From Anaerolineae bacterium (GTDB lineage: Bacteria > Chloroflexota > Anaerolineae > Anaerolineales > Anaerolineaceae): DNA of 64,000 bases. Both the position numbers and the translations under genes were made by a program. The stretch spans positions 744,001 to 808,000 of the forward strand of contig JABUFD010000002.1 in assembly GCA_013314735.1 (NCBI GenBank). The letters run 5' to 3'. Below are positions 1 to 64,000 of the stretch, piece by piece. How positions within the stretch are numbered: position 1 is the stretch's first letter; every line of letters begins with the position of its first letter. Below the pieces are notes generated by a model. It did no database searches. It was not told where the DNA came from and saw nothing but the letters and a program-made list of their open reading frames with translations.

Positions 1-327
1 GGACGGTTCCCCAACCTGCCGGTGGATTTTGGCTACCGCAACAGTACCTGTTTCTGGTTCGCCAACCACCGCAAACCGTTTTCCATTGCCATCCCCAAAT
101 CCAAGGGGATCAGCGTGGACACCGTCCAGTATGCCGCCGACCGACTGGACCCCGACATCGTATGGGAACATGATGCCTGTGCGCGATTGGTGAAAGTACC
201 GCGGGTGTTCCTGAATACGGTGCTGAAAGGGATCAATGATGAAGCGCGCCGCCGCGGGATGAATGTGGTCACAGCCCGGCTGGTGGAAGAAATGAACGAC
301 AAGCGCCGCAACGAAAAGAAAGCATAA
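1..327 (+). CDS. PCP_red-domain protein, C-terminal fragment
   Basis: The reading frame is open from the first base, so the gene starts outside the window; about 108 residues are visible. The last 50 residues (DIVWEHDACARLVKVP onward) follow the pattern of the PCP_red domain (W, then A, RL, a V/I-P pair, and a closing helix with VVTARLVEEM), a small helical module named after light-independent protochlorophyllide reductase but common as an accessory domain in non-phototrophs. The preceding 50 residues are not recognised. No chlorophyll gene is visible nearby, so a pigment role is not implied. The family call rests on motif memory only. Confidence 0.55.
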   Translation, partial: GRFPNLPVDFGYRNSTCFWFANHRKPFSIAIPKSKGISVDTVQYAADRLDPDIVWEHDACARLVKVPRVFLNTVLKGINDEARRRGMNVVTARLVEEMNDKRRNEKKA

Positions 328-664
328 ACTGAAGAAGATCAGGGTATTGCTGAAACTTTCACTTTTCTGTACAAGTGCGGCGGTAATTGGCATCCAATGA
401 ATCTGCAGAAATCCGGATAAGACCGGAGTGGTCAATATTGCTGTCTGCTTGGCTTCGATGTCATCCTCATTCAGCCTGCTTCACCTGGGAATTGGGTGAG
501 GGTAAGTCATCTCATGTTCGATAACAACATACCGCTTGTGCTTCCCGCAGCCAATTCTGGCAATTTTCCTGTTTTATTTGGTTAACTTCCTGGCGCAAAT
601 TATGATAATATTTTCATACAACAAGACAGGAATCCAATGTAGAAAGAGAATAGGAACTGTACAA
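328..664. other. Intergenic region
   Basis: No convincing gene. The only structure seen is a near-perfect 18-nt palindrome at 601-618 (half-sites TATGA and TCATA) about 47 nt before the next start codon. TTGGTT at 578-583 lies 17 nt before TATGAT at 601-606, a possible weak promoter whose -10 box would overlap the palindrome. Confidence 0.4.
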
Positions 665-1480
665 ATGAACAAGACAAAACGTTTGTTGATCGTGTTGTTG
701 ATGCTGTTGGGTGTGGGAACTCTATTTCTCGCTTCGCATCAAGATATTTCCGCCAAGAAGGCGCCGCCTCCTGCCCCGGGCGTGGCGGACGGCGGCTGGC
801 AGTGGAATGGCGCAGATGTTACGGGTGTCACCGGGCCGATTGACCTGGTTTCCGCCCCGCAACCGCAGTGGTATGAGGTGATGGACTGGCAGTCAATCAC
901 CCTCTCTGGCGCGGCGGAACTATGCCATCCCTTCCATGGCGGTACGCAGGGTTGGGTGGCGGATATCCGCATTTTTACCGGGAAAGCATGGGAACCGATC
1001 CCGACCACAATGGGGTGGGTGCCGGATGAGGAAGGGACCTACCTGGCATGTGCCAAAGCGCCTTCCGCCGGAACCTATGCCCTGTTCGGACGTTACGTGG
1101 AGCCTGAGGCAAAACCCATGCCGGAATGTGATTTTGAGATGGTGTTTCTGTTCCTGCCAACCGATTTTTTCAGGGCGCCGGCTTTCACCGATCCCATCCT
1201 TGTTTCCAATCTGCTTGCCATTGTGATTGATGAGGAGCGGATACCGGCGGAGGGGACGGTGGCAAAATACACCCTGAGCAATATCACACCGCCCGGTGCG
1301 ATCACCGGCGACTTGAGCGGTACCACCACCTTTCAGAAGCTTTCTGATATTCCCATTTGGTACCCTGTGGCCTATTTTGATGGCGTCATCAACATGAATA
1401 TGGATGAGGTTGAAACCTATACCGTGACCTTTACCACGATGGGATGTTACGTGCGGTATGATTGGGAGGCTGTGGATTAG
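665..1480 (+). CDS. Secreted protein of unknown function
   Basis: A 271-residue protein. The ATG at 665 is preferred over the upstream in-frame TTG/ATG region because it opens a textbook signal peptide (MNKTKRLLIVLLMLLG, then a small-residue region near AxxA/SAKK), and a purine stretch lies before it. The mature part has many Trp, Gly, Pro and Thr residues and few charged helices, so it is probably a beta-rich extracytoplasmic domain. It contains cysteines (ELCHPF, YLACAK, PECDF, MGCYVRY) that could form disulfides. No family is recognised. It stands alone and converges on the histidine kinase gene downstream, with a strong palindrome between them. Confidence 0.7.
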   Translation: MNKTKRLLIVLLMLLGVGTLFLASHQDISAKKAPPPAPGVADGGWQWNGADVTGVTGPIDLVSAPQPQWYEVMDWQSITLSGAAELCHPFHGGTQGWVADIRIFTGKAWEPIPTTMGWVPDEEGTYLACAKAPSAGTYALFGRYVEPEAKPMPECDFEMVFLFLPTDFFRAPAFTDPILVSNLLAIVIDEERIPAEGTVAKYTLSNITPPGAITGDLSGTTTFQKLSDIPIWYPVAYFDGVINMNMDEVETYTVTFTTMGCYVRYDWEAVD

Positions 1481-1516
1481 GAACTACGGACTGTCTCAAT
1501 CATTAACTGGTATTTC

Positions 1517-1544
1517 ATCGAACCGCCATGCATGGCGGTTCGAT
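1517..1544. terminator. Perfect 28-nt palindrome between convergent genes
   Basis: ATCGAACCGCCATG is followed directly by its exact reverse complement, giving a 14-bp stem with no spare loop bases. It lies between the secreted protein (+) and the histidine kinase (-), where a bidirectional terminator is expected. Flanking T-runs are short on both strands, so efficient intrinsic termination is not certain. Confidence 0.55.
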
Positions 1545-1681
1545 TCTTAATCCAGGCCCAGATGTAAGGGCGCGGATCAGCCCCGCTTGACTATTGGGAC
1601 AGCCGCTCTGTTTTGCAACAGCGAGCATTAAGGCGTTTGGTCGCCGAACCAGGGAATGTACCGCTGATGCAGTTGGATGGG

Positions 1682-3811
1682 TCACTCCGTATCTGTGAGG
1701 GTGAAATAAAAGGCAGCGCCTGTGTCTGGCGCGGCTTCCGTCCACACCCTTCCGCCGTGGCGGGTGATGATGCGCTTGACCGTGACCAGGCCGATGCCGG
1801 TGCCGGGAAACTCGGCCGCTGAATGCAGGCGTTGAAAGGGCACAAACAATTTATCGGCGTAGGCCATGTCAAAGCCAACGCCATTATCCTTTACATAAAA
1901 GACAGTTTTGCCATCCTGGCGGTCGGCACCCACCTGGATGCGGGGCGGGGTTGCACCGGCGCTGAACTTGATCGCATTGCTGATCAGGTTTTCCAGCACA
2001 ATCTTCATCAGGTTTTCATCGGCAATGGCCTGCATTCCGGGTGTGACTTCCAACTCGACCTTCTGTTGCTGCTGCCGTGCCAGCAGCGCACCGGCCACCG
2101 ATAGCGCGAGCGCGCTCAGGTCGAGGGGGGCCGGGTTCAACTCACTGCGGGAGATGCGCGACAGGTTTAACAGGTCGTCAATCAGATTCCCCATGTGGCT
2201 GACGGCTTCGCGGATGCGCCTGAAGTAATGCTGGCCCTGGGCATCCAGTGCTTCGATATAATCCTCCTGCAGCGCCCGGCTGAAGCCGTCGATGGCGCGC
2301 AGGGGGGCACGCAGGTCGTGCGAGACCGAATAGGCAAAGGCTTCCAGTTCCTGGTTGGCGGCTTGCAGCTGGGTGGTGCGTTCGTGAACGCGCCGTTCCA
2401 GCTCCACATTCATGCGCTGTATTTGTTCCTGTACAGCACGTCGTTCACTGATGTCGCGGGTAATGCCGCGGATTTCAACATGCCTGGTTTCCGCGTTGAT
2501 GTAATAATTGGTGACAATCTCTGTCCAAATCGTGGAACCATCTTTGCGGCCCAGCTGGGCTTCGTTTTCAAAAAATTCGTCCGGGTTGATTTTCCCTTCC
2601 CGCAGGGCATTTGCCATGGTCCTGACGTGCTGCAGCAGAGCCTCCGTCTGCTCCGGCTGCAGCCCCAGCCCCAACGGGGCTGCCATGAATTCTTCAGGGG
2701 TGTACCCGCGCAGGCGTTCCACCGAAGGGCTGATGTAACGGAAGCGCAACGTATCGGCATCCAGCACCCAGATCACATCTTTCAGGCTCTCGGTCAACAG
2801 GCGGTACTGGTTACGGCTGGTGACCAGCGCATTTTCGGTATACTTGAGTTGGGTAATATCCACATGGCAGCCCACCAGTCGCCAGGGTTTGCCCTGCGCA
2901 TCCTTGATCACTTCGCCGCGCGCCAGGATCCAGCGGTAGGCGCCGCTTTTGTGGCGCAGGCGGTATTCGGCTTCATACGATATTGCACTGCCGGCAGCGC
3001 ATTGGTCCACTTTTTCCAGCACAACCGGCAGATCATCCGGGTGGACGCGGTTCTGCCATTCGAGGGTGTCGTTCTGCAGCTCATCATCACGGTACCCGAT
3101 CTGCTGTTTCCATTCCACGGAAAAATGGGCTTTGCCGCTTTGCAGGTCACGCTCAAAAAAACCGATATTGCCGGCAGCCACTGCCAGGCGCAGGCGTTCT
3201 TCACTCTCCGCCAATTCAGCCGCCAGCTGCTGGCGGCGCAAGCGCCCTGCCATTAATTCGCCCAGAAAAGCAGTCCCCAACGGGTAAATGACCATCACCG
3301 GCAGCGCAATTGCCTTGAGAACCGATACTGCGGTTTCGATGGGCAGGGTGAATGTCAGCAGCAACATCACTACATGGCACACCACGCCAAACAGGAAGAA
3401 TTCATGCCATTGGATGCGATCCAGGCGTTCCTTGTGCCATTGCCGCCAGGCGACACCGAGTGCGGCGGTGGTGATGATCACACTGACCCCCATCACGGTG
3501 GCAGCACCGCCCTGGTAGATGCGGAAAGCGGCGGTCATCAGCACGGCAATCAGGGTGGGAACCAGGCCGAAAAAGAGGCCGCTAATCGAGAGCAGGATGG
3601 AACGGGTGTCAAAGATGATGCCAGGTACAAATTGCCAGGGGGTCATCATCAGGGTGATCCCGATGCCGCCGATGGCGATCCCGACCAGCACCTGGCGGAT
3701 CGATACCTTTGCCATCTGCCAGCGCCGCATGGTGACATCAAAGATCAACGCCATTGCCAGCAGCAACGCAGCATTCTGGATCAGGGCGATCATGATGGGA
3801 GAATTTTCCAT
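1682..3811 (-). CDS. Membrane sensor histidine kinase (5TMR-PAS-PAS-HisKA-HATPase)
   Basis: A 709-residue orphan kinase. Residues 1-195 contain about five to six membrane helices with the sequence FDTRSILLSISGLFFG and FRIYQGG, typical of the 5TMR module of LytS-type sensors. Two PAS domains follow (about 205-330 and 335-455), the first with a PAC-like segment ending in GCHVDITQLK. A coiled region leads to the H-box YSVSHDLRAPLRA; the phosphorylated His is about H498. The N-box LENLISNAIKFS, G1 box DNGVGFD and G2 box GTGIGL are intact, so it should be active. The start has a good Shine-Dalgarno (GAAGGAG). No response regulator lies next to it. Confidence 0.9.
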   Translation of the reverse strand: MENSPIMIALIQNAALLLAMALIFDVTMRRWQMAKVSIRQVLVGIAIGGIGITLMMTPWQFVPGIIFDTRSILLSISGLFFGLVPTLIAVLMTAAFRIYQGGAATVMGVSVIITTAALGVAWRQWHKERLDRIQWHEFFLFGVVCHVVMLLLTFTLPIETAVSVLKAIALPVMVIYPLGTAFLGELMAGRLRRQQLAAELAESEERLRLAVAAGNIGFFERDLQSGKAHFSVEWKQQIGYRDDELQNDTLEWQNRVHPDDLPVVLEKVDQCAAGSAISYEAEYRLRHKSGAYRWILARGEVIKDAQGKPWRLVGCHVDITQLKYTENALVTSRNQYRLLTESLKDVIWVLDADTLRFRYISPSVERLRGYTPEEFMAAPLGLGLQPEQTEALLQHVRTMANALREGKINPDEFFENEAQLGRKDGSTIWTEIVTNYYINAETRHVEIRGITRDISERRAVQEQIQRMNVELERRVHERTTQLQAANQELEAFAYSVSHDLRAPLRAIDGFSRALQEDYIEALDAQGQHYFRRIREAVSHMGNLIDDLLNLSRISRSELNPAPLDLSALALSVAGALLARQQQQKVELEVTPGMQAIADENLMKIVLENLISNAIKFSAGATPPRIQVGADRQDGKTVFYVKDNGVGFDMAYADKLFVPFQRLHSAAEFPGTGIGLVTVKRIITRHGGRVWTEAAPDTGAAFYFTLTDTE

Positions 3812-4006
3812 CGAACTCCTTCAGCGGTTTTTCCGTTGGTCAACAGGCAGGCGGGTGAATCCAGGGAAGTAAAAGAACGGGCAGGATGCGTATGGGATAA
3901 TATACCGATTATAGCATTTTCACAGCCGATAAGGAGTGGCGATTCGGGTGGTTCATCATAAAAATATTGATGAACCATATTCCTGTTGATTCCAGGCAGA
4001 AACGGG

Positions 4007-4012
4007 TACAAT
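4007..4012 (+). promoter_or_regulatory. Candidate -10 box (TACAAT) for the small STAS-like gene
   Basis: TACAAT lies 46 nt before the ATG at 4059. The best upstream partner is TTGATT at 3986-3991, spaced only 15 nt, so the promoter is plausible but weak. Confidence 0.35.
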
Positions 4013-4058
4013 CCAACCATTGATTTTTTTCCATTGGCGGCAGATTTGGCAAGACAGC

Positions 4059-4424
4059 ATGGCAATCCATTACACGTTTGCGGTGATCAACGATACATTG
4101 CATGTGACAACGACCGGGATGGATGAAACCACAGAGGAAGTACTGGCGTACAAACAGGCCGTGATCCGGGCGGGGATTACGGGCAATGTGCGCAAGATCC
4201 TGCTGGATGAAACCGGGTTGGTATACCGTATCTCCCTGGGCGATACCTATGCCTCTGCGGCTGCTGTTGCTGAAGCGGCGCCGCGGGTGGTGCGGGTTGC
4301 CCTGGTACCCCGTCCGCAGGGTTACCAGGATGGCGCCTTCTGGGAAACCGTGGTGGTCAACCGCGGGCTGACGGCGCGCGTGTTCCCGGATGTGGAAAGC
4401 GCGCATGCCTGGCTGCAGGTGTAA
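4059..4424 (+). CDS. Small STAS/SpoIIAA-like protein
   Basis: A 121-residue soluble protein. The ATG at 4059 (MAIHYTFAVINDT) is preferred to the TTG 39 nt upstream because it starts the beta-strand pattern directly. The alternation of short strands and helices (ITGNVRKILLDETGL, VRVALVPRP, FWETVVVNRGLTARVF, ESAHAWLQV) resembles the STAS/SpoIIAA-like fold, including the C-terminal helix in which a trailing W follows the segment on attribution to a person or row. Family assignment is by pattern only. It is a single gene between a histidine kinase and a sulfatase, with no obvious partner. Confidence 0.55.
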   Translation: MAIHYTFAVINDTLHVTTTGMDETTEEVLAYKQAVIRAGITGNVRKILLDETGLVYRISLGDTYASAAAVAEAAPRVVRVALVPRPQGYQDGAFWETVVVNRGLTARVFPDVESAHAWLQV

Positions 4425-4438
4425 GTATTTTTTTCATT

Positions 4439-4457
4439 CATAATGAAAATCATTGAC
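4439..4457. promoter_or_regulatory. Fur-box-like 19-mer upstream of the sulfatase
   Basis: CATAATGAAAATCATTGAC agrees with the classic 19-bp Fur consensus (GATAATGATAATCATTATC) at 15 positions and contains an ATGA-N-like inverted core. It lies 74 nt before the sulfatase ATG; TTGACA at 4453-4458 overlaps it, but no well-spaced -10 follows. One chance match in 64 kb is possible. Confidence 0.3.
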
Positions 4458-4530
4458 AGATTTCCTAACGGCGAGGGAGTTGTTTTACAATGGGGGAACA
4501 TGCTGAATTCTAAGGGATAGGAGTACGACC

Positions 4531-6060
4531 ATGCTGCAGCGACCCAACCTGATTCTGTTCAACCCTGACCAGTGGCGCGCCGATGTGATGGGGCATTTTG
4601 GCAACCCCGCCGCCGTGACCCCGCACCTGGATGCCCTGGTGGAAACCGAAGCGGTTTCCTTCCGGCGTGCGTTCTGCCAGAACACGGTGTGTACACCCTC
4701 GCGTTGTTCGTTCATGACCGGGTTGTACCCGCATGTGCACGGCCACCGTACCATGTACCACATGCTGCACGAGGAGCGCGGCCAACGCAGCCTGTTCCAG
4801 GTGCTGCAAGAGCAGGGCTATCACCTGTGGTGGGGCGGAAAGAATGACCTGTTTCCCGGGCAGGATGGCTGGGGACAGTATGCGGATACACTCTTCCAGC
4901 CCACGGCGGATGACTTCGAACGCTGGGGGCTGACCGAACGGGAAGGCTCTCACGGCGGTAAACAGGATTGGCGCGGTGATATGGAAGGCGATAATTTTTA
5001 TTCCTTCTACAAAGGCAAACTCGATAAGGGCGATGCCGAGGTGTACCTGGACCACGACTGGGTGAATGTATTCGGCGCGATTGACTTTATCCGCAAGTAT
5101 GACAGCGAACAGCCGTTTTTCCTGTACCTGCCGTTGACCTACCCCCATCCGCCGTACTGCGTGGAGGAACCCTACTACAGCGCCATCGACCGCGCGGCCA
5201 TCCCGGAACGGCACCTTGCACCGGCGGATTGGGCGGGAAAACCCAGTCTGCTGAAAGGCATCGCTGAACGCCAGCACCTGCAACATTGGACGGAAGAGCG
5301 CTGGCGCGAACTGCGCGCGGTCTACTACGGCATGTGCGCCCGGCTGGATCACCAGGTGGGTTTGCTGCTGGATGCGCTGCGCGAAAAAGGGTTGTACGAT
5401 GAGACCGCCTTCTTCCTGTTCAGCGACCACGGTGATTTCACCGGCGACTACGGGCTGGTGGAGAAAACCCAGAACACGTTTGAGGACTGCCTCAGCAACG
5501 TGCCGTTCATCGTCAAGCTGCCCAAACATTGCCCGGTGCAGCCCGGTGTACGCGCGGATGCACTGGTGGAGTTGGTGGATTTCACCGCCACCGTGTATGA
5601 CCTGCTGGGGGTGGATCCCGGGTTTGACAGCTTCGGGCGCAGCCTGCTGCCGCTGCTGGCGGGAGATATCCAAACCCACCGCGATGCAGTCTTCTGCGAA
5701 GGCGGGCGGCGGATGGGCGAAACCCAGGCGATGGAACTGGAATCCACCAGTATGCTCAATCCCGCAGGGTTGTATTACCCGCGTGTAGGCCTGCAGGCGG
5801 TGGATGATGCCCCCTACCACACCAAGGCGGCCATGTGCCGTACCAATGACTACAAGTACACCATGCGCCTGTACGAAACCGATGAACTCTATGACCTGCG
5901 CAGCGACCCCGGCGAAACCCGCAACGTGATCGATGATCCGGCTTACGCGGAAATTGCCCGGCAGTTAAAAGACCGCCTGCTGCGCTGGTACATGGAAACC
6001 TGTGATGTGGTGCCGCGCCAGACCGACCAGCGCGGCTTTGTGGGCAGGGAAGCGGCTTAG
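4531..6060 (+). CDS. Sulfatase (formylglycine-dependent, cysteine type)
   Basis: A 509-residue protein of the arylsulfatase/alkaline phosphatase superfamily, hydrolysing a sulfate ester that cannot be named from sequence. The metal site begins with NPDQWRADVM (residues 11-20). The signature C54-T-P-S-R58 holds the cysteine that formylglycine-generating enzyme converts to the catalytic aldehyde. FLFSDHGDFTGDYGL near residue 298 supplies the second metal-binding Asp-His pair. No signal peptide is visible, so it is probably cytoplasmic. The start follows GATAGGAG. Its last codon overlaps the stop of the convergent gene by four bases. A fucosidase lies 17 kb away, consistent with breakdown of sulfated glycans. 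Confidence 0.88.
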   Translation: MLQRPNLILFNPDQWRADVMGHFGNPAAVTPHLDALVETEAVSFRRAFCQNTVCTPSRCSFMTGLYPHVHGHRTMYHMLHEERGQRSLFQVLQEQGYHLWWGGKNDLFPGQDGWGQYADTLFQPTADDFERWGLTEREGSHGGKQDWRGDMEGDNFYSFYKGKLDKGDAEVYLDHDWVNVFGAIDFIRKYDSEQPFFLYLPLTYPHPPYCVEEPYYSAIDRAAIPERHLAPADWAGKPSLLKGIAERQHLQHWTEERWRELRAVYYGMCARLDHQVGLLLDALREKGLYDETAFFLFSDHGDFTGDYGLVEKTQNTFEDCLSNVPFIVKLPKHCPVQPGVRADALVELVDFTATVYDLLGVDPGFDSFGRSLLPLLAGDIQTHRDAVFCEGGRRMGETQAMELESTSMLNPAGLYYPRVGLQAVDDAPYHTKAAMCRTNDYKYTMRLYETDELYDLRSDPGETRNVIDDPAYAEIARQLKDRLLRWYMETCDVVPRQTDQRGFVGREAA

Positions 6061-6503
6061 ACCTCCAGCACCCGCCCTTCCTCCTGGGCTTTTTTGTCCA
6101 TCCCGCTGCCCACCGACATCCCGATGATCATCCCGATCGGGAGGAAGGCACCCATCAGGGCGATGTTATCGAGTGCGAGGCCCAACGCGGTGCCCAGTGG
6201 CAGCCCGAACACGGACAGGCCGAGGGCCATCCATTGATTGCGGTGGTAATCGCGCGGCACCCAGTTTAATTTTTCCTGCAAAAGGCGCAGCAGGGCGTTG
6301 TAGGCGTCATTCAGGGCACGGGTGAATCCTTTTTCATCACCGCTGAACGCGTTCAATATGGCAACCCTGGCATTGACCTCATCGATGATCTCCTGCGGGG
6401 TCTCTTTCTTTTCCAATGCGGCTATCAGCCGTACCATCTGTTGATGGGCATGTGCCAGCCGCTTGTTGTCCGTTGCCTTCAAAGGGGTTAAGGATTGATA
6501 CAT
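6057..6503 (-). CDS. Small membrane protein of unknown function
   Basis: A 148-residue protein. The ATG at 6503 is chosen over one 48 nt further out because CAAGGAG lies eight bases before it. Residues 1-95 are helical and charged (ALEKKETPQEIIDEVNARVA); residues about 97-138 form two glycine-rich hydrophobic segments (GLSVFGLPLGTALGLAL and MGAFLPIGMIIGMSVGSG), giving a helical hairpin with a short charged tail. No family is recognised. It ends within the sulfatase stop codon on the other strand. Confidence 0.6.
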   Translation of the reverse strand: MYQSLTPLKATDNKRLAHAHQQMVRLIAALEKKETPQEIIDEVNARVAILNAFSGDEKGFTRALNDAYNALLRLLQEKLNWVPRDYHRNQWMALGLSVFGLPLGTALGLALDNIALMGAFLPIGMIIGMSVGSGMDKKAQEEGRVLEV

Positions 6504-6611
6504 GATTTTCTCCTTGCTGTGGTTTTCGTTTCGTTCGTCGTCCGCTATCATTGTACTATACGAAAATACCTGCGCGAGGTTTCGGCACGTGCGCTGGCAG
6601 GTACGAACACC

Positions 6612-7421
6612 TTACAGCTTCTTTGCCAGGTACAACACGGCCAGGTATTCTTTTGTGACCTGCCCGTCAAAACGCTGATCGATCAGTTGCGCGATGCCAG
6701 TGTATAAGCCTTCGCGCCGGTCGGGTTCCATCGAACGGTGGTCGGAGTAGGTGTTGAGCAGAGCGATGTATTCCGCGGTGGTATACGTTTTCTGCCAGGG
6801 ATAGGTTCGCACGCCGACCGGCGTGAAGAGCCGCGTGGAATCGATGTACTCAGCCAGTTCTCGAATTTTGTCGCTGAGATCCAACTGGTTCGACGAAGCG
6901 TTCTCGGGTTTGTTGGTGCCATAACGGGCGTAGACAGCTTGCACTTCTTCAAAGAACCTTCCCTGGCGGGGGTGTTCGTTACTGAAAATGGCCAGGGTTC
7001 CCCCCGGCTTTAAAGCTGCGGCGGCTCTGGGGTATCCAACCGCACGCGGCACCCAATGGAAGGCGGTGGCTGAGAGGAACAGGTCAAATGTGTCTGGTTG
7101 CATTGGCCAATGTTCAAATGCGCCGTGCCAAAACGCAACGCCGGGGAAAGCCAGCAATTTCTGCCTGGCAACTTTCAGCAGATCTTCGCCGATATCGATA
7201 CACAGCATGGCATAGCCGCGCTGCGCGAAAGGCAGGGATGCCTGTCCGGTTCCGCAGCCTATTTCCAGGATGCTTCCGTTGGCAAGCATCTGAGAAAAGG
7301 AGAGAATCTCCTCGATCAGCAGTGGTGGGTATCCGGGGCGGATGGCATCGTATGCGGCAGCATCTTCGTTAAAAACAGAGCGCAATGATGGGCTTTGTTT
7401 TGCGGCGGTTGAGGGGTTCAT
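6612..7421 (-). CDS. Class I SAM-dependent methyltransferase
   Basis: A 269-residue enzyme. Motif I is LEIGCGTGQASLPFA (about residues 55-69), followed by an acidic strand end (LCIDIGE) and a post-strand segment FDLFLSATAFHWVP typical of type-11/25 methyltransferases. The C-terminal part (YTTAEYIALLNTYSDH) matches the cap of small-molecule methyltransferases of the UbiE/Tam-like group. The substrate cannot be inferred. The start has a strong Shine-Dalgarno (CAAGGAGC). It stands alone, with a -10 box and an inverted repeat just upstream. Confidence 0.82.
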   Translation of the reverse strand: MNPSTAAKQSPSLRSVFNEDAAAYDAIRPGYPPLLIEEILSFSQMLANGSILEIGCGTGQASLPFAQRGYAMLCIDIGEDLLKVARQKLLAFPGVAFWHGAFEHWPMQPDTFDLFLSATAFHWVPRAVGYPRAAAALKPGGTLAIFSNEHPRQGRFFEEVQAVYARYGTNKPENASSNQLDLSDKIRELAEYIDSTRLFTPVGVRTYPWQKTYTTAEYIALLNTYSDHRSMEPDRREGLYTGIAQLIDQRFDGQVTKEYLAVLYLAKKL

Positions 7422-7440
7422 GCTGTGCTCCTTGAATGGG

Positions 7441-7469
7441 TTCGAATATGGTGCACATTATAATTCGAA
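7441..7469 (-). promoter_or_regulatory. TATAAT box framed by TTCGAAT inverted repeat
   Basis: TATAAT reads on the minus strand at 7462-7457, 35 nt before the methyltransferase start. TTCGAAT at 7441-7447 and its complement ATTCGAA at 7463-7469 bracket it, the arrangement expected of a repressor operator over a promoter. No -35 box is evident. Confidence 0.45.
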
Positions 7470-7604
7470 TGTTCCCTGCACCCGCGGACCCCCATTCCAA
7501 TTTGCCATGGTGGTTTCCACCATTCCACCTGTGTTTTGCCCGGGTGAAGCCACGCACGGGAAAAGGTGCCGCTTGTCCTGCTGGTGAACATTTACCAACC
7601 GCGG

Positions 7605-7610
7605 TACAAT
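7605..7610 (+). promoter_or_regulatory. Candidate -10 box (TACAAT) for the MFS gene
   Basis: TACAAT lies 67 nt before the MFS start codon. No good -35 box is visible at 16-18 nt upstream. Confidence 0.3.
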
Positions 7611-7677
7611 AGGGGGGCAATCGGATGCCCCGGTGCGTGGAAGGTGCCTGGGTCAACGGAAGAGAAAGAGAACGAAA

Positions 7678-8925
7678 ATGGAACACAAGAAAGAACGGTT
7701 AATCACACCGGTGCTGGGCTGGTTCATGTTTGCCATGGTGCTGGCCAATATCTCGGCTGAGATGAGCTTCCTGCTGTTTGCCCTTTACCTGGCTGACCTG
7801 GGGGCGGATGTGCAGCAGATCGGCCTGGTTTTTTCGATTGTGGGCGTGGTCTCGCTGGTGCTGCAGGTGTTCGGTGGGTGGGTGTCCGATTCCATCGGCC
7901 GCCTCAAGGCGGTTGCTATTGGCAGCGTCGGCGGCGTGGTGGGGGTGTTCGCGGTCGCGTTGGCGCCCAGCTGGCAATGGTTCGTGTTGGCCATGATCCT
8001 CAGCCAGTTTCCACGGGCGCTGATCGGGCCCAGTTTTGGCGCCTTCATCGCTGAAAATTCCAAAGAGGAAAATCGCGGGAAAGTCTACGGCATTACCGAT
8101 ATGATCTTCACCATCTGCGGCATTGTTGGGCCTGCACTGGGTGGGTTGCTGTCGGATCAGTTTGGCTTTTCGCTGGTGTTCTGGGCGGCGGCGGTGCTGT
8201 ATTCCATGGCCGCCGTGGTGCGCATCTGGATGGCGCGCACGATGAAATCTGCCAAAGTCGAACAGCAAAAGGCACTTACATTGCACAGCTTCAAGCTCAG
8301 TATTCGCACCCTGGTGACGATGATCCTGGGGGGCGGGATTATCACCTGGATTTTCATTACCGATGGCGTGCGCGATGCCGTGTATTCCCTCTCCCGTAAC
8401 CTCGAAACCCTGTACCTGGAGCAGATCATCGGGCTGGATACTACTCAGATCGGGTTGCTGTTTTCGGCATTTTCGATTGCCATGCTGGCCACCCCCCTGG
8501 TGGCGGGCAGGCTGGGTGACAAATACGGCGAACGCCTGCCGATCTCGCTCGGTTTCCTGATGATCTTTGGCGCTTACGGCCTATTCTTAAGTTCCTCCAG
8601 TTACATGCCTTTTGTGCTGGTATGGGTGATCTACGGGCTGGGGGTGGGGCTGCTGTCACCGGCCTATTCCTCGTTGATCTCCAAGGTGGTGCCGCATGAC
8701 CGGTTGGGGACATTCAACGGCGTATTTTACGGCGCCATCGGGTTGTTGGCGCTGCCGGCGCCTTATCTCGGTTCCTTGATGTGGGATGGGATCAGCCCGA
8801 AGGCACCGTTCTTTGCGGCGGCGGCAGTTTCCTTGCTGACGATCATCCCGATCTGGCTCAAGTTCAAGCTGCCGAGGGGAGGGGAAATGGAGACACCATC
8901 TGCTGTGGTCGATCCGATGGTATGA
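7678..8925 (+). CDS. Major facilitator superfamily transporter
   Basis: A 415-residue protein with about twelve hydrophobic helices. The loop between helices 2 and 3 (GGWVSDSIGRLKAV, residues 64-77) and its repeat in the second half (AGRLGDKYGERLPI) are the MFS loop 2-3 motif in each half. The ATG at 7678 follows the purine-rich AGAGAAAGAGAACG and starts just before helix 1, so the upstream 45 nt are left out. Substrate unknown; the fold resembles drug/proton antiporters. It is a single-gene unit. Confidence 0.88.
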   Translation: MEHKKERLITPVLGWFMFAMVLANISAEMSFLLFALYLADLGADVQQIGLVFSIVGVVSLVLQVFGGWVSDSIGRLKAVAIGSVGGVVGVFAVALAPSWQWFVLAMILSQFPRALIGPSFGAFIAENSKEENRGKVYGITDMIFTICGIVGPALGGLLSDQFGFSLVFWAAAVLYSMAAVVRIWMARTMKSAKVEQQKALTLHSFKLSIRTLVTMILGGGIITWIFITDGVRDAVYSLSRNLETLYLEQIIGLDTTQIGLLFSAFSIAMLATPLVAGRLGDKYGERLPISLGFLMIFGAYGLFLSSSSYMPFVLVWVIYGLGVGLLSPAYSSLISKVVPHDRLGTFNGVFYGAIGLLALPAPYLGSLMWDGISPKAPFFAAAAVSLLTIIPIWLKFKLPRGGEMETPSAVVDPMV

Positions 8926-9233
8926 GATCGTCCCGATTTTCCGGCGGCCAGGCAGTGAGGACGGAGTTCCATTGTTCATCCAACCGTCGGGGATCAAGGA
9001 ATGACCAGGGGATAGCTGGATTAGAAAACGATGAATTCCATCCAAAACAACGGCGTTTCGGATAGAATTTGTTATAATTTTCACCATCTTGTGCCCGGGG
9101 TTCCGGGGAGGGTAATTTTCCACAGGATCATCCCTTTCATTTGCCAGCAGTCCTGGTCTCCGTGAACCACGGTCAGGGCGCTCATGCCTGGCAATGGAAG
9201 TCAAATCGAAAAGGAACAGGCAGGAGAGCAACC
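8926..9233 (+). promoter_or_regulatory. Intergenic region with a TATAAT box at 9073-9078
   Basis: No gene is supported. TATAAT sits 155 nt before the next start codon, leaving a long untranslated leader; no -35 box or riboswitch-like fold was recognised in it. Confidence 0.4.
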
Positions 9234-10418
9234 ATGGATGTATTTGAGAAGTGCAGAAAATTTACCAAGGCACGGGAAGCCATCGAACGCGGCATTTACC
9301 CGTACTTTATCCCGCTGGATGATTCCGAGGGAACCGAAGCCTGGTACCACGGCAAGCACCTGGTGATGTGCGGCGCCAACAATTACCTGGGGCTGACCAC
9401 CCATCCCAAGGTGCGTGAAGCCGCCAAGGCTGCCATCGATAAATATGGCACTTCCTGCTCCGGCTCGCGCTTCCTGAATGGTACGCTGGCGATGCACGAG
9501 GAACTGGAGCATGAACTGGCAGCCTGGGTGGGCAAGGAAGCCGCGATCGTATTCACGACCGGCATGCTCACCAACCTGGGCACCATCAGCTCACTCACCG
9601 GGCGCAATGACACCATCATTCTCGACAAGGATGACCATGCCAGTATTGTCGATGGTGCCCGCCTGAGCATGGGCGGCAAGATGGCGCGCTACAACCACAA
9701 CGACATGGCCCACCTGGAACAGGTGCTTTCGCAGGTGCCCGAAAAAGAAGGCAAGCTGGTGGTGGCGGACGGACTGTTCAGCATGGAAGGTGACCTGGCC
9801 CCGGTGCCGCAGATGGCGGAAATCTGCCAGAAATACGGCGCGCGCCTGATGATCGATGATGCTCACGGGATGGGCGTGATGGGGGACGGCCACGGCACGG
9901 TATGGCATTTTGGGATGACCGACAAGGTTGACCTGATCATGGCGACCTTTTCCAAGGCGTTTGCCTCGCTGGGCGGTTTTGTGGCCGGCGATGATGATGT
10001 GATCCATTACATCAAGCACAGCGCCCGGGCACTGATCTTCAGCGCCTCGGTGCCGCCTGCCAACGCAGCCGCCACCCTGGCTGCGCTGCGGGTGTTGAAG
10101 GAAGAACCGGAACGTCCTGCGATGGTGATTGAAAAATCAAAATATATGCGCGACAATCTGCGCCGGCTGGGATTTGACATCGGCAATTCCATCACCCCGG
10201 TGGTGCCGATCATCATCGGCGACGACGAGCGCACCTTTGCCTTCTGGAAGATGCTCCTGGACGGCGGGGTGTTCGTTAACCCGGTGGTTTCGCCGGCGGT
10301 GCCGCAAGGGCGCCAATTGCTGCGCACCAGCTATATGGCCACCCATACCCAGGAGCAGCTCGATTTTGTGCTGGGGATGTATGAGAAGGTCGGCCGCACA
10401 CTGGGCGTGATCGCCTAG
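9234..10418 (+). CDS. Alpha-oxoamine synthase, serine palmitoyltransferase type
   Basis: A 394-residue PLP enzyme condensing an amino acid with an acyl-CoA. The ATG at 9234 follows AGGAGAGCAACC. Diagnostic blocks are YPYFIPL near the N-terminus, SGSRFLNGTLAMHEELE, DDHASIVDG, FSMEGDLAPVP, IDDAHGMG (Asp and His of the PLP site), and TFSKAFASLGG with the PLP lysine at about K241. The C-terminal stretch LLDGGVFVNPVVSPA with MATHTQEQ resembles bacterial serine palmitoyltransferases, as remembered for Sphingomonas and Bacteroides, more than BioF or Kbl. It could make the 3-ketosphinganine precursor of sphingolipids. No other sphingolipid gene is beside it. Confidence 0.75.
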   Translation: MDVFEKCRKFTKAREAIERGIYPYFIPLDDSEGTEAWYHGKHLVMCGANNYLGLTTHPKVREAAKAAIDKYGTSCSGSRFLNGTLAMHEELEHELAAWVGKEAAIVFTTGMLTNLGTISSLTGRNDTIILDKDDHASIVDGARLSMGGKMARYNHNDMAHLEQVLSQVPEKEGKLVVADGLFSMEGDLAPVPQMAEICQKYGARLMIDDAHGMGVMGDGHGTVWHFGMTDKVDLIMATFSKAFASLGGFVAGDDDVIHYIKHSARALIFSASVPPANAAATLAALRVLKEEPERPAMVIEKSKYMRDNLRRLGFDIGNSITPVVPIIIGDDERTFAFWKMLLDGGVFVNPVVSPAVPQGRQLLRTSYMATHTQEQLDFVLGMYEKVGRTLGVIA

Positions 10419-10436
10419 TTAACTTAAGCGCTACTC

Positions 10437-10467
10437 AACTTCCGAAGTCTTTAAGACTTCGGAAGTT
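10437..10467. terminator. Bidirectional hairpin between convergent genes
   Basis: AACTTCCGAAGTCTT pairs perfectly with the 15 bases that follow after one central T. It sits between the SPT-like gene (+) and the cyclase gene (-). T-rich tails are modest on both sides. The core also resembles a sequence repeated near 38.1 kb. Confidence 0.65.
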
Positions 10468-10470
10468 TCT

Positions 10471-13400
10471 TTAAAAGGTCAGCAGCCGATAGGCTGATTG
10501 GATTTGCCGGTGGTGGGCGATGTTTTCCAGGTAGGTCTGGCGGAAGGGGCTGCCTTCGGGGATCAGGTCATGTTTGCGCATCATCTCATCGTATGCGCGC
10601 TTGATGTACGGCAGGGCTTCCTCCCGGCGGCCATTGGCAATCAGTGCCTGGCCCATGCGGTACAGGATCCATTCACCGGTAATTTCGGCGGCATTGGTGT
10701 AGCCGTATTCCTCGTAAATCTGCACCGCCAGCTGTGATTTTTCCAGGCTCTGCTGCAGGTGGTAGGCGCGCTGCGCGCGGGTTTCGTCGTTTTGACCCTT
10801 GCTGGAACCGAGTGTGGCTGCCACCTTGCGGTGTACTGAACTGGCATGGGAAGCCCCGGCCATACGGTACTGTTGCGAGATGTTTTCCTGGCGTCCCTGC
10901 CAGTCAATTTCATCCGCCAGCTGCAGCGCGGTTTGCAGGCGTTCCAGGTCGTCCTGTTCATTATTGATCAGAATCTGCACCAGGCGGTAACCGACCCGCG
11001 CCAGTTCATAGACATAATGCTCCGCCAGGGGCTGGGCTTCATCCAGCGCCTGCTGGGCAGCGGCTTGTTCTCCTAACTCGTAATAGGTCTGGGCAATGCG
11101 CAGCAGTACAAACAGGCGCGTGGGCGAATTGACCAGCAGGCGGTTGCTTTCTTCCAGCAGCGACAGGCCGTGCGCCAGGTTGCCGAGGTAAATGGCTTCG
11201 ATCTGCCCGCAGTACATGAGCGAATTGCCTTCCGCCATGCGGCTGCCGATCTTGCGGCTAAGTTCGAGCCGCTTTTCTTCAAATTCGGTCAGCCAGCGGT
11301 AGTAATCGCCGTCGCGTTCAAAGCGCGGGCCGAGGACACTGAGCACGCTCATCTTGGAGAATGGGTCATCAATCGCCTCGGACAATTCCAGCGCCTGGTT
11401 GACATAGCGCATGCCTTCCTCATTCTGGTCGCGCCCCAGCAGGTAATAGCCGTAGTTCAGCAGCAGGTTGAATTGCATATTGACATCGTTCACTTCGCGC
11501 GCAATTTCCAGTGCCTGCATTGCTGGTTCAAACACATTGCCGTCCTGCGCGTTGGAACGCAGGAAGGTAATCTTGGCAAGGGTTTCCATCTCGCGCTGGC
11601 GGTCGCCAATGGTACGGGCCAGGTAAAGGGCCTCTTCCACCATGTCGCTGGTGCGGCGTGACTCCTCCGCCGTAAACAGGCTGTAGGCGGAGGGGTAGGT
11701 GTACATCAAAATAGCGTCAATCCGGGCGGTGGGATCATCCGCCAGGTCGGTTTCCGTCAGTTTCAGCACGCGCTCGGCATCGTCCTGCGACCCGCGGATA
11801 TCCGCCAGCATCAGGCGCAGCCAGCGGCGCGAGGAAAGGATCTCAAATTGGGTTTCTACCATCTCGCGGCGTTCATCGGCACTGTCCGCGCTGGAAATCA
11901 GCATCTCGCACAGGTCGGCTGCCTGGTCAAGGTGATAGAGGGCCTCTTCGTTGGCGTGGATTTTTTCGGCGCTTTCCGCCGCCAGCATGTGGTAATGCAT
12001 CTGGTGGCGCGGACTGCCGGCCATTTCGTAATGATGGGCCAGGAAGCCGTACACCTGCGACATGTTCTGCGGCTGGCCTTCCTGTTCGTGCAGCCATTCC
12101 TCCACCAACTCGGCACAGCGCAGGTGGTAGGCGGCACGCTGCGGCCGCAGCAGGCTTTCATAGGCGGCATCGCGCATCAGGTTGGAATTAAAGGTATACA
12201 GCATGCCCATCCCAAATTCCTGGAAGCGCTCCTTGATCAGCTGGTTGCGCTGCAGGGCGGTGAGATGCCGCCGCAGCAGCTGGTCATCCATTTCCAGGAT
12301 CTGCGCCAGCAAATGGTCCCAAAAACGGTGGCCGATTACCGATGCGACCTGCAGCACGTGGCGTTCTTCCGAGGACAGGCTGCCGATAAATTCCTGCAGC
12401 ATACCCTGCAGGCTGTCGGGGAGCTCATTCAGTTCCTCACCCGGTACCATCTGCCAGGTATTGCTGTTTTCATCAAAGGTGATGACGCCGCGGTCAATCA
12501 TGGCATTGATGATCTCGCGCAGGAAGTAGGGGTTGCCTTCACTGCGGCGGATGATGCCTGACCGGCTGTCTTCATCGAGTGAATTTTCACCGAGGATGAT
12601 GTCAATGAATACATTGCTTTCCTCTGTGCTGAGTGGTTCCACATTGATCCACACCAGACGGTGCGGATATTCGGTGCCGAGGTAATGGCGGAAGGACCAT
12701 GCCGGTGAGGTTCGCACCGGGCGCATGGTGATCAGGAACATGATGTTATGGCTATCGCTGAGTGAAAGGCAGTGACGCAGCAGCTCAATCGAGGAGGTAT
12801 CGGCCCATTGCAGGTTGGAGAAGGAGAGCATCAGCGGCTTCTGGTCAGAAAGGCGGCGCGCCCAGGCACGGATGGCTTCGAAGAAGTGATCCTGGTAACT
12901 TTGCGGGTCAAGGCCTTCCAGCATGTGCTGGCTGTCCTCATCCAGCGGGAGATCGAGGATGTTGGCGAGGTACGGGGCAAAGGCCATTTTGTCTTCACCC
13001 CAGATGGTATCGGCCTGCTGCCAGAAAGCGGCGGCTCGGCCGGCCTGGTCGGTGGCATCACTGCAGCCGCGTAGCCAGGCGTTCAACAGGTCAAACCACA
13101 TCGAGTACGGCCAGGACTGCCCATACGAGCGGCACTGCCCGCCGATCCACTGGATCGGTTCGGTGTAGGAGCTTTCCCCGGCTGCTGAGTTTTGCGCGGC
13201 CAGCATCCACTTGCGTTTGACTTCCTGCCAGCAGTGCGCGATCAGGTACGATTTCCCCATGCCCTTGTCGCCGTCAATCATCACGATGGAACCGTTGCCG
13301 TTTGGCAGGTTTTCAATGGCGCGCATCAGGCTCTCCACCTGTTCTTTACGCCCCACCCATTGCACGGCCTGGGTATACGCGCGCACTTCCATATCCAGCG

Positions 13401-14250
13401 GGCGCAGCGGGCGGTACACCTGAACTGGTTCACTGATTCCCTTCACCCCGATTTCTCCCAGGTCTTCATAGACAAAACGTGATTCCGTGAGCGCATGGGT
13501 GAATTGACTGACCAAGACTGTGCCCGGTTCGGCTGACGTTTCCATCCGCGCGGCTAACGCGATTGCCCCGCCCATGGCGGTGTTCTCAAAGTGATGCTGC
13601 CCGATAGAGGTAACAATCACTTCGCCGGTGTTGATGCCCACCCGCAGCTTGAGGTCAATTTCGGGGTATTGTTTTTTGATCTGCTGCGCGAAGCTATTAA
13701 ACGAACGCTGGATCAGCAGGCCGGCCAGGACCGCCCGTTCGGGATCATCTTCATGTACCGAGCGGGCCCCAAAGAAGGCCAGCACGCCGTCACCGCGGTA
13801 CTGGTCAATTTCACCGCCCATGCGGTAAATTTCCGCTTCCAGCAGGTGGAAGATGTGGTTCATCACATTCACCCAGTCCTCGGTGCCGATCAACTCCATC
13901 AGTTCGGTCGAACCGCGCACATCGGCCAGGAGCACGGTGGCCACATGCCGCTCACCGGTCAATTCCCGCACAGTGCTGGCATCGCCATTCAACGGCGAGG
14001 CTGGCGGGGGCATCAGATTATTCCCCTGGCGCTGCGGCAGCACGCCCGGAGCGGCAACCGCGCGCCGCAGAGCAGGCGCCGCGGTACGGTCCGTCAGCGC
14101 ATTTCCGCACATGCCGCAAAAACGGGCTGGCTGGGGGTTGGCATACTGGCAGTTGGGGCAGATCCTCGCCAGTGACGTGCCGCACATGATGCAAAAGCGC
14201 ATCTGCTCTTCGTTGGTATACGCGCAGTTGGGGCAGGGAATGTTTGCCAT
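10471..14250 (-). CDS. Zinc-ribbon / class III cyclase / AAA-ATPase / TPR signalling protein
   Basis: A 1259-residue protein. The ATG at 14250 (MANIPCPNCAYTN) is preferred because AAGGAAC precedes it and the zinc ribbon starts at once. Residues 5-50 hold two CxxC...CxxC zinc ribbons. Residues about 98-265 are a class III nucleotide cyclase with both metal aspartates (LLADVRGST and QYRGDGVLAFFG) and RVGINTGEV. Residues about 310-600 are a STAND/AAA ATPase with Walker A GDKGMGKS near 325. From about 770 to the end come TPR-like helical repeats. It probably makes cAMP (or cGMP) under control of a ligand or partner bound by the repeats. No transmembrane segment. Confidence 0.88.
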   Translation of the reverse strand: MANIPCPNCAYTNEEQMRFCIMCGTSLARICPNCQYANPQPARFCGMCGNALTDRTAAPALRRAVAAPGVLPQRQGNNLMPPPASPLNGDASTVRELTGERHVATVLLADVRGSTELMELIGTEDWVNVMNHIFHLLEAEIYRMGGEIDQYRGDGVLAFFGARSVHEDDPERAVLAGLLIQRSFNSFAQQIKKQYPEIDLKLRVGINTGEVIVTSIGQHHFENTAMGGAIALAARMETSAEPGTVLVSQFTHALTESRFVYEDLGEIGVKGISEPVQVYRPLRPLDMEVRAYTQAVQWVGRKEQVESLMRAIENLPNGNGSIVMIDGDKGMGKSYLIAHCWQEVKRKWMLAAQNSAAGESSYTEPIQWIGGQCRSYGQSWPYSMWFDLLNAWLRGCSDATDQAGRAAAFWQQADTIWGEDKMAFAPYLANILDLPLDEDSQHMLEGLDPQSYQDHFFEAIRAWARRLSDQKPLMLSFSNLQWADTSSIELLRHCLSLSDSHNIMFLITMRPVRTSPAWSFRHYLGTEYPHRLVWINVEPLSTEESNVFIDIILGENSLDEDSRSGIIRRSEGNPYFLREIINAMIDRGVITFDENSNTWQMVPGEELNELPDSLQGMLQEFIGSLSSEERHVLQVASVIGHRFWDHLLAQILEMDDQLLRRHLTALQRNQLIKERFQEFGMGMLYTFNSNLMRDAAYESLLRPQRAAYHLRCAELVEEWLHEQEGQPQNMSQVYGFLAHHYEMAGSPRHQMHYHMLAAESAEKIHANEEALYHLDQAADLCEMLISSADSADERREMVETQFEILSSRRWLRLMLADIRGSQDDAERVLKLTETDLADDPTARIDAILMYTYPSAYSLFTAEESRRTSDMVEEALYLARTIGDRQREMETLAKITFLRSNAQDGNVFEPAMQALEIAREVNDVNMQFNLLLNYGYYLLGRDQNEEGMRYVNQALELSEAIDDPFSKMSVLSVLGPRFERDGDYYRWLTEFEEKRLELSRKIGSRMAEGNSLMYCGQIEAIYLGNLAHGLSLLEESNRLLVNSPTRLFVLLRIAQTYYELGEQAAAQQALDEAQPLAEHYVYELARVGYRLVQILINNEQDDLERLQTALQLADEIDWQGRQENISQQYRMAGASHASSVHRKVAATLGSSKGQNDETRAQRAYHLQQSLEKSQLAVQIYEEYGYTNAAEITGEWILYRMGQALIANGRREEALPYIKRAYDEMMRKHDLIPEGSPFRQTYLENIAHHRQIQSAYRLLTF

Positions 14251-14269
14251 AGCTGTTCCTTCTTCATCG

Positions 14270-14275
14270 ATTATA
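14270..14275 (-). promoter_or_regulatory. -10 box (TATAAT) of the cyclase gene
   Basis: TATAAT reads on the minus strand inside the palindrome TCGATTATAATCGA (14267-14280), 19 nt before the start codon and just upstream of its Shine-Dalgarno. The palindrome could also be an operator. No -35 box is clear. Confidence 0.5.
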
Positions 14276-14329
14276 ATCGAATAATTTCCATCCGCGATTA
14301 TCCAAAATGACAATACCCGTTAAAAATGC

Positions 14330-14357
14330 GACAAACGGTGGAAACCCACCGTTTGTC
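14330..14357 (-). terminator. Rho-independent terminator after the ABC permease gene
   Basis: A perfect 12-bp stem (GACAAACGGTGG with its complement) and a 4-nt loop lie 22 nt beyond the permease stop. On the minus strand the stem is followed by GCATTTTTAAC. Confidence 0.75.
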
Positions 14358-14379
14358 TGGCACCTATACTCCAAAAATG

Positions 14380-15210
14380 TTAGATTTCTGCTGAATCGAA
14401 CCGAAGCACGGCTGCCACGGTGAAAATGACAATCCAGATCATCGACGCAACCAGCGGCAAAATAGCAGGTTCCAGTGGAAACGGGTTGCCAAATACCAAT
14501 GCCGGTGCATATTTGCTCAACGCCCAGGGCGTGATATACATGAGGCGTTGCACCAAACCGCCGATCAGCATACCACCGATGAGAGAACCAAGTGCGATTG
14601 CCAGGATTGGGGCGCTCTGATCAAAGAAGACACCCAGCATCAGCGTCAGGCTGATATAGAACAACGTGTGCACCATCATCACCCCGGCTCCTTTGAGAAA
14701 CGGGATCACAGGCAGGGGGGTTCCTGTGCGGATCGTGAAGAGGATATAGGCGAACACAGATGGAACCACCACAACAACGGCCAAAATGCTGATGGCATTG
14801 ACCCATAACTTGGACAGCACGTAAGCACGCCTTTGCACTGGCCGTGAGAGCAACCAGTGGATGGTGCCGTTTTGTTTTTCACTGACGATCAGATCGAGGC
14901 TGAGAATGACGGCCATGATACCGAAGACCTGCATGCCAAATTCATAGAACACGGAGGTTCCCATGGTCATACCCAGGGTGACCACGCCGCCATTTTCCAT
15001 CACTTCCAGCGGTCTTTGTACCTGCGCAACTGCTGGAACGACGAACAACAGGAATATGAGCAGGCCGGCAGGGATTATGCTCCACAGCACCAGGTTGACC
15101 CATCCTTTTCTGGTTTTCCACCATCCGCCCATTTCTTTCCGTACCAGGTTTTGAAAGCCCCGGAGAAAAGCGGATTCTGTTACTGTCTGAAAATCCGTAT
15201 TGCTGCTCAT
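14380..15210 (-). CDS. ABC-2 type transporter permease
   Basis: A 276-residue membrane protein with six predicted helices. The first (WVNLVLWSIIPAGLLIFLLFVVPAVA) is followed by a large loop, and the segment LDLIVSEKQNGTIHWLLSRPVQRRAYVLSKL is the conserved cytoplasmic element of ABC-2 permeases that contacts the ATPase. Its ATG overlaps the ATPase stop codon (ATGA), so the two are translationally coupled. Together they form an exporter or membrane-remodelling system of the NatAB/CcmA-like class; the substrate is unknown. Confidence 0.85.
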   Translation of the reverse strand: MSSNTDFQTVTESAFLRGFQNLVRKEMGGWWKTRKGWVNLVLWSIIPAGLLIFLLFVVPAVAQVQRPLEVMENGGVVTLGMTMGTSVFYEFGMQVFGIMAVILSLDLIVSEKQNGTIHWLLSRPVQRRAYVLSKLWVNAISILAVVVVVPSVFAYILFTIRTGTPLPVIPFLKGAGVMMVHTLFYISLTLMLGVFFDQSAPILAIALGSLIGGMLIGGLVQRLMYITPWALSKYAPALVFGNPFPLEPAILPLVASMIWIVIFTVAAVLRFDSAEI

Positions 15211-16169
15211 TTTTCCTCTCCTTTCACCATTTCCATAAACACCTCTTCCAGTTCGTATTGTTTCCGGTTGAATTCCAGCACAATGGTGGTTTCATCACGC
15301 AGAATTTCCCGCAGTAAATGCTTTTCACCGGCTTCCGCATCGCTGACCGTGATGGACAGCCTGGCAGCACCGTTGGTTGGCTGTATTGCCAGGTGACTGA
15401 TCCAGGGGAAAGATGACAGGTGTTGCTTGAGTTTGGCGGAATCCGTGGTTTTCACGGTGGATGTATACACAATGCCATTCTGCCCATTCAGAATCTCCTG
15501 GATGGGACCCTGAACCAGCAACTTTCCCTGATTCAAAATTGCAACCGCATCACTCACCCGCTGCACATCATCCAGAATATGGGTGGAGTAAAAAATGGTG
15601 GTGTGTTTCTGGAGGCGCTCCATCACCTGCAATACTTGCATCCGCCCGATGGGGTCCAATGCCGCTGCAGGTTCATCCAATATCAACAGGTCAGGATAAT
15701 TTACCTGTGCCAGGGCGATACCAAGACGTTGTTTTTCTCCGCCGGAAAACCCCTTGATGGGCCGGTTGGCTTTCTCCTCCAGCCCAACAAGTTCGAGCAT
15801 TTCATCGATGCGCTGATTAATTTTATTTGCCGGGCCTTTGAAATAGAAGTGCAGGGTAAATTCCAACAATTCCCGGGCGGTCATGTGGTCGATGAAACGC
15901 GGTTGTTGGGGCAGGTAGCCGATCCGTTCCCGGATGGTCACACTTTCACGAACGATATCGTGGCCAAAAATTGTACCCCCACCAGATGTGGGACGGATCA
16001 ATCCCAGCAGCATTTTCATTAACGTGGTTTTTCCTGCGCCGTTCGGGCCCAGGAATCCGAAGATGGAATTTTTAGGTACCTTCAAGTCCACCCCTTTGAC
16101 AGCCTGTACCCCTGCAAAATTTTTCACGAGAGCCTGGGTCTGGATGACATATTCGGTCTGGTCTGGCAT
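15207..16169 (-). CDS. ABC transporter ATP-binding protein
   Basis: A 320-residue ATPase. The start at 16169 (MPDQTEYVIQTQALVKNF) has AAGGAGG spaced seven bases; the longer frame upstream is not coding-like. Walker A is GPNGAGKTT (about residue 41), the signature is FSGGEKQRLGIA, Walker B LLILDEPAAALDP, and the switch His is in YSTHILDD. The C-terminal 90 residues form the extra domain typical of CcmA/NatA-like exporters. It partners the overlapping permease. A minus-strand TATAAT at 16309-16314 lies 139 nt upstream. Confidence 0.9.
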   Translation of the reverse strand: MPDQTEYVIQTQALVKNFAGVQAVKGVDLKVPKNSIFGFLGPNGAGKTTLMKMLLGLIRPTSGGGTIFGHDIVRESVTIRERIGYLPQQPRFIDHMTARELLEFTLHFYFKGPANKINQRIDEMLELVGLEEKANRPIKGFSGGEKQRLGIALAQVNYPDLLILDEPAAALDPIGRMQVLQVMERLQKHTTIFYSTHILDDVQRVSDAVAILNQGKLLVQGPIQEILNGQNGIVYTSTVKTTDSAKLKQHLSSFPWISHLAIQPTNGAARLSITVSDAEAGEKHLLREILRDETTIVLEFNRKQYELEEVFMEMVKGEEK

Positions 16170-16308
16170 GATTTCCTCCTTGTTAGATTGCTGTAACCCC
16201 TTACGAGCGAAGAGGATACCGTTACTGATAACGGTATGGGTAAATTGTGTGTCGTGCTGTGCGTTCCGCAGTGATTCAACCCGATACAGTTTAGCAGCGC
16301 GTAAAAGT

Positions 16309-16314
16309 ATTATA
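16309..16314 (-). promoter_or_regulatory. Candidate -10 box (TATAAT) for the ABC operon
   Basis: TATAAT on the minus strand, 139 nt before the ATPase start, in the 242-nt gap after the GGDEF gene. No matched -35 box was found. Confidence 0.4.
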
Positions 16315-16411
16315 CCCAAAAAAGCATGGCAACTCTCGCAGGCATTCTGGGTTTCAGCGCCGGTGAGGAAAGAGGTGAATTTTTCCACCCTGGCTGGGCC
16401 GGGTGAAGCGA

Positions 16412-17596
16412 TTAAACCGTTGTCTGGCTGAGATCGTACCAGCTGATGGTCCAATTGCCGCCGTGCTCTTCGGCAGAAGCGAGGGCGATACTGGCCTGCT
16501 GGGTGAAGGTTTCCACGGTCATTTTGGCCTGGTCCTGGTAGGCGGTCAGCCCGATGCTGATGGTAAGAGAGGTGCTCTCATCTTTAAACAATGTCATCAC
16601 TTCCACCAGGTGCCGCAGGCGTTCTGCCACCACGTACGAGGCGTAGCGCCCGGTTTCCGGCAGGATCACGTAGAATCCATCATCACCATAATGGCCGAGT
16701 ACATCCTCACGCCGCAAGGATTCGTTGAAGGTGTCACTCAAAATGGAAAGCAATTTGCCGGGGGTGAGGCCTGCTTTTTCGACCACCTTCATCATTTGGT
16801 CCACCCGGATGCACAGCAATGAAAGCGGGCGCTGGTAACGGCGGGTGCGGGAAATTTCCTGGTCAATCAACGCCAGCATGGCCTTCTCGGTATAAATTCC
16901 AGTTTGCGGATTGAACCGGTGCGATTCATCCGGGTGAATTTCATCGCGCACCCGCATTTCGAGGGATTTGCGGGTTTCTACTTCGCCCGCCAGCTGGGCG
17001 GTGGTTTCGGTCAGTTGGCGGGTTAACTGGTCGTTCTCATGGGCGTAATGTTCGCATAGATGCATCAGGTCACTATCCTGGGCCTTGCGGGTCTGGAAAT
17101 AATGATGCAGCATGAGCAGTAACAGCAATACCGCCAGCGAAGCCCAGGCGGTGCGAACCACCTGGCTGATGTCGTTTGGCAGGCTGACCAGCAGGCAGCC
17201 AACTACATTGAAGGCGTATACCACCAATGTCCGGTTGAATGCCAGCAGTACCAGGCTGATTACGCTGATGAGCGCCAGGGAAACGCCGGCCAGTGGCCAG
17301 GTGGGCAGCAGCGCGCTGAACAGCAGGTTGGTGAGGGTAAGGCTGCCGAGGAACAGGCTGGCGGCCAGGGGCAGTTTGCGCTGCTGCAGGATGATCTTTG
17401 CCATCAGAAGCAGTACCAGCAGCATGGTCAGCAGGACTGTACTGGTCCATTGCGCCCACAGCAGGTTAAGCAGCAGACCGGCAAGGCCGCAGGCAAAAAC
17501 CACCAACAAGGTTCGGTTTAATAATTCAGCCCGTCGAACCTGGACTGGTTCTTCAAAATGCGGAGGGGAAATAAATGCTAGAATTTGCTGAGACAT
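16412..17596 (-). CDS. Membrane GGDEF protein with degenerate active site
   Basis: A 394-residue protein. The ATG at 17596 (MSQQILAF) has AGGA nine bases upstream; further upstream the frame runs into the FHA gene and is not used. Residues about 25-165 contain six hydrophobic helices, then a coiled linker (HENDQLTRQLTETTAQL) and a GGDEF domain from about 225. The signature reads HYGDDGF instead of GGDEF, so two of the five core residues differ, and catalysis of cyclic di-GMP synthesis is doubtful. Other domain features (NPQTGIYTEKAMLALID, LTISIGLTAY) remain. It may act as a nucleotide receptor or be inactive. Confidence 0.8.
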   Translation of the reverse strand: MSQQILAFISPPHFEEPVQVRRAELLNRTLLVVFACGLAGLLLNLLWAQWTSTVLLTMLLVLLLMAKIILQQRKLPLAASLFLGSLTLTNLLFSALLPTWPLAGVSLALISVISLVLLAFNRTLVVYAFNVVGCLLVSLPNDISQVVRTAWASLAVLLLLLMLHHYFQTRKAQDSDLMHLCEHYAHENDQLTRQLTETTAQLAGEVETRKSLEMRVRDEIHPDESHRFNPQTGIYTEKAMLALIDQEISRTRRYQRPLSLLCIRVDQMMKVVEKAGLTPGKLLSILSDTFNESLRREDVLGHYGDDGFYVILPETGRYASYVVAERLRHLVEVMTLFKDESTSLTISIGLTAYQDQAKMTVETFTQQASIALASAEEHGGNWTISWYDLSQTTV

Positions 17597-17770
17597 GCGC
17601 CCCATTCCTGTCTTTCTGTTTCCAACGCGTGATGCCGCGGTTTGTAGTCTGGATGGCAGGCTGCAAGATGCATACCGCCTTTTTTTCATTATACTGTGAA
17701 GCGATAGAAAGGCGAACTGCGGAAACAGTAGAATCGGGGCGGTATGATTGGCGCGGGGCAGGAAAAAGGA

Positions 17771-17800
17771 AAACCGAAGCGCCGCGCGGCGCTTCGGTTT
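17771..17800 (-). terminator. Rho-independent terminator after the FHA gene
   Basis: A perfect 30-nt palindrome (AAACCGAAGCGCCGC and its complement) lies 25 nt past the FHA stop. On the minus strand it runs into TTTTCCTTTTTCC. Confidence 0.75.
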
Positions 17801-17825
17801 ATCCTGTTCTGGTTTTGCGGTTGGT

Positions 17826-18524
17826 TTACGCCTCCGACAGGTTCTCCAGGCGCAGCCCATGGCCGCGAACGGTAACAATGAATTCATGCTGTGGGTCAAT
17901 TTCCGCCAGGCGTTCGCGCAGGCGGCGCACCAGCGCATCCAGGGCTTGTTCGCTGATCCCCAGCGCGTCATGCCCCCATACAGCGGTGATCAGTTCCGCG
18001 CGGGTGACAACCTCACCCGGGGCGCGGTAGAGCTGCTCCAACAGGCGGAACTGGTTGCCTGAGAGGGGCGGATCCAGCTCGATCTCGCGGATGAATACCC
18101 GCCGCGCACGCACATCCAGGCGCAGGATGCCCTGGGTTTCAAACATTGATTGCGGCTGGGAATAGCCTTTGGCGGCCTGCGAAAGGTCGCTCAAGTCCAG
18201 CGGCAGGGTTGCATCAGAGGCCAGGTAGACAAACCCCTGCACCATCGCAACCTGGATCATATCGCCATCCAGCAGGTAGATCGGTTCGCGGATGCGTTCG
18301 CCGTTGCGGTACGTGCCGTTTTTGCTGCCCAGGTCTTCCAGCAGGACACCCTGACGGTCCTGAACCAGGCGGGCGTGCTCGCGTGAAACTTCCCGGGTGG
18401 GGATGACAATATCACAAACCGGGTCACGCCCGATTAACAGGGAGCGGTGAATTTCCCAGCGGTCGCCGTTGAGCGGCCCGGCCTGGGCTATTAATAGTGG
18501 CTGTTCTGCACCCATTGCATTCAT
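17826..18524 (-). CDS. FHA-domain winged-helix transcription regulator
   Basis: A 232-residue regulator. Residues about 10-95 are an FHA domain with the phosphothreonine-binding signature (IGRDPVCDIVI, SREHARL, LEDLGSKNGTYRNGERI). Residues about 128-228 are an OmpR/PhoB-type winged helix (LSGNQFRLLEQLYRAPGEVVTRAELI, then VRRLRERL and VRGHGLRL). The start has AGGAG seven bases upstream. It is transcribed divergently from a Ser/Thr kinase gene 378 nt away, which suggests that the kinase's phosphothreonine controls DNA binding. This resembles EmbR in logic, but here FHA precedes the winged helix and no BTAD domain is present. Confidence 0.88.
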   Translation of the reverse strand: MNAMGAEQPLLIAQAGPLNGDRWEIHRSLLIGRDPVCDIVIPTREVSREHARLVQDRQGVLLEDLGSKNGTYRNGERIREPIYLLDGDMIQVAMVQGFVYLASDATLPLDLSDLSQAAKGYSQPQSMFETQGILRLDVRARRVFIREIELDPPLSGNQFRLLEQLYRAPGEVVTRAELITAVWGHDALGISEQALDALVRRLRERLAEIDPQHEFIVTVRGHGLRLENLSEA

Positions 18525-18902
18525 CTTTTTTCTCCTCTACACTCCATTCCATCTCCCTGAAACGAACCAGCCTGTGAATGGGAGGTTTCGCGGACAATCC
18601 GGGTGATGGATGATGCGGTGACGGTTGGAAACCCCACCGGATATTTTGTGTTTTTTTCTATCAAAGCTGCCCGTTTTCGGGTTTTTATGCCTCTTAAGTT
18701 ATAATCATAACAAAGAAAAATCGATTCGCCTATTGCACGAACTGCGCTCAACGGTTAATCCTTGCTCAGAAAACATACGTTTACCCTACCAAAACCTGAC
18801 GTATTCGGGCATAATAATAGGCCGCACTTGCATTCCGGCACAAATCCTCTGCTGTCCAACAGAGCTTACAGTTAATTATAACGTGATTGAGAAGAAGAAC
18901 AA
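18525..18902. promoter_or_regulatory. Divergent control region of the FHA regulator and the kinase
   Basis: No gene is supported in these 378 nt. TATAAT at 18700-18705 (+) and TATAAC at 18877-18882 (+, 20 nt before the kinase start) are candidate -10 boxes. The reverse of the first reads TATGAT for the FHA gene. No clear -35 or operator was recognised. Confidence 0.4.
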
Positions 18903-19928
18903 ATGCCCATCCCTCTGCCAACTGAAGAAGTCCTTCGCGGACGTTACAAAATCTGCCGCGTAATCGGCCAGGGCGGTGCGGGCTGCATTTACCTGGCGGA
19001 TGACCTGCGCCTGGAAGGCCGCCAGTGCGCGCTGAAAGAGGTGGAGCATGACCGGTCTCTTTCACCGGAACTGCTGCAGGAAGCGCGCGACCAGTTCATG
19101 CGCGAAGCCACTATCCTGGCGCGGCTCGACCATCCCAACCTGCCCAAGGTGTCGGATTACTTCTCGATTAAAACACGGGATTACCTGGTGATGGATTTTG
19201 TCCCCGGGAAAGACCTGCGCACCCTGATGCTGGAAGCGAAACAGAAAGACCATTTCCTGGATGAAGCCGAGGTGCTAAACTGGGCCAGTCAGCTGGGGGA
19301 TGCGATTTCGTACCTGCACCACCAGGAAACTCCCATCCTGCATCGTGATATCAAGCCCTCCAACCTGAAACTGACCCCCAGCGGACTGTTGAAGCTGGTG
19401 GATTTCGGGCTGGTGAAGGTGGCCGCGCCGGGTGAGGTGACGGTAACCATTGTGCAGGGACAGGGAACGGCCATTTACACCCCGCTGGAACAATACGGCG
19501 GTGACAACACTCACACCGATGTGCGCTCCGATATCTACGCCTTTGGCGCCACGCTGTACCACCTGTTGACCAACACCGCGCCGCCGGTGGCACGGGAACG
19601 CTTCCTCAACCCGGAACTGCTTAAGGCGCCTTCCGATATCAACCCGGCAATCAGTTTTCGCACCGAACAGGCGATCATGTGGGCACTCGCGATGCACCCC
19701 GATGAACGTCCGGAAACGATCGAGGTTTTCCTCGATTCCCTGCTGGGTTCCGCCCCGCTGGACAACCGCCCACGTACCGGTAGTTTGCAACGCCGCGGCG
19801 GACCGCATTCGATGAATTATTACGCCAGCGCCCTGCAGGAGTTATTCGGCAGCAAGGTGGAACGTACGCTGTGGGCGGTTGCCGGCGGCGCCATGCTCTT
19901 CAGCCTGCTGCTTACGATCTTCTTCTAG
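18903..19928 (+). CDS. Hanks-type Ser/Thr protein kinase, tail-anchored
   Basis: A 341-residue kinase. The glycine loop is IGQGGAGCIYLADD (about residues 21-34), the ATP lysine K45 in CALKEV, the catalytic loop HRDIKPSN with D149, then VDFGLVK. After the kinase domain (about 12-280) comes a basic linker and one C-terminal hydrophobic helix (WAVAGGAMLFSLLLTIFF) with almost nothing after it, so the protein is anchored by its tail and has no external sensor. Substrates probably include the neighbouring FHA regulator. A PP2C-like protein is encoded 1 kb downstream on the other strand. Confidence 0.92.
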   Translation: MPIPLPTEEVLRGRYKICRVIGQGGAGCIYLADDLRLEGRQCALKEVEHDRSLSPELLQEARDQFMREATILARLDHPNLPKVSDYFSIKTRDYLVMDFVPGKDLRTLMLEAKQKDHFLDEAEVLNWASQLGDAISYLHHQETPILHRDIKPSNLKLTPSGLLKLVDFGLVKVAAPGEVTVTIVQGQGTAIYTPLEQYGGDNTHTDVRSDIYAFGATLYHLLTNTAPPVARERFLNPELLKAPSDINPAISFRTEQAIMWALAMHPDERPETIEVFLDSLLGSAPLDNRPRTGSLQRRGGPHSMNYYASALQELFGSKVERTLWAVAGGAMLFSLLLTIFF

Positions 19929-19965
19929 CGCACAGGCTGCTTCCGCATCCCTGGTGGATGATTGG

Positions 19966-20892
19966 CTATGGCTGGTAGGTGTAGCTGTAAGCCTGGCTTT
20001 CCCCTTCCGCCCCAAGGGAACCATAGAGGGAAATGGCGGCCTGGCTGTAGCCGGTAATGTAGGCCGCAGCAATCCCCATGCCCTGCAGGCGGTACAGGCA
20101 TTCCTGGATCACGGCCCGGGCAAACCCGCGCCGGCGGAAAGCGCTGTGGGTGCAGACACGTTCAATATCGGCCTCGTTGTTATGGGCGTCAATCAGGGCT
20201 TCACAGCCCGCCACCATGCGCCCATCCGGCGCCATCACGCACAGGTCGGTGGGGGCGTGGTAGATCGGGCCGTGGATGCTGTGGTTGTAAAAGCGCAGCT
20301 GGTGCTGGATGGTGTCTTCACTGGGCTCCGGCTGCCCGGAAAACGCGTCAGCGCGCAAAATGCGCTGCGCGCGGTAGTCGGGATGGGTTTGCATATCGAC
20401 AATGGTGAAACCTTCCGCCAAAGGCAGACGTTCCGGCAGCGGTCGGGTGAGGTTAAAGCGGCGGGAGAAAAATGGCGCTGACGGCATAAATCCCGATTGT
20501 TCCAGGATGGCGGCTTCCCGCTGCTGCTGGTCGGTCAGCTCAATCGAGAGGGGGTCCGGGCGGTTGGCCCATTCGGTCATCACCCAGGCCAGGATCTCCT
20601 CAAATAAAAAGCGGTATCCCGGCAGGGTGAGGATGGCCACATCCGAACCACCGCCTTCAGAAACAACGCAGCCTGCCAGGCGTCCGAAACCATCAAACCA
20701 CAGGTGCGCGTTTTCCCCGCAGAAGTCAGGATAGGCTTGTTTGCCCTCATAAATGCCGTATTTCCAATCCACCAGGCGTCCGATGCTCCAGGTGGAATGG
20801 CTGCGCATCCAGGTGTTGTGGTCGGTGATCATACAGGCGAGAGCGTAAAAATCGCCCTGTGCTTCGTTATAATCGCGGTGGGTGGTTTTCAT
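19966..20892 (-). CDS. GNAT-family N-acetyltransferase
   Basis: A 308-residue protein. The C-terminal half carries the acetyl-CoA loop (THSAFRRRGFARAVIQECL, matching the R/Q-x-x-G-x-G/A pattern) and a following GIAAAYITGYSQAAISLYGSLGA segment typical of GNAT motif B. The N-terminal half (residues 1-140) looks like a decayed second GNAT domain, so this may be a tandem-GNAT enzyme. Acceptor unknown. It starts 23 nt after the PP2C-like gene and is probably co-transcribed with it. Confidence 0.8.
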   Translation of the reverse strand: MKTTHRDYNEAQGDFYALACMITDHNTWMRSHSTWSIGRLVDWKYGIYEGKQAYPDFCGENAHLWFDGFGRLAGCVVSEGGGSDVAILTLPGYRFLFEEILAWVMTEWANRPDPLSIELTDQQQREAAILEQSGFMPSAPFFSRRFNLTRPLPERLPLAEGFTIVDMQTHPDYRAQRILRADAFSGQPEPSEDTIQHQLRFYNHSIHGPIYHAPTDLCVMAPDGRMVAGCEALIDAHNNEADIERVCTHSAFRRRGFARAVIQECLYRLQGMGIAAAYITGYSQAAISLYGSLGAEGESQAYSYTYQP

Positions 20893-20915
20893 TCGATAGA
20901 CTCTCTTTCAATGGG

Positions 20916-23540
20916 TCAGCGCAGCTGGCCCAGGAAAATCTGATTTCCGTATGCCACCAGCACCCATTGCCTTTCCGTCACGGTAAAGGCAGTGACGGCT
21001 TCATTTGGAAGGCGTTCGCCTTCGCTGGCGTAAAAACGGAAGGATTTATTGAGCTTCATCTGAACACTGAACTGGTACAGGGTTTGCTGCTCCTGGTCCA
21101 TCAGGTAATAGGACGGTGGGTAATCGAGGGCGTGAATCCCAATCCAATCCACCGCTTCCACATCTATGGCCGCACCGGCGGTATCGATGGGATTGAGGTA
21201 GAAGCATTCGCGGTGGGCGGCATCGATGGCATTGACCACGCAGGTCATTACCTGGTCATCCGTCTGCACGAACGCCATCGTATCACTGTATACATCCATC
21301 GCCTTCACCTGTGATAGATCCAGCGGGGCATCTTGCGAGAAAAACAGGTAAGGTTCTGCATCCAGGAATTTCTGGTCCTCGCCGTAATATTCCCACACCG
21401 CACGCATACCGGAATCGAGCATGTAGAGCTTTTCGCGTTCCAGTACCATCCCGCTGATCTGCACCCAGCCGAAGATGGGGGTGGATAACTTTTGCGGACG
21501 GGGCGGGGCATCAATGGTGCAGTAGGTGATGCCGCCGGCGTTGTCAATGCCAAGCAGGTGGGCGCCGTATTCGTTCCCCGGCGGCAGCAGGGCGATATCG
21601 ATGATCGGGTTGGTACCACCGCCGCAATTGAAGCTGGTATCCAGCTGGAACACCGCATCCTCATAAATGAAGTGCAGTACCTGCCCGTTGCTGCTGTCGA
21701 GTGCGAACAGGTCATGGTCATTGCTGAGCAGGAGTTGGGTGAGGTTGATCTCCGGTTTCAGGCGGCTGCCGACGGAATCGAACAGGGGTACCCTCACCAC
21801 CCCGGCTGCGTCATCGAGGGCGGTGTTGATCTCTTCCCGCAAGGATTCCGATTGTTCGGTACGGCGGTATTTTTCGGCTTCATCCAGGTAGGCGGCGGCG
21901 TTGAGCAATTTTTCTTTGCGCAGCGCGCTGTCGCGTTCCGTCATCGCCTGGTAGGTAATGGCATGGGCCTGGTCATAATAGGCGGTGTAGCGTTCCATAA
22001 TGCCGCGCTGGAAAAAGACGGTCCCTGCCACTGCTGCGACAATTAACGGCACGGCGATGGCAATGAACAACAGCACCCGCGGTGGCATGGGCAGTTTCAC
22101 GCGTTCTTTTTCTTCATCGGTTTGCTCAACCTGTGCCGGCGGGGTTGTTGGCTCAGCGGCTGCATCTTCCTTGCTGACCACCACCACCCCCTCGTTGGGA
22201 TCAATCTTGCGCAGTTTTAACCAGGCGGCGGCAAAGCGGCGCTTGAGTGCATCCACATTGGGCAGCGGCAGGCGTTCCAGCAGCGAGGGGCGCGGCTCAC
22301 GCGGGGCAACAGGCGCTTCGGCCGCTGGCTTCGCCTCTGCATCCGCATCAGGCAGGGCAGGCAGCACCCGTCGGGCTGGTTTGCGGCCGACATACACAGC
22401 CCCGGTTATGGCACCTTCCATCACCGGCTTGGGGACTTGTCCCCGGTTCCAGGGTTGTTCCACGGGAGCGTCAGCCGCGCCAGTGGAGGGTGTTTGATCT
22501 GTTGGTAGTGCTGTTGTTACCGGCTGTCCATCAACCGCGGGAGAAGGGGTTTCCTGCCGCAGTTCACGCGATGCCCGCCGCGCGGCAGCCGCCTGTGCGC
22601 GGGTTTCGACAGCGGCGGGTGGGGATTGACTGTCATCAGGTTTTGCGGCGGCAACTGCTGGTTTAACCTGTGCGGGGGTACTTTGTAAAACATTGATCGG
22701 CGCTGAAGCCTGGGCTTCGGCGGTGCGGTCGGCACTGGCCAGTTTCATGCGGTGAAACTCACCTTTGTCCCCCGCCTGGATTTGCAGCACCAGTGATTCA
22801 AAATCACCGGTGGTATTGCTTAACAGGCGGCGGCGCACGCTTTGCAGCGAGGGGCGCTTTTCAAAGGTGAGCGTCTGCCGGTTCCAACCCTGGGCCGGGG
22901 CAGGGGAAAACAGCAGCACATCCCCCAGGCGGGGGCGCGATTGGAAGAATTGCGGCTGCACCTGGTCGACATAGCCCAGCACCTGGGCATGGCTGGCGGT
23001 ATTGAAAAACGGGGTCATCCCATTTTCTTGCAGCAAAAAGGTGTACACAGCCCCGGCATGTCCGAAGTAGAAATCTTCACCGCGCAGCACAGCCATATTG
23101 AGCTTGGCACCCACCCGGCTGTCTTTTCCGCGTTCGAGGAAGCGCGCATTGAGCGCGTTGGCACACTCCCGCAGGCCGGCAGTGATCGAACCGCGCGCGT
23201 TGAAATAGATCCGCGCCGCTTCTTTGAGCCACTGCACCAGCTCCTCGCGCGGCAGGCGTTCCTGGCCGATGACCACGGTGAGCCACAGGAGCAACCGGTC
23301 CGCCTTACGGGCGCGCTGGCAGCGTTTGGGTGCGGCAGTGGTAAACAGCCCGTCCAACTGGTTGTTTTCCAACCCACCGGTACGCGCGATGGGCAACAAA
23401 TACAATTCAAAGCGTTGATTGGATGTACCGGATGTATCCACCTTGAGAAAGCCCTTATACCATGACTGGAACCACTTATTGTGACCCGGAGATGGTCTGG
23501 ACGCAGCCAGGCCGTGCTTCGGGTCATCCTCCAGTTTCAT
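20916..23540 (-). CDS. PP2C-like domain, transmembrane helix and beta-propeller-like external domain
   Basis: An 874-residue protein. Residues about 25-260 resemble the PPM/PP2C fold (LDGLFTTAAPKR, RGEDFYFGHAGAVYTFLL, RPRLGDVLLFSPAP) but the usual DGxGG metal aspartates are not seen, so it may bind rather than remove phosphate. Residues 270-485 are a Pro/Ala-rich linker, followed by one membrane helix (about 487-510, RVLLFIAIAVPLIVAAVAGTVFF), a helical stalk (YDQAHAITYQAMTERD) and a C-terminal part made of repeated strands (LLSNDHDLFALD, LLGIDNAGGITY, LYMLDSGMRAVWEY) like a beta-propeller. A minus-strand TTTATA/TATACT box abuts the start codon. It may sense wall or matrix state and act opposite the kinase. 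Confidence 0.72.
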   Translation of the reverse strand: MKLEDDPKHGLAASRPSPGHNKWFQSWYKGFLKVDTSGTSNQRFELYLLPIARTGGLENNQLDGLFTTAAPKRCQRARKADRLLLWLTVVIGQERLPREELVQWLKEAARIYFNARGSITAGLRECANALNARFLERGKDSRVGAKLNMAVLRGEDFYFGHAGAVYTFLLQENGMTPFFNTASHAQVLGYVDQVQPQFFQSRPRLGDVLLFSPAPAQGWNRQTLTFEKRPSLQSVRRRLLSNTTGDFESLVLQIQAGDKGEFHRMKLASADRTAEAQASAPINVLQSTPAQVKPAVAAAKPDDSQSPPAAVETRAQAAAARRASRELRQETPSPAVDGQPVTTALPTDQTPSTGAADAPVEQPWNRGQVPKPVMEGAITGAVYVGRKPARRVLPALPDADAEAKPAAEAPVAPREPRPSLLERLPLPNVDALKRRFAAAWLKLRKIDPNEGVVVVSKEDAAAEPTTPPAQVEQTDEEKERVKLPMPPRVLLFIAIAVPLIVAAVAGTVFFQRGIMERYTAYYDQAHAITYQAMTERDSALRKEKLLNAAAYLDEAEKYRRTEQSESLREEINTALDDAAGVVRVPLFDSVGSRLKPEINLTQLLLSNDHDLFALDSSNGQVLHFIYEDAVFQLDTSFNCGGGTNPIIDIALLPPGNEYGAHLLGIDNAGGITYCTIDAPPRPQKLSTPIFGWVQISGMVLEREKLYMLDSGMRAVWEYYGEDQKFLDAEPYLFFSQDAPLDLSQVKAMDVYSDTMAFVQTDDQVMTCVVNAIDAAHRECFYLNPIDTAGAAIDVEAVDWIGIHALDYPPSYYLMDQEQQTLYQFSVQMKLNKSFRFYASEGERLPNEAVTAFTVTERQWVLVAYGNQIFLGQLR

Positions 23541-23619
23541 TGTAGTATAAAAGGGGAGAATTACAAGGGCGCACGGCGATCAAGGACGAAGGCCTGCATG
23601 CCTTTGTTGTATTATCCGC

Positions 23620-23625
23620 TATAAT
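23620..23625 (+). promoter_or_regulatory. -10 box (TATAAT) of the fucosidase gene
   Basis: CTATAATTTATTTTAAT lies 43 nt before the start codon in an AT-rich patch. No -35 box is clear at 16-18 nt. Confidence 0.5.
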
Positions 23626-23668
23626 TTATTTTAATCCGCTCCAATCCTGCCAGCGAAAGGATGTTGCC

Positions 23669-25138
23669 ATGTACCTTCCGGATAAAAAATCGCTTGCCGC
23701 CCACCCGGTGCCTGAATGGTTCCATGATGCCAAGTTGGGCATTTTCATCCATTGGGGGTTGTATTCGATTCCCGCTTTCGCGGTGACGGAGTACGGAGAC
23801 ATCACCCGGACGATGCAGCGCGGGTTCGAGTTTCATTTCACCAACAACCCCTATGCTGAATGGTACCTGAACTCGCTGCGTATTACGGGCAGCCCCACCC
23901 AGGCGTTTCACCACGCGCAGTATGGGGATTGCCCCTACATGGATTTCGCGCAAGATTTCAACACCTCACTGGTGCATTGGCAACCGCAGGTGTGGGCTTC
24001 ATTGTTCCGTCGGGCTGGCGCGCGGTACGCGGTGCTGACCACCAAGCACCATGACGGTTTCCTTCTCTATCCATCCGAGCATCCCAATCCAATCCAGCCA
24101 GATTACCATGCCGTCCGCGATATTCCCGGTGAGTTAAAAGATGCCCTGTCGCAGCAGGGCATGCGCTTTGGCACCTACTATTCCGGCGCCCTGGACTGGA
24201 CCTTTACGCAGGAGGCGATCACGGATGTGGTGGGGCTGTTGGTGAACGGACCGGCCAGTACGGCGTATGGGGCTTATGTGGATGCGCATTTCCGCGAATT
24301 GGTGCGGCGCTACCAGCCTGATGTGTTGTGGAATGACATCGGTTATCCCCCGATGGGCCACCCGCTGGCAGTGATTGCCGACTATTACAACCAGAATCCG
24401 CAGGGGGTGGTCAATGACCGCTGGAGTGTGAGTGGAAAACAGATGCGCGGCCTGGTGCAATGGAAGCCGGTTCGCCGCCTGATCAACCGCATGGCGATGA
24501 AGATGATCCTGCAAGGCAAAAGTGCCGCCGGCAGCAGCCATTCGGATTTCCGCACCCCGGAATACCAGCAAATGGCGGAAGCCACTCCGGACAAATGGGA
24601 AGCCTGCCAGGGGCTGGGGTATTCCTTTGGATACAACCGCATGGATACGGCCGATACCTATCTTTCCAGCGAAGCCCTGATCCACCTGCTGGTGGAGGTT
24701 GTCAGCAAGAACGGCAACCTGCTGATCAATGTGGGGCCGGATGGGCAGGGACAGATCCCACCTGTACAGCAGGAACGCCTGCTGGCGCTGGGCGCGTGGC
24801 TGGAAATCAACGGTGAAGCGATATACGGCACACGCCCCTGGCTGAAGGCCGAGGCCACTGATCCGCAAGGCATACCGCTGCGCTTTACGCGCAAGGGGGA
24901 TGCCCTGTACGCCATCCCGCTGGAGCGCATGCCGCGCGAGCTGGTGCTGCCCGGGATGTGCCTGGCGGGGCCGGTGACGGCAGTACGCCTGGCAGATGGC
25001 GCGCCGCTGCAGGCTGAAAATACACCAACCGGCCTGCGCCTGTCAGCTGCAGCCGCCTGCGACGCCACCGCCCCGGCGATCCGGCTGGAACCGGCGCGCG
25101 CAGTGCAATTAACCGATGCGCGGGGAGCAGTACCATGA
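23669..25138 (+). CDS. GH29 alpha-L-fucosidase
   Basis: A 489-residue glycoside hydrolase removing alpha-linked L-fucose. The N-terminal block EWFHDAKLGIFIHWGLYSIPA (residues 12-32) is the GH29 hallmark. TTKHHDGFLLYPS, then YQPDVLWNDIGYP near residue 218, which carries the catalytic nucleophile aspartate, and GNLLINVGPDGQG follow in the usual order. The start has GAAAGGATG upstream. No signal peptide is visible, so it acts inside the cell unless exported otherwise. Its stop overlaps the next gene by four bases (ATGA). With the sulfatase at 4.5 kb it suggests use of sulfated fucose-containing glycans. Confidence 0.92.
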   Translation: MYLPDKKSLAAHPVPEWFHDAKLGIFIHWGLYSIPAFAVTEYGDITRTMQRGFEFHFTNNPYAEWYLNSLRITGSPTQAFHHAQYGDCPYMDFAQDFNTSLVHWQPQVWASLFRRAGARYAVLTTKHHDGFLLYPSEHPNPIQPDYHAVRDIPGELKDALSQQGMRFGTYYSGALDWTFTQEAITDVVGLLVNGPASTAYGAYVDAHFRELVRRYQPDVLWNDIGYPPMGHPLAVIADYYNQNPQGVVNDRWSVSGKQMRGLVQWKPVRRLINRMAMKMILQGKSAAGSSHSDFRTPEYQQMAEATPDKWEACQGLGYSFGYNRMDTADTYLSSEALIHLLVEVVSKNGNLLINVGPDGQGQIPPVQQERLLALGAWLEINGEAIYGTRPWLKAEATDPQGIPLRFTRKGDALYAIPLERMPRELVLPGMCLAGPVTAVRLADGAPLQAENTPTGLRLSAAAACDATAPAIRLEPARAVQLTDARGAVP

Positions 25139-26073
25139 GCCAGTTGCCGGATGTCCCGCACGAAGTGAGCGGGCTGCTGAAGTTGATTGACAGCAACCCG
25201 CGCGATGCCGCCTCGTGGCAGGCACTGGGTGACCAGCTTTCAGCCATGGGCAACCACCGCCAGGCGGCCGCGTGCTATGAACGGGCGCTGTCCTTTAAAC
25301 CCACCGATGCGCAGGCACAGGCTTTGTACCAGGCTGCGCAGCGGGAACGCGAACAGGAAACCGATCTCCATACGGTGCCGGTGAACCTCAAGCCCCTGCT
25401 GGGGTTTCAATTGCCGCTGTGGTTCCAGGTGTTCCTGGCGCTGTATAGCTTTGTCGCCACCCTGTTCCTGGCCCTTGCCAACCAGTGGCAGCCCACTGAA
25501 CTGGTGTGGGGCTTCTGGATTTCCAGCCTGGTGACGGGTTACGCCATGCTGCTGACCAGTATTGTGGGCTCGTTCTTCCAACCGGAAAGCGGTCCGCAGA
25601 ACCTGGGCGCGCAGATGTTCACGGCCTTTCCGCTGTTCAAGGTGCTTGGCGCGTTGTTCATGCTGGTGTTTTTCAGTATCCATTTCGGCTTCTTCCACCT
25701 GGTGATCGGGATTTTCCTGGGGTTCTTCTTTCCCCTGGCGCGGGAAGGTATGATGATGGACAACCCCTTCAGCGCCATGCAGGAGACCTTCTGGCTTGCC
25801 CTGCGCCAGTTCTGGCCGATCATCGCGTTGAGCTTCCTGACGCAGATTCGCGCCTTCCGCCATGCCTGGTACACCCCGGTTGGCAAGGCGATGGGGATGC
25901 CGTACGGGAATGTGGTGCGCATGCATCTCAGCATCTTTGCCTTTGCCTTCCTTTCGATGCTGGCCGGCCCGCAGGTGCTGATCTACGTGGTGCTGTTCTT
26001 CTACTTCTTCCCCTGGGGCCAGGTGCTGGGGTTCCTGTTCGGGAAGCGCAAAGTGTTACCCATTACTGAATGA
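25135..26073 (+). CDS. TPR-containing polytopic membrane protein
   Basis: A 312-residue protein. Residues about 15-70 form a TPR-like pair (NPRDAASWQALGDQLSAMG, HRQAAACYERALSFKPTDAQA). From residue 90 on there are about six hydrophobic segments, including a Phe-rich pair (LFMLVFFSIHFGFFHLVIGI) and a final YVVLFFYFFPWG. The membrane half recalls DUF6498-type proteins, from memory only. It overlaps the fucosidase stop codon, so the two are coupled, yet no functional link to fucose is evident. It converges on the restriction gene with 17 nt between. Confidence 0.65.
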   Translation: MSQLPDVPHEVSGLLKLIDSNPRDAASWQALGDQLSAMGNHRQAAACYERALSFKPTDAQAQALYQAAQREREQETDLHTVPVNLKPLLGFQLPLWFQVFLALYSFVATLFLALANQWQPTELVWGFWISSLVTGYAMLLTSIVGSFFQPESGPQNLGAQMFTAFPLFKVLGALFMLVFFSIHFGFFHLVIGIFLGFFFPLAREGMMMDNPFSAMQETFWLALRQFWPIIALSFLTQIRAFRHAWYTPVGKAMGMPYGNVVRMHLSIFAFAFLSMLAGPQVLIYVVLFFYFFPWGQVLGFLFGKRKVLPITE

Positions 26074-26090
26074 AATGATTTGCTTTGGGA

Positions 26091-27041
26091 TCAATGATGA
26101 GGCCCCAGGAATTTATCACCATTAAAATGAATCAGATGTGTAGGTGAATCCGCAAGCCATACTTCTGTTTCCCATGATATTTGCGAGAGATACCGGCTCA
26201 TTGTTGCTCGATCTAGAAAAGCAGTCACAAACACAAGGTCAGCCGTTGCTTTCGCGAATAAATGATTAAGTTCTTCGTGCCTTTTCGAGTCCACCGGCCC
26301 ATGACTGGTTACAGATTCCACCAGCACGAGCCAATTTCGGTGAGGATCATACAGAATTACATCAGGCATTTTCCCATGCAGATTAACTTTGACACCCAAA
26401 CCGATTAGTAAATTTTCGTCATAGAATGCCCATTTATCACCAGTATCGCCAATGTGTATCACGATACTATCAGGAAGGAATCGTGGCGCAAATTCTTCAA
26501 CGATTGCTTTGATCAAAATATTATGTTTTCCGGGTGTTAGCAAAACCTGTTGGTTTTGCGATGTCTTCACCGGTATTTTGTTTGCTTTCCGTCTCTTGGC
26601 ATAGCGGTCAATTAACTTTTCGCGTTTTTCAAAATAAACCGCGAGTTTCTGTGCCCATTTTTCCGAGGCATAAGATTGCAACAAATCGAAAGTTTCTTTT
26701 TCTATTTGGTAAACAAAATGTGGGCTGTTTGTTGCTCTTTCAGGATCATCTGGATTTACGATGGCGATCCCGGCATCAACAAATTGGTGCATCGTAAAAC
26801 GGCGGATGGTTTCTCTTGAGTTTGGAGCATATTTCTTAGAGTAATATTGCTCAATCCATTCCATGATCGGAGTGATACCAATGAGTGGTCTTTCTATTTG
26901 GCTCCAGGTTTTTTCTGGTGTTAAATTGACTAAAGCCAGCAAAGAAAGGGCTGACCGCTCATTTTGTTGTGCATTTGGCAAGCCAAGTAATTTGATGAGT
27001 GTTAGAGCTTCTTGTAAATGGTTGTTATCTATTATTGTCAT
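26091..27041 (-). CDS. Type II restriction endonuclease, BsuBI/PstI family
   Basis: A 316-residue enzyme. The C-terminal half matches the BsuBI_PstI_RE family: VIHIGDTGDKWAFYDENLL, then HGKMPDVILYDPHRNWLVLVE with the PD and E of the nuclease core, SVTSHGPVDSKRHEEL, and DLVFVTAFLDR. The N-terminal helical half with the helix-turn-helix-like ETIRRFTMHQFVDAG is also typical. Known members cut CTGCAG, but specificity here is unproven. The ATG overlaps the methyltransferase stop (ATGA), so the nuclease is translated after the methylase. The gene is clearly AT-richer than its surroundings, a sign of transfer. Confidence 0.9.
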   Translation of the reverse strand: MTIIDNNHLQEALTLIKLLGLPNAQQNERSALSLLALVNLTPEKTWSQIERPLIGITPIMEWIEQYYSKKYAPNSRETIRRFTMHQFVDAGIAIVNPDDPERATNSPHFVYQIEKETFDLLQSYASEKWAQKLAVYFEKREKLIDRYAKRRKANKIPVKTSQNQQVLLTPGKHNILIKAIVEEFAPRFLPDSIVIHIGDTGDKWAFYDENLLIGLGVKVNLHGKMPDVILYDPHRNWLVLVESVTSHGPVDSKRHEELNHLFAKATADLVFVTAFLDRATMSRYLSQISWETEVWLADSPTHLIHFNGDKFLGPHH

Positions 27042-28531
27042 GAAATGATTTTTTCCCAGTTCTTATCAATCAACTCTTGTGTAATGGTCGATTGACCTTT
27101 AATCCATCGACCAAGTTTAATCAATGCTCTTCTACTGGGGTATTTAATAGCCCGGAGATCTGTTGCATTGACTTGGGTGTGACCATTAAACCTTCTGAAA
27201 TATTGATCAACTGCGGTGGTGTTCAAGTAAGCATATAATCCCATTGCCAAATCTTCAGGGAGTCCGTTCTTTCTGGTATGGAATACGTTCAGGTGATTTT
27301 CAAAACCTAGCAAGGTTTGATCAGGAAATGTGGTCGGATCAACCAGGTTGGCTGTGATTCTTTTTTTCTCTTCTTTTGCGGAAAATCGTTTCACTACAGT
27401 ATAGAAACCATTAGGATAGAAGAATTGGGACGTTCTTTCATTTTTTCGAATCGCATTTGGTTTTTTTGAGTTTAACTTTGGCCATTCGACTCGTATGTCG
27501 GAAAAATGGCTGGGGTACACTAATGGAACACTGTTCAAATCAGGTTGACTCTCGAGATCGCTCTTTACGCGAAAATCGACGACAGGCCCGGTAGAAACCT
27601 CAACGCCAATGTCGCTTAATGAATATTGGATATGATCGTTTATATCTATCGAATTTTTTTTCTTATCCAACGGTATATGAATGAAAAGTTGGTCATCTCC
27701 TGGGATAATGATGTGATCAAATGAGATATTTTCTACTGTTAGGTTGTCGAATTCTAAACCATTTGAGAAAGAAATTCCCACAGAATTTTGAATGCCACTC
27801 CGCTCAATATGGAGAATGATATTTTCTTGCAGAACATCATCGTCTTTGAAAGCTTGTGATCTTGATTCAAATACATGAATCCGCTTGATGGCGGTTTCCG
27901 ATAATAAAAGTTTCCTGAATGAAAGATAATAGGGCCCATTGCAAAAACTGCGCGGAATGATGGCTACCATCTCACCATGTGGTTCCAATAAATAAATTCC
28001 TAAAGATAAAAATGCTGTATACAGATTAACAGTTTCAATTCCCACCTGGCTTAACAATTTCCTGTGGATTGAATCGCTTCGGATTTTTTTATAAGGCGGA
28101 TTCATAATAATGTGTGTATATGTGTGAGGTTCTTTGCTAAACAAATCTTGCCGTAGTTGATTAACCCCGTATTGAATAAAATCCTGAAGGAAGATGTATG
28201 AGGTGATCGAGTTGATAGATGAGTACGAGGAAAGAGTTCCTGATAGGTGTGGTTGTAAATGGGTGTCGATTTCGAATGCATGAATATTAATCGTCGAAAA
28301 ATGTTCAGGGATTAAGTCATCCAGAAACCTGTTTAGAAAGGCATTTGTCAAAGATCCTATTCCCGCCCCTGGATCCAATAATTTACAGTCGCGAATATGG
28401 GGTTCGGCAAAAAGTGATGCCATGAAATTTGCAATAGGGAATGGCGTAAAATATTGACCCAAAAGAGATTTCTTTTCAGGATTTGTTTCCAATGAAATAT
28501 TCCGTCTTGTTTGTTCGATATCAATTTCCAT
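27038..28531 (-). CDS. Adenine-specific DNA methyltransferase of the BsuBI/PstI system
   Basis: A 497-residue N6-adenine methyltransferase. The SAM site is LLDPGAGIGSLTNAFL (about residues 51-66) and the catalytic motif IV is N144-P-P-Y147 (IIMNPPYKKI). Their order (motif I before IV) is the gamma class, as in M.BsuBI and M.PstI. The C-terminal target-recognition region ends with DLRAIKYPSRRALIKLG. The Shine-Dalgarno is poor. A minus-strand TACAAT at 28556-28551 and a perfect inverted repeat at 28565-28581 precede the gene. AT-rich like its partner. Confidence 0.9.
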   Translation of the reverse strand: MEIDIEQTRRNISLETNPEKKSLLGQYFTPFPIANFMASLFAEPHIRDCKLLDPGAGIGSLTNAFLNRFLDDLIPEHFSTINIHAFEIDTHLQPHLSGTLSSYSSINSITSYIFLQDFIQYGVNQLRQDLFSKEPHTYTHIIMNPPYKKIRSDSIHRKLLSQVGIETVNLYTAFLSLGIYLLEPHGEMVAIIPRSFCNGPYYLSFRKLLLSETAIKRIHVFESRSQAFKDDDVLQENIILHIERSGIQNSVGISFSNGLEFDNLTVENISFDHIIIPGDDQLFIHIPLDKKKNSIDINDHIQYSLSDIGVEVSTGPVVDFRVKSDLESQPDLNSVPLVYPSHFSDIRVEWPKLNSKKPNAIRKNERTSQFFYPNGFYTVVKRFSAKEEKKRITANLVDPTTFPDQTLLGFENHLNVFHTRKNGLPEDLAMGLYAYLNTTAVDQYFRRFNGHTQVNATDLRAIKYPSRRALIKLGRWIKGQSTITQELIDKNWEKIIS

Positions 28532-28550
28532 TGCAACTGCTCACATAATC

Positions 28551-28581
28551 ATTGTACCGTAATTCTCAACGTCCCGTTGAG
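28551..28581 (-). promoter_or_regulatory. Putative promoter and operator of the restriction-modification operon
   Basis: TACAAT (28556-28551) is a candidate -10, ending 19 nt before the methylase ATG. Just upstream CTCAACG, three bases, then CGTTGAG (28565-28581) form a perfect inverted repeat in the position of a repressor or control-protein site. No control-protein gene is seen. Confidence 0.45.
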
Positions 28582-28996
28582 TCTGAGGTTTGGTGATTGA
28601 TGGTGATAATTTTTTGTAAAAAGAACATATGTACTATAATTATACTATCATGACCGACATCAGCCAATATACTTCATTCCGGTATATCAGGTTCCTGGAA
28701 CAGAAAATCAGAATTCTTCACGTATTTTCGCGAATGGACACGTATTGAAATACTCAGTTTTCCAGTCAAGACTATGATGCAAAAAGGCAATCGAACCACA
28801 AAGCACGAAAAAACTGCCAAGAAAAAGAAAAATGGCAGATATCTTTTTTAAAAAAAATTAATTGTCGAAATTTAACATTCCAAAAACCGTCTTTGAATTC
28901 TCTCCGCGCGCTTTTCGATCTTCGCGGTGAGGAATGGAATTTTGCAGGGGACTCAATAATCATTTCTACATTCACCTTTCGTGCTGCGCTGCGCCC
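28582..28996. other. AT-rich gap with gene remnant and decayed interspersed repeat
   Basis: A TATAAT at 28635-28640 (+) precedes a 33-codon frame at 28650-28751 (MTDISQYTSFRYIRFLEQ...), possibly the stump of a lost gene. At about 28790-28945 the phrases GAACCACAAAGCACGAAA and, 110 nt later, TTCGATCTTCGCGGTGAGG look like the two degenerate arms of a dispersed repeat common between bacterial genes. Nothing here is supported as an intact gene. Confidence 0.4.
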
Positions 28997-29025
28997 TTGT
29001 CCGTTCCACAGGGGGGCATTATACT
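28997..29025 (+). promoter_or_regulatory. Promoter of alr (TTGTCC - 17 nt - TATACT)
   Basis: The -35 (28997-29002) and -10 (29020-29025) boxes are spaced exactly 17 nt. The -10 ends 8 nt before the ATG, so transcription should begin one or two bases upstream of the start codon and give a leaderless mRNA. No Shine-Dalgarno fits in the space. Confidence 0.65.
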
Positions 29026-29033
29026 AAAGCGCA

Positions 29034-30149
29034 ATGGATACCGAAGCCTATTCCAACTGGCTGGAAATTGACCTGAGCGCGATCCAGCACAACATCCACA
29101 CCATGCAGCAGATGACCGGCAAGCCGGTGATGGCTGTGGTCAAGGCCAACGGCTACGGCCACGGCATGGTGGAGGTTGCCCTGGCGGCGCAGCGCGCGGG
29201 GGCGTTCGGGATGGGGGTTTCGCGCATTGAAGAAGGACTCGAACTGCGCAAGGCGGGCATCACCTCGCGCATCCTGGTGCTGGGCTATACCCGTCCGGCG
29301 CGCATCGCCGAGGCCGCTGCCAACAACATCTCTCTCACCGTCTATGACCACGAGATCGCCCGTGCCTATGCGGCCGAAGCGCAGAAAGCCGGTTTCCAGG
29401 TGAAGGTGCATGTCAAGTTCGATACCGGCATGGGGCGCCTGGGGTTGTTCCCGGAGAACAACCTCGATTTCATCAAGTGGATGCATGACCTGCCCGCGAT
29501 TGAGCTGGAAGGCATTTTCACCCACTTCGCCCGTGCCGATGAACCGGACCCCGCCAGTGTGCGCGAGCAAATGGTGCGTTTCAACCGCCTGGTGCGCAAT
29601 ATTGAAGCCCTGGGGATGCGCCCGCCCTTCATCCATACCTCCAACTCCGCCGCCACCATTTACCACCCCGAAGCCCATTACGATTTTGTGCGCCCCGGCA
29701 ATGCCATCTACGGCCTGAACCCGGCGCCGGAAGCCCCGCTGCCGGATACCTTTCGTAGCGCGTTGACCTGGAAAGCGAGCCTGATCTCGATCAAGGAATT
29801 CCCGCCAGGGTATGGCATCAGTTACGGGCACCGCTACCGCACCACGCGTACCGAGCGCATCGGGGTGATCCCGGTGGGTTACGGCGACGGCTACCGGCGC
29901 GTGAACGGCAACACCGCGCTGATCCACGGCCGGCGTGTGCCGATTGTGGGTTCGGTGTGCATGGACCAGTGTATGATCCAGCTCGATGAATTCCCTTCGG
30001 CTCGCATCGGCGACGAGGTGGTGCTGATCGGCCGCCAGGGGGGCGCTGAGATCACGGTCGATGAACTGGCGCAGAAGTGGGGCACAATTAACTACGAAGT
30101 GGTGTGCGGCCTGGCGAACCGCCTGCCGCGCGTGTATTTCGGGGAGTAA
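29034..30149 (+). CDS. alr: Alanine racemase
   Basis: A 371-residue PLP enzyme interconverting L- and D-alanine for peptidoglycan. The PLP lysine is K37 in VVKANGYGHGMVEVA. HVKFDTGMGRLG, FTHFARADEP, HTSNSAA, VRPGNAIYGLNP, the catalytic-Tyr region GYGISYGHRYRTT and PVGYGDGYRR all fall in the expected order, and length is normal. The ATG follows the -10 box by eight bases with no Shine-Dalgarno. The Smr-domain gene follows 121 nt later with its own promoter-like box. Confidence 0.95.
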   Translation: MDTEAYSNWLEIDLSAIQHNIHTMQQMTGKPVMAVVKANGYGHGMVEVALAAQRAGAFGMGVSRIEEGLELRKAGITSRILVLGYTRPARIAEAAANNISLTVYDHEIARAYAAEAQKAGFQVKVHVKFDTGMGRLGLFPENNLDFIKWMHDLPAIELEGIFTHFARADEPDPASVREQMVRFNRLVRNIEALGMRPPFIHTSNSAATIYHPEAHYDFVRPGNAIYGLNPAPEAPLPDTFRSALTWKASLISIKEFPPGYGISYGHRYRTTRTERIGVIPVGYGDGYRRVNGNTALIHGRRVPIVGSVCMDQCMIQLDEFPSARIGDEVVLIGRQGGAEITVDELAQKWGTINYEVVCGLANRLPRVYFGE

Positions 30150-30258
30150 CGGCAGCGCGGGTTCTCTGTGGATGTGATGCACAGGGCTGGGAGGTGCGTG
30201 TTGGCGATGGGTTTTCGGCCTCACCCTGGAGAAGCGGCGCGTGGCTGCGATTCGATTG

Positions 30259-30264
30259 TATAAT
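30259..30264 (+). promoter_or_regulatory. -10 box (TATAAT) directly upstream of the Smr gene
   Basis: TATAAT is followed by six bases and then the ATG at 30271, so transcription would start at or beside the A of the start codon. No -35 box is obvious. Confidence 0.55.
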
Positions 30265-30270
30265 ACCTGC

Positions 30271-30723
30271 ATGGGCAAAATTGACCTGCACGGGATGACG
30301 GTGAAAGAGGCGCTGGATACGTTCACGGCGTATTACAATGCCCAGCTGGCGCGCAATGACCGCTCCGAGATCGAGGTGGTGCACGGTTACGGCTCCAGCG
30401 GCGAGGGCGGTGAGATTCGCAAGCGCCTGCGCCGCCTGCTGGAGGGGCATCCCGCCCGGGTGGAATTCCGCGCGGCGGAGCGCTTCAGCACCAACCCCGG
30501 CGCCACCTACGTGAAACCGATCCTGCCCCTGCCGACCGCCGCCGACCAGCTGCAAAGCGAGATCCTGGCTTACTGCGAGAACGCGCGCACCGAAAGCAAG
30601 GTGATCGGCAAATTCCGGCGCTATGGCGACAAGCAGGTGAAGGATGCCCTGCAAAGTCTGGTGAAGGAAGGCCTGCTGCGGCGTTTTCCCAAAGGGGCGT
30701 ATATCCACTACGAACAGGTGTAG
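30271..30723 (+). CDS. Smr-domain protein
   Basis: A 150-residue protein. The ATG at 30271 gives MGKIDLHGMTVKEALDTF, the LDxHG motif of the Smr (small MutS-related) domain at residues 4-9, with the second motif HGYGSSGEGGEIRKRLRRLL (H-G-x-G) at about 37-56. Residues 80-150 form a separate winged-helix-like helical tail (SKVIGKFRRYGDKQVKDALQSLVKEGLL). Smr domains cleave or bind branched nucleic acid or stalled-ribosome mRNA; which applies here is unknown. It is probably translated from a leaderless transcript. Confidence 0.82.
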   Translation: MGKIDLHGMTVKEALDTFTAYYNAQLARNDRSEIEVVHGYGSSGEGGEIRKRLRRLLEGHPARVEFRAAERFSTNPGATYVKPILPLPTAADQLQSEILAYCENARTESKVIGKFRRYGDKQVKDALQSLVKEGLLRRFPKGAYIHYEQV

Positions 30724-30761
30724 CCGCCGGAAGTGGCAGGCCGTGCAGCCCGGAAAACCGG

Positions 30762-30767
30762 TATAAT
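30762..30767 (+). promoter_or_regulatory. -10 box (TATAAT) upstream of the 160-residue gene
   Basis: GTATAATC ends 26 nt before the ATG at 30794, with AGGAGG in between. No -35 box is evident. Confidence 0.45.
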
Positions 30768-30793
30768 CGAAATGTAGTTCAGGAGGGATGTGG

Positions 30794-31276
30794 ATGCTGG
30801 ATTCACTGGGAGCGATCGGGTCATTGGGGGAGGTGGTGGAACGGCTGCTGGCGGCCTACCAGAAAGCCAACAAGGGCAAATTAAGCACGATGCGCGCGGT
30901 GCTGACGGAAATGCACCTCAACCTGGAGCGCATTGATGACTATTTCCAGGCGGGTAACCCCATCCGCCGGGTGATCGGAACGCTTGCGGTGGATGCCCTG
31001 CGCGAAGCCCTGTTTGACAAGGATTTTGACTTCAACACCTTTGAGCGCAAAAAGGTGCATGTGCACAAATTGTTCGAGAACCCGGAATACTTTTACCTGG
31101 CGTATGACGGCTGGAGCACGGAACGCCTGTTCAACCAGTTGTATGAAAAGATTGCGCGTCTACAGGAGATCAGCCGTGAATACCCCGATAACCCGCATTA
31201 CCGCCTGGGCGTGCGGTTGGAAAATATCCGTAAGATGATGGTTTTACTCCTGCTGCATTTGCGGGATAACCGCTGA
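30794..31276 (+). CDS. Helical protein of unknown function
   Basis: A 160-residue protein. The second of two close ATGs (30794, MLDSLGAIGSL) is preferred because AGGAGG sits seven bases upstream of it and abuts the first. The sequence is almost wholly helical, amphipathic and charged (YQKANKGKLSTMRAVLTEMHLNLERIDD, then KVHVHKLFENPEYFYLAYDGWSTERLF). No membrane segment, no known motif. Its 3' end overlaps that of the convergent arsM by 33 nt. Confidence 0.6.
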   Translation: MLDSLGAIGSLGEVVERLLAAYQKANKGKLSTMRAVLTEMHLNLERIDDYFQAGNPIRRVIGTLAVDALREALFDKDFDFNTFERKKVHVHKLFENPEYFYLAYDGWSTERLFNQLYEKIARLQEISREYPDNPHYRLGVRLENIRKMMVLLLLHLRDNR

Positions 31277-32068
31277 TGATTCGGCAACTGGTTTGACAGC
31301 CTCGATCACCATGGAAACCACCGCTTGTGCCGGTGTGAATCCGGCATTGACCCCGGCGTTCCATTCGTTGATCACCGCATCGGAAGCCCCCTTCGGGGTG
31401 ATTCGGATCTGTGCAAAACCGGCATCCTGCAGCCAGCCGTGGATTTCTGCCATACTGGCCGCGCCGGCAATGCAGCTGCAGTAAGCATCCTCGCGTTCCA
31501 ATACCTCCGGCGGAATTTCTCCCACCCGCACCGGATCCGAGATGGAAAGCCTGCCGCCGGGCTTCAGCACCCGGAACGCTTCCTGGTAGACCTGGGCTTT
31601 GTCCGGTGACAGGTTAACCACGCAGTTGGAGATGACCACATCAATGCTGTCATCATCCACCGGCAGGTCTTCAATCAATCCCAGGCGGAATTCCACCTGC
31701 GAAAAATCCCCTTTGGCGGCATTGCGGTTGGCCCGGTCGATCATATCCTGGGTCATATCCACCCCGATTACCCTGCCGTTTTTACCCACCTGGCTGGCAG
31801 CGATGAACACATCCATTCCCGCCCCACTGCCGAGGTCCAGCACCGTTTCTCCGGCCTTCAGGAGGGCGAACGCTGTGGGATTTCCACAACCCAATCCCAG
31901 GTCTGCCCCGTCCGGCAGGACCTCGAGTACGTCTGGCGAGTACCCGATCCGCTGGCTGTAGTCAGTCGGTGCCGGTGAACCGCAGCAGGAGCTTGCACCG
32001 GAAATCGCAATCGTTCCGTAATACCGCTGGACGACTTGATGGGTGCTGGTTTCAGTTCTTTCGTTCAT
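31244..32068 (-). CDS. arsM: Arsenite methyltransferase
   Basis: A 274-residue SAM enzyme that methylates arsenite to volatile or less toxic species. Motif I is VLDLGSGAGMDVFIA. The family's characteristic cysteines are present: SSCCGSP near the N-terminus, ISNCVVNLSPDK, and YCSCIAGAASMAEI near residue 200. It lies 11 nt downstream of arsR in the same direction and is therefore part of a metalloid-controlled operon. The ATG at 32068 follows GGAAGTGA. Confidence 0.93.
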   Translation of the reverse strand: MNERTETSTHQVVQRYYGTIAISGASSCCGSPAPTDYSQRIGYSPDVLEVLPDGADLGLGCGNPTAFALLKAGETVLDLGSGAGMDVFIAASQVGKNGRVIGVDMTQDMIDRANRNAAKGDFSQVEFRLGLIEDLPVDDDSIDVVISNCVVNLSPDKAQVYQEAFRVLKPGGRLSISDPVRVGEIPPEVLEREDAYCSCIAGAASMAEIHGWLQDAGFAQIRITPKGASDAVINEWNAGVNAGFTPAQAVVSMVIEAVKPVAESSAVIPQMQQE

Positions 32069-32079
32069 TCGTTCACTTC

Positions 32080-32409
32080 CTATTCTTCGCTTACATGGTT
32101 TTCGACTTGGCTGGCCGCTTCGGGGGCAAACAAGGTCGCTGAAGCCTGGCAGCAGCGGTAGATTGCCTGCTGGTTGAGGGTATAAAACATCTTTTTCCCG
32201 TCCTGCCGCTGGTGGACCAATCCCGCCTCACACAGCACCGCCAGGTGGTGTGACACTGTGGATTGTGCCAGCCCGGTCAGGTCTACCAGTTCACGGACAT
32301 TGATCCACCGGCAGCAGCACAGCTCCATGATCTGCTGGCGGGAAGGATCGGACAGTGCTTTTCCGAAACCGGACAAATTATGGTCAGGGGTGCCTGAATG
32401 GTTGATCAT
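32080..32409 (-). CDS. arsR: ArsR-family metalloregulator
   Basis: A 109-residue repressor. The ATG at 32409 is chosen because it lies six bases from a TATAAT box and begins the ArsR domain; frames further upstream cross the operator. The winged helix reads ALSDPSRQQIMELCCCRWINVRELVDL and TGLAQSTVSHHLAVLCEAG. The ELCCC cysteines on helix alpha-3 are the likely arsenite sensor. There is no Shine-Dalgarno, so the mRNA is probably leaderless. It should repress itself and arsM. Confidence 0.92.
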   Translation of the reverse strand: MINHSGTPDHNLSGFGKALSDPSRQQIMELCCCRWINVRELVDLTGLAQSTVSHHLAVLCEAGLVHQRQDGKKMFYTLNQQAIYRCCQASATLFAPEAASQVENHVSEE

Positions 32410-32415
32410 GCTGAC

Positions 32416-32444
32416 ATTATAATCGATAAATATCGATGATACAA
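32416..32444 (-). promoter_or_regulatory. arsR promoter with operator in the spacer
   Basis: On the minus strand TTGTAT (32444-32439), a 17-nt spacer and TATAAT (32421-32416) form a good promoter. The spacer is filled by the perfect inverted repeat ATCGATA-AA-TATCGAT (32422-32437), the natural place for ArsR to block polymerase. The -10 box ends six bases before the ATG. Confidence 0.75.
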
Positions 32445-32766
32445 GAGCATACAAGCCATGGATTACAGACCGTTTTGAAGAGGTTGTCAGCAGTGCTTTT
32501 TTCTGTATGAAATAAACGATCATATTTATTCAACGGCAGATGATGCCTTTTCCCACCCATCCAAGCGCAAGAATGGAACGGATCATGCCAATTGGAGGGT
32601 GATATTCGCTCTCACGGGTAATCGTCTTGCGCAGTTCTGTTCGATTTCTTCCGAATCCAGGGAAAACCATGGAAAACCGTTCTTCGGTGTTTCCCCTTGC
32701 GCATCCGGCGGGGTGGAATTACACTTACAGGGTACCACCCAGATCATCGAATACAAGGAGATACGA

Positions 32767-34353
32767 ATGGACAGTGATCCGAGAGGCTTTCCACCGGAAG
32801 ACGATCGATCCGCTCATTTGAACGCGCTGCTGCGTGAGAAACGCGCCCACGCCGCGGAAGGCGGCGGGGCGAAGCGTGCGGAAGTGCAGCACGCCAAGGG
32901 CAAATTCACTGCCCGCGAGCGCATCGACCTGCTGCTGGACGAAGGCAGTTTCCAGGAATTGGACCGGTTTGTGGCCCACCGCCACACCGATTTCGGGCTG
33001 GATGCCCAGAAGTACGACGGCGACGGCATCATCACCGGCTTCGGCAAGATCGACGGCCGCCCGGTGTGTGTATTTTCGCAGGATTTCACCATCCTCGGCG
33101 GTTCCTTCGGCGAAGGTGCCGGCCTGAAGCTGGTGAAATTGATGGACGCGGCGATGCAGGCCGGCGTGCCGGTGATCGGTATCAATGACGGTGGCGGTGC
33201 GCGCATCCAGGAGGGGGTATTTTCGCTGGCGGCCTTCGGCGAGTTGTTCTACCGCAACACCCTTGCCAGCGGGGTGATCCCGCAGATCAGCCTGATCCTG
33301 GGTCCGTGCGCGGGTGGGGCCGTGTATTCACCCGCCCTGACCGATTTCATCATCATGAGCCGCTCCACCGCCAACATGTTCATCACCGGCCCCAAGGTGG
33401 TGCAGGCGGTCACCGGCGAGGAGGTGGACCTGGAGACCCTCGGCGGCGCTGATACGCATGCCTCGCGCAGCGGGGTGGCGCATTTTGCCGTTGAAAATGA
33501 AAAACAGAGCATCGCCCTCACCCGCAAGCTGCTCGGTTATCTGCCGCTGAATAACCGTGACGAAGCGCCTGTCCTGCCGCCAGCGGATGATCCCGCCCGT
33601 GCAGATGCTTTCCTCGACGGTTTGATCCCCGCCGATTCGAGCCAGCCCTATGACATCAAGGTGTTGATCGAAGCGATCTTTGACCATGATTCCTTCTTCG
33701 AGGTGCAGCCCGATTACGCGATGAATGCGGTGATCGGTTTTGCCCGCCTGCACGGGCAGCCCGTGGGGGTGGTTGCCAACCAGCCGCTCTACCTGGCGGG
33801 GGTGATCGACATTGACGCTTCGGACAAGATCACGCGCTTTGTGCGCTTTTGCGATGCTTTCAATATTCCACTGGTCACGTTCTGCGACACACCCGGCTTC
33901 ATGCCCGGCGTGGCGCAGGAGCACGGCGGTATCATCCGGCATGGCGCCAAGATCATCTACGCTTACAGCGAAGCCACCGTGCCCAAACTGACCGTGATCA
34001 CCCGCAAGGGCTATGGCGGTGCCTATATTGTGATGAGCAGCCGCCATCTGCACGCTGACCAGGTGTTCGCCTATCCCGGTGCTGAAATTGCCGTGATGGG
34101 GGCGGATGGCGCGGTCAGCATCCTCTACCGCCGCGAACTGGACGATGCGGAGGATAAGGAAGCCAAACGGCTGGAGCTGACCCAGGAATACCAGGACAAG
34201 TTCGCCAATCCTTACCGTGCCGCCGAGGCCGGCTATGTGGATGATGTGATCCTGCCCTCGGAAACCCGCGCGCGCCTGGTGGCTGCGCTGGAATTGTTCC
34301 GCGACAAGCACGGCAAACTGCCCGCCAAAAAGCACGGCAGTATCCCGATGTAG
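32767..34353 (+). CDS. mmdA: Carboxyltransferase (alpha) subunit of methylmalonyl-CoA decarboxylase
   Basis: A 528-residue protein of the acyl-CoA carboxyltransferase family. The ATG at 32767 has AAGGAG seven bases upstream. Conserved features are GKFTARERIDLLLDEGSF, GINDGGGARIQEGV, GPCAGGAVYSPAL, the C-terminal CDTPGFMPGVAQEHGGIIRHG and GKGYGGAYIVMSS-like KGYGGAYIVM. It is the PccB/MmdA type, not the pyruvate-carboxylase-like OadA. Followed by gamma, biotin-carrier and beta genes, it should transfer the carboxyl of methylmalonyl-CoA (or a related acyl-CoA) to biotin, releasing propionyl-CoA. Confidence 0.85.
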   Translation: MDSDPRGFPPEDDRSAHLNALLREKRAHAAEGGGAKRAEVQHAKGKFTARERIDLLLDEGSFQELDRFVAHRHTDFGLDAQKYDGDGIITGFGKIDGRPVCVFSQDFTILGGSFGEGAGLKLVKLMDAAMQAGVPVIGINDGGGARIQEGVFSLAAFGELFYRNTLASGVIPQISLILGPCAGGAVYSPALTDFIIMSRSTANMFITGPKVVQAVTGEEVDLETLGGADTHASRSGVAHFAVENEKQSIALTRKLLGYLPLNNRDEAPVLPPADDPARADAFLDGLIPADSSQPYDIKVLIEAIFDHDSFFEVQPDYAMNAVIGFARLHGQPVGVVANQPLYLAGVIDIDASDKITRFVRFCDAFNIPLVTFCDTPGFMPGVAQEHGGIIRHGAKIIYAYSEATVPKLTVITRKGYGGAYIVMSSRHLHADQVFAYPGAEIAVMGADGAVSILYRRELDDAEDKEAKRLELTQEYQDKFANPYRAAEAGYVDDVILPSETRARLVAALELFRDKHGKLPAKKHGSIPM

Positions 34354-34363
34354 GAGGCTGGCA

Positions 34364-34795
34364 GTGGATTGGGAAATGATCTCAGATGGGCTTACCCTGA
34401 GCGTGTTCGGGCTGCTGACCACGTTCCTGGCGTTGGGCCTGTTTATCGGCTCGATGTACCTGCTGCGCTGGCTGTTCCCGGCGGAAAAACGCCGCCGAAC
34501 GCCGCTGTTAACGGTGTCCGTGCCGGTGGTCGAAGCGCCATCCCGTGATGAAGAAGCAGAAACGCTGGCCGCGGTGACAGCGGCAGCCCTGGCACTGCGC
34601 AAGGCTGTGTCATCGCCGCAGGGCATGGCCCCGGAAGCCGCGGCAGCTGCGGCAGCAGCCTGGTGGCTGAAACAAAACCGTGCCGGTTCGCAGCTGGCAG
34701 CAGTGCAGCAGGCGCCCATCCAACCCCGCCGGGGTTTGGGGGCGCGGCTGGAAGGTTCCCGTGGGCGCTGGTGGCAGCCCCTCGGTGAAGATTGA
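34364..34795 (+). CDS. OadG-like gamma/delta subunit of the sodium-pump decarboxylase
   Basis: A 143-residue protein with a GTG start at 34364; AGGAGG lies seven bases upstream. One N-terminal membrane helix (LSVFGLLTTFLALGLFIGSMYLLRWLF) is followed by an Ala-rich, partly basic tail. This layout and its place between the carboxyltransferase and biotin carrier match the OadG/MmdD anchor that assembles the complex at the membrane. Sequence conservation in this family is low, so the call depends on context. Confidence 0.75.
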   Translation: MDWEMISDGLTLSVFGLLTTFLALGLFIGSMYLLRWLFPAEKRRRTPLLTVSVPVVEAPSRDEEAETLAAVTAAALALRKAVSSPQGMAPEAAAAAAAAWWLKQNRAGSQLAAVQQAPIQPRRGLGARLEGSRGRWWQPLGED

Positions 34796-34815
34796 GGCTG
34801 GAGAAAGGAAAGCAC

Positions 34816-35286
34816 ATGACGAAGCAGATCATTCACGTGATTGTGAACGGGCAGGAATACGCGGTGGAAGTGGCGGATGTGACCGCGTCGCCGCTGGAAA
34901 TGACCGTCAACGGCAAGCATTTTACGGTTGAGGTGGAAGGCGCGCAGCCGGTGGTGACACCCCGTACCGAAGCGCCGACAGTTGCCGCGCCGCAGGTGGA
35001 AACCACCCGCACGGAAACCCCCAGGGCGGTACCGCCGCGCTCCACGCCAGCCGCGCCCGCGCCGGCAGGCGGTGCCGGGGCAGTGCTGGCACCCATGCCA
35101 GGGGTGATCCTCGATATTGCCGTGCGCCCGGGAGATGTGGTGGAAAAGGGCGACACGTTGTGTTCACTGGAAGCAATGAAGATGAAGAGCGCCATCCGCG
35201 CCCCGCATGGCGGCACGATTGCCAGCGTGGAGGTGAGTGAAGGCGCCAAGGTCAATCACAATGATGTCCTGGTTCGTTTCGCATAG
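34816..35286 (+). CDS. mmdC: Biotin carboxyl carrier subunit
   Basis: A 156-residue protein. The ATG at 34816 has AAAGGAAAG upstream. Residues 1-45 form a small beta domain (QIIHVIVNGQEYAVEVAD), residues 46-85 a flexible Pro/Ala/Thr linker, and residues 88-156 the biotinyl domain. The biotinylated lysine is K122 in LEAMKMK. The swinging domain carries the carboxyl group from the carboxyltransferase to the membrane beta subunit. Confidence 0.9.
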   Translation: MTKQIIHVIVNGQEYAVEVADVTASPLEMTVNGKHFTVEVEGAQPVVTPRTEAPTVAAPQVETTRTETPRAVPPRSTPAAPAPAGGAGAVLAPMPGVILDIAVRPGDVVEKGDTLCSLEAMKMKSAIRAPHGGTIASVEVSEGAKVNHNDVLVRFA

Positions 35287-35293
35287 GTGAAGA

Positions 35294-36418
35294 ATGGACG
35301 TTTCACAGCTGCGCGTACTGCTTCAGGCGTTTGACGCCCTCACCTGGAAGAACCTGGTGATGATCGCGATCGGCGGTTTGCTGGTCTACCTGGCGATTGC
35401 CAAAGAATATGAACCGATGCTCCTGCTGCCGATTGGCTTTGGCGCGATTCTGGCCAACCTGCCCCTCACGGGCATCACCGATGAGGGCGGCATGCTGCAC
35501 GTGCTCTACCAGGCCGGGATTGCCACCGAGCTGTTCCCGTTGTTTGTGTTCATTGCCATCGGGGCGATGACGGACTTTGGCCCACTGCTGGAGAACCCGC
35601 GCATGGCGCTGCTCGGCGCAGCCGGGCAGTTCGGAATTTTTGGCGTGCTGATGCTGGCGCTGCTGCTGGGTTTCCCGATGAACGAGGCTGCCTCGATTGG
35701 CATCATCGGTGCGATAGACGGGCCGACTGCCATTTATGTGTCCTCCAAGCTCGCGCCGCAGCTGCTGGCACCGATCGCGGTGGCGGCTTATTCCTATATG
35801 TCACTGGTACCGATCATCCAGCCGCCGGTGATGCGCCTGTTGACCACGCGGGAAGAACGCCTGGTGCGCATGCCGTACAGCTCCAAACCGGTTTCGCGCG
35901 TGGTACGGGTGCTGTTCCCGCTGGTGGTCACGCTGCTGGTATCGCTGATCGCGCCCAAGGCTTCACCGCTGATCGCGGCGTTGATGTTTGGCAACCTGCT
36001 GCGTGAAAGCCTGGTGGTGGGACGCCTGAGCGATGCCGCCCAGAACGAACTGGCCAACCTGACCACGCTCTTTTTGGGCCTGGTGATCGGCGGCACGATG
36101 CACGGCGAGGCCTTCCTCCAGCTGGATACGCTGATGATCCTGGCGCTGGGGCTGCTGGCGTTCGTGCTCGATACCGCCGGCGGGGTGCTGTTCGGCAAGC
36201 TGATGTACCTCCTTTCCGGCAAGAAATTCAATCCGCTGATCGGCGCGGCCGGTATCAGCGCGTTCCCGATGTCGGCGCGCCTGGTACACCAGGTGGCGAT
36301 GAAAGAGGATTACGAGAACTTCCTGTTGATGCATGCCATGGGTGCCAATGCCGCCGGACAGTTGGGGAGTGTGATCGCCGGCGGGGTGGTACTGGCGCTG
36401 CTGGCTGGTATAATCTAG
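35294..36418 (+). CDS. mmdB: Beta subunit of the sodium-transporting carboxylic-acid decarboxylase
   Basis: A 374-residue polytopic membrane protein of the OadB/MmdB/GcdB family. It decarboxylates carboxybiotin and pumps sodium ions outward. Signature regions are LLPIGFGAILANLPL, FIAIGAMTDFGPLLENP, and GAIDGPTAIYVSSKLAP with the functional Asp, plus GAAGISAFPMSARLVHQ and MHAMGANAAGQLGSVIAGG. It begins seven bases after the biotin-carrier stop. The operon therefore conserves energy from methylmalonyl-CoA as a sodium gradient. Confidence 0.93.
   Translation: MDVSQLRVLLQAFDALTWKNLVMIAIGGLLVYLAIAKEYEPMLLLPIGFGAILANLPLTGITDEGGMLHVLYQAGIATELFPLFVFIAIGAMTDFGPLLENPRMALLGAAGQFGIFGVLMLALLLGFPMNEAASIGIIGAIDGPTAIYVSSKLAPQLLAPIAVAAYSYMSLVPIIQPPVMRLLTTREERLVRMPYSSKPVSRVVRVLFPLVVTLLVSLIAPKASPLIAALMFGNLLRESLVVGRLSDAAQNELANLTTLFLGLVIGGTMHGEAFLQLDTLMILALGLLAFVLDTAGGVLFGKLMYLLSGKKFNPLIGAAGISAFPMSARLVHQVAMKEDYENFLLMHAMGANAAGQLGSVIAGGVVLALLAGII
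36409..36414 (+). promoter_or_regulatory. TATAAT at the end of mmdB, possible cofD promoter
   Basis: TATAAT overlaps the last codons of mmdB and lies 109 nt before the cofD ATG. It could give cofD its own transcript, but no -35 partner is clear. Confidence 0.3.
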
Positions 36419-36523
36419 GGACATTTGTGCGGCTTCCCCTGGCGGGGCGTTTTGCGCCTCATTTGCTTTTGGGATAGTGGTTGCACGCGGAAATTTGATA
36501 CCCAAAGGATACGTTAGGAATTG

Positions 36524-37501
36524 ATGGAACAGTTTCCCTCTGACCTGAAAATTACCGCCCTCGCCGGTGGGGTCGGCGGTTCCCGCCTGGTGCGCGGCAT
36601 GGCCGAACACCTTTCACCGCAGCAGTTGACCGTGGTGGTGAATACCGGTGACGATTTTGTTCATTTCGGGCTGCCGATTTCACCCGACCTGGATACCGTA
36701 CTCTATAACCTGGCAGATGTGGCGCAAAAGGTGGAAGGCTGGGGCATTCAGAATGATACCCATGCCTGCATGACCGCTCTCGCCAACCTGGGTGGTGACA
36801 GCTGGTTCCGCCTGGGTGACCGCGACCTGGCCACCCACCTGCTGCGCGGCGAATGGCTGCGGGAAGGCCTCAGCCTGACAGAGATCACCGGGCGGCTGGC
36901 GAGAGCCCTGGGTGTATACCATGCGATCCTGCCGATGAGTGATGATCCCTGCCGCACATTGGTGGAGACCGACGGCGGTGTGCTGGAGTTCCAGCATTAC
37001 TTTGTCAAAGAACGCTGGCAGCCGGTGTGCCGCGGGTTGCGCTGGCAGGGTGCGGAGAATGCCCGGCCTACGCCGCAGGTGCTGGCTGCCCTGCAGGAAG
37101 CGGACGCTGTGGTGGTTTGCCCTTCCAATCCTTTTGTCAGCGTGGACCCGATCCTGAACCTGCCCGGTGTGCGCCAGGTAATGGCCGGCAAGCCGGTGGT
37201 GGCGATGAGTCCGATCATCGGCGGGATGGCGGTCAAAGGCCCGGCAGCAAAGATGTTCCTCGAACTGACCGGTGAACCGGCCTCGGTGGAAGCGGTGGCG
37301 GCGCACTACGGTGATCTCCTGGCGGGGATGGCGGTGGATGAGGTCGATGATCCTTTGGTTGAATCCCTTTCGCGGCAGCTGCATTATGTGAGGGCGATGC
37401 CGACATTGATGCTGAACCGCGAGAAGCAGATCGAGGTGGCGGCGGATTTCCTGGCGTTTGTGGCAGAGATTGTTGCCGAGGAGCGTACGGCGCGGGCATG
37501 A
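36524..37501 (+). CDS. cofD: 2-phospho-L-lactate transferase (CofD)
   Basis: A 325-residue enzyme that joins the activated phospho-lactyl (or PEP-derived) group to the deazaflavin Fo in coenzyme F420 synthesis. The N-terminal nucleotide-binding motif LAGGVGGSRLVRGM, the block VVVNTGDDFVHFGLPISPDLDTVLYNLA, GDRDLATHLLR, and CPSNPFVSVDPIL with PVVAMSPIIGGMAVKGPA are all characteristic. The ATG at 36524 has AGGA four bases upstream; the TTG at 36521 is less likely. It overlaps cofC by four bases. Confidence 0.93.
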   Translation: MEQFPSDLKITALAGGVGGSRLVRGMAEHLSPQQLTVVVNTGDDFVHFGLPISPDLDTVLYNLADVAQKVEGWGIQNDTHACMTALANLGGDSWFRLGDRDLATHLLRGEWLREGLSLTEITGRLARALGVYHAILPMSDDPCRTLVETDGGVLEFQHYFVKERWQPVCRGLRWQGAENARPTPQVLAALQEADAVVVCPSNPFVSVDPILNLPGVRQVMAGKPVVAMSPIIGGMAVKGPAAKMFLELTGEPASVEAVAAHYGDLLAGMAVDEVDDPLVESLSRQLHYVRAMPTLMLNREKQIEVAADFLAFVAEIVAEERTARA

Positions 37502-38085
37502 AGCTGGATGTGCTCCTGCCGGTCAAGCCGTTTCACCTGGCGAAAAGCCGCCTGGCGGACACACTCAGTCCTGCCGCGCGGGAAGCCCTGGTGCGGGACG
37601 GCTTGCGCCATACCTTGGATGTGCTGCGGGAAGTGCAGCAGGTGGGGCACACCCTGGTGATCAGCGCCGACCCGCTGGTGTGGGAGATCGCCCTCAGCTA
37701 CGGCGTGGATATCCTCGAGGAGGTGGATGTACCGGGCCTGAATGAATCCCTGGCCCTGGGATTGCGTTCCCTGCAGCAACACGGCGCGGAGGCTGTGATG
37801 ATCCTGCCGGTGGACCTGCCGCGGCTTAACGCGCAAAACCTGCAAGGCAAGATCAACAAGCTGGTGTCGCCGGGGATGGTGATTGTGCCGGACCGGCACG
37901 GCGACGGCACCAATTTGCTGCTGTTTGCCCCGCCGGACCTGGTGCCGACCGCCTTTGGCACGGGTTCCTTTGAACGCCACTGCGCCCTGGCGCAGGCTGC
38001 CGGCGTGGCGCCGCTGATCCTGCGCTGCCCCGATTTGGGCCTGGATATCGATTCGCCTGAAGACCTGGCGCTGCTGGCGGGGTAA
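37498..38085 (+). CDS. cofC: 2-phospho-L-lactate (or PEP) guanylyltransferase (CofC)
   Basis: A 195-residue nucleotidyltransferase. The motif VLLPVKPFHLAKSRLAD (residues 4-20) is the substrate- and GTP-binding start of CofC/FbiD. VMILPVDLPRLNAQNL supplies the metal aspartate, and DRHGDGTNLLLFAPP and LDIDSPEDLALL complete the family pattern. ATGA overlap with cofD shows coupling. It makes the activated donor used by CofD. CofE/FbiB, CofG/H and F420-dependent enzymes are not in the window. Confidence 0.93.
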   Translation: MKLDVLLPVKPFHLAKSRLADTLSPAAREALVRDGLRHTLDVLREVQQVGHTLVISADPLVWEIALSYGVDILEEVDVPGLNESLALGLRSLQQHGAEAVMILPVDLPRLNAQNLQGKINKLVSPGMVIVPDRHGDGTNLLLFAPPDLVPTAFGTGSFERHCALAQAAGVAPLILRCPDLGLDIDSPEDLALLAG

Positions 38086-38278
38086 GACTTCGGAGGTCTC
38101 CAAGCAACATTCTGATGATATCGATTTTGCAGATGGAATGAGTGGATTGCTGAAAGGGATCGAGGAGACATCCGAAGTCTGATTGATGGAATCTCCAACT
38201 GGTTTGTCAATGCTATGCACTCCGTGGATGAATAGCGTTGATTGCTGAAAGAATTCAAAGAGACATCCAAAGTCTGGA
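38086..38278. repeat. Noncoding direct repeat with AGACTTCGGA motifs
   Basis: Two 36-nt copies at 38145-38180 and 38240-38275 share GATTGCTGAAAG, then GAGACATCC and AAGTCT. A third, inverted-type motif (AGACTTCGGAGGTCT) lies directly after the cofC stop. The motif resembles the hairpin at 10437-10467, so a dispersed element family is likely. No gene is supported. Confidence 0.6.
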
Positions 38279-38740
38279 TCAAGCTTCCCGCGGACCTTTG
38301 CCCTGCAATTTCTGGTTGAGTTCCCACAGGGCAGTCCGGTCGCTGTCAAAATGTAAACGGGCCAGGGCTGCGCTATACGGCAGCCAGGCACAGGCGCTGT
38401 GTTCCCATGACAGGCGGATTTCGCCCGCCCCGGCATGGATGCCGAAGCTGTACTGCGGAATCACATACACCGTCTCACCCCATAAACTACTATCACCGAA
38501 GGCCGTCACCGGGATGGAGGCGATGGTGTCCAGTGCCAGCCAGCCGTCGATCAGGTCCAATCCGGCTTCTTCGCGGGTTTCGCGCATGGCTGCTTGCAGC
38601 GGGGTTTCATCATCCTCACCGCCGCCGGCAATGCCCTGCCAGAAATGCGCGTCAGCACGCTCGAACAACGCATATGCCAAATCACCCTGCGCATCGCGCC
38701 GGTACAGGTAAACCAATATTTGAAACGGGGCACGGGGCAT
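38279..38740 (-). CDS. Nudix hydrolase
   Basis: A 153-residue enzyme. The start at 38740 (MPRAPFQILVYLYRR) has GGAGGG six bases upstream. The Nudix box is complete: G-x5-E-x7-REUxEExGU, reading from GGGEDDE through AMRETREEAGL (about residues 40-62). The substrate is a nucleoside-diphosphate derivative; the short form and WEHSACAWLPYSAA tail are reminiscent of dihydroneopterin triphosphate or NTP Nudix enzymes, but this is not certain. Confidence 0.88.
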   Translation of the reverse strand: MPRAPFQILVYLYRRDAQGDLAYALFERADAHFWQGIAGGGEDDETPLQAAMRETREEAGLDLIDGWLALDTIASIPVTAFGDSSLWGETVYVIPQYSFGIHAGAGEIRLSWEHSACAWLPYSAALARLHFDSDRTALWELNQKLQGKGPREA

Positions 38741-38762
38741 GGATCTCCCTCCCAATGAAACG

Positions 38763-38785
38763 GTCGCTGAGCCTGTCGAAGCGAC
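38763..38785. repeat. REP-like palindrome
   Basis: GTCGCTGAGCCTGTCGAAGC and its ending GAC form a stem of GTCGCT/AGCGAC around a core. The minus strand contains TTCGACAGGCTCAG, the core of a very widespread bacterial intergenic repeat. It lies 23 nt upstream of the Nudix start. Confidence 0.6.
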
Positions 38786-38870
38786 ATCCATCATACTGTG
38801 ATGGTTCGCCCTTGATCGACTGCGATCGGCTTCAGTGCAAAGCTCGGGGAGCGTTGATGTGCATCCTTAT

Positions 38871-39788
38871 TTACCGCGCAAAGGCATTGAAGGGGTTGGC
38901 GGCGGTGAATTTCTCGATCATCGCCTCGGAGAACCCGGCTGCACGCAGTGTGGGGAGGAACACCTCTGCCAGCATGGTGAAGGGCTGGGGTGTGCCACCG
39001 CCCGGCTCCGCCGGGGTGTACCAGCCGCGGTCCATCGACAGCAATACCTGGTCTTCATGCCCGGCTTCCACCATCGCCTGGATGCGGCGGATATATTCCG
39101 CATCGCCTTCCTCGCTGCCGTTGATACCGTCGTACTCGATCCACAGACCGTGCTTCGCCAGCACCAGGTTGGTTTCCAGCGTATCCACCTGGGCGTGGAC
39201 CCACACAAAGCGCTCCAGGTTGAAGCCTTCCTCCTCCATCACCGCGATCTGCTGTTCCACCACCCGCGCGCGGATGGTATGGCTGGCAATCAGCGCATTG
39301 GATTTGCGGGCCGCGCACACCGCTGCCCGTAAGATCTTTTCCTCCGGTGCGGTCAGCCCGTCATCGCCGGCACTGAGCTTGATGAAACCAGCCCGCACCC
39401 CGCTTTGCCCGATCTCCACCTCAAGCTCCTTGCGCATCCAGTCATAGAGAAAATCCTGGCTGGCTTCCAGTGCCCAATCGGGCACCCACGGCTGGCGGTA
39501 GATGCCGGTGGGCACCACCACGGGCAAATTCGCGGCATCGGCGGCAGCCTTGACCAGGTCCACCCGCCGCCCAACACCCTCCGGGGTGCATTCCACCAGG
39601 GCGGTACCGCCCTGCGCCTTGAAGGCGGCCAGTTGCGGCGCCATCAGGCGCGCCACATCCGCGGCTTCGGCCTGGCCGTGGCCGGGTGTGCCCAACGGGC
39701 GCAGATCGACGAAAATGTGTTCATGGGGCAGGATAAAGCCCAGCTGGTCGCGGCGCATTGCGCCGTGGGTGGTGTACAGTTCCGGCAT
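38871..39788 (-). CDS. Phosphotriesterase-family metal hydrolase
   Basis: A 305-residue TIM-barrel amidohydrolase. H22-E-H24 near the N-terminus (GFILPHEHIFVDLRP) is the first metal motif; GFIKLSAGDDGLTAPEEKIL has the bridging carboxylated lysine; ALIASHTIRARVVEQQ and FVWVHAQVDTLETN give the two metal histidines; LSMDRGWYTP gives the catalytic aspartate. Members act as lactonases or phosphotriesterases; which one cannot be told. The ATG follows AAAGGAGTTGAACC. Confidence 0.85.
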   Translation of the reverse strand: MPELYTTHGAMRRDQLGFILPHEHIFVDLRPLGTPGHGQAEAADVARLMAPQLAAFKAQGGTALVECTPEGVGRRVDLVKAAADAANLPVVVPTGIYRQPWVPDWALEASQDFLYDWMRKELEVEIGQSGVRAGFIKLSAGDDGLTAPEEKILRAAVCAARKSNALIASHTIRARVVEQQIAVMEEEGFNLERFVWVHAQVDTLETNLVLAKHGLWIEYDGINGSEEGDAEYIRRIQAMVEAGHEDQVLLSMDRGWYTPAEPGGGTPQPFTMLAEVFLPTLRAAGFSEAMIEKFTAANPFNAFAR

Positions 39789-39938
39789 GGTTCAACTCCT
39801 TTGGTATGCAGATAATGATACCATGCCGGCCGGGTCTGGAGAACGGTGGTGTATGGCAGGTTTGCTGGTGCTGCTGTGGAGGTTTGCCCTGATGGGATGC
39901 AAATACAACCACACAATGAATTGGCGGTAGATTGTTGC

Positions 39939-40793
39939 TTACACTGTCCCGTTTTCCTCGGCCAGGATCCATTCGATGGTTTTGCTGCGCATGGGATTGG
40001 TGCGGGATTGTTCCCAGCGGCGGCGTACCGCGCGCACCTTCCAACGCTGCGGTACCAGACGACTGAGGCCGACAATCCACTGGTTGATCCAGCCCGGCAC
40101 CACCACGCGCCGCCCGTGCAGGGCCGCCCGCAGGGTCAGATGTGCCACCTCATCCGGGTTGAGGGTAGTGACCTTGCCCCAGAACCCCTGTGAGAAGATG
40201 GCGCGCATCGTGTCGGGGGTGGTGGGCATGCCCGCCGGGCACAGCGCCGTCACCGTGCCAAACCCGGCGATCTCTTCGCTAAGTGCCATCGAAAGATCGA
40301 GCAGGAAGCGCTTGGAGGCGGCATAGACGGCTTTGTAGGGCATGGGGTAAAAGGAGGCCATGCTGCTGACATTGACCAGGCGAAAGGTGTGTTCGGGATC
40401 GCGCAGCTGGAGGATGGCATGGGTGGTGTCGAGGGTGTTCTCGATATTCAGGCGCACGATTTGCAGTAATTGCTCACGGCGGCGTTCCAGTACACCCCCT
40501 TCGTGGTCAAGCCCGGCGACGTTGACCAGGCCCCAGAATTGGAGGCCGTCCGCCCGCAGGGCGGTGTAGAGATCGGCGCGCGCATCGGGGTTGGTCAGGT
40601 CGCAGGGGAAATACCGGGCATTGACGCCAAATTGGGCCGTGAGATAGTCCGCCAGGCGGCTGCCGCGGGGGTGCAGATCGGTGAGGATGAGGTTGAAGCC
40701 GCGCCGGGCGGCTTCGATGGCAAAGGCGCTGCCCAATCCGCCGGTGGCGCCGGTGATGAGGAGGTGCGAGGAGGGGAGGGGTTTGTGTTTCAT
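39939..40793 (-). CDS. Short-chain dehydrogenase/reductase (first of divergent pair)
   Basis: A 284-residue SDR. The cofactor site is LLITGATGGLGSAFAIEA (about residues 11-28), the acidic LTDLHPRG after strand 2 suggests NAD or is neutral, and LVNVAGLD replaces the NNAG motif. The active site has VSSMASF and Y-AASK (YAASKRFLLDL). It is transcribed away from a second SDR and shares with it a control region full of palindromes, so the two are probably co-regulated. Confidence 0.87.
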   Translation of the reverse strand: MKHKPLPSSHLLITGATGGLGSAFAIEAARRGFNLILTDLHPRGSRLADYLTAQFGVNARYFPCDLTNPDARADLYTALRADGLQFWGLVNVAGLDHEGGVLERRREQLLQIVRLNIENTLDTTHAILQLRDPEHTFRLVNVSSMASFYPMPYKAVYAASKRFLLDLSMALSEEIAGFGTVTALCPAGMPTTPDTMRAIFSQGFWGKVTTLNPDEVAHLTLRAALHGRRVVVPGWINQWIVGLSRLVPQRWKVRAVRRRWEQSRTNPMRSKTIEWILAEENGTV

Positions 40794-40806
40794 TGCGTGT
40801 TCTTCC

Positions 40807-40899
40807 TGTCAAGTTAATCAACTGATTGAATCTATTGACTAAATACTACATTGGATTTATACTGTTGTCAAGTGAATGATTGAATCAAATGATTAACTT
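40807..40899. promoter_or_regulatory. Divergent promoters with paired TGATTGAATC operators
   Basis: Plus strand: TTGACT (40835-40840), 17 nt, TATACT (40858-40863). Minus strand: TTGACA (40871-40866), 17 nt, TAGTAT (40848-40843), so the two promoters overlap face to face. The palindromic TGATTGAATC occurs at 40823-40832 and again, as TGATTGAATCA, at 40877-40887, one on each flank. An outer inverted pair AAGTTAATCA (40811-40820) and TGATTAACTT (40890-40899) encloses both. These are good candidate sites for the TetR regulator of the plus-strand operon. Confidence 0.65.
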
Positions 40900-40950
40900 A
40901 TTGCACCCCTGCACCTTAACCGGATGAAGACGAATCCGCCTGATGGTTTT

Positions 40951-41036
40951 GAACCACGGATCGCACGGATTAACGCGGATGGGTACAGACAGGTTTCACT
41001 CCCTTTTCTCCGTGCAGATCCGTGTGATCTGCGGTG
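40951..41036. repeat. Degenerate interspersed inverted repeat
   Basis: GAACCACGGATCGCACGGAT at 40951-40970 and ATCCGTGTGATCTGCGGTG at 41018-41036 are imperfect reverse complements around GCGGATGGG and CTCCGTGCAG. This type of sequence (ACCACGGAT...ATCCGTG) is widely scattered between bacterial genes. It sits in the untranslated leader between the divergent promoter and the second SDR. Confidence 0.6.
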
Positions 41037-41139
41037 CTCACTTTTTGGAACCCGAATTGTGCGGATGGGATGCACCTGACTTTTTCGCGGTTATTTTTCA
41101 CTCTTCTATGCTCCGCGGCACATTGAAAAGGATATGCAT

Positions 41140-42093
41140 ATGTTTCAGGAAAATATTTTTCAGGGTATGATCAAGCCCATGGATGAGGGCAACGCTCCCC
41201 AGCCCTGTTCGGGCAAAACGGTGGTGATCACCGGCGCCACCTCCGGCATCGGCTGGCAGGCGGCGCTGGATTTCGCCCGGCGCGGGGCGTATGTGATCGG
41301 GGTGGGACGTTCCGCCGAACGCGCCGCCCAGGCTGAACAACGCATCCGGGCCGCAGTGCCCCGGGCGCACATCGGCTATGTGCTGGCGGATCTTGCCAGC
41401 CAGGCCCAGGTGCGCCGCGCGGCAACGGCGATCCGTGCGCGCTTGCAGGCGGATGGTTTTACCCGGCTGGATGTGCTGATCAACAATGCCGGCACCTATG
41501 CCGGGAAGTTGATCCTGACCGAGGACGGCTTCGAGCAGACCTTCGCGGTCAATCACCTCGCCCCCTTCCTGCTGACGCAGGAATTGGTGGACCTGCTGGC
41601 TGCCAGTGGTGACGGGCGTGTGCTCACCACCAGTTCGGGTTCGCATTACCGCACCTGGCTCAACCTGCGCCGCATTCACCATCCCCGCCTGTTCAACGGG
41701 CTGTGGGCTTACAAGACAGCCAAGCTGTGCAACGTGCTGTTCAGCGCCGAATTTAACCGCGTGCATGCCGCCCTGCCGGTGCGCGCCTTCGCGGTCGATC
41801 CCGGGCTGGTCAATACCGAGATCGGCTTCAAACAAACGGACTGGCTCTCGCGCACGGTGTGGCATTTCCGCAGAAACGGCGGCACCCACCCGGAGGTACC
41901 GGTGCGTACGCTGCTGACACTGGCAGGAATGGCACGGGCGGAGCTGGAAACCCGGTATAATCATCAGGGAGAACTGCCGATCTACTGGAAAGACAGCCAG
42001 CCCAAAACCCCCAGCCGCGCCGCACGCAGCCGGAACCTGGCGCGGGAGCTGTGGGCGCTTTCCAGCCGCCTGTGCCATCCGGGCGCGGCCTGA
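41140..42093 (+). CDS. Short-chain dehydrogenase/reductase (retinol-dehydrogenase-like)
   Basis: A 317-residue SDR. The second ATG at 41140 has AAAAGG eight bases upstream and is preferred to that at 41134. TVVITGATSGIGWQAALDFA is the cofactor site, followed by a basic GRSAERAAQ (NADP-type), LINNAGTYAG, TSSGSHYRT, and Y-K-T-A-K in WAYKTAKL. The length and C-terminal extension are like eukaryotic-type retinol dehydrogenases. It heads an operon with a TetR regulator 14 nt downstream and a methyltransferase. Confidence 0.87.
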   Translation: MFQENIFQGMIKPMDEGNAPQPCSGKTVVITGATSGIGWQAALDFARRGAYVIGVGRSAERAAQAEQRIRAAVPRAHIGYVLADLASQAQVRRAATAIRARLQADGFTRLDVLINNAGTYAGKLILTEDGFEQTFAVNHLAPFLLTQELVDLLAASGDGRVLTTSSGSHYRTWLNLRRIHHPRLFNGLWAYKTAKLCNVLFSAEFNRVHAALPVRAFAVDPGLVNTEIGFKQTDWLSRTVWHFRRNGGTHPEVPVRTLLTLAGMARAELETRYNHQGELPIYWKDSQPKTPSRAARSRNLARELWALSSRLCHPGAA

Positions 42094-42107
42094 CCACGGA
42101 GGTGCTG

Positions 42108-42707
42108 ATGAATGCTGAAACCAATCAACTGTCTGTGCAGGATACGATCATCCAGGCGACGATTGCCTGCATTGAGGAATTCGGGCTGAACGGCGCCACC
42201 AACCGGCGCATTGCCGCCAAAGCCGGGGTGAACATCGCTGCCATCAATTACTACTTCCGCTCCAAGCAGGCGCTGCTGGCCATGGTGATGGAAATCACCC
42301 TCGACAACGCCTTCGATTGGGACGACCTGACCCGCCTGCCGGGCGCGGACGCGCTGGCGTGGTGCACGGAAATTTTTGTCGACCTGCTCAAAGGCGCCAA
42401 ACATTACCCCAACCTGACCCGCGCCCATTTCCAGGAGGTGTTGATTGACGGCAATTACACCACACCCGGTGCGCGCCGCATGCAGGCTTTCCTGGTACAG
42501 CTGGTGGATGAGTTGATCGAACGCGGTGTACGCAAAGAACGCGCCCAGATCGAGCAGGCAATGGCGCAGTTGGGGCTGGCCTTCATCAGCGCCGCCATGA
42601 TCCCGCGCTTCTTCGAATCCACCTTCGGGATTGATCTCGGCGATGAAGACCAGGTGCGGACCATCTTCGGCGGGTTGGTGCGGGGGGTATTGGGGGGGGA
42701 TCACTAG
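42108..42707 (+). CDS. TetR-family transcription regulator
   Basis: A 199-residue regulator. The ATG at 42108 has GGAGG six bases upstream. The N-terminal HTH reads DTIIQATIACIEEFGLNG, then NRRIAAKAGVNIAAINYYFRSKQALL (about residues 11-57), closest to the CerR/YbiH-like subgroup. The C-terminal domain is a helical ligand pocket with no recognisable inducer. It most probably binds the TGATTGAATC sites in the divergent region 1.2 kb upstream and controls both SDRs. Confidence 0.88.
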   Translation: MNAETNQLSVQDTIIQATIACIEEFGLNGATNRRIAAKAGVNIAAINYYFRSKQALLAMVMEITLDNAFDWDDLTRLPGADALAWCTEIFVDLLKGAKHYPNLTRAHFQEVLIDGNYTTPGARRMQAFLVQLVDELIERGVRKERAQIEQAMAQLGLAFISAAMIPRFFESTFGIDLGDEDQVRTIFGGLVRGVLGGDH

Positions 42708-42735
42708 ATTTTCAAGACCAACACAGGAGGATGGA

Positions 42736-43551
42736 ATGATGGATGACGTCAGCGATATAGCAGCCCTGTACAACAGTGACCCGGAGAATGAGAACGGCCG
42801 CCTGGAACGGCACCAGCTCGAGCGCGACCTGACTTGGCGCCACCTGGACCAGTACCTGCCCCCGCATGGGTCGATCCTCGAAATCGGCGCTGCCACCGGC
42901 GGTTATACCCTGCCGCTGGCAAGGCGCGGCTACACGATCACCGCGGTGGATATGTCAACCGAATTGCTGGCGGTGTGCCGGGCGAAACTTGCAGCCGAAG
43001 GGCTGGAAACGCAGGTACGGCTGGTCGAAGCAGATGCCCGCGACCTGGCGCAGGTGACCCAAACCGACTTTGACGCGGTGCTCCTGATGGGACCGCTGTA
43101 TCACCTCGTGCTGGAACCAGACCGGGTCCAGTCGCTGCGGCAGGCGTACGCCCGCCTGCGCCCGGGAGGTGTGTTGTTTTCCGCCTTCATCAGCCGCTAT
43201 GGCGTTCTGGGCGACGTGATGCACGACTTCCCCGACTGGATCGAGGATCAAGCCGATGTTCGGTCGCTGCTGGCGAACGGCAGCCGCCGGGTGGATGCCC
43301 CGCGCGTCGGGTTCCGCGCGTACTTCGCAACGACAGCCGAGATTCCCGCCCTGCATGAGGCGGTCGGCTTCGAGACCCTCACCCTGGCGGGGGTGGAGCC
43401 GGCGATCTCGGCGGATGACGAAAGCTACAACCGCCTGCAGGGAACGCAGCGCCATTTGTGGCAGGACCTGTTGTTTGAAATGAGCACCGAACCCACCCTG
43501 ATCGCCGCCTCGCGCCATCTGCTGTATGTGGGGAGGAAGGTGGAAAGGTAG
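42736..43551 (+). CDS. Class I SAM-dependent methyltransferase
   Basis: A 271-residue enzyme. The ATG at 42736 has AGGAGG five bases upstream; a second ATG follows directly. Motif I is ILEIGAATGGYTLPLA (about residues 46-61), then AVDMSTELLAVC, and FDAVLLMGPLYHLV as the post-strand-4 motif, followed by RLRPGGVLFSAFISRYG. Substrate unknown. It lies 28 nt after the TetR gene and probably belongs to the same operon. Confidence 0.83.
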   Translation: MMDDVSDIAALYNSDPENENGRLERHQLERDLTWRHLDQYLPPHGSILEIGAATGGYTLPLARRGYTITAVDMSTELLAVCRAKLAAEGLETQVRLVEADARDLAQVTQTDFDAVLLMGPLYHLVLEPDRVQSLRQAYARLRPGGVLFSAFISRYGVLGDVMHDFPDWIEDQADVRSLLANGSRRVDAPRVGFRAYFATTAEIPALHEAVGFETLTLAGVEPAISADDESYNRLQGTQRHLWQDLLFEMSTEPTLIAASRHLLYVGRKVER

Positions 43552-43676
43552 AGTGAGAAGATTTATTTGGACAATTATTGGTGGTGAGGAATATGTATTT
43601 TAGCCATAAAGGATGCAAGGAAATTCAAAAGGAAATTGTAAAAATAGGTCTTAATTAAAAGGTGGGGCTTCGTAAG

Positions 43677-44867
43677 ATGGTAATGTTATTTGATGATATT
43701 ACGAGAACCAGGTTGGATCCAGCAAGATATAGCGAACCAATCTATGAATACCTCAATATATCTGGCAGAAAAGAAGCAGGTAGGATCAGGGTCTTATTGT
43801 CTGACTGGTTTTCCCGCTATCCTCATTCCGAGCAAATCGATTTGCGGAACCGTTTTCGTTCTAAAGATAATTTTCAACATCAAGGCGCATTCTTTGAATT
43901 ATTCCTCCATGAGTTACTATTACAGTTCAATTGCAAAATTAAATTACACCCAACGATTCAAGGGACAAACAAGACCCCAGATTTCTTGGTTGAATCGCAA
44001 GAGAACCATACTTTTTACCTGGAAGCAACGGTAGTAACTGGTGAATCTACAAATCAAACAGCAGCTCATACTCGGGAAGATATTGTGTATGATGCAATAG
44101 ATAGATGGGTTGATTCACCGGATTATTTTCTTGCACTAACTATACATGGTTACCCTAAGACGCCCCCAAGAGGAAGACAAATAGCTTCTTTTATCAACAA
44201 GCAGATTAAAGATTTAAATTATGATGAAATACTCAGAGCATATGATAAAAAAAGGTTTCAATCTTTGCCTTGTTGGCATTTTGAACATGATGGATGGAAA
44301 ATTGAGATTCAACCCATTCCCAAGAAAGCAACTGCTAGAGGGAAAATGGGTACTAGACCAATTGGAACGAGAATGACAGGTTTTTATGCAGCTGATCATG
44401 GCGCGTCAATTCGTGATTCAGTAATTGACAAGGGAAAACGATATGGCGAGTTGAATTTGCCCTATATCATAGCTGTAAATGCCATTCAATCAGTAGATAC
44501 CGAGGATATCATGGAAGCGTTATTTGGGAAAGAGACTTGCACCATAAGTTCATGGGAAAATGGAAATACGGAAACAGAGCCAAAAATGTATCGAGCGCAA
44601 GATGGGGTATGGTGGGGACCTAATGGGATTCAATTTACGCGTGTTAGTGGCGTTTTATTGGTGACAAATTTATCTGCTTGGAATATTGCACAATCAAATA
44701 CTCGTTTGTTTCATAATCCTTGGGCATTAAGACCATGCGATTCTCCACTTTCCCTGCTTCCTCAAGGAAAACCAGTGAATGGTGAGGTTTTATTGTTAGA
44801 CGGACAAGAAGTAAAGGATATATTTTCACTTCCAAATTTTTGGCCCGAAAGCGAAAAAGAGTGCTAA
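43677..44867 (+). CDS. Solitary PD-(D/E)xK-like nuclease-fold protein
   Basis: A 396-residue protein in a clearly AT-rich stretch. The start at 43677 is tentative: several ATGs lie close together and the Shine-Dalgarno is poor. Around residues 70-120 the order E74 (GAFFELFLHELLL), P101-D102 (KTPDFLVE) and E116-A-T (FYLEATVV) resembles the PD-(D/E)xK nuclease core, with threonine where lysine is usual. The C-terminal half (GIQFTRVSGVLLVTNLSAW) fits no family known to me. There is no methylase or other partner next to it. It may be a defence or DNA-repair protein, or a decayed restriction enzyme; it borders an IS remnant. Confidence 0.6.
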   Translation: MVMLFDDITRTRLDPARYSEPIYEYLNISGRKEAGRIRVLLSDWFSRYPHSEQIDLRNRFRSKDNFQHQGAFFELFLHELLLQFNCKIKLHPTIQGTNKTPDFLVESQENHTFYLEATVVTGESTNQTAAHTREDIVYDAIDRWVDSPDYFLALTIHGYPKTPPRGRQIASFINKQIKDLNYDEILRAYDKKRFQSLPCWHFEHDGWKIEIQPIPKKATARGKMGTRPIGTRMTGFYAADHGASIRDSVIDKGKRYGELNLPYIIAVNAIQSVDTEDIMEALFGKETCTISSWENGNTETEPKMYRAQDGVWWGPNGIQFTRVSGVLLVTNLSAWNIAQSNTRLFHNPWALRPCDSPLSLLPQGKPVNGEVLLLDGQEVKDIFSLPNFWPESEKEC

Positions 44868-44917
44868 TCTATTAAACAGGGGGTTGGGAAAAATCATTGA
44901 CTTCATCAACATGATTT

Positions 44918-45139
44918 TTAAAACATGGGATGATTGGCGCGGATGAACCCCAAATATTGCGTTTCACTCGGGTAAGGAATAAATTCCTGTGCCAACATCA
45001 ATGTCATGACCTCACTATCGGTAAATGCAGGTTTTCTACCGACTTTCCCCGGGAAATATTGATGGCCTTCGTCCTGATACCAATCATCTACTAACACAAA
45101 AATGATCGTTAAAATGTCATTTATGGGTATACTTGTCAT
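44918..45139 (-). pseudogene. IS982-family transposase, N-terminal remnant
   Basis: Only 73 codons remain of a transposase normally near 290. The part ILTIIFVLVDDWYQDEG, then GRKPAFTDSEVMTLMLAQE and YPSETQYLGFIRANHPMF matches the start of IS982-family transposases from memory. The frame ends in TAA directly after, and the DDE catalytic core is absent. No terminal inverted repeats were found, so the element is dead. Confidence 0.75.
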
Positions 45140-45572
45140 GGGAGTGCTACATTCTAATTAGGTTTGAGCAACATAATCTTGAGGGCAATCCCTCTTTTCC
45201 TCAATCTCTTTTTGATTTCACATCAGACATATGTTAGTTGTTGGTATATTGATCGCATTGATTCCGATTTAAGGATAGAAACCTAACATTGCAATTGATG
45301 CGACTGGTGGTATGTTAACATTATGGGGTCGTAGGGGCAGAAAAGCGGGTATTGACCCAACAGAGAATCACCCAACTCGCTCAAGCATTTCTGCCCACCC
45401 GTAACAACACCCCCACCGCCACCATGGGCAGAAATGTTCACGGCAATGGAAACCACCGGTTCAATGTGTTATCAGCACATTTTCTTCCCACGTTCAAGGC
45501 AGGGTCATTTTTCTGCACCTACCGGGCATCCCTGAATTTGTTAAATTCCGCGCGCCGAATACTGCGTCCTGG
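45140..45572. other. Degenerate noncoding region with GGGCAGAAA repeats
   Basis: No gene is supported. GGGCAGAAA (45335-45343) has an inverted partner TTTCTGCCC (45388-45396), and CATTTCTGCCC (45386-45396) has a second partner GGGCAGAAATG (45426-45436), so one element occurs three times in about 100 nt. Confidence 0.5.
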
Positions 45573-45906
45573 TCAATCCGAAGAACTCTCTTCACCGGGG
45601 ATATATCCCCGGGTTTTGAGCCATTGGTAGGAGGATGAAAATTCCGCTTCCACTCGGTTTTCAATGCCGTAATATGTGGCCACCTCCAGCGCGCAGCGGA
45701 CCACCTGGGAGACTTCTTTTGCCAGTTTGGTTGTATCAGGCTCCCCATATTTTTGCCGTTTGATCCCGGTTCCTTCAAAATGATTCACCTGTTTGAGCCA
45801 CCTCTCCGCATTCCTCCAATAATCGGGACAGGATGCGAAACGGAGTGTTTCCATCCGGATAACGTTGATTCCATCCCTTTGTGATCTTCCATAATTGTTC
45901 CAGCAT
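45573..45906 (-). pseudogene. MazG-like nucleotide pyrophosphohydrolase, broken by one frameshift
   Basis: An ATG at 45906 with a strong AGGAGG five bases upstream opens MLEQLWKITKGWNQRY... up to LLEECGEVAQ, then runs into a stop at 45775. The other frame continues QVNHFEGTGIKRQKYGEP, KLAKEVSQVVRCALEVATYYGI and YQWLKTRGYIPG to a stop at 45573. Removing one base from the T-run at 45792-45794 joins them as EECGEVAQQVNHFEG, the normal MazG-like sequence with its EExxE-type metal motif. The intact protein would be about 110 residues and would hydrolyse nucleoside triphosphates. It is either a young pseudogene or an assembly error. Confidence 0.75.
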
Positions 45907-46261
45907 CGGTGCCTCCTGTCATGGTCATTGCAACCATTGTATCCGATCTTTCGCCTTCGAGAATCATCGAAGTTCATAAAAGGGATGGTCAAGGGAACGG
46001 CATGCGATAATGGATTTAACAGGCTGCAGGATTCTGGCGCCGTATCAGGCAGGGAAGGATATTTTCTGCGTATGCACAATTCACGGAGAGCCTGGTTCTG
46101 TTCCGTGAACCGTTGGTGAACCGGGCACCCACCCATTCCATCCCGGATGAGGGATGTGAGGTGACTTGATTCCAAACCTTTTTGCCCTCATCCTGGATGG
46201 GGCAATGGGCTTAACAGGGTAAACCGTTCTGGTGCCGGAGAAATCGAGTTGGGGCAAAAAA
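45907..46261. repeat. Noncoding region with dense imperfect palindromes
   Basis: No gene is supported. TTCACGGA (46081-46088) pairs with TCCGTGAA (46103-46110). CCCATTCCATCCCGGATGAG (from 46133) pairs imperfectly with CTCATCCTGGATGGGGCAAT (ending 46210), with about 31 nt between. These could be decayed mobile hairpin elements or structured RNA. Confidence 0.5.
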
Positions 46262-46289
46262 GAACCCGGGAACGACAACGCCCGGGTTC
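46255..46289 (-). terminator. Rho-independent terminator of pepF
   Basis: GAACCCGGG (46262-46270) and CCCGGGTTC (46281-46289) form a 9-bp stem with a 10-nt loop, 25 nt past the pepF stop. On the minus strand TTTTTT follows. Confidence 0.8.
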
Positions 46290-46314
46290 GATCATTCTTC
46301 AAACAGTTGACTGG

Positions 46315-48120
46315 TTACAGGCTCAAATACATCTCAATTCGCTTGCCGATCTGCGCCAGGGAATCGGCCCAGAATTGCTTGCTGCGGATGTCGATGCCAA
46401 AACAGGCGGCCAGGTCGGCGGCACTGGCTTCACCGGTGCTGGCGAGCAGGTGCTTGTAATCCGCCACAAAGCTTTCCCCGCGCTGCTGATAGACGGCGTA
46501 CAGCCCCAACCCAAACAGCAAGCCGAAGGCATACGGGTAGTTGTAGAAGGACAGCCCGCTGTAATAGTAATGCGGCTTCCAGGTCCACATGTACTTGTGC
46601 AGGTAGCGTTCATCCAGCCCATCGCCGTAGGTGGCTTTCTGTGCCTTTTCCATGATCTCGCACAGTTCTTCGGCGGACAATTCAGAAGCATCGCGGCGTT
46701 CGAAGACTTCCTTCTCGAACAGGTAGCGGGAATAGATATCCACGATCACCTGGGAATCGCCGATCAGGGCGGTTTCGAGGATGGCGAGTTTTTCCTGGTC
46801 GCTGGCAGCCTGCGCCAGGGCTGCATCGGTGACGATGGTTTCGCACATGATCGAGGCGGTTTCCGCCATCGTCATCGGGGTCTGGGTTTGCAGGATGGTC
46901 TTGTTGGCCTGGTATTCGCAGTAATTATGGAAGCCGTGCCCCAGTTCATGGGCGACGGTGAAGACCTGGTCGAGGGAGCCGTCGAAGTTGCACAAAATAC
47001 GGCTTTCCTTCACGCCCGGTACCCCCATGCAAAAAGCGCCGCCGCGTTTGCCGCTGCGTTGTTCGGCATCGATCCAGTTGTGTTCAAAGGCGTTGTCGGC
47101 AAACGCCGCCAGTTCAGGGCTGAACTTGCCGAAGTTCTCGATGATGAAGGCGCGCACTTCGGGGAAGGTGTAGGTTTTGCTGCTCTCCGCCACCGGTGCG
47201 AACACATCCCACCACGGCAGGCTTTCCTTGCCCAGGCGCTTTGCCTTGGCGTGGAAATACTGGCGGAACATGGGGAAGGAATCGTGCATCGCTTCCAGCA
47301 TGGCTTCCAGTGTGGCGCGGTCGATGCGGGCATCGTCGATGGAGGAGTGCAGGGCATCCTCGCGTCCGCGGCGCTTGTTGAGGGTGTTGACGGTACCCTT
47401 GACACCATTCATACAGGCGGCCAGTGGTTCCTTGACGCTCTCCCAGGCTTTCATTTCCGCCTCGTAGGCGCGGCGGCGCACGTCCTCGGAGGGATGGCCG
47501 TGCAGGTTGATCAGCGCCGGCATCGGCAGCGACTTGACCTCGCCGGCGAGTTCGAAATCGACACTGAGCTGCGAGGTGACGGTACCCTGCAACTTGGTCC
47601 AGGCGTTCACGCCGCTGGTGGAAAGGTCGGCGGCGAGAGCTTCTTCGTCGGGCGACATCATGTACTTCGCCTGTTCCGCCACTTCCAACAGGGGGAAGGC
47701 ATGCTCTTTGGCGCTGCCTTCGATCTCCAATGCCCGCGGCAGGACCTCACGCAGGGAGCCGATCCAGTGGTCGAACTGCACGCCCAGCTTGCGCAGGCGC
47801 ACCATCGGCTTGTCGAATTCCGACATGATGCGTTTGGCGGCGGCGTTGTAAGAATCGGTGCTGACAAAGGAAGAGACATAAGCACGCAGGGTGGACGCCA
47901 GCAGGTAGAGCTCGTTCTGGCGGTCAACAGCGCCGCTGAGGGCGGCAGCGAGGTCTGCGGCAGGGGCATCGGCACCGAGTGGGGCGCAGGTACCGGTGAA
48001 GTAGGCTTCCAGCGCGGCGATCATCTGTTCCAGTTTATCGCGGTCCGCCTGTAGTTCGGGTGAATCGAGCCCGGGGTACACGTTGGAAAGGTCCCAGCGT
48101 GGAATGGTGGTATCGGTCAT
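46315..48120 (-). CDS. pepF: Oligoendopeptidase F (M3B metallopeptidase)
   Basis: A 601-residue zinc peptidase cutting short peptides in the cytoplasm. The zinc motif is H391-E-L-G-H395 (TVAHELGHGFHNY), with the third ligand in TASIMCETIV about 30 residues later. The conserved GAFCMGVPGVKESRILCNF before it and the C-terminal YNYPYAFGLLFGLGLYAVY are typical of M3B enzymes. Length is normal. A strong terminator follows. Tandem 28-nt hairpin repeats begin 36 nt upstream of its start codon. Confidence 0.93.
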   Translation of the reverse strand: MTDTTIPRWDLSNVYPGLDSPELQADRDKLEQMIAALEAYFTGTCAPLGADAPAADLAAALSGAVDRQNELYLLASTLRAYVSSFVSTDSYNAAAKRIMSEFDKPMVRLRKLGVQFDHWIGSLREVLPRALEIEGSAKEHAFPLLEVAEQAKYMMSPDEEALAADLSTSGVNAWTKLQGTVTSQLSVDFELAGEVKSLPMPALINLHGHPSEDVRRRAYEAEMKAWESVKEPLAACMNGVKGTVNTLNKRRGREDALHSSIDDARIDRATLEAMLEAMHDSFPMFRQYFHAKAKRLGKESLPWWDVFAPVAESSKTYTFPEVRAFIIENFGKFSPELAAFADNAFEHNWIDAEQRSGKRGGAFCMGVPGVKESRILCNFDGSLDQVFTVAHELGHGFHNYCEYQANKTILQTQTPMTMAETASIMCETIVTDAALAQAASDQEKLAILETALIGDSQVIVDIYSRYLFEKEVFERRDASELSAEELCEIMEKAQKATYGDGLDERYLHKYMWTWKPHYYYSGLSFYNYPYAFGLLFGLGLYAVYQQRGESFVADYKHLLASTGEASAADLAACFGIDIRSKQFWADSLAQIGKRIEMYLSL

Positions 48121-48155
48121 GGTTGATATACTCCTGTGGTTGAAAATTTCCCTGG

Positions 48156-48238
48156 GGATCAGGCAGTGATCCTGCCAGCTTTGGAATCAGGCAGTGAACC
48201 TGCCAGCTTTGGAATCAGGCAGTGAACCTGCCAGCTTT
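48156..48238. repeat. Three tandem 28-nt hairpin units
   Basis: Two identical 28-nt units (48183-48210 and 48211-48238, GGAATCAGGCAGTGAACCTG then CCAGCTTT) follow a third, slightly different copy at 48156-48182. Each contains GGCAG-TGAAC-CTGCC-like complementary arms and so could form a small hairpin or be a binding site. The array lies upstream of pepF (-) and of the ATPase gene (+). Confidence 0.75.
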
Positions 48239-48603
48239 CCTATTATAATGCAAAACCGTGCCGGTTCGGATACCGGCAAGCGGCACGCACCGGGCGGCAG
48301 GATGTACCACTTTGGCCAGCCTGCTTCGTTCGCGTTGCTCTACTCTCCATTCCGGACGTTGGCGGTTTGTTCTCCGGGACGATTGCTCGGATTGGCGAGA
48401 AGCTTCCCCCTGCAACGTGACATTGCTCGTGGGTGCTGGCATTGGTTTTCAGGTATAATGATAGAAGTGATTGGGCAGGATGCTGCGATCATCCAACCAC
48501 CTGCCTGCATAGGCATCACGCTTCTCCCTGTTTTTTGAATCGCAATACAAAAACACATCCGTTTTTGATTACCAGAGAGCCCCCGTTCTTGAAAGGAGAC
48601 ACC
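48239..48603 (+). promoter_or_regulatory. Leader of the P-type ATPase gene with TATAAT at 48454-48459
   Basis: No gene is supported in this stretch. GGTATAATG lies 144 nt before the ATPase start. No good -35 box is seen and no riboswitch-like motif was recognised in the leader. Confidence 0.4.
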
Positions 48604-51342
48604 ATGGCAACCAAAGACACATCCTTTGAAACCCTTCCCATCGAGCAAAGTGTGCAAATTCTCGAAACCAGCATGGCTGGATTAACCACGCCGGAAGCCC
48701 GACGCCGGCTGGAGCAATTTGGCTTCAACGAGCTGACGTCCGGCAAAAAAAGCAAAAAGCTGAAATTGCTGCTGGAGCAATTTATCAACCCGTTGGTGCT
48801 GGTACTGGTGCTGGCGGCAGTGATTTCGATCCTTGCTGACCATGCCAGTGATGCGATCGTGATCGGTGTGATCATCATTGTCAATGCGATGATCGGATTC
48901 ATCCAGGAATCCAGGGCGGAAGATGCAATCAAAGCGCTTCGTTCGCGCGCCGCAGCAAAAGCGTTGGCGCTGCGCCGTCCTGACGCTTCATCACCACCCC
49001 AGGAGATTTCCTTGGCCGCGCGGGAGCTTGTGCCGGGTGATGTCATCATCCTGCATACCGGCGACAAAATCCCTGCCGATGCCCGCCTGATCGAGGCGGT
49101 CAACCTGATGGTGGATGAAGCCATGCTGACCGGTGAATCGCTCCCCGCGCAAAAACATACCGATGCGGTTGCCGCCGGCTCATCGCTGGGGGATTGGCGC
49201 GGTGTGGTCTTTGGCGGTACTACCGTTACCAAAGGCCGCGGGAAAGCCGTGGTATATGCCACCGCGATGGACACCCAGATCGGTAAAATCACCACCCTGA
49301 TGGAATCCTCTGAAGAGAAAGAAACCCCGCTGCAGCGTCAGACTCACCTGCTGGGGCGCAACCTGGCTTTGATGGCCCTGGCGCTGAGCATCACCACTTT
49401 TACGGTGGGATACCTGACCGGTTATCCGCTCAATGAAATGTTCCTGTTCGCTTTGGCTGCCGCGGTATCAGCCATCCCTGAAGGCCTGCCGGCGGTGATG
49501 ACGATCACCCTTGCGGTGGGGGTGAACCGCATGGCAAAACGCAACGCGATCATCCGCAAATTGCGCGCGGTGGATACCCTCGGCGCGGCAACCGTGATTG
49601 TCAGTGACAAAACGGGCACCCTCACCACCAACCAGATGACTGTGACCCACCTGTTCGTGGAAGATGAAATGATCGAAATTGAGGGCAGCGGGTACTCCCT
49701 GCAGGGAGAATTCCTGCACGAAGGACATGTGATCGACCCGATGAGCCTGGCAGCGCTGGAGAAAACACTGCTGATTGGGGTACTCTGCAACGATACCCGC
49801 ATTGACCGCAGCCGCAGGAAGGCTGTGGAAGTGATCGGCGATCCAACCGAGGGGGCCTTGCTGACCGCTGCCGCCAAGGCGGGAATGGAGCGTGACACCC
49901 TCGAACAGCAGTACCCGCGTGTGGATGAGATCCCTTTTGATTCCGCCACCAAGTACATGGTTACCTTTCATCAACAGGCAGATGGAATGGTGCTGGCGGC
50001 GATGAAAGGCGCGCCGGAAGTCGTTTTGGGCTATTGTGCAAGGGAATTACTGGCATCCGTGGTAGCAATGCCGGCGGCACGGCGTGACGAGGTGCGTGAT
50101 GTCACCATCCATATGGCAAAAATGGCGCTGCGCGGCCTGGCAATGGCTTACCAGTTGATCCCGGCGGACGACCTGCCTGCCTGCAAGCAAAGGATCGAGG
50201 CAGGAGAAGCGGCTTTCATTTTCGCAGGTCTGGCTGGCATGATCGATCCGCCCCGGCCCGAGGTCAGGGAGGCGGTGGATCTGTGCAAACAGGCAGGAAT
50301 TCGTGTGATGATGGCGACCGGCGACCACCAGCTAACCGCCGAGGTGATCGCGCGCGATCTGGGGATCATGGAGGACGATGACCAGGTTTTGAGCGGGGCG
50401 GAGTTGGAACACCTGAGTGATGCTGAACTGGTAACAGCGCTGCCGCGCACAGCGGTTTTTGCCCGGGTTTCACCGGAACATAAATACCGCCTGGTGGAGG
50501 CGCTCCAAAGCAAAAGCCATGTGGTGACAATGACCGGTGATGGTGTGAATGACGCCCCGGCGCTGAAAGCTGCCCAGGTGGGTGTGGCAATGGGCATCAC
50601 CGGCACCGATGTGGCGCGTGAAGCAGCCGAAATGGTGCTGACCGATGATAACTTCGCCAGTATCGTCAGCGCGGTGGAAGAAGGGCGGGTGGTGTTCCAG
50701 AATGTGCGCAAGGTGGTCAAGTTCCTGCTTGCCACCAATATCGGTGAACAATTGACGATCCTGGCATCGCTGCTGCTGTTTCCCGGGGTGGGCTTGATCC
50801 TGACACCAGTGCAGATTTTGTGGATCAACCTGGTTACAGACGGCATCCTCGATATTACCATCGCGATGGAACCCAGGGAAGGTGATGTGATGGAGCAGGA
50901 CCCGCGGCCGCTGAACAGCAAGATCATCAACCGTGAAATGTGGATCAATACCTTGATCGTTGCGGTCAATATGGCCATCGGCACGCTGTTTGTTTTTCAC
51001 CGTGCCAATGGCAGCGGAGGCATCCACCACGCGCGCACCATGGTGTTCACCACCCTGGCGATGTTCCAGGTCTTCAATGCTTTCAATGTCCGCTCCCGCA
51101 CCAAATCGCTGTTTCGGATGAACTTTTTTGGCAATCCGTACCTGCTGGGCGCTGTGATCGTTTCGGTTGTGCTGCAGATTCTCAGTTCACAGCTGCCGTT
51201 GATGAATGCCATCCTCGATACGGTCCCGCTGACATTCAATGACTACCTGCTGATCGTCCCGGTCAGCGCAACCATCCTGCTGGTGAGTGAAGCGGTAAAA
51301 TTCACCTGGGCGCGCATCAGGGCTGCGAAGGCGAAATCCTGA
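48604..51342 (+). CDS. P-type cation ATPase (P2A, calcium type)
   Basis: A 912-residue ion pump. The ATG at 48604 has AAAGGAG seven bases upstream. The actuator motif is MLTGES, membrane helix 4 reads AISAIPEGLPAVMTITLAVGVNRMA, the phosphorylated aspartate is D335 in SDKTGTLT, and the nucleotide and hinge motifs are MKGAPE and MTGDGVNDAPAL. The PEGLP motif and the C-terminal four-helix extension put it with SERCA/PMR1-like Ca2+ (or Mn2+) pumps. It should export divalent cations from the cytoplasm. A palindrome follows the gene. Confidence 0.92.
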   Translation: MATKDTSFETLPIEQSVQILETSMAGLTTPEARRRLEQFGFNELTSGKKSKKLKLLLEQFINPLVLVLVLAAVISILADHASDAIVIGVIIIVNAMIGFIQESRAEDAIKALRSRAAAKALALRRPDASSPPQEISLAARELVPGDVIILHTGDKIPADARLIEAVNLMVDEAMLTGESLPAQKHTDAVAAGSSLGDWRGVVFGGTTVTKGRGKAVVYATAMDTQIGKITTLMESSEEKETPLQRQTHLLGRNLALMALALSITTFTVGYLTGYPLNEMFLFALAAAVSAIPEGLPAVMTITLAVGVNRMAKRNAIIRKLRAVDTLGAATVIVSDKTGTLTTNQMTVTHLFVEDEMIEIEGSGYSLQGEFLHEGHVIDPMSLAALEKTLLIGVLCNDTRIDRSRRKAVEVIGDPTEGALLTAAAKAGMERDTLEQQYPRVDEIPFDSATKYMVTFHQQADGMVLAAMKGAPEVVLGYCARELLASVVAMPAARRDEVRDVTIHMAKMALRGLAMAYQLIPADDLPACKQRIEAGEAAFIFAGLAGMIDPPRPEVREAVDLCKQAGIRVMMATGDHQLTAEVIARDLGIMEDDDQVLSGAELEHLSDAELVTALPRTAVFARVSPEHKYRLVEALQSKSHVVTMTGDGVNDAPALKAAQVGVAMGITGTDVAREAAEMVLTDDNFASIVSAVEEGRVVFQNVRKVVKFLLATNIGEQLTILASLLLFPGVGLILTPVQILWINLVTDGILDITIAMEPREGDVMEQDPRPLNSKIINREMWINTLIVAVNMAIGTLFVFHRANGSGGIHHARTMVFTTLAMFQVFNAFNVRSRTKSLFRMNFFGNPYLLGAVIVSVVLQILSSQLPLMNAILDTVPLTFNDYLLIVPVSATILLVSEAVKFTWARIRAAKAKS

Positions 51343-51378
51343 CCGTTTGGCTTCCAGCAATGTAACCATAACATGATT

Positions 51379-51410
51379 CCTGTGCAGTTTCAGTGGTGGA
51401 GCTGCACAGG
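51379..51410 (+). terminator. Inverted repeat after the P-type ATPase gene
   Basis: CCTGTGCAG and CTGCACAGG form a perfect 9-bp stem with a 14-nt loop, 36 nt past the stop. No U-run follows, so it may be a terminator or another hairpin. The half-site recurs as ACTGCACAGG about 170 nt later. Confidence 0.45.
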
Positions 51411-51489
51411 TTGTCATGCGTGCAGGTGTGTATGGATATGATCCGGTGGGGTAAACACAAACCCCGGCCCTAACTGATGACTGGATTAT

Positions 51490-51519
51490 TTCACACGGAT
51501 CGCCAAAGATCAGTATAAT
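51490..51519 (+). promoter_or_regulatory. Promoter of the SulP gene (TTCACA - 18 nt - TATAAT)
   Basis: TTCACA (51490-51495) and TATAAT (51514-51519) are spaced 18 nt. The start codon is 77 nt downstream of the -10 box. Confidence 0.55.
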
Positions 51520-51596
51520 CATTCTGGCACTGCTGCCCAGCCGAAGGACTGGCCATGCTGTGTACATTTGAACTGCACAGGACATAGAGAGATTCC

Positions 51597-53336
51597 ATGA
51601 AATTGCTACAGGAATGGCTGGCATTGCTGCGGGCCGAATTTCAGCATTATTCGCTTTCTTTCTTTCAAAAAGACCTGCTGGCAGGTCTGACGGTGGCGGC
51701 GGTGGCCCTACCGCTGGCGCTGGCGTTCGGGGTGGCTTCCGGCGCGGATGCCGCCGCCGGCCTGGTGACGGCGGTATTGGCGGGTATAGTCATGGGGCTG
51801 CTGGGCGGTTCCCCGTACCAGATATCCGGCCCCACCGGTGCCATGTCCGCCATCCTGGTGGTACTGGCGGCGCGCCATGGGCTGCAAGGGGTGTGGCTGG
51901 TAGCACTCATGGCCGGAGTGATCCTGCTCCTGCTGGGAATTTTCCGCCTGGGCCGGGTAGTCTCCCTGATTCCCGCCCCGGTGATTTCGGGCTTCACCAG
52001 TGGGATCGCGGTGATCATCGCCTTTGGTCAGATCGACAATGCCCTCGGCATTCACACCCCGGCAGCGGAAAACGTGGTGGAGAAGGTGAAGGTGTACCTG
52101 GAACACGGCATCGTCCCCAACGGTTATGCGTTGGCACTGACCCTGCTGGTGATCGTGGTGATGGTTGGATGGGGTCGGTTCAAAGCGTTGAAAGCCATCC
52201 CCGGTTCGCTGGCAGCGATCGTGATCGTGACCGCCCTGACTGCTCTGCTGGGATGGGATGTGCCGGTGATCGGCAGTATTCCCCGCACCATCCTGCTGGA
52301 AAATCGCCTGCGTTTTGTTGATATCGATTGGTCCATCCTGAGCCAGCTGGTGCTGCCGGCCATGTCGGTGGCAGCGCTGGGCGCGATCGAGAGCCTGCTG
52401 TGCGGCGCGGTAGCCGGGAACATGACCGGCAAGCGCCTGCATGACAGCGTGGAACTGACCGCGCAGGGCATTGGCAATATCCTCATCCCGTTCTTCGGCG
52501 GTGTGCCGGCCACGGCAGCCATTGCCCGCACCAGCGTCAACATCAAAAGCGGGGGCACCACCCGCCTGACCTCGATCCTGCACGGTGTCATCTTGCTGTT
52601 AACGGCGTTGCTGTTGGCGCCGGTGATTGGCCGGGTGCCGCTGGCTGCGCTGGCGGGGGTGTTGATGGTCACTGCCTGGCGCATGAATGAATGGCACGCG
52701 ATCCGCTTTTATTTTGGCAAACACCTGCGGCATGCCATGGTGGCTTTCCTCATTACCCTTGTGGCCACAGTTCTGCTTGACCTGACCCAGGCGATTGTGA
52801 TCGGCTTTGGCATCAGCACCTTGATGTTCCTGTCACAGATCAGCGACCTGCATGTGGACCGCCAGCCGGTGGACCTGGTGAAAATGGAGAAGCACAGCAC
52901 TGGCTATGTACATCCGGCGCATCCCATCAGCGTGTATTACCTGGGCGGCCCGTTGTTCTTTGCTGCCGCCCGGAAACTGCTGGAACAGGTGGAAACCCTG
53001 GATACCCCGGACAGTACCCTGATCTTTTCGATGCGCGGTGTGCCGCTGATTGATGCCACCGGCATTGAAGTGCTGCGCGAGGTGTGGCAGCGCCAACACA
53101 AGGGCGGGGGTGAAGTATTGCTGTCGGGGCTGCAGGTGCGGGTACAGACCCTGTTGGAGCGCACAGGGTTCCTGGCAGTATTGGGATCAGATCGAGTGTT
53201 CTGGAGCGCAGACCTTGCCATCCTGTCGCGCGGAGCCTCAGTACAGCCGGCAGTGAACGCGCAGGAACCGTTTGATGACCTGGATGAAACCCTTGCATTA
53301 ACCCCGCATGAAGATCAGGCACAGCGCAGGCTCTAA
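51597..53336 (+). CDS. SulP-family anion transporter with STAS domain
   Basis: A 579-residue membrane protein. Residues 25-430 form the SulP transport core with FQKDLLAGLTVAAVALPLALAFGVASG, GGSPYQISGPTGAMSA and GFTSGIAVIIAFGQ. A C-terminal STAS domain begins near residue 445 (VYYLGGPLFFAAARKLLEQ) and includes ILSMRGVPLIDATGIEVL-like MRGVPLIDATGIEVL. The substrate may be sulfate, bicarbonate or another oxyanion; this cannot be told. It follows the cation pump but has its own promoter. Confidence 0.9.
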   Translation: MKLLQEWLALLRAEFQHYSLSFFQKDLLAGLTVAAVALPLALAFGVASGADAAAGLVTAVLAGIVMGLLGGSPYQISGPTGAMSAILVVLAARHGLQGVWLVALMAGVILLLLGIFRLGRVVSLIPAPVISGFTSGIAVIIAFGQIDNALGIHTPAAENVVEKVKVYLEHGIVPNGYALALTLLVIVVMVGWGRFKALKAIPGSLAAIVIVTALTALLGWDVPVIGSIPRTILLENRLRFVDIDWSILSQLVLPAMSVAALGAIESLLCGAVAGNMTGKRLHDSVELTAQGIGNILIPFFGGVPATAAIARTSVNIKSGGTTRLTSILHGVILLLTALLLAPVIGRVPLAALAGVLMVTAWRMNEWHAIRFYFGKHLRHAMVAFLITLVATVLLDLTQAIVIGFGISTLMFLSQISDLHVDRQPVDLVKMEKHSTGYVHPAHPISVYYLGGPLFFAAARKLLEQVETLDTPDSTLIFSMRGVPLIDATGIEVLREVWQRQHKGGGEVLLSGLQVRVQTLLERTGFLAVLGSDRVFWSADLAILSRGASVQPAVNAQEPFDDLDETLALTPHEDQAQRRL

Positions 53337-53366
53337 GCCTTCGGCTTCCTCCCTTTGTTTCGTATA

Positions 53367-53392
53367 GATGTGTGGTATAAATATACACATCA
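53367..53392. promoter_or_regulatory. Palindrome and -10 region ahead of the response regulator
   Basis: GATGTGT at 53368 and ACACATC ending 53392 are inverted around the smaller palindrome GTATAAATATAC. Forty bases later TATAAT (53431-53436) is a candidate -10 box, 175 nt before the start codon. The palindrome could be an operator for the signalling operon. Its -35 partner is unclear. Confidence 0.4.
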
Positions 53393-53611
53393 CTCAGCCC
53401 TTGTGCTTATTGAATTCCTTGAAAATACGCTATAATACCAATGGATTGCGCCGTGATGGCGGCTGTTTCCTTAACATAGACGGTTCGGGTGCGGGATGGC
53501 CAGCACCAGGTACCGCAGCACAGCCAATCTTTCCCCCGGATTTTATTAATGCGAAAACCTGCCGGGTTCAAACCGCAGGGGTCCTGCAACAAGCGTTATG
53601 GAGGGTCATGG

Positions 53612-54487
53612 ATGGAGCGACCAAAAATTTTAATCGTAGAAGATGATGCTGATATCTCCAACATGCTCAAATTGTTCTTTGAGCATGATTACGAGGTGGA
53701 ATCCGCCATGCAGGGGCGCCAGGCGCTGGAAAAAACCCGCCGCTGGATGCCAAACCTGATCATCCTTGACATCATGCTGCCGGACATCAACGGCTACGAA
53801 GTATGCCGCGAGCTGCGACTGCACCCGCGCACCAGCTACATCCCGATCATCTTCCTCACCCAGAAAGATGACTTGAGCGACAAGATCCAGGGTTTGGAAC
53901 TGGGGGCGGATGATTACATCACCAAGCCTTTCAATTTTCCGGAGCTGAAACTGCGCGTCAAAAATGCCATTGCGCATGCCGAACGGGAAACCTATACTGA
54001 CCCGCATTCCGGTCTGCCCTCCGGGCGTATGATCGAAGATCACCTGCGCAAGATGATCGACAGCGAGGATTGGGCATTGATGGATATTGAAATCCAGCAT
54101 TTGCACGGCCTGCAGGATGCCTATGGTTTTATCCAGGGCAACGAAGTGCAGCGCCTGATGGGTATGACCGTGACGGATGTGTTGAATGAACTCGGTGCGC
54201 TGGACGATTTCGCCGGGCATGCCGGCGGTGCCAATTTTGTGATCCTGACCCATGTTGACAAGGCTGCCGATATCGAGAAGCAGCTACGGGAGCGTTTTGT
54301 TAAAAAAGCGCACACCTTTTATAGTTTTATTGACCGCGACCAGGGCTTTTTAACATTGAGCGATGGAACCCGCGTACCGCTGGTGAACCTGGCGGTGGGG
54401 GTGGTTTCACCGCGCACGCATGATTTCTCTGACATCCGTGAAATCATTGAGATGGCCGCGGAAGAACGCCGTAAACATGCGGCATGA
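53612..54487 (+). CDS. Response regulator with degenerate GGDEF output domain
   Basis: A 291-residue protein. The ATG at 53612 has GGAGGG six bases upstream. Residues 1-125 are a receiver domain: acidic pair VEDDAD, phospho-aspartate D53 (LIILDIMLPD), the Thr and Lys of IIFLTQKDD and DYITKPF. Residues about 135-285 fold like GGDEF (YTDPHSGLPSGRMIEDHL) but the signature reads AGGAN, so it cannot be a normal diguanylate cyclase. It stands first in an operon with the giant kinase and may be its partner. Confidence 0.85.
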   Translation: MERPKILIVEDDADISNMLKLFFEHDYEVESAMQGRQALEKTRRWMPNLIILDIMLPDINGYEVCRELRLHPRTSYIPIIFLTQKDDLSDKIQGLELGADDYITKPFNFPELKLRVKNAIAHAERETYTDPHSGLPSGRMIEDHLRKMIDSEDWALMDIEIQHLHGLQDAYGFIQGNEVQRLMGMTVTDVLNELGALDDFAGHAGGANFVILTHVDKAADIEKQLRERFVKKAHTFYSFIDRDQGFLTLSDGTRVPLVNLAVGVVSPRTHDFSDIREIIEMAAEERRKHAA

Positions 54488-54574
54488 TGCTTGCAAATCC
54501 TTCTTCGAGGCACCAATAACGCCCTGCCAGTGACATACCGAAACGGATAGCCATTGACCCGAAAGACATGATAG

Positions 54575-57500
54575 ATGACCATTCTTGAGCTTGGCGTAGT
54601 ATTCCTGATTGCCGGCGGCCTGGTTTGGGGAGCCATCCGGTTGCTGCTGGTTTGGCTGCCGCGCTGGCGAATGCGCCGCCGGTTACAGGATCAACCTCGT
54701 TCCGAGAAACAGGATGCCGTGGTCATTGTTGAGGAAGGCGGGCGAGTTCACAGCATCAATGCCGAAACCCGGCTGCTGTTTGGACTGGGCGAACAGGAAC
54801 GGGTGGGCTTGCATTACTTTGTCAATCACCTTGCGCCGGGGGATGATTTCCTCAACCTGTGCGTTAATGAAGGCCGTGCCCGTTTGCGCCTGGATGACGG
54901 CACCCTGGTTGAGGTGCGCTCCAATCATGTGGAGGTCGACCGCCGCCGCTACCAGGTGCTGAACCTGTACCCGATTGCGGTGATGGACGCGCTGGGCGCA
55001 GGAAGTGGCAGCGGAGTCCAGGGCGCTTCGCAGGATTCACTGCAGAGCGTGCTGAGCATTTCCCGCCGCATTCACCACTCGCACGAACTGGACGAAACAG
55101 TGCGCAATGTGCTGACGGAATTTCGCCAGTTCATCCCCGCCGAATATGTGGAACTGACATTGCTGGATGTGGATGCCGGGCGGCTGACCGCCTTCCGTTT
55201 CATCGGGCGCCCCGGTGAAGATGCCGCCTTTGAGCGGCTGGAACACGAGTATGCCCTCGACGGTACAGACCCGGGTTTTGCCTCGCATATCTTTGAAACC
55301 CGCACCTCGTTGATGGTCAATAACATACCGCTCCACCGCGAACTGCAAACCTATTGCGAGCGCGGTGCATACCCGTTCAATTCCTACCTGGGGGTACCGC
55401 TGTTCCGCGATCAGACCCTGATCGGGACACTTTCTTTCGCCCTCTTGAAAACGTACGGCTTTACCGAGGAGAACCGCCGCCTGTTGGATACCTTTGCAGA
55501 ACATGTGGGCATCGCGATTTATAACGCACAGGAGTTCGAACGGCAAAACCGGCTGGCAGAGGAGCAATCGGTAATCTCACGCTTCTCGGACATCCTTTAC
55601 GATGAAACCCTCAGTACCAATCTCTATGAGCGGTTGGTGAACGGAATTGCCCAGCTGGTACCGCTGGACCTGGTGGGGTTCCTGGTGTACAACCCGGAGT
55701 GGAATGTGCTCCAGGCACAAAACCCGTTCCATGGCCTTTCGGAACAGATTGTGGAATTGTACCAGGTGGAAGTTGCCCCGCTCAGCCAGGGCGCGCGCCT
55801 GATGGAAAGCAAACAGACCCTTGTCTTTCACCAGGCACCGGATGACCCCGGGTGCCGGGCTCTGGGGATCGATCACCTGGCACGCGCTGCCGGTTTACAG
55901 GACCTGGCCCTGCTGCCGCTGCTTTCCGGCGGACAATTCTTTGGCTACCTGCAGGCAGCCTGGTATGCCACCCTGGACGAAGCCGATTTGCAGGAACGCC
56001 TGCGCCTGTTGGGAATGATCATCAAACAGGCCACGCCCGCCATTGAAAACCGCCTGCTGATTGAGCGCAGCCGGGAACGCGCCAACCGCGCCGAGACTTT
56101 GCAGCGGATTGCCGCTTCAGCCAATGCCGCCAGTGATGCCGCCACCTTCCAGCACCAGGCGCTGGATACCATTGTGCGCCTGGTCAACGGGGACCTGATC
56201 CTGTTGCTCGAGTTGAACAAGGAATTCAGTCATCTGCGCCTGGTGGAGAGCCGGATTGTGATGTATAACGGCGACCTGGGGCGGGTGAATATCAACCTGC
56301 CGATCCAGGACCCGCAGTATTCCATGACCGTCACCGCGCGCATGCAGGCGCTGTACTGCGATGACCTGCATGAACAGTTGTTCCTGGACCAGGCCGCAGA
56401 GGAATCACCGCAGCTGATCCCGTATTATATGAATCTGATGGAAACCCTCGATGTGCGCTCCGCCATTGCCGCGCCGATTACGATTCGCGGCTCCGGCATC
56501 GGTGAGATCTGGGTGCTGTCAGCAGACGCGCGCCGTTTTGGGCGCAGCGACCTGCAAACCCTGCAAACCGCCACCAACCAGATTGCCAGCTTTATGGACC
56601 GCATGCGGTTGTATGCGGAGACTGACCTTTCCCTGCGCAAGCAGGTGGAACACCTCACCGTGCTGCGCCGCATCACGAACGAACTCAGCACCACCCTCGA
56701 TTTTGATCACCTGTTGGAAATGCTCCAGGCACAGGCGATGCGCATCACCAATGTGCAGCGCGGTACCATCCTGATGTATGACCTGAAATATTTCTTCGAT
56801 GAGCGCCCGCGGATTGAGAAATGCGTGGGCGAACCCGCCGAAGACGCCCTGGCTTTCTTTGAACGACTCACACTCGATTCCGGCAAGCCGCTGTATGTAG
56901 CAGACCTGCAGCAGGAATATCCCGAACATGCTGCCGGGTTGGATTTCGCTGCGGTACTGCTGGTACCGATCTTTTACCAGGACCGGCCGGCCGGAATGCT
57001 GGTGCTGCGCTCGCGCCATCCGCATCATTTTGATGACCTGATGCTCGAAGTGATGGAATCAATGGCCGCCCAGGCGGCGATCGCCATCGGTAACGCCATC
57101 CAGTATGATCGCCAGAAGCGGCGCGGAGTGCTGCTGCGGCGTGAACTCGACACCATCGAAAATTTGCGCAAATGTTTTTCCAGCACCATGCGCTCCCACA
57201 ACGAGGCGGAGAAAATTCAATCGACGGCTGCATCCCTGCAGCGCTCAACCCCATTCAAGCTGGTGGTGTTCAGCATCTATAATGCTGAGTTTGACCGTAT
57301 GGAACGCCGCCATGTGGTGGGGAACCTGGAACAGGGTTCCACGTTTGCGCTTGAAGAAACCCACGCCTGGCGTGAGGTGCAGGACATCTTCAGCTCCGAG
57401 TTGATGATCTCCAATTCCTATTACGTCACCGAAAACCGTGTGCCGGTGGTAATTGAGCCGGTGCATATGCAGGACATCCATGAACTGCAGGAAGATCAGC

Positions 57501-60500
57501 GCAGCCTGATGGGCTGGCGCAAGGGGGAAATATTCCTGAACATTCTGCGGGATGAGCAGGAGCGCCCGTTGGGAATGATCCAGTTGGATTGTCCGGACGA
57601 TCTTTACCGCCCTGACCAGCCGGCGATGGATGCGCTCGAATTGTTCGGCGCGTTCATGGAGTATTTGCTGCGCACGGATGAAACCTTGCGCGACACCCAG
57701 GAAGCGCTGCAGATTGTACAGTCAGCCCTGGCGCAGAAAGAAGCCCAGGTGCGCGAGTTGAGCAATGAACGCGGCGTACTCAACCAGCAATTGGTCCAGA
57801 TGGAAAATGTTCTCGATGGCCTTAATCGGGTGTCTGGCATCAACCAGCGCGCCGCACAGGTGGTGGGCACACTTTCCCAGTTGCGCAGCGATGCTGCTGC
57901 GCTCGATGTCCTGGCGCGGGAAGTATTGAATCACTTTGCAGCCAGCACTGTGCTGATCGCCGGCAGCCTGCACGGCGAAGATCAATTGCTGGCAGGGGCG
58001 GGTGAACTGCCGGAAACAGGCACATTGGAACCGCTTTTTGGTCAGCGCAACCCGCTGCGTGAATCGCTCCTGACCCGGAAAACGTTTGCCGAAGCGGCAT
58101 TAAGCGTGAACAGCGATTGGCAAACCTCGATGCTGCTGCGGCTGTTTAAATACGAAAGCTTTGTCAGCCTCCCGGTAACAGTCAGTGTCGATTATCAACT
58201 GGCGGTATTGATCCTTTATACCCATGCCAACGGATTGCTCACCCGTGTGGAAGACGCCGCGCTGGTGGACAATTTCTCCCGCGACCTGGGATTGGAGCTT
58301 TCCAACATTCACACCCTCGAAACCACGCGTGAGCAGGTGGAAAACCTGAATGTGCTGTTGACTTTCTCGCAGAAGCTGTCCAGTGTGGGTCCTTCAGCGA
58401 TCGTGGATATTCTGGTGGAAAGTATTTTTGATACCTTGCCAGCTGTCGAAGGCTGCTGGGTGGGGTTGGAAGATCGCCGCAGCAACCGCCTGTTGACGGT
58501 CAATGCGCGCGGTTATACCCACCCGGAAAGCCTGCTGCAAATTGCCGCGGAAATCGATGGCCATTCTCTGCCGGCGCAGGTGTTCAACAGCGGCAAGGCA
58601 CAGCGCATCGGGGAACTGGATTTTGCCAAAGCCTACCCGATGAACCAGGATGAACTGCTGAAATACCGCGAAGCCACCGGCGGGATGCTGCCGATTTCCA
58701 CCATGGTGGTGCCAATCACGCTTGGTCTGACCACAATGGGCGTGATTGTACTCGATAATTTTCATGATGTAAATGCCTTCAGCGAAGACGACCAGGCCAT
58801 ATTAAACTCGATGGGCCAGCAAACCGCGTTGGTGCTGGAGAACAGTGAACTGTACCAGCAGGCGCTGCATCGCGCTGAACAATTGCAGGCACTCACCTCG
58901 GCTGTACAGGAAGTGACCAGTGCCCCGCTGCGCAGCGATGAGATGCTGGAACGCATCCTGGTACAGACCCGCCTGGTGGTGGAAGCGGACCGGATTGCGG
59001 TTTGGCTTGTCCGGGAAGGGCAGATGGTTTGCCGCAAAACCGATCCCTCCGGGGAACCTGCATGGGCGGGTCAGTCCATCTCGCTGACTGTTCCCGACCA
59101 TTCTCTGCGTACCACGGCGGACCTGTTTGACTACACCTACTTACCGCGCACCATACCGGCTGATCCCCGTTTCAACGTTGGTTTGTTCAGTGATCTGTAC
59201 CAGACCCATTTGTTGGTACCGCTTGCTGCGCGTTCAGAATTGCTGGGAGTGCTGGTGTTGGAGCATCGCCAGAGCGATGCCCTCAGCGGCGGAGAAAGCC
59301 AGGTGGTGCAGGCGTATGCCTCACAGGCCGCAGTTTCCCTCCACAATGCCCTGATGTATGAGGACAGCATGCGCCGCGCGCAGGATTTGAACCTTCAATC
59401 AGACCGCCTGGCAGGCTTGAATGAATTTGCCCTCCAGATCGGCGGTATGACCAACCTCGAGCAAATATATGAAGTCACCCTGCAGAATGCCTCGCGCCTG
59501 TTGAACGCACCGGTGATCTCCTTTGTGCAGGTCAGCCGCTTTGACCACATGATGCTGATTGCCCAGAAACCGGAATATGACCTGAGCTTCACCGAAGACC
59601 TGGCGGATGTGCCGTTAATGGCTGGCCTGCGCCAGAGCCGCGCGGCTTATGTCATTGCGGATACCAGTATGCGCGAAGACCTAGGGGTGTTAAAGGATGC
59701 TTATCTGTCACCGCTGGGTACGCGTTCCTTGCTGGTTGTGCCGGTGGTGGCGGCCTCGCAATTCTGGGGCTGGATGTGGGTACAGTCACCGGAAGTGAAT
59801 GCGTTTGACGAACACAGCAGCGAAATTGCCCGTATGGTGGCCAACCACGTGGCCATCGCGATTGTTAACGCGACCAACTATTATGAAACCCGTGTGATGC
59901 GTGAAAACCTGGAACAGCGCGTGGCAGAACGCACCCTGGAGCTGGAACGTGGCCTGGAAGAATATGAGATGCTCAACAACAACCTGCAGGCCATCCTGTC
60001 TTCCATGGCAGACGGCGTGCTGGTGACCAATGACCACGGGAAAGTGGTGCTGACCAACCCGGCAGCTGCCGGAATTCTGCACCTGGAACCAGGCTTTTTA
60101 CTGGGGATGGATGCCGGGCAGCTTTCAGAGCAGCTGCATGCCGGAGATGGCATCGACTGGTTCCGCCGCCTGGCTGTATGGTCAGGTGAGAACCCGCCGG
60201 ATTCCGAGGCAGGTATTTATTCACAACGGGTGGAGCAGGAAGATGGGCACATTCTCTTCATTCAGGGTTCCACTGTACTGCGGGATGAGATGTTCCTCGG
60301 TTCCGTTACCATTCTGCGTGATATCACTGCCGAGGCGATGGCGGAGCGCTTGAAATCCGAATTCGTGACCAATGTCAGCCATGAACTGCGTACCCCGATC
60401 ACGGCGATCAAAGGTGCGGTGGAAGTGGTGTTGGGGCAGATGACAGGCAACCTTAACCAGCAGCAGGAAATGTTTATGACCATGGCACGCAAGAATTGTG

Positions 60501-61063
60501 ACCGGCTGCAGGTGTTGATTGATGATATCCTGGAAGTGTCGCAGATCGATGCCGGCCAGATGGAATTGAACTTCCAGATGATGGATGTGGCGGAAGTGGT
60601 TACCGATACCATCACTGATTTTGAACGGCGTTCGCGCCTGGAGAACCGCAACATGCAGTTTGATGTCGACCTGCCTGGTGTGCTGCCCAGGGTGGAGGGC
60701 GACCCGCAGCGTGTCCGCCAGATATTGGACAACCTGTTCAGCAATGCCTTTCGTTACACCGAAAATGGCGGGCGGGTGATCACCCGCGTACGCCAGCGCG
60801 GGGACAGCCTGCAGCTGGATGTGGAAGACAACGGGATCGGTATCCCGCCGGAAGCGGCTTCCCGCGTGTTCGAGCGTTTTTATCGCGGCGAGGATGAACT
60901 GGTGATGCAAAGCGCGGGCCCGGGTTTGGGACTGTGGATCACAAAAACATTGGTAGAAATGCACGGCGGTGATATCTGGTTTGCCAGCAGCGGCATCCCA
61001 GGAGAAGGCACCACCTTCTCGTTCACCCTGCCCGTGCGGAGAGAGGGTATTGCGCATGGCTAA
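54575..61063 (+). CDS. Giant histidine kinase with about nine GAF modules
   Basis: A 2162-residue kinase. One membrane helix (LELGVVFLIAGGLVWGAIRLLLVW) anchors it, then a PAS-like domain (about 48-125). GAF modules end near residues 310, 495, 680, 845, 1033, 1248, 1427, 1595 and 1770, each closing with a pattern like AIAIYNAQEFERQ; a coiled coil lies at about 1040-1085. A PAS domain (about 1800-1915) precedes the H-box NVSHELRTPITAIKG with H1936, the N-box LDNLFSNAFRYTENGG, DNGIGIPPE and GLGLWITKTL. The catalytic parts look active. The stop overlaps the next regulator by eight bases. The number of GAF units is counted by eye. Confidence 0.9.
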   Translation: MTILELGVVFLIAGGLVWGAIRLLLVWLPRWRMRRRLQDQPRSEKQDAVVIVEEGGRVHSINAETRLLFGLGEQERVGLHYFVNHLAPGDDFLNLCVNEGRARLRLDDGTLVEVRSNHVEVDRRRYQVLNLYPIAVMDALGAGSGSGVQGASQDSLQSVLSISRRIHHSHELDETVRNVLTEFRQFIPAEYVELTLLDVDAGRLTAFRFIGRPGEDAAFERLEHEYALDGTDPGFASHIFETRTSLMVNNIPLHRELQTYCERGAYPFNSYLGVPLFRDQTLIGTLSFALLKTYGFTEENRRLLDTFAEHVGIAIYNAQEFERQNRLAEEQSVISRFSDILYDETLSTNLYERLVNGIAQLVPLDLVGFLVYNPEWNVLQAQNPFHGLSEQIVELYQVEVAPLSQGARLMESKQTLVFHQAPDDPGCRALGIDHLARAAGLQDLALLPLLSGGQFFGYLQAAWYATLDEADLQERLRLLGMIIKQATPAIENRLLIERSRERANRAETLQRIAASANAASDAATFQHQALDTIVRLVNGDLILLLELNKEFSHLRLVESRIVMYNGDLGRVNINLPIQDPQYSMTVTARMQALYCDDLHEQLFLDQAAEESPQLIPYYMNLMETLDVRSAIAAPITIRGSGIGEIWVLSADARRFGRSDLQTLQTATNQIASFMDRMRLYAETDLSLRKQVEHLTVLRRITNELSTTLDFDHLLEMLQAQAMRITNVQRGTILMYDLKYFFDERPRIEKCVGEPAEDALAFFERLTLDSGKPLYVADLQQEYPEHAAGLDFAAVLLVPIFYQDRPAGMLVLRSRHPHHFDDLMLEVMESMAAQAAIAIGNAIQYDRQKRRGVLLRRELDTIENLRKCFSSTMRSHNEAEKIQSTAASLQRSTPFKLVVFSIYNAEFDRMERRHVVGNLEQGSTFALEETHAWREVQDIFSSELMISNSYYVTENRVPVVIEPVHMQDIHELQEDQRSLMGWRKGEIFLNILRDEQERPLGMIQLDCPDDLYRPDQPAMDALELFGAFMEYLLRTDETLRDTQEALQIVQSALAQKEAQVRELSNERGVLNQQLVQMENVLDGLNRVSGINQRAAQVVGTLSQLRSDAAALDVLAREVLNHFAASTVLIAGSLHGEDQLLAGAGELPETGTLEPLFGQRNPLRESLLTRKTFAEAALSVNSDWQTSMLLRLFKYESFVSLPVTVSVDYQLAVLILYTHANGLLTRVEDAALVDNFSRDLGLELSNIHTLETTREQVENLNVLLTFSQKLSSVGPSAIVDILVESIFDTLPAVEGCWVGLEDRRSNRLLTVNARGYTHPESLLQIAAEIDGHSLPAQVFNSGKAQRIGELDFAKAYPMNQDELLKYREATGGMLPISTMVVPITLGLTTMGVIVLDNFHDVNAFSEDDQAILNSMGQQTALVLENSELYQQALHRAEQLQALTSAVQEVTSAPLRSDEMLERILVQTRLVVEADRIAVWLVREGQMVCRKTDPSGEPAWAGQSISLTVPDHSLRTTADLFDYTYLPRTIPADPRFNVGLFSDLYQTHLLVPLAARSELLGVLVLEHRQSDALSGGESQVVQAYASQAAVSLHNALMYEDSMRRAQDLNLQSDRLAGLNEFALQIGGMTNLEQIYEVTLQNASRLLNAPVISFVQVSRFDHMMLIAQKPEYDLSFTEDLADVPLMAGLRQSRAAYVIADTSMREDLGVLKDAYLSPLGTRSLLVVPVVAASQFWGWMWVQSPEVNAFDEHSSEIARMVANHVAIAIVNATNYYETRVMRENLEQRVAERTLELERGLEEYEMLNNNLQAILSSMADGVLVTNDHGKVVLTNPAAAGILHLEPGFLLGMDAGQLSEQLHAGDGIDWFRRLAVWSGENPPDSEAGIYSQRVEQEDGHILFIQGSTVLRDEMFLGSVTILRDITAEAMAERLKSEFVTNVSHELRTPITAIKGAVEVVLGQMTGNLNQQQEMFMTMARKNCDRLQVLIDDILEVSQIDAGQMELNFQMMDVAEVVTDTITDFERRSRLENRNMQFDVDLPGVLPRVEGDPQRVRQILDNLFSNAFRYTENGGRVITRVRQRGDSLQLDVEDNGIGIPPEAASRVFERFYRGEDELVMQSAGPGLGLWITKTLVEMHGGDIWFASSGIPGEGTTFSFTLPVRREGIAHG

Positions 61064-61424
61064 AATCCTGATTATTGAAGATGAAAAGGATATCCGGCAG
61101 TTGATCACATTCACCCTGCAATACGCAGGATACCAGGTGGTGGCCGGCAAGGACGGCCAGGAGGCCGTGGAACTGGTGGAAAAAGAGATGCCTGACTTGA
61201 TATTGATGGATGTGCGCATGCCGCGCCTCGATGGTTACGGCGCCTGTGCCGTGATCAAAGCCAATGAAAAAACCAGGCATATCCCGGTGGCGTTCCTTTC
61301 CGCCAAAGGGCAGGACGCTGAAATTGAAAAAGGGTTTGAGGTGGGCGCCAGTGATTATTTGTTGAAGCCATTCACCCCAACAGAATTGATCGACCGCGTC
61401 AAATCGTTGCTGGCGGGAGGATAA
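61056..61424 (+). CDS. CheY-like single-domain response regulator
   Basis: A 122-residue receiver domain without output. The acidic pocket is IEDEKD, the phospho-aspartate D52 (LILMDVRMPRLDG), with the Ser in VAFLSAKGQD and the Lys in DYLLKPF. The ATG lies inside the last codons of the kinase gene, with GAGAGAGGG just upstream, so the two are translationally coupled. It is the most likely direct phosphate acceptor of the kinase. Confidence 0.93.
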   Translation: MAKILIIEDEKDIRQLITFTLQYAGYQVVAGKDGQEAVELVEKEMPDLILMDVRMPRLDGYGACAVIKANEKTRHIPVAFLSAKGQDAEIEKGFEVGASDYLLKPFTPTELIDRVKSLLAGG

Positions 61425-61433
61425 TGCCGGATA

Positions 61434-62222
61434 ATGAGTGCAATTGTCAGCAACCAGGAAATTGTTCATTACGAGGTGCTGGGCCGTGGACGCCCGGTGA
61501 TCTTTCTGCATGGATGGGCGGGTTCATGGCGGTACTGGGTGCCGGCGATGCAGGCGGTCTCGTATAATTTCCGTGCTTACGCACTCGATTTCTGGGGGTT
61601 TGGCGATACCGCCAGGGTGCCGGAAAATTATTCGCTGGAACACCAGACGGCACTGCTGGAAACCCTGGTGCAGGAATTGGGCATCATTGGCCGGGTGGCG
61701 GTGGTGGGGCACGGCCTGGGCGCGCTGATCGCATTGCAGTACGGGCTGCGTAATCCAACCAAGCTTGCCAAATTGATGCTGATGAACTGCCCGCTCGGTG
61801 GTGTGTATGCCGGCCGGCTGATGACGGACACTCCTGCCGCCCTGGTGGATTGGCTTTCACCCAATTACGCTGAGAAAGACAGCGTGAGTATTGAGGCGCA
61901 AAAAAGTGATCCCCAGGCTCTTGCGCGCCCGTTGCTGGATTTTACCGCGCTTTCCCTGCAGGAACGCCTGCCGGAAATCCAGGCGCAAACCCTGATCGTG
62001 TACGGCGCTAATGACCCGTTGATCCCACTGCCGCTGGAATGGCATCCCGAGGCGTACCCGCCCAATTTCCACAGCCTGGTGTTTGGCAATTCGGGGCATT
62101 TCCCGATGTTTGATGAAGATGCCCAGTTCCTGCGCCTGCTGAAGGAATTTCTCGAGCTGGACAAGGGTGCCTCACCGCGTGACCTGGGATTCAAAGACCA
62201 CTGGGTGCGGCGCGTGCGTTAG
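61434..62222 (+). CDS. Alpha/beta hydrolase-fold protein lacking the nucleophile serine
   Basis: A 262-residue protein. The oxyanion motif FLHGWAGSWRYW, the acid loop ANDPLIPL and the histidine in GNSGHFPMFDED are all in place. The nucleophile elbow, however, reads V-G-H-G-L-G with glycine at residue 94 where serine, cysteine or aspartate is required. It is therefore probably a binding protein or has a changed mechanism, as in the RsbQ/strigolactone-receptor-like branches, where the triad is usually kept. It follows the regulator by nine bases in the kinase operon and may act as a signal receptor or ligand-processing partner. Confidence 0.8.
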   Translation: MSAIVSNQEIVHYEVLGRGRPVIFLHGWAGSWRYWVPAMQAVSYNFRAYALDFWGFGDTARVPENYSLEHQTALLETLVQELGIIGRVAVVGHGLGALIALQYGLRNPTKLAKLMLMNCPLGGVYAGRLMTDTPAALVDWLSPNYAEKDSVSIEAQKSDPQALARPLLDFTALSLQERLPEIQAQTLIVYGANDPLIPLPLEWHPEAYPPNFHSLVFGNSGHFPMFDEDAQFLRLLKEFLELDKGASPRDLGFKDHWVRRVR

Positions 62223-62284
62223 TTTCCGCCGGTGCGGCTGGATCGCTGCTGCGAATGCCAGTTTTTTGGGGGAGTCGGATACAG

Positions 62285-62290
62285 TATAAT
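62285..62290 (+). promoter_or_regulatory. -10 box (TATAAT) of the coiled-coil membrane gene
   Basis: GTATAATC lies 39 nt before the start codon, after a T-rich GTTTTTTGG stretch. No -35 is well spaced. Confidence 0.5.
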
Positions 62291-62329
62291 CAAATCAGAC
62301 GTTCCGATGGAAAGAAAGCGAGGTGACCG

Positions 62330-63313
62330 ATGCGTTCATTTTTCTATCGTGCAGCGGGGGTTGTGCTGGTGATCAGCGCGGCAGCCGGCGTGCTGTTGGC
62401 GGTGCTGGGTATCTGGGGGGTGTGGAAGATCAAACCGGAGGCGGAAGCTGTATTGACCGATACCACCCAGATGGCGGTGGATGGGATAGACCTGCTGGAT
62501 TCCGCCCTCGGTGACGTGGCCGGCGCGCTGGAAACGGTGGATGAGGGTTTGCAATCTGTCAATTCCATCAAAGACAACCTGGCGGAGATGATGGTCAGTA
62601 TCACCCCGATTCTCGACCGCACCTCTGAATTTGTTGGTGAAGATCTTGTTGGCGTAATGGAGGGTTTGCAGGATTCGTTGGATACACTGGAAAACGGGAT
62701 GGATGCCGTGCAGAACGCGCTTTCCTTCCTCGACCTGATTCCAGGCCTGGGATTGATCTATAACAACACATCAGCCACAATGACAGAAGGCGTGGATGAA
62801 ATGTCAGGGCAGGTGGATACCCTTTCTGACCAGCTCTCCCAATTTGAGGGCGACCTCAGCAGCGCTTCGGAAAGCCTGTCTCAGTTGCAGGAGGATATCA
62901 AAAACCTGGCGGCAACGGTGGATGAAGCGGACCTTACCATGGAAGACCAGTTGGAAACCGTGTATGGCTACCAGGATGACCTGCGCGTTTTGCGGCGCCA
63001 GATGCTTGATTTCCGTGAACGCTGGCTGCGCAACATCCAGCGGATTGCCATCGGGTCCACGGTGGTATTTTCCTGGCTGCTGGTGATGATGGTTTCTTTG
63101 ATCGTATTGGGCGGCGACCTGGCGCTTCACGGCGACCAGCGCCAGCGCGAACGTGAGAAGGCTGCCATCCGACAAACGCTGCAGGAGGAACTGCGTCCGC
63201 AGCTGCGGGCAGAATTGCTGGCCGAACTGCGAGCTGAGTTGGGCTTGCAGGCGTCGACCGCGGCAGGAGTGGGCTACCCGCTGCCACCCGGCCCTGTGGA
63301 TGATGCTGGCTGA
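62330..63313 (+). CDS. Coiled-coil membrane protein of unknown function
   Basis: A 327-residue protein. The ATG has GAGGTGA upstream. Residues 5-30 are a membrane helix (FYRAAGVVLVISAAAGVLLAVLG); residues about 50-230 are long acidic heptad-like helices (LDSALGDVAGALETVDEGLQ, MSGQVDTLSDQLSQFEGDLS) broken by a hydrophobic LDLIPGLGLIYNN; a second membrane helix lies at about 243-265, followed by a charged cytoplasmic tail (QRQREREKAAIRQTLQEEL). The layout is like a periplasmic sensor stalk or methyl-accepting protein without signalling domain. It overlaps the next small gene. Confidence 0.65.
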   Translation: MRSFFYRAAGVVLVISAAAGVLLAVLGIWGVWKIKPEAEAVLTDTTQMAVDGIDLLDSALGDVAGALETVDEGLQSVNSIKDNLAEMMVSITPILDRTSEFVGEDLVGVMEGLQDSLDTLENGMDAVQNALSFLDLIPGLGLIYNNTSATMTEGVDEMSGQVDTLSDQLSQFEGDLSSASESLSQLQEDIKNLAATVDEADLTMEDQLETVYGYQDDLRVLRRQMLDFRERWLRNIQRIAIGSTVVFSWLLVMMVSLIVLGGDLALHGDQRQREREKAAIRQTLQEELRPQLRAELLAELRAELGLQASTAAGVGYPLPPGPVDDAG

Positions 63314-63557
63314 TTCTGAGCGTTACCAGCGGCTGCGGGAACGCACCGCCCTGGTGCTGGGTTACCTCGAACGCCTCTCGGCTGATTCCACCTGGGCGCA
63401 CCGTGCCAGCGGCCTGCGCGGATCACTGTGGAACGCACTGGAAACACCGGTGTGGGATAAAGTTATGGAAGTACGCCTGTTGGCATGCCTGGATAACGGG
63501 CTGTGGATGCTGAAACAGGCCGCGATGGAAATCCCGGATCCCGAAGCGCGGCGTTAG
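63300..63557 (+). CDS. Small helical protein of unknown function
   Basis: An 85-residue protein starting at one of two adjacent ATGs (63300 or 63303) inside the end of the previous gene, which suggests translational coupling. It is helical with Trp and Arg (SERYQRLRERTALVLGYLERL, then ALETPVWDKVMEVRLLACLDNGLW). No family is recognised. Its TAG overlaps the convergent stop codon by four bases. Confidence 0.5.
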   Translation: MMLADSERYQRLRERTALVLGYLERLSADSTWAHRASGLRGSLWNALETPVWDKVMEVRLLACLDNGLWMLKQAAMEIPDPEARR

Positions 63558-64000
63558 AATGCCGGAGGAACCTGGTCGCGGTACTGCTGCGCCAGCAGCA
63601 CGTACAGCGTAATCCATGGATTGGGCTCGCCGCGTTTGCCGACCTTCCACGGGGCGCTGTTGGGGCTGAAATCCAGCGGTGCCCGTCCTTGCGCATCCAA
63701 CCTGCTCTCCAATGTTTCCCAGGCGCGCTGCAAGGCAGGATGCCTGCCGTATCCCATTCTGCTGAGGGCATACAGCGGTTCCCACAGGCTGGCGCGCCAA
63801 TGGATGGGATAGACCAGGGCGGAACTATCCTTGTTGATTGGTTCCGATGGGTTGTTGGTGCTGAAAATGCCATGATGGTCGAGGAAATACACCACCAGCT
63901 GGCGGCAGCGCGGGTGCTGCCAGGTTTCGGGCAGCTCGGAAAACGCCAGCAGTGCCTTGCTGCAGCCGCGCACGCAGGATTTGGTCTCACGAGTCTTGTA
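63554..64000 (-). CDS. Alpha/alpha-toroid (prenyltransferase/terpene-cyclase-like) protein, C-terminal part
   Basis: The minus-strand frame is open to the window edge (149 codons visible), so the gene starts outside. The text KTRETKSCVRGCSKALLAF, YPIHWRASLWEPLYALSRMG and HPALQRAWETLESRLDAQGR is made of paired helices with a repeated Trp/Gly-Arg pattern, as in the squalene-cyclase/prenyltransferase repeat fold. The family is recalled from similar hypothetical proteins and no active-site motif is seen, so function is open. Confidence 0.45.
   Translation of the reverse strand, partial: YKTRETKSCVRGCSKALLAFSELPETWQHPRCRQLVVYFLDHHGIFSTNNPSEPINKDSSALVYPIHWRASLWEPLYALSRMGYGRHPALQRAWETLESRLDAQGRAPLDFSPNSAPWKVGKRGEPNPWITLYVLLAQQYRDQVPPAF

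Follow-up and report, generated by a model that had tools for sequence, protein, structure and literature searches.

The window, a stretch of 64,000 nucleotides from an Anaerolineae genome, carries on its reverse strand a gene (17826–18524) for a 232-residue regulator, in which a Pfam search finds an FHA domain (PF00498, residues 30–92, E 9e-21) followed by a Trans_reg_C domain (PF00486, residues 153–225, E 7e-18), that is, a winged helix of the OmpR/PhoB type. Divergent from it, across 378 bp, the forward strand encodes a 341-residue Hanks-type Ser/Thr kinase (18903–19928; PF00069, E 2e-35). The Pfam results thus bear out two points of a preliminary description of this DNA, namely that a kinase gene is divergent from that of an FHA-containing DNA-binding regulator and that the regulator has the domain order FHA then winged helix, the reverse of EmbR, with no BTAD; the Pfam search of the 232-residue protein gave no BTAD match and no receiver-domain match, the FHA domain occupying the N-terminal place of the latter. 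Because Pfam finds FHA–Trans_reg_C without BTAD, membership of the EmbR/SARP family was rejected for the regulator, although it has an FHA domain with phosphothreonine-binding residues and, like the EmbR/PknH pair, a linked Hanks kinase with intact catalytic residues.

Within the FHA domain (18249–18437, reverse strand), Gly32, Arg33, Ser47, His50, Ser67, and Asn69 are the residues that we take, from the FHA literature, to be the phosphothreonine-pocket positions, and they are kept in 113 of 114 aligned relatives, the exception being locus L185. The FHA motifs GR, SxxH, and NG are those named in PMC1262709. In the winged helix (17850–18068, reverse strand), Asp196, Ala197, Arg201, Arg203, and Arg205 are 99% conserved among the aligned regulators. 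These residue counts exclude regulators shorter than 190 residues (L096, L098, and L099, at contig ends) and retain L100 (30% identity), which was counted as non-divergent for its codirectional kinase. The PDB sequence matches of the regulator include RegX3 and PhoB, and among its solved FHA relatives the GarA entries score best by sequence, with OdhI close after.

The preliminary description had named lack of conservation of the kinase–regulator pairing as a ground for refutation, and the pairing proved to be conserved. Among loci for which 1.5 kb or more of upstream sequence is available, a divergent kinase lies within 1 kb of the regulator in 53 of the 56 from the window's order (additionally at 2.7 kb in L066), in 24 of 38 from the class, where three more have a codirectional kinase, and in 16 of the 18 from outside the class. 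Since the window genome (4.09 Mb) contains 26 kinase-domain matches, such a frequency in the order exceeds chance. A tblastn search using the window kinase as query, together with inspection of the upstream open reading frames by eye, found no upstream kinase in 11 of the 38 class loci and 2 of the 18 outside the class; these loci nevertheless retain the FHA residues and a linker threonine (Thr106, discussed below), save L185, so that the neighboring kinase is not the sole possible kinase for the regulator. L041, without a regulator, was left out of the counts, and no region was fetched for G023, a weak match. At E ≤ 1e-25 the regulator is matched in 224 of 298 class genomes; across the phylum, a cut-off of E ≤ 1e-20 gives matches in 67 of 301 genomes, of which 31 lie outside the class; with 234 of the 301 phylum genomes giving no match at E ≤ 1e-20, a phylum-wide regulator was rejected. 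A contig scan for close relatives returned seven loci from Chloroflexota and a single one from Clostridia, the latter matching the winged helix alone, and the plasmid search matched one record, covering 28% of the query.

Lys45, HRD, Asn154, and DFG are present in all 98 aligned partner kinases (window excluded, L100 included). The activation-loop sequence Thr180-Val-Thr182 (19440–19448), the presumed autophosphorylation site and putative dock for the FHA domain, is nearly invariant, Thr180 being found in 80 and Thr182 in all of the 81 order and class kinases. By hydropathy, the window kinase has a single hydrophobic stretch, at its extreme C terminus (residues 323–341; 19869–19925), and no extracellular part; the earlier idea of a transmembrane pathway therefore survives in that the kinase is membrane-anchored, but not in the sense of a kinase with an outer domain. 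A C-terminal hydrophobic stretch is likewise found in 82 of 83 partner kinases of the tail-anchored type, with zero or one residue beyond it in 61, whereas 15 of the 16 divergent partner kinases outside the class have an ectodomain. Partner kinases from outside the class, as far as they were placed on trees, form a lineage apart from those of the class, a single clade being worse by 68 lnL units (p-AU 0.00012) in a topology test of 33 rows that were picked after a first tree, with four long-branched rows dropped and with long-branch warnings attached to the tree tests. That first tree, which comprised 12 order kinases and the window kinase, 12 tail-anchored kinases from the class and its vicinity (among them L167, from outside it), 11 of the 15 ectodomain partners, and 20 of the 25 other kinase matches, had a bootstrap that had not settled. 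Two partner lineages imply that the association between regulator and kinase outlived a replacement of the kinase or arose twice.

The linker between the FHA domain and the winged helix contains Thr106 (codon 18207–18209, reverse strand), a candidate phospho-acceptor by its conservation and low pLDDT. Threonine is found at this position in 114 of 115 aligned regulators, L185 again being the exception, and the linker around it is otherwise poorly alignable. Residues 99–130 are predicted to be disordered (pLDDT below 50, with blocks of 35–41 for residues 101–130) in a model of modest confidence, built from 8 sequences, with a mean pLDDT of 69 for the best of five and 49–63 for the others. Of 20 other FHA proteins in the same genomes, 11 also have a [D/E]AT motif behind the FHA domain, against 1 in 4004 residues elsewhere in them. 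The context of Thr106 is mostly [D/G/E]-A-T-x-P-L in the order and class loci and mostly [E/A]-A-T-x-K-G outside the class, so that the specificity of the FHA domain or of the kinase would have to differ between them.

At the level of sequence, both genes, their pairing, the catalytic and pocket residues, the near-invariant Thr106, and the two kinase lineages are established, and from these we infer the phosphorylation, docking, conformational, and DNA-binding steps, and likewise the signal and whether regulation is positive or negative. We give about an even chance to the regulator and the tail-anchored kinase constituting a two-gene phosphothreonine switch that acts through Thr106. In the predicted mechanism, the kinase would autophosphorylate its activation loop at Thr180/Thr182 at the cytoplasmic side of the membrane, and the FHA domain would dock the regulator onto the autophosphorylated kinase, which could then phosphorylate Thr106 in the flexible linker. 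The FHA domain would then capture phosphorylated Thr106, either in the same chain or across a dimer, and thereby reposition or pair the winged helices; binding at target promoters would change as a result, among them probably the shared intergenic region of 378 bp. The pair has the look of a compact switch leading from kinase to DNA, of a different build from the known two-component systems: OmpR/PhoB response regulators have the same class of winged-helix output and a kinase gene beside the regulator gene, but here an FHA domain replaces the receiver domain and a Hanks kinase replaces the histidine kinase.

According to PMC4601284, EmbR/PknH of M. tuberculosis also joins a Hanks kinase to a transcription factor with an OmpR-type DNA-binding domain and an FHA domain, EmbR phosphorylation requires the FHA domain and increases DNA binding, and an FHA domain can bind a phosphothreonine located in the same protein. 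In the same account, however, EmbR (SARP family) is ordered as DNA-binding domain, BTA, and FHA, whereas the window regulator, of 232 residues and without BTA, has the FHA domain first and the winged helix last, and its kinase is divergent and tail-anchored. The FHA-then-HTH order itself already has a precedent in mycobacterial EspM (Rv3863), with an N-terminal FHA domain and a C-terminal HTH that we do not equate with Trans_reg_C; its gene is also divergent and the protein binds that shared intergenic region, but the partner gene is whiB6, not a kinase, and the C-terminal half (residues 127–363) is longer (PMC7002343). A precedent for docking followed by phosphorylation is GarA/OdhI with PknG/PknB, in which the FHA domain docks on the autophosphorylated kinase and the docked kinase phosphorylates a threonine that is not part of the FHA domain (PMC8546545). 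GarA and OdhI differ, as portrayed there, in being without a DNA-binding domain and in having their ETTS phosphosite N-terminal of the FHA domain (PMC8546545); translation of regulator residues 1–29 contains no ETTS motif, and the conserved candidate threonine stands instead after the FHA domain. In the Bdellovibrio FHA–GGDEF protein DgcB, an activating phosphopeptide derived from the protein itself is bound by the FHA domain and controls the output domain, which is a diguanylate cyclase, the peptide being N-terminal (PMC6733907).

Thr106, lying close behind the FHA fold, could alternatively be a structural residue. The FHA domain would then simply bind the autophosphorylated kinase and hold the regulator at the membrane, for which the pairing, the ectodomain-free anchor, and the conservation of Thr180/Thr182 and of the FHA pocket suffice; we regard this as unlikely, though the strongest of the alternatives, since it leaves unexplained both a linker threonine kept in 114 of 115 proteins within predicted disorder and the [D/E]AT motif behind other FHA domains. 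Rather less probable is that the main substrates of the kinase lie elsewhere, the regulator reading phosphothreonine from several kinases and controlling the kinase gene and itself. Divergent genes with a common promoter are typical of autoregulation, and the adjacency would then reflect gene control, not a kinase–substrate pair, in keeping with the 26 kinase-domain matches in the genome and the 11 of 38 class loci with no detected neighboring kinase; two kinase lineages beside the same type of regulator, however, fit a partnership of kinase and reader better than they fit a target gene present by chance.

The preliminary description had further placed a PP2C-like sensor in the module as its third component, and this part of the single phosphothreonine pathway it proposed had to be given up, whereas the pairing, the FHA pocket, the two kinase lineages, and the linker threonine speak for the remainder. 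The protein in question (874 residues, 20916–23540) does lie about 1 kb beyond the kinase, past a GNAT acetyltransferase gene (19966–20892, reverse strand), but its likeness to PP2C is remote: it has no Pfam or NCBIfam match and falls short of the PP2C family cut-off, SpoIIE is touched weakly by two of seven family members (best E 0.0033) and Stp1-type PP2C weakly by one of seven (E 0.039), and hhalign of the family against the three PP2C_2 proteins of the genome gives 75%. That a transmembrane sensor of this kind reverses the phosphorylation in a three-part module is very improbable, and its membership was rejected, because the metal motifs DGxGG and SDGL of those three PP2C_2 proteins are missing from it and from six homologues, and because its family, present in 58 of 61 genomes (own genome included), stands beside the regulator, besides the window, in one of 117 fetched loci (L071, genome G008) by tblastn of flanks to about 9 kb, shorter at contig ends.

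To our knowledge, the genes and readers under bacterial Hanks kinases are poorly known outside actinobacteria and firmicutes. The pair, kept across the class and several further families, presents one type of reader with exchangeable kinases, and it makes a defined kinase and regulator, with a candidate phosphosite and a promoter, available for testing, also in a named isolate, Bellilinea caldifistulae GOMI-1 (L035). A wider reading, which we advance tentatively and hold to be less probable than the switch itself, is that of a Chloroflexota "Ser/Thr two-component system," in which the regulator would be switched through its own linker threonine, the partner kinase would have been exchanged during evolution (tail-anchored in the class, ectodomain-bearing in several families outside), and, within the window's order, many kinase mRNAs would bear a new structured leader.

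The divergent intergenic region (18525–18902) is presumably a shared promoter and operator. A sigma70 scan of it found no −35/−10 pair; a −10-like box, CATAAT (18810–18815), lines up with the −10 boxes ahead of the kinase gene in relatives, an alignment that was anchored on the box itself, so that its conservation there is by construction. Enrichment of k-mers in the intergenic regions, in part independent of that anchor, picked out −10 boxes and the leader motif besides a few further words, and no repeated operator for the winged helix. An Rfam scan of 19 loci (E ≤ 1) matched no kinase leader; it returned one tRNA in L018 and a sub-threshold sraL match at the regulator end of L004. The window kinase leader is without the hairpin with an ACGCC(GAA) loop that covaries in 28 of 55 order kinase leaders (z 9.4) and whose stem arms MAFFT left unaligned, and the leader folding z is −0.04 in the window, −4.2 in L065, and −1.9 in L044. 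A second, 5′ leader hairpin is weakly supported, 61 of 20,000 permutations scoring as high. With this covarying hairpin, a signaling kinase would be under the control of a new RNA element. Flanking stems scoring at least 15 accompany ACGCCGAA in 10 of its 15 occurrences in order leaders and, outside leaders, in 4 of 24 occurrences in the order, 13 of 32 in the class, and 8 of 12 outside the class.

The FHA-Trans_reg_C regulator (17826-18524, minus strand) and the Hanks kinase (18903-19928, plus strand) were both confirmed by ORF and Pfam searches, and their genes are divergent with a gap of 378 bp, as the preliminary description had held. Between the kinase and the PP2C-like 874-aa protein (20916-23540, minus strand) lies a GNAT gene (19966-20892, minus strand), and a 1280-aa protein with zinc ribbons, an adenylate/guanylate cyclase domain, an AAA_16 ATPase and TPR-like repeats is encoded at 10471-14313. 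Loci were fetched around the regulator from 59 of 60 order relatives, 39 class relatives and 19 Chloroflexota outside the class, the window proteins were located on them with tblastn, and pairing was counted where the upstream DNA spanned 1.5 kb or more. The regulator recurs beside kinases in relatives, a check that the preliminary description had proposed: the kinase is divergent and at most 1 kb away in 53 of 56 order loci (median gap in divergent loci, 154 bp), divergent in 24 of 38 class loci (3 codirectional, 11 without a kinase), and again divergent within 1 kb in 16 of 18 loci outside the class (2 without). In the remaining order loci, the kinase lies at 2.7 kb (L066), is absent (L053), or the locus is dissimilar (L100). 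The host genome of 4.09 Mb has 26 kinase-domain matches, and we therefore estimate chance adjacency at about 1/100; the regulator-kinase pair carries a clear evolutionary signal.

The regulator is distributed class-wide with gaps and patchily beyond the class, since it is matched in 224 of 298 class genomes (E ≤ 1e-25) and in 67 of 301 phylum genomes (E ≤ 1e-20), 31 of the latter from families beyond the class (f81, f82, f92, f118, f121 and f137); the named loci bearing it belong to Anaerolineaceae, Bellilinea, Anaerolineales and other Chloroflexi. Outside the class, tblastn identity is 34-44% over the full length, except that locus L185 matches the winged helix alone. A single origin of the regulators is suggested by this full-length similarity and by shared residues, not by a tree.

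The window kinase has one hydrophobic stretch (residues 323-341) at its C-terminal end, and such a stretch occurs in 82 of the 83 partners of the tail-anchored type, the remaining one (L079) having undetermined bases there; 0 or 1 residue follows the best hydrophobic window in 61 of the 82, and 17-38 residues in five. Among the 16 partners outside the class, one (L167) is tail-anchored, and the other 15 extend 133-411 residues past the membrane stretch, with ectodomains that are Pro/Thr-rich by eye in those printed and a PD40 propeller in L169. In a kinase tree that also took in 20 further kinases encoded in the window's genome, 11 ectodomain partners separate from the tail-anchored ones, and a reduced tree, its subset picked after the first tree and its analysis bearing long-branch warnings, rejects a single clade of partner kinases (difference in lnL 68, p-AU 0.00012). 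Because the partners fall apart in this way, two histories are left, replacement of the kinase at its locus or two separate origins of the pairing, and each points to a functional link between regulator and kinase. K45, HRD, N154 and DFG are kept in all 98 partner kinases, and the activation-loop residues T180 and T182 in 80 and 81, respectively, of the 81 order and class kinases (L100 included in each count); the closest solved kinases are StkP, PknA and PknB.

In the regulator, the residues of the FHA pocket (G32, R33, S47, H50, S67, N69) are all kept in 113 of the 114 relatives aligned, and the linker Thr106 in 114 of 115 proteins, L185 being the exception in both; the winged-helix residues D196, A197, R201, R203 and R205 are conserved at 99%. 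Thr106 lies mostly within [D/G/E]-A-T-x-P-L in the order and class, and mostly within [E/A]-A-T-x-K-G outside the class. In an AlphaFold2 model from 8 sequences (best mean pLDDT 69), block pLDDT is about 67-85 along most of the FHA and winged-helix parts and below 50 at residues 99-130. Among 20 other FHA proteins (L202-L221) from relatives and the window's genome, which are mutually related and hence not independent cases, 11 have [D/E]AT at most 35 residues past the FHA domain, against a single occurrence over 4004 residues elsewhere in these proteins; this is possibly a shared phosphosite motif. Most of the 20 end, by eye, in a hydrophobic segment.

By sequence, the FHA part is nearest in the PDB to GarA entries, followed closely by OdhI. 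EmbR/PknH is the nearest working analogue of the pair, which is described here from sequence and predicted structure. We favor a mechanism, by analogy with GarA/OdhI (PMC8546545), DgcB (PMC6733907) and EmbR (PMC4601284), in which the FHA domain would dock on the autophosphorylated kinase, Thr106 of the docked regulator would become phosphorylated, and binding of pThr106 by the FHA domain would then rearrange the regulator. The FHA-then-HTH order already exists in EspM (PMC7002343), and a 2005 survey (PMC1262709) describes FHA-kinase fusions, Chloroflexus included, and the clustering of M. tuberculosis FHA genes with kinases. No report of an FHA regulator with a kinase in Chloroflexota, or in such a layout, was found in searches of an open-licence PMC library.

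The PP2C-like protein, previously proposed as a sensor within the module, is rejected as a bystander, since it lies near the regulator in only one (L071, genome G008) of 117 fetched regulator loci even though its family occurs in 58 of 61 genomes, its own included; the three without it are 65-80% complete. The DGxGG and SDGL motifs of the genome's three PP2C_2 proteins are missing from the window protein and six homologues, hhalign against these three gave 75%, SpoIIE weakly matches two of seven members (best E 0.0033), and Stp1-type PP2C matches one of seven (E 0.039). This uncharacterised family (the window protein and homologues L187-L201) has a remote PP2C-like N-terminal domain devoid of metal motifs, a Pro-rich linker, a conserved C-terminal part and, by eye, one hydrophobic segment. 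The protein appears to be a membrane protein that carries a pseudophosphatase-like domain. Among relatives, the regulator more regularly neighbours a convergent CpXC-domain (PF14353) gene, which occurs, where the locus has room for it, in 33 of 54 loci of the order, 10 of 39 of the class and none of 18 outer ones (e.g., L053:8084-9457, and 42 other loci); tblastn gave no match to it in the window.

Of the 55 regulator-kinase intergenic regions of the order, 52 have TATAAT on the kinase strand, and two words are enriched on either strand, GTATAATA (29 of 55 regions vs 0.25 expected) and ACGCCGAA (15 of 55 vs 0.2). The latter lies 43-78 nt upstream of the kinase start, and its 15 copies in 8.5 kb of these regions are all on the kinase strand, against 24 copies over both strands of the rest of the order loci (794 kb). 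Its flanks pair into stems whose sequence differs among leaders: for 28 leaders with at least ACGCC, the stem score is 16.8 with their own flanks vs 11.6 (sd 0.55) after swapping 3' flanks among genomes, and 0 of 20000 permutations reached 16.8; the signal holds for ACGCCGA leaders (n = 19, z 7.8) and vanishes with a shifted anchor or motif-free leaders (z between -0.3 and 1.6; only 8 rows enter the +30 shift). From these sequence comparisons, we take the element as a putative covarying RNA hairpin with a conserved ACGCCGAA loop; its role, at a guess, may be control of kinase synthesis. It is borne by kinase leaders of order relatives (L044, L046, L049, L051, L054, L055, L059, L065 and others) and is missing from the window's own leader (within 18525-18902) and from the 24 divergent class loci; Rfam gave no match on the leaders of 19 loci scanned, and stem-flanked ACGCCGAA is found elsewhere in the loci too. 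In the intergenic regions of another set of loci (L170, L173, L175, L178, L179 and L181-L184), TGGTACAAT on the kinase strand opposes TGGTATAAT on the regulator strand at a distance of roughly 15-25 bp, which suggests that two promoters overlap face to face.
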